A stretch of 26,551 bases of DNA, taken from NCBI GenBank assembly GCA_900557165.1, contig USRS01000025.1:1-26551 (forward strand). Direction: 5' to 3'. This stretch comes from an uncultured Clostridium sp. Lineage in GTDB: Bacteria; Bacillota; Clostridia; Peptostreptococcales; Peptostreptococcaceae. How positions within the stretch are numbered: position 1 is the stretch's first letter; every line of letters starts with the position of its first letter. Positions 1 through 26,551 of the stretch are shown here, one piece after another. Below the pieces are notes generated by a model, which was given only the letters and a program-made list of their open reading frames with translations, had not been told where the DNA came from and ran no database searches. The position numbers were made by a program, and so were the translations under genes.

Positions 1-481
1 AAAGAAGTATAACTCTAGCTGTTACTGAGTGAGTAACAAGTACTATATGTTTTCCATCGTATTTTTCATTTAATTCTTTTAAGAATTTATCTGTTCTTTC
101 TTTTATAATGTGAAGAGTTTCTCCTCCGGGTATTTCAGCTAAATGAGGTTCATTTCTCCAAGTTTTATAAACGTCACCATATTTTTCTTGGATTTCTTTT
201 ATTAAAAGACCTTCCCACTCACCAAATCCCATTTCTCTAAGTGACGGAGTAGCTATTACTTCTTTGTCAAATTTATCGGCAATTATCTCAGCCGTTTGCA
301 CTGCTCTACCAAGATCACTTGAATATATGTAATCAATAGGATATTTAACCATGGCATCAGCTAAGTCTTTTGCTTGGTCAATACCTTTTTCAGTCAAATC
401 TGAATTACCATGGCCTTGGGTTTTACCAAGTATATTCCAATTAGTTTGACCATGTCTAACTAAATATATAGTATTTGTCAT
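1..481 (-). CDS. Histidine phosphatase family protein (phosphoglycerate mutase-like), 3' end cut by the window
   Basis: Translated by hand from the minus strand: the start ATG is at 481-479 behind a TCCTCC (AGGAGG) ribosome-binding site at 486-492. About 160 residues are visible before the window ends, so the C-terminus is missing. The phosphatase hallmark RHG lies at residues 9-11 (LVRHGQTNW), with the catalytic His10. The SSDLGRAVQTAEII stretch, the LREMGFGEWEG stretch and a second histidine in VLVTHS complete the histidine-phosphatase fold. Members of this superfamily include cofactor-dependent phosphoglycerate mutases, alpha-ribazole phosphatase (CobC) and broad phosphatases; GEWEG with a FGxWEG-like pattern fits the small-phosphatase branch, but the substrate cannot be decided. 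It is presumably cytoplasmic. The upstream neighbour is the broken ATPase gene on the opposite strand, so it has its own promoter. Confidence 0.9.
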   Translation of the reverse strand, partial: MTNTIYLVRHGQTNWNILGKTQGHGNSDLTEKGIDQAKDLADAMVKYPIDYIYSSDLGRAVQTAEIIADKFDKEVIATPSLREMGFGEWEGLLIKEIQEKYGDVYKTWRNEPHLAEIPGGETLHIIKERTDKFLKELNEKYDGKHIVLVTHSVTARVILL

Positions 482-561
482 ATTATCCTCCTTTAATTAT
501 TTTGCAAATTTTTCATCTCAAATTTTTATTATATCATAAATAGAAGATAAATTTTATATTT

Positions 562-610
562 ATGCAAAAAAGGTTAAAACACCTTAATAGTATTTTAACC
601 TTTTTTGCAT
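562..610. terminator. Perfect 18-bp inverted repeat, terminator-like, between divergent genes
   Basis: Arms 562-579 and 593-610 are exact reverse complements, with a 13-nt loop (580-592). The arms contain runs of A and T, so each strand reads a hairpin followed by TTTTTT, as in a bidirectional intrinsic terminator. It sits between two divergently transcribed genes, where no gene end needs it. It could insulate the phosphatase gene from read-through out of clpB, or be a relic of the insertion of the ATPase gene. Confidence 0.7.
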
Positions 611-724
611 ATAATTAAGTTATATTATTATAATTAAAAACAGCTTTATGTTATAATAAGTTTAAATAAAATTTGAAATATATTTAATTAAGATAGATAA
701 ATTTAAAGAAAGAGGTGATTATAA

Positions 725-2115
725 ATGTCTATATATCTAAATACTAATAAGCCTTTAATAAATTACATGAATTTATATAGAAGTAAATATTTTATAGATA
801 AGTCTTTAATGATAGAAAAATTAAATGAAGTCATTGAAACATCAGATAAATATATATGCATAACTAGACCTCGTAGATTTGGAAAATCAAGTGTTATTGA
901 TATGCTCGGTTCATATTATTCCATTGCTGTAGATTCAAAGGACATATTTGATAATTTAAAAATTAGTAATTCTCCTAGTTATAGTGAACATTTAAATAAA
1001 TATAACGTTATTAATATATCATTTAATGATTTATCTGAAAGAGGAAATACTTATAAAGATTACATTGAAATGATAAGAACTTCCATTACTAAAGATATAG
1101 TTGAAAAATATCCTCATATAAATCCAGAAAATTATTTTAACATAAGCTCTATGATTAGAGATACTAATGATAAATTTATATTTTTATTAGATGAATGGGA
1201 TTATATTTTTAATAATAGTTTATTTGAAGAAAATCAAAATAACTTCTTAGAATTTTTAAGAAATTTATTAAAAGATCAACCCTACGTAGCTCTTTGTTAT
1301 ATGACAGGTGTTTTACCCATCAAGAAATACTCTAGTGGTTCTGCTCTTAATATGTTTGATGAGTTTACTTTTTTAAAGGATAGAAAATTTGGTAGATATT
1401 TTGGATTTACTGAAGAAGAAGTTATTGATTTATGTAAAAAAAATAATGAAATTAAATTTGAACATTTACAAGCTTGGTATAATGGATATTTAACTGCTAG
1501 AGGACTTAAAATATATAATCCACGTTCTGTAGTAAAAGCCCTTCAAAATGATTTTTGTGAAAGTTATTGGACAAACACTGGAGCCATGGATGAGGTGGCA
1601 AAATATCTTAAATACAACACTTTAGAAATAAGAGATGATGTAATAGAGATGATATCTGGTGGAGAAATAGATTTAATAATAGATGAAGAATTTAGAGCTG
1701 GTCAAAGAGAACCAAAAACTAAAGAAGAAATATATTCTGCCATGATAGTTTTAGGATTTTTATCTTATCATGATGGTTATTTGAAGATACCAAATAAAGA
1801 GTTGATGAAAGAGCTTGAAAAGGCGTTAAGAGATAAATCTATCTTTCAGCTAGAGATACATATAGAATAGAACGTGAAGAAAAGACTGGTAAAGGATATG
1901 CTGATTTTACTTTCCATCCTAGAAGAAAAAATGATACAGCATTTATAGTTGAGCTTAAAAAAGATGAAAATGTGGATGTTGCCATAAATCAAATTAAATT
2001 AAAAGAATATGTTCAAAAGTTTAAAGAGGAAAATCAACATAAAAAAGTTTTAGCAGTTGCAATATGTTATAACTCTAAAGAAAAAGAACATTGGTGCAAA
2101 ATAGAAGAAATTTAA
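725..2115 (+). pseudogene. Broken AAA-ATPase-like / PD-(D/E)XK nuclease protein
   Basis: The first open frame (725-1870, 381 residues, RBS AGAGGTG just upstream) is the AAA-ATPase-like domain of a family widespread in Clostridium and Bacteroides. It has the P-loop variant RPRRFGKSS near residue 50 and a Walker B-like FIFLLDEWD near residue 155. The frame closes after FQLEIHIE. In a different frame, from about 1837 to the stop at 2115, the family's C-terminal nuclease domain continues: DTYRIEREEKTGKGYADFTF, then IVELKKD and INQIKLKEY, matching the D...ExK...Q pattern. From memory of the family, roughly 50 residues that normally link the two parts are missing, so the break looks like a deletion that also shifted the frame (junction about 1837-1846). 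Family members are often multicopy and mobile-like; their function is poorly known. Expression of a truncated ATPase remains possible. Confidence 0.8.
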
Positions 2116-2119
2116 ATAT

Positions 2120-2163
2120 AAAAAATGTATAAGGTTTGTTTTAATAACCTTATACATTTTTTT
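2120..2163. terminator. Bidirectional terminator between the ATPase pseudogene and clpB
   Basis: Arms ATGTATAAGGTT (2125-2136) and AACCTTATACAT (2146-2157) pair around a 9-nt loop, with A and T runs on the outside. It lies between two convergent genes and can end both. Confidence 0.85.
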
Positions 2164-2209
2164 AATTGTAAGGATTTTATATTTTATCTGTGCAAATTTT
2201 TTGCAAAAT

Positions 2210-4801
2210 TTATTTAACTTTTATAGATATATTATCATCTTCTCCATCTACTACTATTGTGCAACCATTGTAAATTTCACCAGCTATTAATCTTCTAGCA
2301 ATCATAGTTTCTAGAGTATTTCCTATATATCTCTTAAGTGGTCTAGCACCATATACTGGGTCATAACCTTCCTTAACCATAACTTCCTTAGCAGCATCAG
2401 TAATTTCAATATCAATATCTTTTTCTTTAAGTCTATTAGCCAAAGACTTGATAAATATATCGATGATTTTTTTGATTTCTTCTTTATCAAGAGCTTTAAA
2501 CATGATTATATCGTCTACCCTGTTTAAGAACTCTGGTTTAAATCTTCTCTTCATTTCGCCCATTACTAAATCTTTAGTAGTTTCTGTAATATGACCTGCC
2601 GCTTCTAATAAATAATTACTTCCTATGTTAGAAGTCATAATTATTATTGTATTTTTAAAGTCAACAGTTTTACCTTTATTATCAGTAAGTCTACCATCAT
2701 CAAGTATTTGCAAGAACATATTAAATACATCTTCATGGGCTTTTTCTATTTCATCAAATAATACAACTGAATAAGGAGCACGTCTTACAGCTTCTGTTAA
2801 TTGTCCACCTTCTTCATATCCCACATATCCTGGAGGAGGTCCTACAAGTCTAGATACTGAGTGTTTTTCCATATATTCAGACATATCTATTCTTATGATA
2901 TTTTCTTCACTATCAAATAAGTTGTTGGCAAGAGTTTTAGCAAGTTCTGTTTTACCAACACCAGTTGGTCCTAAGAATATAAATGAACCTATTGGTTTAT
3001 TTTCATCTTTAAGTCCTGCTCTAGCACGAATTACTGCGTTGGCAACAGCAGTTACAGCTTCATCTTGTCCTATTACTCTTTCATGAAGTTCATCTTCTAA
3101 TTTAAGAAGTTTTTCTCTTTCTCCTTCAACAAGTTTTGTAACAGGAATGCCTGTCCATTTAGAAACTATTTCAGAAATTTCATTTTCTGTTACTTCTTCT
3201 TTTAACAATGCATTATCATAACCTGATTGCATTTTTTCTTCTAAATCTTTTATTTGTTGTTCTAAAGTAGGAATAGTACTGTATTTTATTTCAGCAACTT
3301 TATTGTAGTCGTATTCTCTTTCGTATTTTTCCACATCACCTTTAGCTTGGTCCAACTTAGATTTTAAGTTTTTAATTTCACTTATTGAGCCTTTTTCTTT
3401 TTCATACTTAGCTGTCATTTCATCATCTTTAGATTTAAGCTCAGCAATTTCTTTTTGTAAATCCTCAAGTCTTAATTTACTTTTATCATCATTTTCCTTT
3501 AATAGCGCTTCTCTTTCAGTTTCTAGTGTGAATAGTTTTCTTCTAACTATATCTAATTCCGTAGGAAGAGAATCTATCTCACTTCTAATCATTGCTCCAG
3601 CTTCATCTATTAAGTCTATGGCTTTATCAGGTAAGAATCTATCTTGTATATATCTATCTGATAATTTAGCAGCTGCAACTATGGCGCTATCGTGTATTCT
3701 TACACCATGATGTATTTCAAATCTTTCTTTTAAACCTCTAAGAATTGAGATTGTATCTTCAACCGTAGGTTCATCAGCTATTACTGGTTGGAAACGTCTT
3801 TCTAGTGCCTTATCTTTTTCTATGTATTTTCTATATTCATCAAAAGTAGTAGCACCTATACAGTTAAGTTCACCGCGAGCAAGCATTGGTTTTATCAAAT
3901 TCCCTGCATCCATAGAACCTTCAGTTTTACCAGCACCTACTATATTATGTATTTCATCTATAAATAATATTATTTTACCATCGGCACTTTGAACTTCTTT
4001 TAATACTGCTTTAAGTCTTTCTTCAAATTCACCTCTATATTTAGCGCCAGCTATTAAAGCACCCATATCAAGGGAGAATATTATTCTATCTTTAAGTCCT
4101 TCTGGCACGTCTCCTCTAACTATTCTTTCAGCTAAACCTTCTACTATGGCAGTTTTACCAACACCAGGTTCACCAATAAGAACTGGATTATTTTTAGTAC
4201 GACGAGATAATATTCTAATTACCCTTCTTATTTCTTCGTCCCTACCAATAACAGGGTCTAGTTTATGTTGTTTAGCCAATTCTACTAAGTTAGTACCAAA
4301 TTTAGCAAGGGCATCATAAGTTCCTTCTGGATCTTGGCTTTCAACTCTTTGACTTCCCCTTACATTTGATAAAACTTGTAAAAATTCATTTTTATTTATG
4401 TTATACATTCTAAGTATTTTCTTCACATTTGATACATTTATATCCATGATAGCTAGCATTACATGTTCTACACTTATGTAAGAATCTTTAAAATCTTTAG
4501 ATATATCTTCTGCTTTTATTAAAACCTCTTCAATATTTCTAGAAGCTGTAACTCCTTGAGAATTTATACCTTCTCCATAAATTTGAGGTAGTTTATCTAA
4601 CTCTTCATCTATACTACTTTTAAGGGCAGTAACAGATATATTCATTTTTTCAAAAATATTTGGTATTAAACCATCTTCTTGATTAACTAAAGCTGCAAAT
4701 AAATGTATTACATCAACCTGTTGGTTGTGTTTTTTTACAGCTATTTGATAAGCCTCATTTAAACTTTTTTGGACTCTGACAGTCATTTTTTCAATATCCA
4801 T
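2210..4801 (-). CDS. clpB: ATP-dependent chaperone ClpB (Hsp100 disaggregase)
   Basis: At 863 residues this is a full-length ClpB. The N-terminal Clp repeat domain covers about residues 1-150. NBD1 has Walker A GEPGVGKT at 210-217 and Walker B LFIDEIH around 280-285. A charged coiled-coil middle domain (about 410-530) separates it from NBD2, which has Walker A GPTGVGKT at 611-618, pore loop GYVGY at 658-662 and Walker [10 protein letters not shown] at 681-689. The coiled coil and length distinguish it from ClpA/ClpC. ClpB acts in the cytoplasm with the DnaK system, threading aggregated proteins through its hexamer pore. The start ATG follows GGAGG. It appears monocistronic, with its own promoter and a shared terminator. 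I saw no CIRCE element and no CtsR heptad pair in the 175 nt upstream. Confidence 0.97.
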
Positions 4802-4857
4802 ACAAATTCCTCCTGTTTTAAATTAAAAGTTATTTAATAAAACTATCCTTAAGTCAT

Positions 4858-4886
4858 ATTATAGGACTATTTTCCAACTATTTCTA
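4858..4886 (-). promoter_or_regulatory. Candidate sigma-A promoter of clpB
   Basis: On the minus strand a perfect -10 TATAAT (4858-4863) lies 17 nt from a TAGAAA hexamer (4881-4886, 4 of 6 matches to TTGACA). This puts transcription start about 50 nt upstream of the clpB ATG. It looks like a plain housekeeping promoter. Confidence 0.5.
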
Positions 4887-4935
4887 TTATTTTACTTAAA
4901 TAAATTTATATTTTTGTAATTATCTACTTTTAATA

Positions 4936-4971
4936 TTAAAAAGAAAGAAGCTAAACCTTCTTTCTTTTTAA
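4936..4971 (-). terminator. Intrinsic terminator after the 64-residue gene
   Basis: Perfect 15-bp stem: arms 4936-4950 and 4957-4971, 6-nt loop. It lies just past the stop of the minus-strand small gene (4977) and would end the suf transcript as well if the genes are cotranscribed. Confidence 0.8.
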
Positions 4972-4976
4972 GTGTA

Positions 4977-5171
4977 TTATTTATCTTGCTGTTTTTTATG
5001 TGAGCTAATTGGTTTAGCTGTATTTTGTGCAACTGAACCAGTTTTTGAAGGTCTAAGTCTTGGCTCAATATTTAATTCTTCACCAAGTTCTAATTTATAA
5101 TGGGGATTTTTCTTATTATTTCTATTATATCTAGTTTTATCATCTTCTCTTTTATGTTTATCTGTAGTCAT
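4977..5171 (-). CDS. Small basic hydrophilic protein of unknown function (64 residues)
   Basis: I do not recognise this protein. The frame starts at an ATG preceded by TTAGGAGGACAAA, an excellent ribosome-binding site with good spacing, and ends just before a strong terminator, so it is very probably a real gene. The sequence is rich in Lys, Arg, Asn and Asp, has no cysteine and no hydrophobic segment, and looks largely disordered, with an N-terminal stretch of alternating charges. It lies 71 nt downstream of the sufB-like gene on the same strand with no terminator seen between them, so it may be the third gene of that operon. No function is assigned. Confidence 0.75.
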   Translation of the reverse strand: MTTDKHKREDDKTRYNRNNKKNPHYKLELGEELNIEPRLRPSKTGSVAQNTAKPISSHKKQQDK

Positions 5172-5242
5172 TTTGTCCTCCTAAAATATAATATATTAAT
5201 AATTTTAACCTTAAATTAGAATTAGTATTCCTTAAAATAATT

Positions 5243-6163
5243 TTAACTTAAGAAAGCTTCCACTATAACTTCTTCAGCCTCTTCTTCGCTTAAACCAAAA
5301 GTTTCAAGTTTTAATAATTGTTCATTATTAATTCTTCCTATGGCAGCTTCATGTACTATTTGAGCATCTGTGTGGTTTGCTTGTATTTCTGGTATGGAAC
5401 TTACTTTAGCATGATTCATAATTATGGAATCGCATTGTATATGGGCTTTGCACTTTTCATTACCTATGGCTACAGGATGAAATACTTGCACAGAGTTATC
5501 CTTAGCTACTGAACGAGAAACTATTTGAAGAACAGCCCCTTTTCCATCTAAATTTCCACTTATATTCGAATGGGCAACTTGATTATCATGAGTCATAAGT
5601 TTTTCATTTATTACAAGTTTAGCATCTTTTCCAATATTAGCTTCTGTTTCTCTTTGTGTGGAATTTACACCTTTTATTTGTGTCATTTCCATTTCACAAT
5701 AAGAGTTTTCTTCCATATGTACTATAGTTGTAGGATTTAATATTTTAGTACTTTGTACACTACCTTCTCCGTAGTGTTTTTCCACATATTTAACTTTTGC
5801 ATTTTTACCAATATAAAAAGTATGTATACCATCATGTTCACTTTTACCACAACCATCATTATGTATTCCACATCCTGCAACTATGGTAACATCAGCATTT
5901 TCACCTATATAAAAATCATTATAAACTAAATCGTTTATATTATCTTCTGTTATTACAACGGGGATATGTACCATTTCACCTTTAGTGTTAGGTTTAACAT
6001 TTATGTCTATTCCTGGTTTGTCTTCTTTAGGCGTTATTTTTATATTTTCACTTGATCTTCTCTCTACTCCACATCCATTACTTCTAAGGTTATAAGCACC
6101 TTTTACTTCTCCTGTAATATCAGCTATAGTTTCCAATAAATCTTTAATTATTGTATCGTTCAT
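5243..6163 (-). CDS. sufB: SufB/SufD-family Fe-S cluster scaffold protein
   Basis: The protein belongs to the SufB/SufD family, whose right-handed beta-helix core builds Fe-S clusters together with the ATPase SufC. The C-terminus carries the family signature: HTDAQIVHEAAIGRIN, then QLLKLETFGLSEEEAEEVI. At 306 residues it is much shorter than E. coli SufB (about 495) and resembles the short scaffolds of minimal archaeal and clostridial SufBC systems. Cysteines that could hold a cluster include those in VAGCGIHNDGCGKS. I chose the ATG at 6163 because an upstream TTG at 6175 directly abuts the GGAGG; the ATG start leaves a 20-nt overlap with sufC, implying translational coupling. No cysteine desulfurase or SufU is adjacent. 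The symbol is by family; sufD would be equally defensible. Confidence 0.85.
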   Translation of the reverse strand: MNDTIIKDLLETIADITGEVKGAYNLRSNGCGVERRSSENIKITPKEDKPGIDINVKPNTKGEMVHIPVVITEDNINDLVYNDFYIGENADVTIVAGCGIHNDGCGKSEHDGIHTFYIGKNAKVKYVEKHYGEGSVQSTKILNPTTIVHMEENSYCEMEMTQIKGVNSTQRETEANIGKDAKLVINEKLMTHDNQVAHSNISGNLDGKGAVLQIVSRSVAKDNSVQVFHPVAIGNEKCKAHIQCDSIIMNHAKVSSIPEIQANHTDAQIVHEAAIGRINNEQLLKLETFGLSEEEAEEVIVEAFLS

Positions 6164-6902
6164 TTGTAAGTGCAACCTCCTTTATTTGGCATAGACAATT
6201 TTTCATACCACCTTGTAATAAAGGTAGAATTTCTTCTTTTGTTCCCATACTTTCTATTTTACCACCTGATATTATCATTAAATCATCAGCCAAGTCGATT
6301 ATTCTTTCTTGGTGTGATATTATAACCACACTTTCTTCTTTATTTTTCTTTAAATTTGTAAATGTGTCAACTAACATGGAAAAACTCCATAAATCTATTC
6401 CTGCTTCTGGTTCATCATATATAGATATTTTTGAATTTCTAGCCATTAGTGAGGCTATTTCTATTCTTTTTACTTCTCCACCAGATAAGGAGCTATCCAC
6501 ATCTCTTTTTAGATATTCCCTAGAGCAAAGTCCCACCTTTGATAAATATTCACAGCATTCTTCTTCAGATAAATTACTTCCTGCTGCCAATTGTAATAAT
6601 TTTTCAACAGTAACCCCTTTAAATCTAGGTGGTTGTTGGAAAGCATATCCTATCCCCATTTTAGCTCTTTCAGTTATACTTAAATCAGTTATATCAACAC
6701 CATCAAAGTAAATCTTACCACTTGTTGGCTTTTCAATTCCCATAATTATTTTTGCTAAAGTGGATTTACCTCCACCATTTGGCCCTGTTATAACTAAAAT
6801 TTTTCCTGCATCTACAGTAAAGCTTATATCATCTAAAATTGTAATTTCTTCATTGCTGTCCAAAGCTTTTACTTTAAAAGATATATTTTTTAATTCTAGC
6901 AT
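6144..6902 (-). CDS. sufC: Fe-S cluster assembly ATPase SufC
   Basis: This is an ABC-type ATPase without membrane partner. Walker A GPNGGGKST, Q-loop AFQQPP, signature LSGGEVKR, Walker B ISIYDEPEAGID and switch SHQERI occur in order. FQQPP plus the DEPEAGID wording and the adjacent SufB-like scaffold identify SufC rather than a transporter ATPase. SufC hydrolyses ATP to remodel the scaffold during cluster assembly in the cytoplasm. I start the protein at MLELKN (6902) because GAGAGG sits 9 nt upstream of that ATG; a second in-frame ATG at 6911 lies too close to it. The gene is first in the operon, followed by the overlapping sufB-like gene. A 17-bp palindrome lies about 32 nt upstream of the start. 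Confidence 0.93.
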   Translation of the reverse strand: MLELKNISFKVKALDSNEEITILDDISFTVDAGKILVITGPNGGGKSTLAKIIMGIEKPTSGKIYFDGVDITDLSITERAKMGIGYAFQQPPRFKGVTVEKLLQLAAGSNLSEEECCEYLSKVGLCSREYLKRDVDSSLSGGEVKRIEIASLMARNSKISIYDEPEAGIDLWSFSMLVDTFTNLKKNKEESVVIISHQERIIDLADDLMIISGGKIESMGTKEEILPLLQGGMKNCLCQIKEVALTNERYNN

Positions 6903-6933
6903 TTTAAACATCCTCTCTAAAGTAAATTTTAAT

Positions 6934-6950
6934 CAAGGATAATATCCTTG
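6934..6950. promoter_or_regulatory. Perfect 17-bp palindrome upstream of sufC (candidate operator)
   Basis: CAAGGATA-A-TATCCTTG is an exact inverted repeat with a single central base. It overlaps a second palindrome, TATCCTTGGATA (6943-6954). It lies 32 nt before the sufC ATG and could be an operator for an Rrf2-type or other dimeric regulator, or a small 5'UTR hairpin. No U-run follows it, so it is not a terminator. Confidence 0.45.
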
Positions 6951-7100
6951 GATATGTGCTTAGTAAGTTTTTGAATTTTAAGTACATTTTTTAGTATATC
7001 CCTTGTTTTTTTACTATATTCAACTCTACCTTCTCCAAATTACATTATCTATAAATAATAATATACAAGTTTCGCCAATGTAGCCACATATATTTTTAAC

Positions 7101-7140
7101 AAAAAGACCTCTAAAGTTTATTTACTTTAGAGGTCTTTTT
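7101..7140 (-). terminator. Intrinsic terminator after the first BMP lipoprotein gene
   Basis: A perfect 17-bp stem (arms 7101-7117 and 7124-7140, 6-nt loop) lies directly after the stop at 7144. In the minus direction it ends in a U-run, and it separates this gene from the suf operon. Confidence 0.9.
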
Positions 7141-7143
7141 AAT

Positions 7144-8184
7144 CTATAAGTTTTTAATATATTTATTGTATTCTTCTTCTGTTTTAGGTGCTACTATATC
7201 ACCATTTTCAAGTTTAGTTGTTTCATCAGCTACATATTTAAGAATATCTTCTGGTACTAATTTTGATGTAGTATCAGGTATACCAACGGCACCTTCTTTT
7301 AATCCATATGTTACTGATTTTCCACCTTCAAAATTATTTTCAACAAAGTTTTTAACTGTTTCATAAACACCAATATTTACTCTTTTTAGTGCAGATGTTA
7401 ATACATTATCTGGTGCTAAGTCGCTTTGGTCTCTATCCACACCTATGGCATATTTATTAGCTTCTTTTATTGCTTCTATGGCACCTGTTCCTATGTCTCC
7501 TCCTGCAATAAATATTATGTCAGCTTTATTAGATATCATTTGACTTGCTATGGCTTTTCCTTTTGCTTGATCAGAAAAAGAGTTAGCATATTGTGTTTGA
7601 AGAGTACAGTTATTATTTGCAGTCTTAACTCCTGCCATATATCCATATTTATAAGCATTTATAGGAGATATATCCATTCCACCTATAAATCCTACATTAT
7701 TTGTTTTAGTCATTTTACCAGCTATTAAACCAACTAAAAAAGCTGATTGTTCAGCATTAAAAATTATAGTTTCCACATTTTTAGGTATATCTTCGTAAGT
7801 TTCATCTACAATTATAAACTTTTGGTCTGGATAATCCTTTGCTGCTTGTTCAATTATTGGCGCAAGTTTTGCACCAACACCTATAATTAAATCTGTACCT
7901 TCATCAACAAGAGTTTCCACATTAGTTGTATAATCTGCATCTTGTTTTGATTCTAAGTACTTAACTTTTACATTTAAGTCTTTTTCGGCCCTTTGAAGAC
8001 CTTCCCAAGCACTTTGGTTAAAGGAGTGGTCATTAATTCCCGCCACATCACTTATCATAGATACGCTATATTGTTTTTCCTTGTCATCTTTAGAAGTAGT
8101 ATCTTCTTTTTTACTACATCCCACCATAAAAGTACTTAGTAAAGTTGTACAAAGTGTAAGTGATATTAATTTTTTAAACTTCAT
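7144..8184 (-). CDS. BMP-family substrate-binding lipoprotein (nucleoside-type ABC importer component)
   Basis: The 346-residue protein starts with a lipoprotein signal peptide ending in the lipobox FMVGC, so Cys23 would be acylated and the protein anchored outside the membrane. The mature part has the Bmp/Med/TmpC fold hallmarks: DVAGINDHSFNQSAWEGLQR, KYLESKQDADYTTN, LIIGVGAKLAP, NVGFIGGMD, QYANSFSDQAKGKAIASQMI and FIAGGDIGTGAIEA. Characterised members bind purine or other nucleosides for an ABC importer. No ATPase or permease gene is next to it, so partners must be encoded elsewhere. The start is supported by GGAGGTAAATAT before the ATG. It is monocistronic, with a strong terminator. It is a paralogue of the protein at 12248-13207. 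Confidence 0.93.
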   Translation of the reverse strand: MKFKKLISLTLCTTLLSTFMVGCSKKEDTTSKDDKEKQYSVSMISDVAGINDHSFNQSAWEGLQRAEKDLNVKVKYLESKQDADYTTNVETLVDEGTDLIIGVGAKLAPIIEQAAKDYPDQKFIIVDETYEDIPKNVETIIFNAEQSAFLVGLIAGKMTKTNNVGFIGGMDISPINAYKYGYMAGVKTANNNCTLQTQYANSFSDQAKGKAIASQMISNKADIIFIAGGDIGTGAIEAIKEANKYAIGVDRDQSDLAPDNVLTSALKRVNIGVYETVKNFVENNFEGGKSVTYGLKEGAVGIPDTTSKLVPEDILKYVADETTKLENGDIVAPKTEEEYNKYIKNL

Positions 8185-8250
8185 ATATTTACCTCCGATG
8201 TCAAACTCATTATTTAACGACTTTTATATAAAATTATTTCGTCTATTATC

Positions 8251-8265
8251 GTAAGAATTTCTTAC
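8251..8265. promoter_or_regulatory. 15-bp palindrome in the divergent BMP/antiporter intergenic region
   Basis: GTAAGAA-T-TTCTTAC is an exact inverted repeat 66 nt upstream of the BMP lipoprotein start. It is short and AT-rich but symmetric, so it may be an operator. The rest of the 265-nt gap (8185-8449) holds only AT-rich sequence and the two ribosome-binding sites. Confidence 0.3.
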
Positions 8266-8449
8266 AATTCTAAAAATATTATTACCCAAATATAAAAAAA
8301 AATCCTTTAATAATTTATTAAGTAAAATTTAATAAATTAATATCTTTTTTTATTAAAAAATATTAATTTATTGATATATTGTCTTTTATATACTAAGATT
8401 ATGATATTAAAAGTTTTAAAATTTAATATTTAAGTAAAGGGGTTATATT

Positions 8450-9667
8450 ATGGAATCTTATGGTTATATACTTGATATTGCTTTAATTTTAATTTCAACA
8501 AAGTTATTTGGTTTAATATCAAGGAAATTTCAGATGCCTCAAGTTGTGGGAGCTTTATTTGCAGGATTGCTTTTAGGACCAGCTTTTTTAAATTTTGTAC
8601 ACGAAACAGAATTTTTAACACAATTAGCAGAAATTGGGGTAATTTTACTTATGTTTTTCGCAGGACTAGAAACAGATTTATCAGAACTTAAAAGTTCTGG
8701 GAAAGCATCTTTTGTAGTTGCAGTATTTGGTATTTTAGTTCCTCTATTTTTAGGATTTTTAGTTGCAATGTACTTTAATAGAGATGGTTTAATGTCCTTT
8801 GCAGATAATTCAAATGTTTTTCTTCAAAATATTTTTGTAGGAACAATACTTACAGCCACATCTGTTAGTATTACTGTGGAAACATTAAAAGAAATGGGAA
8901 AATTAAATTCAAAGGTGGGCAATACAATTTTAGGCGCAGCCATAATTGATGATATTTTGGGAATTGTAGCTTTAACTGTTGTTATTAGTTTTTCTTCATC
9001 AGATGTACATATAGTAGAAGTTTTATTAAAAATAGTTTTATTTTTTGTATTTGCTATTATTGCCAGTGGTATTTTTTATGTAATATTTAAAAATTGGCTA
9101 GACAAAGATGCTAAACATAAGCGTAGATATGTTATAGCAGCCTTTGCATTTTGTTTATTTTTATCATATATATCAGAAGTTTACTTTGAAGTTGCTGATA
9201 TTACAGGGGCATTTATAGCAGGACTTACTTTATCACCACTTGGTAAAAAATATTATATTGAAGAAAAGCTAGATACTGTATCTTATGCATTTTTATCACC
9301 CATATTTTTTGCAAGTATTGGTTTAAAAGTAGTTTTACCAAAAATGAGTATGGTAGTTGTAATGTTTGCCATAGTTCTTACTATAGTTGCCGTAATTTCA
9401 AAAATTATAGGTTGTGGACTTGGATGTAAGTTATTCAAATATACAAATAAAGAATCTTTGCAAGTTGGTATAGGAATGGTTTCTAGGGGAGAAGTTGCTT
9501 TAATAGTTGCCAATAAAGGCTTTAATGCAGGTCTTATAAATTCATCACTTCTTGGGCCTATTATAATAGTAGTTATAGCAACAACTATTTTATCACCAAT
9601 TTTATTAAAAATGTCTTACTCTAGCAAAAAAGTGGAATCTTCTTTATTAGCAGAAGAAACTGTTTAA
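8450..9667 (+). CDS. CPA2-family cation:proton antiporter (integral membrane)
   Basis: The 405-residue protein is almost entirely hydrophobic, with about 12 predicted membrane segments. It matches the Na+/H+ exchanger CPA2 family (KefB/NhaS-like): MPQVVGALFAGLLLGP in the first repeat, the paired acidic residues in GAAIIDDILGIVAL in the middle, and DITGAFIAGLTLSP and GIGMVSRGEVALIV in the second repeat. It exchanges H+ for Na+ or K+ across the membrane. It ends shortly after the membrane domain and lacks the C-terminal TrkA-N/RCK domain that gates KefB/KefC. The ribosome-binding site is AAAGGGG, 7-8 nt before the ATG. It is monocistronic, with a terminator immediately downstream. Ion specificity cannot be read from the sequence. 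Confidence 0.92.
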   Translation: MESYGYILDIALILISTKLFGLISRKFQMPQVVGALFAGLLLGPAFLNFVHETEFLTQLAEIGVILLMFFAGLETDLSELKSSGKASFVVAVFGILVPLFLGFLVAMYFNRDGLMSFADNSNVFLQNIFVGTILTATSVSITVETLKEMGKLNSKVGNTILGAAIIDDILGIVALTVVISFSSSDVHIVEVLLKIVLFFVFAIIASGIFYVIFKNWLDKDAKHKRRYVIAAFAFCLFLSYISEVYFEVADITGAFIAGLTLSPLGKKYYIEEKLDTVSYAFLSPIFFASIGLKVVLPKMSMVVVMFAIVLTIVAVISKIIGCGLGCKLFKYTNKESLQVGIGMVSRGEVALIVANKGFNAGLINSSLLGPIIIVVIATTILSPILLKMSYSSKKVESSLLAEETV

Positions 9668-9680
9668 TGGCGTAGGCCAC

Positions 9681-9713
9681 AAAAATAGTCTGGAAAAATT
9701 CCAGACTATTTTT
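9681..9713 (+). terminator. Intrinsic terminator of the antiporter gene
   Basis: Arms 9681-9695 and 9699-9713 are exact complements (core ATAGTCTGGAA) with a short A-rich loop, followed by TTTTT on the plus strand. Confidence 0.9.
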
Positions 9714-9755
9714 ATTTATATTTTAAATATTGCTAAAAAGCTTTCTGTAAACTCT

Positions 9756-9780
9756 AAAAAAGTAGGAGCATAGCCCCTAC
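9756..9780 (-). terminator. Intrinsic terminator of argG
   Basis: On the minus strand GTAGGGGC (9780-9773) pairs with GCTCCTAC (9769-9762), one G-U pair included, and is followed by six U. It lies just downstream of the argG stop at 9803. Confidence 0.8.
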
Positions 9781-9802
9781 CATACTTATTTTAAATATAT
9801 AA

Positions 9803-11008
9803 TTATTTATTTAATTTCTTATCTTTCATGGCATTTATTTTTAGAGGTAGAGTGAATAAATTTATAAAACCTTCTGCATCTTTATGATCATATAATTCAC
9901 TATCTCCAAAAGAAGATATGCTTTCATCATATAAAGCATGTTCTGTAAATATGCCGGCAGGTTTTATATTACCTTTGTATAATTTTAATTTAACAGAACC
10001 TGTTACATTTTCTTGAGTTTTATCCATAAATGCTGTTATAGCAGCGCAAGCTGTTGAGTACCATTTTCCATTATATATTAAATCAGCATATTCTAAAGAT
10101 AATCTTTGTTTTAAATGAAGAGAATCTTTATCTAGCGTAGCACTTTCCAAATAGTTATGAGCAGCATATAGTATTTCTCCTCCTGGAGTTTCATATATTC
10201 CTCTTGATTTCATACCAACAAGTCTATTTTCAAGTATTTCAACTATACCTATACCATGTTTGCATCCCAGTTTATCTAGTGTTTCAAGAAGCTCAACTGG
10301 AGATAGTTCTTCATCGTTGACTTTTTTAGGCACACCTTTTTCAAAGTAAATTTTAACATATTCTGGAGTGTCACAAGCATCTTCTGGTGATTGAGTTTTT
10401 TTGTATATTTCTTTTTTATGTTCATTTTGTAGACATTCTATATCTCCACCTTCAGTAGACACATGGAATAAGTTATCATCAACTGAGTAGATTTTCTTTT
10501 TAGTTGCCACAACTTCTATATTATGTTCATTGGCATAATCTATGGCATCTTCTCTAGATTTTATATCCCATATTCTCCAAGGAGCTATGACTTTTATACT
10601 TGGATCTAGGGCTGCTATAGTTGCTTCAAAACGAACTTGGTCATTACCCTTTCCTGTACAACCATGGCAAATATATTTAGCACCTTCTTTTTGTGCTATT
10701 TCCACAAGTTTTTTAGCTATTATTGGTCTAGCAAGGGCAGTTCCTAGTAAATATCTTCCCTCATATTTAACTTCAGCCTTTATTGCTGCATATATAGTAG
10801 TTGTTATAAATTCTTCTTTTAAATCTACACAATAAGCTTTTATTGCACCACTTGCAATTGCTTTATCATGTACTTTTTTCATATCATCATCTTGACCCAC
10901 ATTACCACAAACTGCTATAACATCAATATCATAGTTTTCCTTTAACCATGGTATTGTAATAGACGTATCTAACCCACCTGAATATGCTAATACTACTTTT
11001 TCTTTCAT
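9803..11008 (-). CDS. argG: Argininosuccinate synthase
   Basis: The enzyme condenses citrulline and aspartate, using ATP, to argininosuccinate in arginine biosynthesis. The N-terminal ATP-pyrophosphatase loop AYSGGLDTS is at residues 8-16. Further family signatures are [60 protein letters not shown] and [11 protein letters not shown]. The 401-residue length is normal. The start ATG follows AAGGGGGAATTGAA. The gene stands alone: no argH lies downstream, where a terminator and the convergent antiporter gene follow. Upstream, a complete T-box leader with an Arg (AGA) specifier shows that transcription depends on uncharged arginyl-tRNA. Confidence 0.97.
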
Positions 11009-11045
11009 TTCAATTCCCCCTTGATTTGTCTAAGTTTTTGCAATT

Positions 11046-11295
11046 AAAAAAGTCCCTTGGTTTAAAACCAAGAGACGAATTTACCGCGTTACCACTCTAA
11101 TTAATATATTTATAAAAATATATTCACTCTTCCTTTTAAGGCAAGGCTACCTATTATCATACTATAATTTTTGATAATCTTCTCCAAAGCTCTATTCACT
11201 TAAGGTATTTTATTGGGCTTTCACCATCCCCAACTCTCTGTAAAAATACAACTTAAGTTACTTCTCTTTTTCACTGAATTTTGTATATTTAATAT
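11046..11295 (-). promoter_or_regulatory. T-box leader of argG, Arg specifier AGA
   Basis: On the minus strand the leader contains a stem I with the AGTA loop-E motif paired opposite GAA. The nucleotides after GAA read U-AGA-G, so the specifier is AGA (complement at 11191-11193), an arginine codon. Downstream comes the T-box AGAGTGGTAACGCGG (within 11081-11100), whose TGGT can pair with the acceptor end of uncharged tRNA. It is followed by the terminator GTCTCTTGG/CCAAGGGAC plus U-run (11046-11076). Specifier assignment was made by analogy with the GAA-N-codon arrangement of the B. subtilis glyQS leader. Uncharged tRNA-Arg should favour antitermination and argG expression. Confidence 0.95.
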
Positions 11296-11301
11296 GATTA
11301 A

Positions 11302-11330
11302 ATAATAGTGCAGTTTATTTTTGTTGTCAA
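11302..11330 (-). promoter_or_regulatory. Sigma-A promoter of the argG T-box leader
   Basis: A perfect -35 TTGACA (11325-11330) is separated by exactly 17 nt from -10 TATTAT (11302-11307) on the minus strand. It begins 15 nt after the truA stop and places the RNA start near 11295. Confidence 0.85.
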
Positions 11331-11345
11331 CTAATATTTTTAAAT

Positions 11346-12083
11346 TTAGTATTGAACATCTAATAAATATAAACCTTTAGCTGGTGCTGTATCACAAGCT
11401 GCTGTTCTATTTTTAGCTTCTAACATTTCTTTTAAAGCTTCTGGTTTTGTTTTTCCATGACCCACATCTATTAAAGTTCCAACAATTATTCTTACCATAT
11501 TGTATAAGAAACCATCACCTTTAACATAAATTTCAACAATATTATTTTTTTCTTGTATTTTAATATATTCAATAGTTCTTACATGGCTTTTCTTTTTAGA
11601 TCTTGACGAAGCGAAGCTTGAAAAATCATGCTTACCTATTAAGTACTTACTTGCTTCTTTCATTTTATCTAAATCTAATTTTTTATCCACATGATAAGTA
11701 TATTTTCTATTAAAAGGATTATGATATGTAGAGTTATCTATTCTGTACATATATATTTTAGATTTTGCATTATATCTAGAATGGAATCTATCATCTACTT
11801 CTTCTATTTTTGTTACAACTATAGATTCTGGTAAGTATTTATATAAGTACTTTTGCATTTTTTCCACTGATAAATCACTTTTAGTTTTGAAGTTTGCCAC
11901 CTGACCTAGCGCATGAACTCCCATATCAGTTCTTCCAGAAGCTATTATTTCTATTTTTTCTTCTGTCATTTTGCTTAAAACATCTTCTATTTTACCTTGT
12001 ATAGTATTGTCGTTATCTTTTAACCTCTGGAAACCTTTGAAATTGCTCCCATCGTATTGGATTATCATTTTTATATTTCTCAT
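11346..12083 (-). CDS. truA: tRNA pseudouridine(38-40) synthase TruA
   Basis: TruA converts uridines 38-40 of the tRNA anticodon stem to pseudouridine. The 245-residue length and the motifs are standard: YDGSNFKGFQ near the N-terminus; the catalytic Asp53 in ASGRTDMGVHALGQVANF; a FHSRYNAKSKIYMYRI block; the FSSFASSRS block; and GFLYNMVRIIVGTLIDVG near the C-terminus. The start ATG follows AGAGGAAAATTAA. In many Firmicutes truA ends a ribosomal-protein or cbiO/ecfT operon, but here it stands alone between two unrelated genes. The downstream argG promoter begins within 15 nt of the stop. Confidence 0.97.
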   Translation of the reverse strand: MRNIKMIIQYDGSNFKGFQRLKDNDNTIQGKIEDVLSKMTEEKIEIIASGRTDMGVHALGQVANFKTKSDLSVEKMQKYLYKYLPESIVVTKIEEVDDRFHSRYNAKSKIYMYRIDNSTYHNPFNRKYTYHVDKKLDLDKMKEASKYLIGKHDFSSFASSRSKKKSHVRTIEYIKIQEKNNIVEIYVKGDGFLYNMVRIIVGTLIDVGHGKTKPEALKEMLEAKNRTAACDTAPAKGLYLLDVQY

Positions 12084-12247
12084 TTAATTTTCCTCTAAAC
12101 TTTATATTTTTCACAAAATTATTATTATAATATGTAAAATCGTTACTTTATATTATATTTAAATTTTATTATTGTCAATGTTTATATTTTTAATTTAGTA
12201 AAATACTAATACTATTGTAAAATAAATCTATTAAAGGAGGAAAAAAT

Positions 12248-13207
12248 TTGAGAAAAAAACTAAGTATAATATTATTTATTTTAATAATAAGTATATTCAC
12301 AGTAGCATGTTCTAATAAAAAAGAAAAAGATAATAGCAATGTTTTAGTTACATTAGTACTTGATAAAGGTGGCGTTAACGATGAGTCTTTTAATCAGTTG
12401 GCTTGGGAAGGGGCTAAAAAAGCTTCCATTGAATACGGAATTAAAATAAAATACTTAGAGTCAAATACAGATGCCGATTACAAATCAAATTTAGAACAAG
12501 CAGTTGACTTAGATTCTAATTTAATTATAGCCGTAGGATTTAATCTAAGCGAAGCTTTAAAAGAAGCTGCCATATATTATCCTAAATCTTCTTTTGCAAT
12601 TATTGATGGTAGTTTTGATAAAATACCTGAAAATGTAACTAATATAAATTTTGATGAAGGTGAAGCTGGATATTTAGCTGGTTTAGCAAGTGCTAAAACC
12701 TTAGACGGTAATAAATTTGGATTTATTGGAGGTATAAGTGTGCCTGCTGTTGAAAACTACAAAGAAGGTTTTGAAAAGGGACTTTTAGAAGTAAATCCTA
12801 ATATAGAACTTTCAGTTCAATATGCCAACTCTTTTAGTGATGCAGCCAAAGGCAAAGCCATTGCAACACAAATGTATAACAACGATATAAACTGTATAAT
12901 GAGTGCTGGTGGTGGGGTCAATAATGGAGTTTATGAAGTTGCTCGTGAAAAAGGTAAATACGCTGTAGGTGTGGATATGGCTCAAAATTATATATCACCA
13001 AAAGTAATATTAACTTCTGCCATAAAAAAAGTAGATGTGGGTGTTGAAAATACCATTAAATCATTTTTAGATAACAATTTAGAAGGTGGCACCACTATTA
13101 TTTACAGTATAAAAAACGATGGTGTAACTTATGAAAAAACAGATTTATTATCAGATGAAACAATAAAATTTATAGATAACAAAATGAAAGAATTAAAATC
13201 AAAATAA
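12248..13207 (+). CDS. Second BMP-family substrate-binding lipoprotein, TTG start
   Basis: The 319-residue protein carries a lipoprotein signal peptide with lipobox FTVAC (Cys21). The mature part repeats the BMP signatures of its paralogue at 7144-8184: DKGGVNDESFNQLAWEGAKK, KYLESNTDADYKSN, LIIAVGFNLSE, FGFIGGIS, QYANSFSDAAKGKAIATQMY and MSAGGGVNNGVYEV. It would capture a nucleoside-like solute outside the membrane for an ABC importer that is not encoded nearby. The start codon is TTG at 12248: AAAGGAGG lies 7 nt upstream and no ATG is suitably placed. The gene is divergent from truA and converges on the helicase gene. The different sequence around the shared motifs suggests an old duplication, possibly with a different ligand. 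Confidence 0.92.
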   Translation: MRKKLSIILFILIISIFTVACSNKKEKDNSNVLVTLVLDKGGVNDESFNQLAWEGAKKASIEYGIKIKYLESNTDADYKSNLEQAVDLDSNLIIAVGFNLSEALKEAAIYYPKSSFAIIDGSFDKIPENVTNINFDEGEAGYLAGLASAKTLDGNKFGFIGGISVPAVENYKEGFEKGLLEVNPNIELSVQYANSFSDAAKGKAIATQMYNNDINCIMSAGGGVNNGVYEVAREKGKYAVGVDMAQNYISPKVILTSAIKKVDVGVENTIKSFLDNNLEGGTTIIYSIKNDGVTYEKTDLLSDETIKFIDNKMKELKSK

Positions 13208-13227
13208 GGAGCCTTAAGCTCCTTATT
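13203..13227. terminator. Short bidirectional terminator between converging genes
   Basis: AATAAGGAGC (13203-13212) pairs with GCTCCTTATT (13218-13227) around a 5-nt loop. Both stop codons fall inside the stem. The U-runs on either side are interrupted, so termination may be partial. Confidence 0.6.
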
Positions 13228-16200
13228 GTAATAAATATATTATTTCTTCTTCACTTATGCTACTTAGCATATTGGCATTTGACAAGTTTTCATTTATCAT
13301 ATTATCTATTAAGTCTTTTTTCCTCTCTTGAAGTTCAATTATTTTTTCTTCAATAGTTCCTTTAGCAATTAATTTAATAACTTCAACAACTTGTTTTTGA
13401 CCAATTCTATGAGCTCTATCACTGGCCTGATTTTCCACTGATGAATTCCACCAAGGATCTAAATGAACAACTGTATTGGCAGATGTTAAATTTAATCCAG
13501 TTCCTCCTGCCTTTAGGGAAATTAAAAATACTTTAACTTCATCATTATTATTAAAATCATTTACTAAATTTGTTCTGTCCATTGCTTTTGTGCTACCATC
13601 TAAATAATAATAGCTTATGCCTTTTTTACTTAGCTTTTCTCCAAGATTTTTTAATACACTTGTAAATTGAGAAAATACAAGAATTTTATTATTTTCTTCA
13701 ATACGCTCTTTTACTATTTCTAAACAAGTCTCTATTTTTGCACTTTTCCCTTTATAATCTTCAATAACCACATTAGGATCTAAGCATAGTTGTCTTAGCT
13801 TTGTTAAATAAGAAAGTACAGTGATTTTATTTTTTATATTTTCATTTTCTTTAAGTTTTTCTTTTATATTTTCCACATAAATGCCGTAGGTATTCTTTTG
13901 AGCTTTGCCCATTTCCACAATATATTTTTTTTCAATTTTAGGCGGCAGCTCTTTTATAACTTCTTTTTTAGTTCTTCTAAGAATAAAAGGTTGTATCATT
14001 CTTTTTAAATTTTCCAACTGACTTTCATCTTTTATGAAAACTGCATTAAATTTACTTAAATTATATAAATATCCTGGCATTATAAAATCAAATATGGACC
14101 ATAATTCCACCAAGTTATTTTCAATTGGCGTTCCACTTAAAGCAAATTTATTTTTCGCATTTATGGATTTTACTGCATCTGTCACAGAAGCCATAGGATT
14201 TTTTATATTTTGAGCTTCATCTATTATACAATAATCAAATTGTAATTTTTCATATTCATCTAAATCATTCCTAAGAGAGCCATAAGTAGTAATCATTACA
14301 TCATAATCATTTATATTTTTGATTAAGTTTAATCTGTCTTTTTTCAAACCATGGATAATTCCCACCTTTAGACTTGGTGCAAATTTTTCAAATTCACTTT
14401 TCCAGTTATGAATTAAAGATGTGGGTGTTACTATTAAAGTTTTTTTATTTTCTCTTTTAAGTAAGAAGCTTATGGTTTGAATTGTTTTACCAAGACCCAT
14501 TTCATCAGCTAAAATTCCACCAAAACCAAGATAATCTAAAGTTTCAAACCAATTTAACGAATCTCTTTGATAATCCCGAAGGGTTGCATTTAATTTAGGC
14601 GATATATCAAATTTCTTATTTTTTATATCTTCAAACTTCTTTATTATCTTATCTATATTTTCTTTTCCATTTATATAAGGAAGCTTTTTCTCTCTTAATA
14701 AATTATCAAGATATAAAGCTTTGCTAAAATGCATTTTTATTTTATCATAATTAGTTGTAAATCCTAAACTCTCCATTAGTTTAAAAGTTTCTTTAGTTTC
14801 ATATTCTTCTAAATTTATAAAATTGCCGTTTCCCAGTTTATAAAATCTTTTTTTATTTTTAAAGGCTTCTATTATTTTTTTATATTCTGATTTGTCCACA
14901 TTTTCTATCTTAAAGTTAAACTCCAAATAATGATTTATTTCTTCTCCCAGTCCCACTTTAATAGAAGAAGAATTGTAAATAGTTTTTTCTTTAAGTTTAT
15001 CTGAGTAATAGACTTCACCTATTTCTTTAAATTTATTTATTTCTTTACTTAAAAAATCATATAATTGTTCTTCATTACCTTTAAATACATATTTATCATT
15101 TCTAAATTCAAAGAAGTTTCTGTATAAGTGATAAATAGCGTCATTTTCTCTTTCAATATCTTTTATTATAAATTTATCTTTTTCATAATAATCAAATTCA
15201 ACTTTACAAGTAATATTGCTATCTTCCAAATCAAAATAATACTTTATTTTTAAATCTTTACTTATGTTTTCTTTTATACTTTCATCTATTACAACATGAG
15301 AGCATATATTATTAATTTTAGGAATTATATCACTTAAAACTTGGCTTACTTGATTTTGTTCAAATTTAATTTCATTAAATTCACTTAAAACAGAATATAG
15401 CTTTTTATAATAAATACCATTTTCATCATTTAATATATAAATATTGCCTTTATAAAATAATACATCTCCTTTTAAAGATAAAGGATAAGGCAAATTATCA
15501 TTTGATTTTAAAGTAACCTTATCTTCATTTAAATCAAGATTAAAATTTATAGGTAAATTACCTTCTATTACACTTGGCTTATAATACATATTTCTAAATT
15601 TAAAATCAAAGTTTGTAAACTCCAGTGCTTTAAATAAGCGTTTTACTTGACAACCTTTTACTTTCATTGATTTAAAATCTCTAGAAAAACTATTATTGCT
15701 TAAATTCATGCCGTATTCTTCTATCATATCAATTATTTTTTCATTTTCATAATCAAAATAATTATCTATGGGATTATAAGCAAAATCCACACCGTAAACT
15801 AGGCTTTTAGATTGTAATCTACAAAAAGCAAATTCCTTTAAATCTTTCATAACATACATTTTATCTATGCCTATTTTAAAATCACAGTTAAAATTATGCT
15901 CTCCAGCATACTCAACTTTAATATCTAAATTTACTTTTTCTTTTGGTTTGCTTTTGAAATATTCTAACAAATCTTTATTTATAAAATCTATATTTCTTTT
16001 AATTTTATCATTGTTTTTTACTACAAAAGTAGTTTGTTTTAAATTGCTTATTACATCTGATTTTAATAAATTACAAACATATAAGCCTGATGCAACTATA
16101 TGTTTACATAAATTAAAATCTCCATAGGAGCTTCTTTTATGATAATCTTCACAATCACAAAAGGCATTTTCAATATTTTTATTCTTTAAATCTATAATTA

Positions 16201-16384
16201 TAGATGAATTATAAACGCTGCTATTATTAGCGGAAGCTACTTCACCTTCTATAGTTAATATTTTATTTTTATTAGTATATTTAACACTCTGAATATATCC
16301 ATCTTTGTAGTATTTATGCCCCTTATCAAATCTTCTTTTGTCCGTAGAATTAATTAATATATCATTTACTATTTTAAATATCAT
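13223..16384 (-). CDS. SWIM zinc-finger / SNF2-family DEAD-like helicase
   Basis: At 1053 residues this is a bacterial SNF2 protein. An N-terminal SWIM finger has C76-x-C78 and C93-x-H95. A long bacterial SNF2-associated region follows to about residue 590. The ATPase core then has motif I ADEMGLGKT near 630, motif Ia TPTSLIHNW, motif II DEAQ near 722 and motif III ALSGTPIENN. The helicase C-terminal part has VFSQFT, LISLKAGGTGLNLT and QASDRAHRIGQ near 990. Such proteins translocate on double-stranded DNA and remodel protein-DNA or protein-RNA polymerase complexes; the exact role of this subfamily is not settled. The start ATG follows AGCAGGTGAAAAA. The gene is monocistronic and divergent from the helical protein at 16542. 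All core motifs look intact. Confidence 0.95.
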   Translation of the reverse strand: MIFKIVNDILINSTDKRRFDKGHKYYKDGYIQSVKYTNKNKILTIEGEVASANNSSVYNSSIIIDLKNKNIENAFCDCEDYHKRSSYGDFNLCKHIVASGLYVCNLLKSDVISNLKQTTFVVKNNDKIKRNIDFINKDLLEYFKSKPKEKVNLDIKVEYAGEHNFNCDFKIGIDKMYVMKDLKEFAFCRLQSKSLVYGVDFAYNPIDNYFDYENEKIIDMIEEYGMNLSNNSFSRDFKSMKVKGCQVKRLFKALEFTNFDFKFRNMYYKPSVIEGNLPINFNLDLNEDKVTLKSNDNLPYPLSLKGDVLFYKGNIYILNDENGIYYKKLYSVLSEFNEIKFEQNQVSQVLSDIIPKINNICSHVVIDESIKENISKDLKIKYYFDLEDSNITCKVEFDYYEKDKFIIKDIERENDAIYHLYRNFFEFRNDKYVFKGNEEQLYDFLSKEINKFKEIGEVYYSDKLKEKTIYNSSSIKVGLGEEINHYLEFNFKIENVDKSEYKKIIEAFKNKKRFYKLGNGNFINLEEYETKETFKLMESLGFTTNYDKIKMHFSKALYLDNLLREKKLPYINGKENIDKIIKKFEDIKNKKFDISPKLNATLRDYQRDSLNWFETLDYLGFGGILADEMGLGKTIQTISFLLKRENKKTLIVTPTSLIHNWKSEFEKFAPSLKVGIIHGLKKDRLNLIKNINDYDVMITTYGSLRNDLDEYEKLQFDYCIIDEAQNIKNPMASVTDAVKSINAKNKFALSGTPIENNLVELWSIFDFIMPGYLYNLSKFNAVFIKDESQLENLKRMIQPFILRRTKKEVIKELPPKIEKKYIVEMGKAQKNTYGIYVENIKEKLKENENIKNKITVLSYLTKLRQLCLDPNVVIEDYKGKSAKIETCLEIVKERIEENNKILVFSQFTSVLKNLGEKLSKKGISYYYLDGSTKAMDRTNLVNDFNNNDEVKVFLISLKAGGTGLNLTSANTVVHLDPWWNSSVENQASDRAHRIGQKQVVEVIKLIAKGTIEEKIIELQERKKDLIDNMINENLSNANMLSSISEEEIIYLLQ

Positions 16385-16541
16385 TTTTTCACCTGCTTTT
16401 TTAGCTTATAAATTTTATTATATTACTCTTTTTTATTTAGTTCAATGAAATAAATTAGGGAAGCTTAAATTTTAATTTATATATGAGTAAGAAAAGAAAT
16501 ATTTGGAATAATAAATTTAAATTGTAAAAGGAGTGATGAAA

Positions 16542-16976
16542 ATGCCAAATGACGATACTATAAAACTTTTAAAAGAATGTGATGCAGGTGCTAAAATGGG
16601 TATAGAGGGAATAAAAAATGTTATAGATAAAGCCGATAATAAATCACTTATAGCCCTTTTAGAAAAATATTTAAAAGATCATGAAAAACTAGAAGAAAAA
16701 ATTCACGAAGAATTAAATAAGTTTCATGATGAAGAAAAAAATCCAAGTCCCATTGCCAAAGCCATGTCTTGGGTAAAAATTAATATGAAACTTGTCAAAG
16801 GTGAAAATGATCCTAAAATAGCAGATTTAATGATAGAAGGATGTAATATGGGTATTAAATCAATTTGTAGATATTTAAATCAATATCCTACAGCCATGGA
16901 AGGGATAAAAGGGCTTTGTTATGATTTAGTTGAAATTGAAGAAAACTTTGCAAAGGATATGCGTAAGTTTTTATAA
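16542..16976 (+). CDS. Ferritin-like four-helix-bundle protein (DUF2383-like), function unknown
   Basis: The 144-residue protein is predicted almost wholly helical. It begins PNDDTIKLLKECDAGAKMGI, a pattern like the DUF2383/PA2169 four-helix-bundle family, which is related in fold to ferritin and Dps. Acidic and histidine residues in DHEKLEEKIHEELNKFHDEE could suit a metal site, but the paired ExxH motifs of true ferritins are not clear, so metal binding is uncertain. I chose the ATG at 16542, 8 nt after the GGAG of AAAAGGAG; in-frame GTG and ATG codons at 16533 and 16536 overlap or abut that site. It is a single-gene unit divergent from the SNF2 helicase. In related bacteria such proteins are often stress or sporulation associated, which is only a guess here. 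Confidence 0.8.
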   Translation: MPNDDTIKLLKECDAGAKMGIEGIKNVIDKADNKSLIALLEKYLKDHEKLEEKIHEELNKFHDEEKNPSPIAKAMSWVKINMKLVKGENDPKIADLMIEGCNMGIKSICRYLNQYPTAMEGIKGLCYDLVEIEENFAKDMRKFL

Positions 16977-17031
16977 TTTTAAATAAAATTTGTGGTAATT
17001 TATTTCATTTCGCAATAAAATATAAGTATAG

Positions 17032-17190
17032 AAGTAGAAATTCATTTGTTGATCGGAAGATGACTTTCTACTTTAATATATAGTATGTTTTTCTCCGTTT
17101 TATATAAACGGTGTGGTGACTCATGGAGAATCATTGAAACATTATATACACACATATACACAGGAAATCCTCACTTAAGTGAGGATTTTT
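17032..17190 (+). promoter_or_regulatory. Structured leader RNA with terminator upstream of the cis-prenyltransferase gene (candidate riboswitch or attenuator)
   Basis: Three hairpins lie in order in the untranslated stretch. The first has perfect 9-bp arms AAGTAGAAA (17032-17040) and TTTCTACTT (17065-17073). The second has CCGTTT/AAACGG (17095-17100 with 17106-17111) inside a partly competing TTCTCC/GGAGAA pairing (17091-17096 with 17125-17130). The third is an intrinsic terminator, stem 17165-17188 followed by U. The gene starts 70 nt beyond. This order, sensor-like folds then terminator then gene, is what transcription-attenuating riboswitches look like. I could not match it to a known class. 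Tiny frames inside (ATG at 17060, 7 codons; ATG at 17123, 4 codons) leave a leader-peptide mechanism open. Confidence 0.5.
17165..17190 (+). terminator. Intrinsic terminator in the leader of the cis-prenyltransferase gene
   Basis: AAATCCTCACTT pairs with AAGTGAGGATTT (effective 4-nt loop TTAA) and runs into UUUUU. Flanking ACACATATA and TATATGTGT can extend the helix. It lies 70 nt upstream of a start codon, not after a gene, so it most likely acts as a conditional terminator. Confidence 0.8.
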
Positions 17191-17259
17191 CTGTTATATG
17201 TGTATTTATTATTATTTTGGGAAAAATAAACAAATAATTTTAATACATATGGAGGCACT

Positions 17260-17868
17260 ATGAGAGTACCAAAACATATAGGAATAATCCCAGATGGAAA
17301 TAGACGTTGGGCAGTAAATAATAATTTATCAAAGGAAAAGGGATATGATTATGGAGTCAATCCTGGATTGCAATTGTTTAAATTGTGTCAAAAGGAAAAT
17401 ATTGAAGAAGTCACTTTTTATGGCTATACAGTAGATAATACTAAACGTCCAACGATTCAAAAGGAGGCCTTTATTAAGGCTTGTGTTGAATCTGTCATGC
17501 TTTTAACAAAGGAAGACTGTGAAATTCTTGTAGTTGGAGATAGTACAGCTAATTATTTTCCAAAAGAACTTATCCCTTTTACAAAGGAGCGCAAAAAATT
17601 TGGAAAAGGTGGCATTAAAGCTAACTTTCTTATTCATTATGGTTGGTCTTGGGATTTAAAATCCACTCCTCTAAAATCAAAAGATATTTCTAGAATTGAT
17701 TTAATAATAAGATGGGGTGGACGTAGAAGATTAAGTGGATTTTTACCAGTGCAATCTGTGTATGCAGATTTTTATGTAATTGATAGTATGTGGCCCGACT
17801 TTAAAGAAGAAGATTTTTATGATGCTCTAAATTGGTATGACAAACAAGATGTAACTCTTGGAGGATAA
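17260..17868 (+). CDS. Divergent cis-prenyltransferase (undecaprenyl diphosphate synthase family)
   Basis: The 202-residue protein has the cis-prenyltransferase start HIGIIPDGNRRWA with the catalytic Asp12, then TFYGYTVDNTKRP, HYGWSWDL, DLIIRWGG and a WPDF C-terminal block, in family order. These enzymes add isoprene units to an allylic diphosphate to make lipid carriers. Differences from E. coli UppS are marked. It is about 50 residues shorter. The GGEHR block is GGRRR (residues 153-157), losing the His199 equivalent. The tryptophan of FSSENWNRP is Thr61, and the Glu213 metal ligand is Asp170. I therefore do not call it the housekeeping uppS. Product chain length and activity are open. The ATG follows GGAGGCACT. 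It is monocistronic, behind a structured leader and before a very long hairpin. Confidence 0.82.
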   Translation: MRVPKHIGIIPDGNRRWAVNNNLSKEKGYDYGVNPGLQLFKLCQKENIEEVTFYGYTVDNTKRPTIQKEAFIKACVESVMLLTKEDCEILVVGDSTANYFPKELIPFTKERKKFGKGGIKANFLIHYGWSWDLKSTPLKSKDISRIDLIIRWGGRRRLSGFLPVQSVYADFYVIDSMWPDFKEEDFYDALNWYDKQDVTLGG

Positions 17869-17886
17869 AAATACGTGCTTTGCAAC

Positions 17887-17953
17887 TTTAAAGTGGATCC
17901 TATACAATGGACACGAGAAAAAACGTGTCTACTTGTATAGGATCCACTTTAAA
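17887..17953. repeat. Very long hairpin: 21-bp perfect inverted repeat with extended inner stem
   Basis: Arms 17887-17907 and 17933-17953 are exact complements containing GTGGATCCTATACAA. Inside them GGACACG and CGTGTCT pair further (one G-U pair, one bulge), leaving an 8-nt A-rich loop. No proper U-run follows, and it is far longer than the other terminators here. It may terminate the upstream gene, but the two near-identical outward-facing arms also look like the fused terminal repeats of a lost insertion element. Confidence 0.8.
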
Positions 17954-17996
17954 TAGTGTCAACATTTTTCTATATATTATTAGTATGTAAATTTAT

Positions 17997-18833
17997 TTAT
18001 ATAGTAGCTACTTGATTTTCATCATAACTTATCCAGTCACTGAAACTTCCTGTATAAAATTTATAGGGAATTTCAATTTCATTTAATGCCAAACTAACAG
18101 GTGATGCTGTTATTCCAGAACCACAATAAATAATTACTTCTTCATAATTATTTAAGTCTTTGAAGTGATTTTTTAAACTTTCTTTTGATTTTATATTTAA
18201 TAAATCATTATTTTTATCTAAAATATCCATCCAAAAATAATTTAGAGCACTTGGTATATGTCCAGCTTTTTTGTCCACTGGCTCCACTTCACCTTTGTAT
18301 CTGGCATTTTCTCTACAATCAACTAAAGCTACTTTTTTATTATTAATTCTATCTTTAACATATTTCATATCTACTTTCATGTTTTCTTGTAAATTAATCT
18401 TAAAGTTGCCCTTTTTAACTTTTTTTACTTCACATGTTAATTCTCCACCAATTTCTTTGAAATCATTAATTCCACCATCTAAAATATACACTTCTTTATG
18501 TCCTAAATATTTTAATATCCACCAAAGTCTAGAAGGACCTGCTAAATCTCCTTCATCATAAGCTACTACAATTGAATCATTGCTAATACCTATTTTTTCA
18601 AAGACATCTTTTAATTTGTCTATGGTAGGAAGAGGATGTCTTCCTCCATGAGTAGAAACTTTGTCAGATAGTTCAGTTTCTATATCTACTCTTAGAGCCC
18701 CTTTTATATGAGATGATTCATAACTTCTTTTTCCATATTTTTTGTCCATTAAAGAAAATCTACAATCTACGATTACTAATTTTTCATTGTTTAAGTTTTC
18801 TTTTAACCATTTTGCATTGACTATGTTTGACAT
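17997..18833 (-). CDS. Two-domain sulfurtransferase (rhodanese / 3-mercaptopyruvate sulfurtransferase)
   Basis: The protein (278 residues) consists of tandem rhodanese domains. The N-terminal one, without catalytic cysteine, covers roughly 1-125 (IVDCRFSLMD, SHIKGALRVD, RHPLP, AYDEGDLAGPSRLWW). The C-terminal one has VDCRENARYKGE, AGHIPSALN and the active-site loop YCGSGITAS with Cys237. CGSG(I/V)TA resembles 3-mercaptopyruvate sulfurtransferases more than the CRxGxR of thiosulfate types, so the donor may be mercaptopyruvate. It moves sulfane sulfur to thiols or cyanide in the cytoplasm. I chose the ATG at 18833, 7 nt after AAAGGAG; a TTG at 18851 overlaps that site. It lies 115 nt downstream of a small ORF and in the same direction as the nitrogenase-like operon, but has no proven link to it. 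Confidence 0.92.
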   Translation of the reverse strand: MSNIVNAKWLKENLNNEKLVIVDCRFSLMDKKYGKRSYESSHIKGALRVDIETELSDKVSTHGGRHPLPTIDKLKDVFEKIGISNDSIVVAYDEGDLAGPSRLWWILKYLGHKEVYILDGGINDFKEIGGELTCEVKKVKKGNFKINLQENMKVDMKYVKDRINNKKVALVDCRENARYKGEVEPVDKKAGHIPSALNYFWMDILDKNNDLLNIKSKESLKNHFKDLNNYEEVIIYCGSGITASPVSLALNEIEIPYKFYTGSFSDWISYDENQVATI

Positions 18834-18948
18834 GTATTCACTCCTTTTCAAGTATATTTTTTATAAGGTTTATAATAATTATATACTATTTTGGTTTTTT
18901 CTGGTTTTTCTTTTTTATTTATATATTTGTTTTTATTATTATTTCCTA

Positions 18949-19116
18949 CTAGGAACTTTTATGCATGATTATAGTTTTTATTAATTCATTTAATATTTCT
19001 AAATTCACTTGGTTTAGTACTTCTTTGATATTTTTATTACTAATATTTATTTCAATATCACAATGTATATCCCAATATCTTAAAACTAAGCCCTCATAAT
19101 CCCTTAATTTATTCAT
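18949..19116 (-). CDS. Small protein (55 residues) at the end of the nitrogenase-like operon, RBS inside a terminator hairpin
   Basis: Read directly from the minus strand: ATG at 19116-19114, two consecutive TAG stops from 18951. It begins MNKLRDYEGLVLRYWDIHC and ends in a helical NELIKTIIMHKSS. A perfect AAAGGAG lies 7 nt before the ATG. I recognise no family; one Trp, one Cys and two His are present, and no signal peptide or membrane segment. The ribosome-binding site lies within the 3' arm of the terminator hairpin that ends the K-like gene, so translation requires both read-through and unfolding, or an RNA initiated nearby. It is followed by about 115 nt without features before the sulfurtransferase start. 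It may be a true small gene or a chance frame; the strong ribosome-binding site favours the former. Confidence 0.6.
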   Translation of the reverse strand: MNKLRDYEGLVLRYWDIHCDIEINISNKNIKEVLNQVNLEILNELIKTIIMHKSS

Positions 19117-19166
19117 AAAAATACTCCTTTATAAATATTAAGTTAATATTATAAAGGAGTATTTTT
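19117..19166 (-). terminator. Long terminator hairpin after the nitrogenase-like operon
   Basis: Arms 19117-19134 and 19149-19166 are exact complements, and an inner AATATTA/TAATATT extends the helix to about 23 pairs with one bulge. Transcripts of the operon end in a U-run here, 8 nt past the K-like stop. The AAAGGAG of the following small ORF is part of the stem. Confidence 0.85.
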
Positions 19167-19173
19167 ACTTAAT

Positions 19174-20385
19174 CTATAACTTTATATTCATTATCTTCTC
19201 TATTATATTTAAAATACCTCTAAACCCTACGAATGGAGTAAATGGATATATATTAACCTTATCCAAATTAGGATTACTTACTTGTAAATCTAATTTAGAA
19301 TTATGCTTCATATCTAAACATGGTCCATCACCAAACAATCCCAGTAACTCATTATTTTTTAAGTACTTCATTCTATCAATTTCACTACAACCACTTATTA
19401 AATATTCATCATTATCGTCTCGATATAGAACTTCACTTCTATCAACTTCTAAGCCTAATTCTTCTAATAAACACTTTAATCCGACTACTGTATCATAGTC
19501 TCCAAATATTGCACATTTTTTATTTCCTTCATAGAAATAAAACCTTCTTTTTAAACTTATAATATTACTTCTAACAATATCTACTTCTTTTTTATAATTG
19601 TCATTATTTAATTCATAACCATCTATATTTTCAATTTTTTTAATAATGTTAGTCATATTAGTTAATCCATATAAGCTACTATAAACATATGGTATATTAT
19701 ATTTTTCCTTCATATACTTAGCAGCTTTTAGACCTTCTTTTCTTACAACTATATTTAATGATACTTTAGCTGCATTTTCTATATCTTCAACCGTACTGTC
19801 ACAAGTAAATATTGTATTTACTTCTTTATTGAATAAGTCTTTCATAATTCTTTTTACCTCTTCAATATCTGAAAGGAAGTTATATTTATCTATATTCGCT
19901 CCAATTATATTATATTTATTTATATTTCTTTCATCAGTATCTTTTGTAATTTCTTTAACTAAAGTATTTAGCATATACTCCACACCTACATTATAATCAT
20001 CTTTTAGTCCACCTGTAGTTATAGGTATTAATTTAGCATTTATACTTGATTTTAAATTATCACAAACACTTTCTATATCTGCCCCTATTATAGATGATAT
20101 GGATGATGCCATTACAAAAATATATTTTGGATTTATATTTACATCAATTTCTACTATTGCTTTTTCTAATCTATCATATTTTCCAAAAGTCACATCACCT
20201 TGGTCCATATGTGTAGAATAAATTTTTGCTCTATCATTCCCATTTAAACTCCCTATACCCTCTAGTGCATAGTGAGTTGTTCCTGCTGGTCCAAACTCTA
20301 TTACACAAACATTTTCAATAGATGATAAAGTCCATATAATTCCCATTCTATCGTTAGCTACTGGATAGTATTTACATAGCTGCAT
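19174..20385 (-). CDS. Nitrogenase-like component 1, NifK/BchB-like subunit
   Basis: The 403-residue protein belongs to the nitrogenase component 1 / oxidoreductase family: N-terminal CKYYPVANDRMGIIW matches the CxPxxxxxG block, FGPAGTTHYA matches GSQGCVAY, and ASSISSIIGAD matches TTCMAEVIGDD. Only the first family cysteine is kept (Cys4). The second position is Thr36 and the third Ser95; Cys27 is nearby but out of register. It would pair with the D-like subunit as a heterotetramer that receives electrons from the NifH-like protein. It starts with a good GGGAGG site inside the D-like gene, overlapping by 14 nt, so the two are translationally coupled. It is shorter than NifK (about 510) and lacks any sign of FeMo-cofactor ligation. 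Confidence 0.88.
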   Translation of the reverse strand: MQLCKYYPVANDRMGIIWTLSSIENVCVIEFGPAGTTHYALEGIGSLNGNDRAKIYSTHMDQGDVTFGKYDRLEKAIVEIDVNINPKYIFVMASSISSIIGADIESVCDNLKSSINAKLIPITTGGLKDDYNVGVEYMLNTLVKEITKDTDERNINKYNIIGANIDKYNFLSDIEEVKRIMKDLFNKEVNTIFTCDSTVEDIENAAKVSLNIVVRKEGLKAAKYMKEKYNIPYVYSSLYGLTNMTNIIKKIENIDGYELNNDNYKKEVDIVRSNIISLKRRFYFYEGNKKCAIFGDYDTVVGLKCLLEELGLEVDRSEVLYRDDNDEYLISGCSEIDRMKYLKNNELLGLFGDGPCLDMKHNSKLDLQVSNPNLDKVNIYPFTPFVGFRGILNIIEKIMNIKL

Positions 20386-21661
20386 ATATCATACCTCCCA
20401 TGCTCATTTTTTCTAAGCTAAATAATTTTTTTAACTCCTTCATCATTGCTATAGGTAACTCATATCCTATTTTTTGTGCATGAGTATCAAAAGTAATTTG
20501 TGTAAGTCCCTTTTCTTTTAATAAAATTGGATTTTCATGACCTATATAAATATCTGCACCTATAGTATCATATAAATGTCTAAGAGGCGCTATATTAGCT
20601 ATTCTACTTATATATGGATTATATCCTTTATTTAACAAATTTTCTCTAAATTTATTGTCTTGATCATACAGCTCTCTCAATTGAATAAATACTGGCTCTA
20701 ATCCCAGTTCATTTAAAAAATCAACTGTCTCAAGTGCCATCATAGGAGTATTACCATATATTATTTTTTTGCCTTGAAGTATATTTTTACATTCTTCAAA
20801 TAAAATATCGTATTCTTTTTCTTGTTCTTCTAAAATATTTTCTATATTTATGTTTAATATTTTGCTTAATTTTTTATAATTTTCTTTTATTGTCGATTTA
20901 TCCATATGCTTATCAAAGTATATATAATCCATATCAAATTTACTTTTCATGGTCTCTGCTAAATCTAAAGCTATCATATCTGTTACAATATTTAATTTAG
21001 ATTTTGTACAACTTTTGATATCATCTATGCTACATTTTGAAGGTATAACAGTATTAATTTTCACATTATTTTCATTAAGTATTTTTACTAACTCTGTATT
21101 TTCAACATTTTTTTGTCTATGCCCTAGTATATTAACACCATCTTTAACCTTGCTATTTTCCATTACACTACTTAATGATTTTAATGCTCTAGACATACCT
21201 GGTATATGCGAGTTGCATTTAAAGTGTTCTGTATTTACTACAAATACTGGTATGTCTATTTCATTTTGTAAACTAAATTCTATAGATGAATAGTCTTCAC
21301 CTATAAGTTCTGGTACACAAGTTGTAACTATCATTATAGCTTCAGGATTTTCTATTTGTATTATATCCTTTATAGCTTTTTCAACTTTATTTTGTGCGCC
21401 AAATACAACATCTTTTTCATCTAGAGCTAATGAATAAACTTTATCTCTTCCATGCTGTCTATGGTATGCAAAGTTTTTAGTGTAGTAAGTACATTCACTA
21501 GTACCTACTACTACTAAAGCCAAATTATTTATGTAGCTAGCTGTAAGTGCTACACCAAATAATGGACAGTGTGTTCCTGGAAATATTGCATGAGATAAAG
21601 ATGTTATATCTTTATCATTATTTATTTCACTAAGTCTATTTAATATATCTAATTTATACAT
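20372..21661 (-). CDS. Nitrogenase-like component 1, NifD/BchN-like subunit
   Basis: The 429-residue protein has the three spaced cysteines of the family: Cys32 in FPGTHCPLFG, Cys57 in VGTSECTYY and Cys115 in VTTCVPELIGED. In nitrogenase these positions bind the P-cluster; in protochlorophyllide reductase the equivalents in BchN hold a [4Fe-4S] centre. The fold continues with VFVVNTEHFKCNSHIPG, IIYGNTPMMALETVDFLNELG and IYIGHENPILLKEKG. I see no equivalents of the NifD FeMo-cofactor ligands (Cys275, His442). It should form the catalytic core with the downstream K-like subunit. The ATG follows CGGAGGAAAT, 12 nt after the ATPase gene. The substrate is unknown; the operon context (metal-complex uptake, Fur boxes) suggests an iron complex or tetrapyrrole. 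Confidence 0.9.
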   Translation of the reverse strand: MYKLDILNRLSEINNDKDITSLSHAIFPGTHCPLFGVALTASYINNLALVVVGTSECTYYTKNFAYHRQHGRDKVYSLALDEKDVVFGAQNKVEKAIKDIIQIENPEAIMIVTTCVPELIGEDYSSIEFSLQNEIDIPVFVVNTEHFKCNSHIPGMSRALKSLSSVMENSKVKDGVNILGHRQKNVENTELVKILNENNVKINTVIPSKCSIDDIKSCTKSKLNIVTDMIALDLAETMKSKFDMDYIYFDKHMDKSTIKENYKKLSKILNINIENILEEQEKEYDILFEECKNILQGKKIIYGNTPMMALETVDFLNELGLEPVFIQLRELYDQDNKFRENLLNKGYNPYISRIANIAPLRHLYDTIGADIYIGHENPILLKEKGLTQITFDTHAQKIGYELPIAMMKELKKLFSLEKMSMGGMIYAAM

Positions 21662-21673
21662 ATTTCCTCCGTA

Positions 21674-22468
21674 TTAAGCTATTTTTATAGTTTTTATTGG
21701 ATGTATTCTTGGTTTATTAGTTATTGGATCTTTATCTATATCACATTCTATATTGTAAACTTTTTTTATAATATCTTTATTTATTATTTTATTAGGTTCT
21801 CCATCACATACTATGCTACCACTTTTCATTATAATTAATCTATCACTATATTTACTAGCTTGATTTAATTCATGTAAAACCATAACTATTGTTATATCAA
21901 ACTTTTCATTTATAGTTCTTACTAATTCCATAACTTCTAGTTGATATGATATATCTAAGTAAGTTGTAGGTTCATCTAATAATAATACATCTGGTTTTTG
22001 ACATAGAGCCTGTGCAATATATGCTCTTTGCCTTTCTCCTCCTGATAATGAACCTATTGGAGTATACTGATACTTTTTTAAACCTGTGTTTTCTATTGCC
22101 CAGTTTACAATTTCTTTATCCTCTTGTGTTTTAGTTTCATACCATCTTTTATGAGGAATTCTTCCAAAGTAAACTAACTCTTCAACTGTTAAATCCATTG
22201 GTGCATTATTATGTTGTGATAATAAACATATTTTTTGAGATATATTCTTATTTTTCATAGTTTTTATATCTTTATTTTCTATATAAATATTCCCCCCTAT
22301 GGGTTTTATCATTCTAGATAAAGTCTTTAGTAAAGTTGATTTACCACATCCATTTGGTCCTATTATTGATACAACTTCTCCTTTATTTACTCTTATACTT
22401 AAATCTTCTATGATTATTTTTTCTTCATATCCAGCCTTTAAATTTTTAGCACTTATCATTTTATTCAT
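21674..22468 (-). CDS. ABC transporter ATPase, iron-complex/heme/cobalamin type (FecE/BtuD-like)
   Basis: The 264-residue ATPase has Walker A GPNGCGKST (37-45), Q-loop LLSQHN (about 83-88), signature LSGGERQ (141-147), Walker B VLLLDEP (161-167) and the switch His in MVLHELNQASKYSDR. The LSGGERQRAYIAQAL and TTYLDISYQLEVMEL wording is typical of FecE/FhuC/FepC proteins that energise uptake of ferric siderophores, heme or vitamin B12. It acts on the inner face of the membrane with the permease encoded just upstream. Its start overlaps the permease stop by 8 nt, indicating coupled translation; an alternative in-frame ATG lies nine nt further in. The C-terminal extension GEPNKIINKDIIKKVYNIEC is standard for the group. 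Confidence 0.95.
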   Translation of the reverse strand: MNKMISAKNLKAGYEEKIIIEDLSIRVNKGEVVSIIGPNGCGKSTLLKTLSRMIKPIGGNIYIENKDIKTMKNKNISQKICLLSQHNNAPMDLTVEELVYFGRIPHKRWYETKTQEDKEIVNWAIENTGLKKYQYTPIGSLSGGERQRAYIAQALCQKPDVLLLDEPTTYLDISYQLEVMELVRTINEKFDITIVMVLHELNQASKYSDRLIIMKSGSIVCDGEPNKIINKDIIKKVYNIECDIDKDPITNKPRIHPIKTIKIA

Positions 22469-23444
22469 ATCCTCTCTTTCTTAATAAATACAAGAAGAAT
22501 GGTCCACCAAATATGGACATTATTACACCTACAGGAATTTCTATGGCTCCTCCTATAGTTCTACCTAATGTATCTGCAACTAAAAGTACCATTCCACCTA
22601 GTACCATACTAAAAGGTATAGTATATTTATGGTCACTTCCCATAATCATTCTAGCTATATGAGGTACTATTAATCCAACAAAACTAATAACGCCTACTAC
22701 TGATGTTGATATTGCTGCTAAAAATACTGCTACTGAACAAATAATTAATCTGGAATAATTTGCATTTACACCTAAATTTGTAGCTGCATCGTCTCCTAAT
22801 TGAAGTATATTAGCACTTCTTATTAAGAAAAGAGATATTATAAGTCCAATTATTGAATATATAAATAACATTTCTACATGTACCCAAGTTTTTGTAGCTA
22901 AGCTTCCGTTTAACCAAAGCATAGCACTTTGTATTCTATCACTATACATTGTTGATAAGAATGAAATAACTCCACCTAATATAGCATTTACTGCAACACC
23001 TGCTAATACTATTCTGCCGGGCTTTATTCCATTTTTGTAGGCCATTATAAATACTAATATACATGCAAATGCACCACCTATAAATGCAATTAAAGGTAAT
23101 ATACCTGTATACTGTGGTAATAATAAAAGTATTATTATAGCTGCAACACTAGCTCCAGTAGAAACCCCAGTTATACCAGGGTCTGCTAGTGGATTTTTCA
23201 TAACTGACTGAAGTAATACTCCTGCAACTGCTAGATTGGCTCCAACTATTGCAGCTAAAATATTTCTTGGTAATCTCATTTTATAAACGATAGTTGTAAC
23301 CATTTTATTATCATTATTTATTAAAGCACTTATTATTTCTTTTAATTCTAAGTTTACCGTACCTACTGTTGATAAGATTGCCAAAAGTAATAATAATGCT
23401 ATAGCTCCTATTACTATGATTAAATATTTTTTATTTAATTTCAT
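22461..23444 (-). CDS. ABC transporter permease, FecCD/BtuC family
   Basis: At 327 residues this is a BtuC/FecCD permease with about ten membrane helices. Diagnostic stretches are MRLPRNILAAIVGANLAVAG after the first helix, QSVMKNPLADPGITGVSTGA, GIKPGRIVLAGVAVNAILGG, MLWLNGSLATKTW, LGVNANYSRLIIC and VGVISFVGLIVPHIARMIMG, followed by LGRTIGGAIEIPVGVIMSIFGGPFF. These match importers of siderophores, heme or corrinoids, which work as homodimers. Only one permease gene is present, consistent with a homodimer. The start ATG lies 2 nt after the lipoprotein gene stop and its ribosome-binding site GGAGAA is inside that gene, so expression is coupled. Substrate identity cannot be read from the permease alone. 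Confidence 0.95.
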   Translation of the reverse strand: MKLNKKYLIIVIGAIALLLLLAILSTVGTVNLELKEIISALINNDNKMVTTIVYKMRLPRNILAAIVGANLAVAGVLLQSVMKNPLADPGITGVSTGASVAAIIILLLLPQYTGILPLIAFIGGAFACILVFIMAYKNGIKPGRIVLAGVAVNAILGGVISFLSTMYSDRIQSAMLWLNGSLATKTWVHVEMLFIYSIIGLIISLFLIRSANILQLGDDAATNLGVNANYSRLIICSVAVFLAAISTSVVGVISFVGLIVPHIARMIMGSDHKYTIPFSMVLGGMVLLVADTLGRTIGGAIEIPVGVIMSIFGGPFFLYLLRKRGYE

Positions 23445-23446
23445 AC

Positions 23447-24331
23447 TTATTCTCCGTATAATATATCTCCAAGAGTTTGTATAGCTTCCTTAACTTTTAA
23501 ATTTGCTGATACGTTAAATACATTTGAATCTAAATCTACAACTTTATTATTTTTAACTGCATTTAATTCTTGATAAGCTGGGTTTTTATCAAATGCTTTA
23601 TCAAAAGATTTTTTAGTTTCTTCTAAGTTTCCATGCGCAAATCTTAATATATAATCAGGATTTTGTTCTAATATATATTCTAAACTAAGTTGAACATATC
23701 CATTTTCAACATTTTTATCTAATTTAGATGCTATATTTTTTCCTCCTACAGTCTTAACTAAATCTCCTAAGTAAGAAGTTTCAGTAGCTAACATAAAGTT
23801 TTCTCCAGAACCAAATATTATTGCTACTGTAGGTGCTTTATCACCTTTTTTAGATTTTACTTCTTTTTCTATATTTTTTAATTCATTTATTAAAGTAGTT
23901 GCTTCTTCTTCTTTGTCTATAGTTTTTCCTAATTCTTCTATACTTTTAATATAGTCAGTATATGTATTGGTCTTTAAGAAGAAAGTATTAAAATCATATT
24001 CTTTTAAACTTTTTTCTACACTATCTTTAAACGCATTATCCATAACAAACACATCTGGATTTAATGATGCTACTACTTCTAAATCTGGATTCATAGATTG
24101 ACCAACTTCAGGAAGTCCTTTAAATTTTTCTGGCATTTCTAATTGTGTTGTAGGTATACCCACTACATTTGCATCTAATTTATCTAAAACTTGAGATCCT
24201 GATACTGTTGCAGCTACTACTGTTTTTTCTTTTGCTACATCCTCACTTTTTCCTGTAGTACCACCTGCTTGGCAACCTGTCATTAATAATGCACCTAGTA
24301 CAAATATTGATGCTAACTTTCTTAATTTCAT
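23447..24331 (-). CDS. Metal-complex-binding lipoprotein of an ABC importer (TroA/FepB-like helical-backbone SBP)
   Basis: The 294-residue protein has a lipoprotein signal with lipobox LMTGC (Cys20). The mature part shows the class III binding-protein pattern: VVAATVSGSQVLDKLDANVVGIPTT, PEVGQSMNPDLEVVASLNPDVFVMDN, a long linking helix around LGKTIDKEEEATTLINELKNI, VAIIFGSGENFMLATETSYLGDLVKTVGGKNIA, LSLEYILEQNPDYILRFAHG and AVKNNKVVDLDSNVFNVSAN. Such proteins bind ferric siderophores, heme or cobalamin outside the membrane and deliver them to the FecCD/FecE pair encoded directly downstream. The ATG follows TAGGAGGATAAAAA. It lies 25 nt downstream of the NifH-like gene, placing uptake and reductase genes in one transcript. 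Confidence 0.93.
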   Translation of the reverse strand: MKLRKLASIFVLGALLMTGCQAGGTTGKSEDVAKEKTVVAATVSGSQVLDKLDANVVGIPTTQLEMPEKFKGLPEVGQSMNPDLEVVASLNPDVFVMDNAFKDSVEKSLKEYDFNTFFLKTNTYTDYIKSIEELGKTIDKEEEATTLINELKNIEKEVKSKKGDKAPTVAIIFGSGENFMLATETSYLGDLVKTVGGKNIASKLDKNVENGYVQLSLEYILEQNPDYILRFAHGNLEETKKSFDKAFDKNPAYQELNAVKNNKVVDLDSNVFNVSANLKVKEAIQTLGDILYGE

Positions 24332-24356
24332 TTTTTATCCTCCTAAGTATGTATAT

Positions 24357-25103
24357 TTATTCGTTTATTATTTTTTTTGCTAAATCAATATAGATATTTG
24401 CCATATGGCATGTATTATTTTCTTGAATGACTGTTTTTCCATTATTTTCAGAAATTTGAACAACCTTATCTCTTGGTATATAATGATAAACTTGTGAATC
24501 TATTTCATTTGCTAATTTGCTAACCAGTTCTTTTTCATCTTCTACATTTTTAGCATTTAAGATTAAACCTTTTAAATTGGCATATCCTCTATTTTTAAAT
24601 TGATTAACTGCAGTAGATATATTTGATGCTGCATACATTGACATCATCTCTCCCGATGTTACTATATAAACATCTTGTGCATATCCATTTCTTATAGGCA
24701 TTGAAAATCCACCGCATACAACATCTCCAAGTACATCGTAAATTACGATATCTGGATTATATTTTTTAAAGGCATCTAGTTCTTCTAGTTTTTCAAAAGC
24801 AGCTATTATGCCTCTACCAGCACATCCCACCCCAGGTGTTGGACCTCCAGCTTCTACACATAAAACTCCATTGTAACCTTCAAATACTATATCCTCTAAA
24901 TCAACATCGTCACCTTTTTTATTCATCACATCTAAAACTGTTGGAATAAATTTTCCTCCTACTAAGTTTTTAGTAGAATCTGCTTTAGGATCACAGCCTA
25001 TTTGCATTACTTTATATCCTAAATGTGATAATGCTGCTGATAAGTTGGATGTTGTTGTTGATTTACCTATTCCACCTTTTCCATATATTGCTATTTTTTT
25101 CAT
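24357..25103 (-). CDS. Nitrogenase-like reductase, NifH/BchL/CfbC-type Fe protein
   Basis: The 248-residue protein is an ATP-dependent electron donor of the NifH family. The P-loop GKGGIGKST is at residues 8-16, the switch I-like CDPKADST at 37-44, and the two cysteines that would hold the subunit-bridging [4Fe-4S] cluster are Cys94 (GVGCAGRG) and Cys130 ([10 protein letters not shown]). It is shorter than NifH (about 275-290). I chose the ATG at 25103, 7 nt after GAGGGAG; a TTG two codons upstream is less likely. It is the first gene of the operon, beginning 44 nt from the Fur box. No nifB, nifE, nifN or nifV is present, so a nitrogen-fixing role is unlikely. The partner is presumably the D/K-like pair downstream. 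Confidence 0.95.
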
Positions 25104-25146
25104 TGACAATCTCCCTCTTTTTAAGATAATATAAAGTTAATCTTTT

Positions 25147-25161
25147 TGATAATAATTATCA
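25147..25161. promoter_or_regulatory. Canonical 7-1-7 Fur box upstream of the nitrogenase-like operon
   Basis: TGATAAT-A-ATTATCA is a perfect match to the Gram-positive 7-1-7 Fur consensus. It lies 44 nt upstream of the NifH-like ATG, across the region where the -35 of that promoter is expected (an AT-rich TATATT -10 candidate follows on the minus strand). Iron-bound Fur would repress here, so the operon should be induced by iron starvation. Confidence 0.85.
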
Positions 25162-25168
25162 TTACCAT

Positions 25169-25197
25169 TTGATTTTAACATTATCTAATTGATAATG
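25169..25197 (+). promoter_or_regulatory. Second Fur-like inverted repeat overlapping a candidate promoter of the AraC-type regulator gene
   Basis: CATTATC (25179-25185) and GATAATG (25191-25197) are exact inverted arms separated by TAATT. The arms are Fur half-site-like but spaced by five bases. They overlap the -10 GATAAT (25191-25196) of a candidate plus-strand promoter with -35 TTGATT at 25169-25174 and 16-nt spacing. It could bind Fur or the AraC-type regulator itself. Confidence 0.5.
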
Positions 25198-25253
25198 CTT
25201 TTACTATATTTGTTTTTTTTGTAAATATATTTTTAAATTTAAGGAGATTATAT

Positions 25254-25982
25254 ATGAAAAAATTAGATTGCATTTTAAACGATTTTTATTATTTAGTGGG
25301 GATTCCTATTAAATACTTTGATAAAGACTGGAATAATATCTTAAGTAAAGGATATGATAAAAACTTAGATTCATATTTTGATAAATTTAGTATTTTAAAA
25401 GAATGTAAAGAAAATAAAGATAGTTATACAAAAATATCGTATGATAATATTCATTTTTTAAAGTTTAATATATTTGAAAAAGTAAACTTACAAGGCTATT
25501 TTATAATAGGACCATTTATATCAACCAGTTGTAAATATGAAAATAATTTACCTTTTAAACCTTACACTTGTATAAAATATATAAAAAATTTACTTAATTC
25601 TTTAATTATAGATAATTTAGAAAATAAAAACAAAAATAATTATAGTTCTTATATTATACATGCTATAGAGTATATTCATAAAAATTATCATAAGGATATA
25701 GCTATTGATGATGTTTGTAAGTTTTTAGGACTTAATAAAAGTTACTTTTGTTCTCTATTTAAAAAAGAAACTAACCTTACATTTTGCAATTTCTTAAATA
25801 TGTTTAGAGTTGAAATGAGTAAAAAATTTTTAGCTAACAAAAATTATTCTATAATGGATGTTTCACTTTCTGTGGGATATAATAATCACAATTATTATAG
25901 TACATTATTTAAAAAATTAAATAATGTTACACCTTTAGAATTTAGAAAATCTTGTTTTTTAGATAGAAATGCCATAATATAA
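25254..25982 (+). CDS. AraC-family transcriptional regulator, divergent from the nitrogenase-like operon
   Basis: The 242-residue protein ends in the AraC/XylS DNA-binding domain (about 140-238). The first helix-turn-helix is in IAIDDVCKFLGLNKSYFCSLFKKETN, and the second in SIMDVSLSVGYNNHNYYSTLFKKLNNVTPLEFRK. The N-terminal 130 residues are not a recognisable cupin; a DGxxxGYFIIGPFI-like strand and cysteines at 6, 50, 89 and 100 suggest a ligand- or metal-sensing domain of the PAS/PocR-like type seen in clostridial regulators, but this is uncertain. The ATG follows AAGGAG. Divergent placement across a 150-nt region with two Fur-type repeats implies it regulates the operon, perhaps activating it when the imported substrate is present, as AraC-type siderophore regulators do. 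A weak hairpin overlaps the stop codon. Confidence 0.9.
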   Translation: MKKLDCILNDFYYLVGIPIKYFDKDWNNILSKGYDKNLDSYFDKFSILKECKENKDSYTKISYDNIHFLKFNIFEKVNLQGYFIIGPFISTSCKYENNLPFKPYTCIKYIKNLLNSLIIDNLENKNKNNYSSYIIHAIEYIHKNYHKDIAIDDVCKFLGLNKSYFCSLFKKETNLTFCNFLNMFRVEMSKKFLANKNYSIMDVSLSVGYNNHNYYSTLFKKLNNVTPLEFRKSCFLDRNAII

Positions 25983-26160
25983 TTTACGGCTTTTCTATTC
26001 TATAAATCCTTTTTTTATTAATCTATCTTTGCAACCATTTATACAGGTTACTATAGTTATATATTTTTAAGTCCTTTTTATTTTTATAATAATTCCTTGT
26101 ATATATAATATGTTCATATTAATTATTTTACTTTATTCTATGTTAAGACTTATCAATAGA
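25983..26160. other. Non-coding AT-rich stretch after the regulator gene
   Basis: No frame with a ribosome-binding site, no convincing hairpin and no repeat was found here. Together with the uncertain ORF and rbfA remnant to its right, it makes a roughly 570-nt region with no intact recognised gene. Confidence 0.5.
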
Positions 26161-26331
26161 TTATACTATACTACCTAATAAGCTACCTGTTTGCGGTAGT
26201 GATGAATATACTTCAAACTCTTCAACTGCACCTTTAGTATTAGTAAATATTAAGTAGTATTTATTAATATTCCTGACTGACTTGATTATATTTATTTTAT
26301 CTACACTTAATACTTTCAATTTTATTTCCAT
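26161..26331 (-). CDS. Possible small ORF (56 residues), uncertain
   Basis: Read from the minus strand: ATG at 26331, TAA at 26161. It begins MEIKLKVLSVDKI and continues with alternating hydrophobic residues (YYLIFTNTKGAVEEFEVYS), suggesting a small beta-rich protein. I recognise no family. There is no good ribosome-binding site, and its start overlaps the last codons of the rbfA remnant in another frame. It could be the tail of a longer displaced gene that the remnant has cut, or a chance frame. Confidence 0.35.
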   Translation of the reverse strand: MEIKLKVLSVDKINIIKSVRNINKYYLIFTNTKGAVEEFEVYSSLPQTGSLLGSIV

Positions 26332-26497
26332 ATTCTAAAGAAGTATCTAAAACAAAATGTAATTCAGGACACTTTCTTACTTTTAATTTTTTAGCAAGTA
26401 AATTACGAATGAATCCTTTAGATCTTTCTAATGCTTCCATTCCTTTTTCTTGATTATAATTTTTTCCTAAAAAACGGATGTTAAAATAGATACACTG
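26297..26497 (-). pseudogene. rbfA: 3' remnant of rbfA (ribosome-binding factor A)
   Basis: A minus-strand frame closed by TAA at 26297 encodes the C-terminal half of RbfA: GKNYNQEKGMEALERSKGFI, then RNLLAKKLKVRKCPELHFVL, then DTSLEYGNKIESI. RbfA binds the small ribosomal subunit during 16S rRNA maturation and is normally about 115-120 residues, encoded next to infB. Here the frame is interrupted by stops from 26498 upward and no N-terminal RbfA sequence is visible in any frame in the last 55 nt, so this is a truncated copy. A functional rbfA is presumably elsewhere. The remnant may mark a recombination boundary. Confidence 0.65.
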
Positions 26498-26551
26498 TTA
26501 CAACTATTGTCCAACAATTTTGCGCTCCCTGCTTTAAAGTTTCATGAGCTG

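Follow-up and report, generated by a model that had tools for sequence, protein, structure and literature searches.

A nitrogenase-like reductase encoded with an Isd-type importer in a Clostridium operon, with a proposed role in heme utilisation

Organization of the operon

The window, i.e. the whole stretch of 26,551 nucleotides that was analysed (uncultured Clostridium sp., contig USRS01000025.1), carries on its minus strand a tight operon at positions 19174–25109, in which the intergenic distances from the first gene (H) to the last (K), calculated from the coordinates, are 25, 2, -8, 12 and -14 nt. The genes and features are as follows.

25254–25982, plus strand: AraC-family regulator, divergent (HTH_AraC)
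25148–25166, minus strand: Fur box, 2 mismatches to GATAATGATAATCATTATC
24357–25109, minus strand: NifH-like ATP-dependent reductase (H), with a TTG start and an in-frame ATG at 25103 as alternative
23447–24331, minus strand: binding lipoprotein, IsdE-like (Peripla_BP_2; TIGR03659, 270 bits against a cut-off of 298.65)
22461–23444, minus strand: ABC importer permease, FecCD (Pfam; permease tree)
21674–22468, minus strand: ABC importer ATPase, FecE type (ABC_tran)
20372–21661, minus strand: D-like subunit, PF00148 (Oxidored_nitro), with C32, C57 and C115 kept
19174–20385, minus strand: K-like subunit, PF00148 (Oxidored_nitro), with invariant E30, T36, T37 and H38

All Pfam matches are above their cut-offs, namely Fer4_NifH with 332 bits, Peripla_BP_2 with 135, FecCD with 315, ABC_tran with 125, Oxidored_nitro with 202 and 222 for D and K, and HTH_AraC with 59, and the gene order H-lipoprotein-FecCD-ATPase-D-K with a divergent AraC gene, as given in a preliminary description of this DNA, was recovered in full at the coordinates above. 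That description began its stretch at 18949, which is 225 nt past the end of K. A simple scan 3' of K found no intrinsic terminator. The Fur box that had been proposed ahead of the operon is present, with its two mismatches counted against a 19-bp consensus; the two matches found are one site read on both strands, and shuffled sequences are expected to give 0.03. By this box in its promoter region the operon is a predicted member of the Fur regulon.

Conservation of the locus and of the Fur site

The core loci have D-profile scores of 564–717 bits, and a mid clade with scores of 359–460 bits was kept separate. H, the lipoprotein, the permease, the ATPase and K surround D in 31 of the 34 core loci, found across the Clostridia, so the expected co-occurrence of the ABC genes with D and K homologues holds. 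L027 and L115, both on contigs of length 64323, apparently come from one genome, and dropping the duplicate turns the count into 30 of 33. Locus L005 ends at a contig edge, the lipoprotein gene of L117 lies just beyond the first region taken and was recovered in L172, and the count omits L007, L012, L019 and L025, which are lone or truncated; L007 is a lone K paralogue in the genome that also holds L001. In L024 H, D and K are present, with no importer above threshold adjoining them.

Upstream regions of the operon from 32 loci were compared with those of 257 control genes, and a Fur-like site with at most 4 mismatches is present in 17 of the former and 5 of the latter. Ten loci have only a site with 5 mismatches and the upstream regions of L013, L018 and L022 have none, while the scan upstream of L015 covered only 32 bases. 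The proposed co-occurrence of the Fur box across homologues thus stands for about half of the loci, where the site is recognisable. The Fisher values for the Fur sites, and those for the genome co-occurrence given below, overstate independence because the loci are mutually related. Relatives of the AraC-family regulator also adjoin 4 of 12 conventional Isd loci. The recurrence of the gene set together with the enrichment of Fur sites puts the association beyond chance, and a gene cluster that joins a heme importer to a nitrogenase relative is conserved in anaerobic gut and soil bacteria.

The nitrogenase-like subunits

The three cluster cysteines of D (C32, C57 and C115 in the window) are kept in 23 of 23 core D sequences, and the FeMo-cofactor ligands are absent from all 23, the Cys275 column holding Asp in 22 and Glu in one, and the His442 column Ile, Val or Leu throughout. 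The three P-cluster positions of K are all without cysteine, and the column of the BchB Asp holds Thr in 23 of 23. Invariant histidines are H31, H146, H152 and H375 in D, and H38 in K. None of the window proteins reaches a nitrogenase equivalog cut-off. For H the highest score comes from the CfbC model, with 354 bits against a cut-off of 402, closely followed by the NifH model (353.6), and BchL gives 215 bits (cut-off 345) and BchX 206 (cut-off 331). K has 106 bits with BchB (cut-off 490), and D has 71 with the same model and 58 with BchN (cut-off 420), while the CfbD model (cut-off 268) gives 43 bits for D and 38 for K.

A tree made by a quick method puts D and K in clades of their own (SH-aLRT 99 and 95) that contain no Bch rows and lie outside Nif, Vnf, DPOR and COR; long-branch warnings were given for the Bch rows, Treponema and L146. 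A position of the subunits inside a clade of known function, which would have spoken against the preliminary description, is thus not seen in this tree, which covered Nif, Vnf, DPOR and COR but not CfbD, Mar or Isr.

A true N2-fixing nitrogenase would share the fold families, and these are the whole case for it. The missing cofactor ligands, the unmet equivalog cut-offs, a NifB above cut-off in 1 of 35 genomes, and a D/K pair standing alone as PF00148 proteins in 16 of 25 genomes (their completeness is not stated) leave this reading next to no probability, and nitrogen fixation was rejected on the cofactor ligands and the scarcity of NifB. The same evidence bears on a second reading, in which the importer brings in metal for cluster assembly on a NifEN-like scaffold, as was suggested for related gene clusters by Dos Santos et al. 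2012 (PMC3464626); fused NifEN is also the best solved match of K, with 169 bits. Metal-cluster assembly was judged unlikely, and we would give it very little weight, since NifB is so rare, the FeMoco ligands are absent, and in 16 of the 25 genomes there is no further PF00148 protein to which a cluster could be handed.

The importer and its link to heme

Among proteins of solved structure the lipoprotein matches Lmo2184 best (177 bits), followed by the heme receptor IsdE (159 bits), and the next match has 61 bits. M80 and H233 of the window protein align with the Met and His heme ligands of IsdE, and Met79 and His229 of HtsA, a streptococcal homologue, are described as heme ligands (PMC4684392). 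All 18 lipoproteins share the His, and the Met is present in 13 of 17 (L026 is not covered), with replacement by F in three and by R in one. The permease groups in the permease tree among those of Isd-type heme loci. Import of B12 or another corrinoid was judged unlikely, as the IsdE model (246–358 bits) outscores the BtuF model (24–42 bits) by at least 200 bits in the five core lipoproteins scanned.

The window lipoprotein lies below the cut-off of the IsdE model, as do the other H/D/K-linked lipoproteins except that of L015, which is above it with 357.7 bits. A sample of 297 genomes contains 19 with a core D, and each of these has an IsdE match no more than 10 kb from D; of the other 278 genomes, 43 have a match at any place. 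Among 27 sub-cut-off matches in two order samples, 22 adjoin H/D/K, three adjoin HutW-like and two HugZ-like genes. Matches above the cut-off were found at 74 places, of which only one (L015, in genome G013) adjoins a core D; most of them are thus located away from the core H/D/K, which makes H/D/K dispensable for heme uptake in this group. Genomes G520 and G005 have an additional, separate conventional IsdE. An importer of the Isd type and of the heme lineage, and with it the link of the operon to heme, is well supported.

Neighbouring genes and a ChuW/HutW-like gene in the same position

NEAT genes adjoin the core loci L015, L016, L018, L022 and L117/L172, and sortase genes are found in L015, L016, L117/L172 and, as class B, in L022. 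A HugZ-like gene is present in 11 core loci, and a BilS-like flavodoxin in eight and in the truncated L019. In three further loci (L169, L170 and L174) the lipoprotein, permease and ATPase genes and a flavodoxin gene are accompanied by a ChuW/HutW-like gene in place of H/D/K. Their permeases nest with the H/D/K-linked ones (SH-aLRT 100), and no core D was found in the three genomes. In all three the lipoprotein gene lies near a contig edge, which is the end in L169 and L170 and the start in L174. With TIGR04107 the ChuW/HutW-like products of L169 and L170 have 263 and 265 bits, below the cut-off of 400, and with the HemW model 180 and 163. The HutW model gives sub-cut-off matches in 35 of 35 genomes, probably mostly HemW, and none passes the cut-off. 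Weak ferrochelatase matches occur in 8 of the 35, two of them just over the cut-off and all partial.

The imported ligand had been proposed to be a siderophore, heme or a corrinoid. Heme is favoured by the lipoprotein of the IsdE/Lmo2184 type, by the neighbouring genes and by the exchange with ChuW/HutW, and the corrinoid is unlikely. The substrate of the enzyme could also be another tetrapyrrole or metal complex, such as a heme relative, a corrinoid or an anaerobic bilin, and not heme b. The clustering of the H/D/K-linked lipoproteins just below the IsdE cut-off would fit this, as would the separate conventional IsdE in some core genomes, the resemblance of the flavodoxin to BilS of bilirubin reduction, and the sister clades that are paired with different importers. 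We nevertheless regard it as rather improbable, as the margin of IsdE over BtuF, the NEAT, sortase and HugZ-like neighbours, the exchange with ChuW/HutW, and the lipoprotein of L015 above the IsdE cut-off all point to heme.

Proposed function

Our favoured reading, held with moderate confidence, is that the operon serves heme utilisation under iron starvation, with a DPOR-like ATP-driven reductase that frees iron anaerobically from imported heme. Ferredoxin, or in some relatives the BilS-like flavodoxin, would be the electron donor of H, which would hydrolyse ATP and transfer the electrons to D/K. A single [4Fe-4S] cluster would receive them there, bound by the three cysteines of D and by a residue of K other than cysteine, an arrangement known from the dark protochlorophyllide reductase. 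The cluster could then reduce heme in a cavity where the invariant histidines listed above may hold it. Reduction of the macrocycle, as carried out by DPOR, COR and CfbCD on other tetrapyrroles, would weaken the chelation so that Fe2+ leaves without oxygen. The chemistry of H/D/K on heme is inferred, and imported heme is probably dismantled for its iron without oxygen, H/D/K taking the role that ChuW/HutW or IsdG has in other heme systems.

Alternatively, electrons from H/D/K might reach heme without reduction of the ring, releasing Fe2+ and intact protoporphyrin IX in the manner of HmuS. The HmuS of Bacteroides gives protoporphyrin IX, and more of it with NADH (PMC12583661), so anaerobic iron release without ring opening does exist. 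The evidence from the importer and the Fur sites is equally compatible with this reductive de-chelation. Heme iron is readily reduced, and on general chemical grounds an ATP-driven very low potential would thus be superfluous for it. The known tetrapyrrole enzymes of the family moreover reduce ring bonds (PMC7242693), and we assign de-chelation a small probability.

Heme oxygenase is unusable for strict anaerobes. Seen more broadly, there is in our estimate an even chance that the operon represents a further anaerobic route to heme iron, in which an ATP-driven heme reductase related to nitrogenase forms a module that can trade places with ChuW/HutW at the same importer, and that a large clade of nitrogenase-like enzymes serves the assimilation of iron complexes, with a heme branch and a siderophore sister branch in which extreme reducing power frees the iron. 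The operon names a testable enzyme for the extraction of iron from heme in clostridia and gut Firmicutes, and the exchange with ChuW/HutW yields a clear prediction. If true, nitrogenase-like enzymes would have iron acquisition as a further role besides those in N2, chlorophyll, F430 and C-S bonds, and nifH and nifD matches in gut genomes need not signify nitrogen fixation.

Comparison with known systems

DPOR (BchL, BchNB) and COR (BchXYZ) share with the window enzyme a NifH-type ATPase and a D/K-type pair with three D cysteines and no FeMo-cofactor ligands, and their tetrapyrrole chemistry is what is expected for it. As in DPOR, the column of the BchB Asp is occupied in window K by a residue other than cysteine, but this is Thr and not Asp; H/D/K also differ from DPOR and COR by forming separate clades, by scoring below every Bch cut-off, and by being tied to import instead of chlorophyll synthesis. 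CfbCD, the Ni-sirohydrochlorin reductive cyclase of F430 synthesis, is similar in its H-subunit score and in reducing a tetrapyrrole, but CfbD is a homodimer (PMC11423573, PMC12176620) whereas the window has two subunit genes. Mar and Isr (group IV) are HDK operons with a non-diazotrophic function like the present one; both come with a radical SAM partner, and Isr works alongside a sulfonate importer (PMC11423573). Mar relies on nitrogenase metalloclusters, in contrast to the rarity of NifB matches above cut-off here.

That nitrogenase-like genes adjoin ABC transporter genes was described by Dos Santos et al. 2012 (PMC3464626), with no link to heme in the text available. In their Clostridium botulinum/Alkaliphilus oremlandii clade the NifE-like subunit has three P-cluster cysteines and the NifN-like subunit none, and an ABC ATPase gene adjoins nifH (PMC3464626). 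This clade fits an importer-H-D-K sister clade of our analysis, which has mostly two-permease importers and, in the scanned locus L133, a lipoprotein of the enterobactin/FecB type, and from which the heme clade branches apart. A Sporomusa locus of the sister branch contains a TonB siderophore receptor, a two-permease iron importer, HDK and a hydrolase-fold gene.

Isd systems and the C. perfringens cht locus have in common with the operon an IsdE-type lipoprotein, permease, ATPase, NEAT, sortase and Fur box (PMC5026354). No H/D/K match was found in 12 conventional Isd loci (L157–L168, L158 being incomplete), and nitrogenase is mentioned neither in the available text on cht (PMC5026354) nor, as far as available, in the main text of a C. 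difficile Fur paper (PMC6311696). A search of partly accessible literature found no system of a heme importer with a nitrogenase-like enzyme, and the co-location with ABC genes has been known since 2012.

The O2-independent release of iron from imported heme that is proposed for H/D/K is carried out by ChuW/HutW/HmuW and by HmuS. The former are radical SAM methyltransferases and HmuS is a CobN-like chelatase, both unrelated to the H/D/K proteins.

Gene organization and distribution of the operon

The operon of the window is complete on the minus strand at 25109-19174, where genes for a NifH-like reductase (H), a lipoprotein, a permease, an ATPase and the two nitrogenase-like subunits D and K follow each other with gaps of 25, 2, -8, 12 and -14 nt. 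With the neighbouring regulator gene they match Fer4_NifH, Peripla_BP_2, FecCD, ABC_tran, Oxidored_nitro (twice) and HTH_AraC in Pfam, all above the cut-offs. Upstream of the operon are:

25254-25982, AraC-family gene (HTH_AraC in Pfam), divergent from the operon
25148-25166, Fur box with 2 mismatches to the 19-bp consensus

The chance expectation for the Fur-box scan of the window is 0.03 matches at ≤3 mismatches. The gene order, divergent AraC gene and Fur box claimed in the preliminary description are thus borne out by coordinates, Pfam matches and the 2-mismatch site. Elsewhere in the window, a T-box leader (142 bits) at 11068-11283(-) lies upstream of a 401-aa gene at 9803-11008(-), a putative argininosuccinate synthase gene, and 17260-17868(+) encodes a short (202 aa) polyprenyl diphosphate synthase, to which the model matches in two pieces and below the uppS cut-off.

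Named organisms with relatives of D or K belong to Paraclostridium, Paeniclostridium, Romboutsia, Clostridioides and Turicibacter. A scan of genome contigs with the K alignment gave 27 loci, and profile searches with D (E 1e-40 or better) found matches in 11 genomes of a 391-genome class sample; of the genomes sampled from the orders of G001 and G006, 28 of 297 and 13 of 225 matched, respectively. Scores were bimodal, at least 638 bits for the window's own group (the core) and at most 459 bits for all others. Forty further regions were added and annotated with profiles made from our own alignments. The expected co-occurrence of the ABC genes with D/K homologues holds across genomes, with H, lipoprotein, permease, ATPase and K all less than 7 kb away from D and co-oriented with it in 31 of the 34 core loci. 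The other three are L005 (at a contig end), L024 (importer not above threshold) and L117, in which the lipoprotein lies just past the first region and is visible in L172. Three loci (L015, L016, L026) keep the genes together in a different order, indicating that the linkage outlasts rearrangement.

The operon was found in three loci labelled Clostridioides difficile (L003, L004 and L027, from CD160, 173070 and HC132); its spread within Clostridioides may be patchy, given that nitrogenase is not mentioned in the main text of a paper on the C. difficile Fur regulon (PMC6311696). A K paralogue stands alone, without D or importer, at 9001-10194 in L007, K of Paraclostridium benzoelyticum (L021, 4838-6060) is broken into two frames, and the GPAGTTH motif is altered in proteins P0229 and P0237, perhaps decayed or repurposed copies.

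Predicted Fur regulation

In 17 of the 32 core loci scanned, a Fur-like site with ≤4 mismatches precedes the operon's first gene, compared to 5 of 257 control genes drawn from the same loci (the upstream region of L015 was unscannable). The best site has 5 mismatches in 10 core loci, six of which share an identical site sequence, and 6 mismatches in L117. About half of the core loci scanned thus have a Fur box ahead of the operon; L013, L018 and L022 show no Fur-like site (best 7-9 mismatches).

The importer

By homology, the importer of the operon is of the heme type. The closest solved relatives of the lipoprotein are Listeria Lmo2184 (177 bits) and the heme receptor IsdE of S. aureus (159 bits), the next scoring 61. 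H233 is kept in 18 of 18 aligned sequences, and the M80 column holds Met in 13 of 17, Phe in three and Arg in one (L026 does not cover the column); in the homologue HtsA the heme ligands are Met79 and His229 (PMC4684392). Lipoproteins linked to the enzyme genes H, D and K (H/D/K) fall under the cut-off of the IsdE family model (298.65 bits), e.g. those of the window (270), L010 (288), L017 (260) and L022 (246), with the exception of L015 (358).

IsdE matches at E 1e-45 or better lie within 10 kb of D in all 19 core-D genomes of the 297-genome order sample, versus a match anywhere in 43 of the 278 genomes without core D (Fisher test applied); in the order of G006 the match adjoins D in all four core-D genomes. 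IsdE-type loci without H/D/K are common, core D adjoining one of the 74 places over the cut-off, and G520 and G005 each have an H/D/K-linked system and a conventional IsdE. The 12 conventional Isd loci read out of these 74 places have importers of the same family, most of them alongside NEAT matches, and no H/D/K match; four have an AraC gene related to that of the window (105-174 bits).

The partners of the sister clade (L152, L121, L127, L128, L130, L133, L134, L139, L144, L145) are siderophore-type importers. Its usual order is AraC, lipoprotein, two FecCD permeases, ATPase, H, D and K, the ATPase not being seen in L121. In Sporomusa (L152 is a Sporomusa termitida plasmid, NZ_CP036260.1, 468-12917) genes for TonB-type receptors and for a protein of the alpha/beta hydrolase fold flank the operon, suggesting siderophore-iron release. 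The mid clade (L118, L119, L125, L135, L136) has the gene order of the window, with a flavodoxin in four of five loci, and may handle a different ligand, since the mid-clade genomes G722 and G706 encode a conventional IsdE at another site.

Downstream of H-D-K, L120 and L126 have genes for a lipoprotein, a permease and an ATPase, with a methyltransferase-type gene last (by Pfam in L120). L153, on a plasmid of the spirochete Treponema saccharophilum, combines a highly diverged H-D-K set with an ABC importer of the iron type and carries an additional lipoprotein gene in divergent orientation. In an Oscillospiraceae MAG (G011:C87, L146), H and a NifB-like gene lie close to a second PF00148 pair of very divergent sequence.

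The nitrogenase-like enzyme

H scores 354 bits with both the CfbC and the NifH model, under both cut-offs; its residues C96 and C132 never vary, and its P-loop is almost invariant. When 118 D and K proteins are aligned together, none of the 23 core D proteins lacks any of the three P-cluster cysteines, while the FeMo-cofactor Cys column holds Asp in 22 and Glu in one, and the His column is occupied by Ile, Val or Leu. In K the three P-cluster columns lack cysteine: Thr in 23/23 at that of NifK Cys95/BchB Asp, then Thr and His. Core-invariant residues are H31, H146, H152, H375 and E376 of D and E30 and H38 of K; within the siderophore-type clade, H146, H152 and H375 of D are not always conserved. 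NifB is over the cut-off in one of 35 genomes (G515), the match in G011 (277 bits) being under it, and in 16 of 25 genomes this D/K pair are the sole PF00148 proteins.

In a quick maximum-likelihood tree with references limited to Nif, Vnf and Bch, the D-like and K-like clades (SH-aLRT 99 and 95; 47 rows each) contain none of the reference rows, in line with the subunits falling outside these known groups. The core is nearly, not fully, monophyletic in each clade, and the highly diverged rows of Treponema and L146 branch outside both.

Neighbouring genes and alternatives in the enzyme slot

A HugZ-like gene follows K in 11 core loci, and a BilS-like flavodoxin is found in eight and in the truncated L019. 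The three HugZ-like genes scanned (L001, L005, L006) score 134-137 bits against the TIGR04109 cut-off of 240, and the four flavodoxins scanned (L010, L019, L020, L022) 101-122 bits against the NF045594 cut-off of 155, all four being over the cut-off for PF12641. In other gut clostridia BilS goes with the bilirubin reductase BilR (PMC10769871). NEAT domains are over the cut-off in L015 (two proteins, one bearing a cell-wall anchor motif), L016, L018 and L022, and L117/L172 has a NEAT match by similarity. L022 encodes a class B sortase (228, cut-off 154), matched in L117/L172, and sortases also occur in L015 and L016. By profile and similarity annotation, no NEAT, sortase, HugZ-like or BilS-like gene lies beside the window operon.

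The strongest functional clue is a swap in the same slot, seen in loci without H/D/K. In L169, L170 and L174, with a closely related lipoprotein-permease-ATPase set and a BilS-like flavodoxin, a radical SAM gene replaces H/D/K. It scores 263 (L169) and 265 bits (L170) with the model of the anaerobic heme degraders ChuW/HutW, under the cut-off of 400, and 180 and 163 bits with HemW; that of L174 was identified by similarity to these two (859 bits). As the lipoprotein gene is near the contig end in L169 and L170 and near the contig start in L174, the full operon may not be seen. The D search found no core D in these three genomes or in two HugZ-only genomes (best scores 123 bits in G886 and 25 in G434, no match in the other three).

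In the permease tree, L169, L170 and L174 nest with the H/D/K-linked L016, L018, L022 and L117 (SH-aLRT 100), L015 with the conventional Isd loci L163 and L167 (SH-aLRT 100), and the HugZ-linked L171 falls within a ten-row set including the window (SH-aLRT 99). In G015 (L173), a HutW-like gene (336 bits) belongs to an importer operon that lies about 4 kb from an H/D/K operon. All 27 under-cut-off IsdE matches in the order samples of G001 and G006 lie beside H/D/K (22), a HutW-like gene (G434, G416, G886) or a HugZ-like gene (G254, G853), indicating one importer lineage paired with three alternatives.

Proposed mechanism and comparison with known systems

On this comparative evidence the nitrogenase-like system is real, conserved and heme-linked; gene order, importer lineage, Fur site and cluster-ligand pattern are the parts of its mechanism shown at the sequence level, and we infer the chemistry. 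Heme would be taken in via the importer of the operon, H with ATP would hand electrons to a [4Fe-4S] cluster at the D-K interface, and the heme would be reduced on its ring, the iron then being released. Precedents for tetrapyrrole reduction in the family are DPOR, COR and CfbC/D (PMC7242693); the main chemical rival to ring reduction is release of intact protoporphyrin, as exemplified by HmuS (PMC12583661). A role in heme synthesis is unlikely because the hosts have no convincing ferrochelatase match, two of 35 genomes being just over the cut-off with partial matches.

The kind of enzyme is known, and a role of one in heme use was not found in print among the open-licence matches listed; a 2025 review treats the anaerobic heme degraders, and the word nitrogenase is absent from its main text (PMC12670364). 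Nitrogenase-like genes beside ABC transporter genes were described in several species by Dos Santos et al. (2012), who proposed metal transport for cofactor assembly, and their C. botulinum/A. oremlandii case fits the siderophore-type sister clade (PMC3464626). Isethionate reductase, itself nitrogenase-like, is accompanied by an importer of its substrate (PMC11423573).
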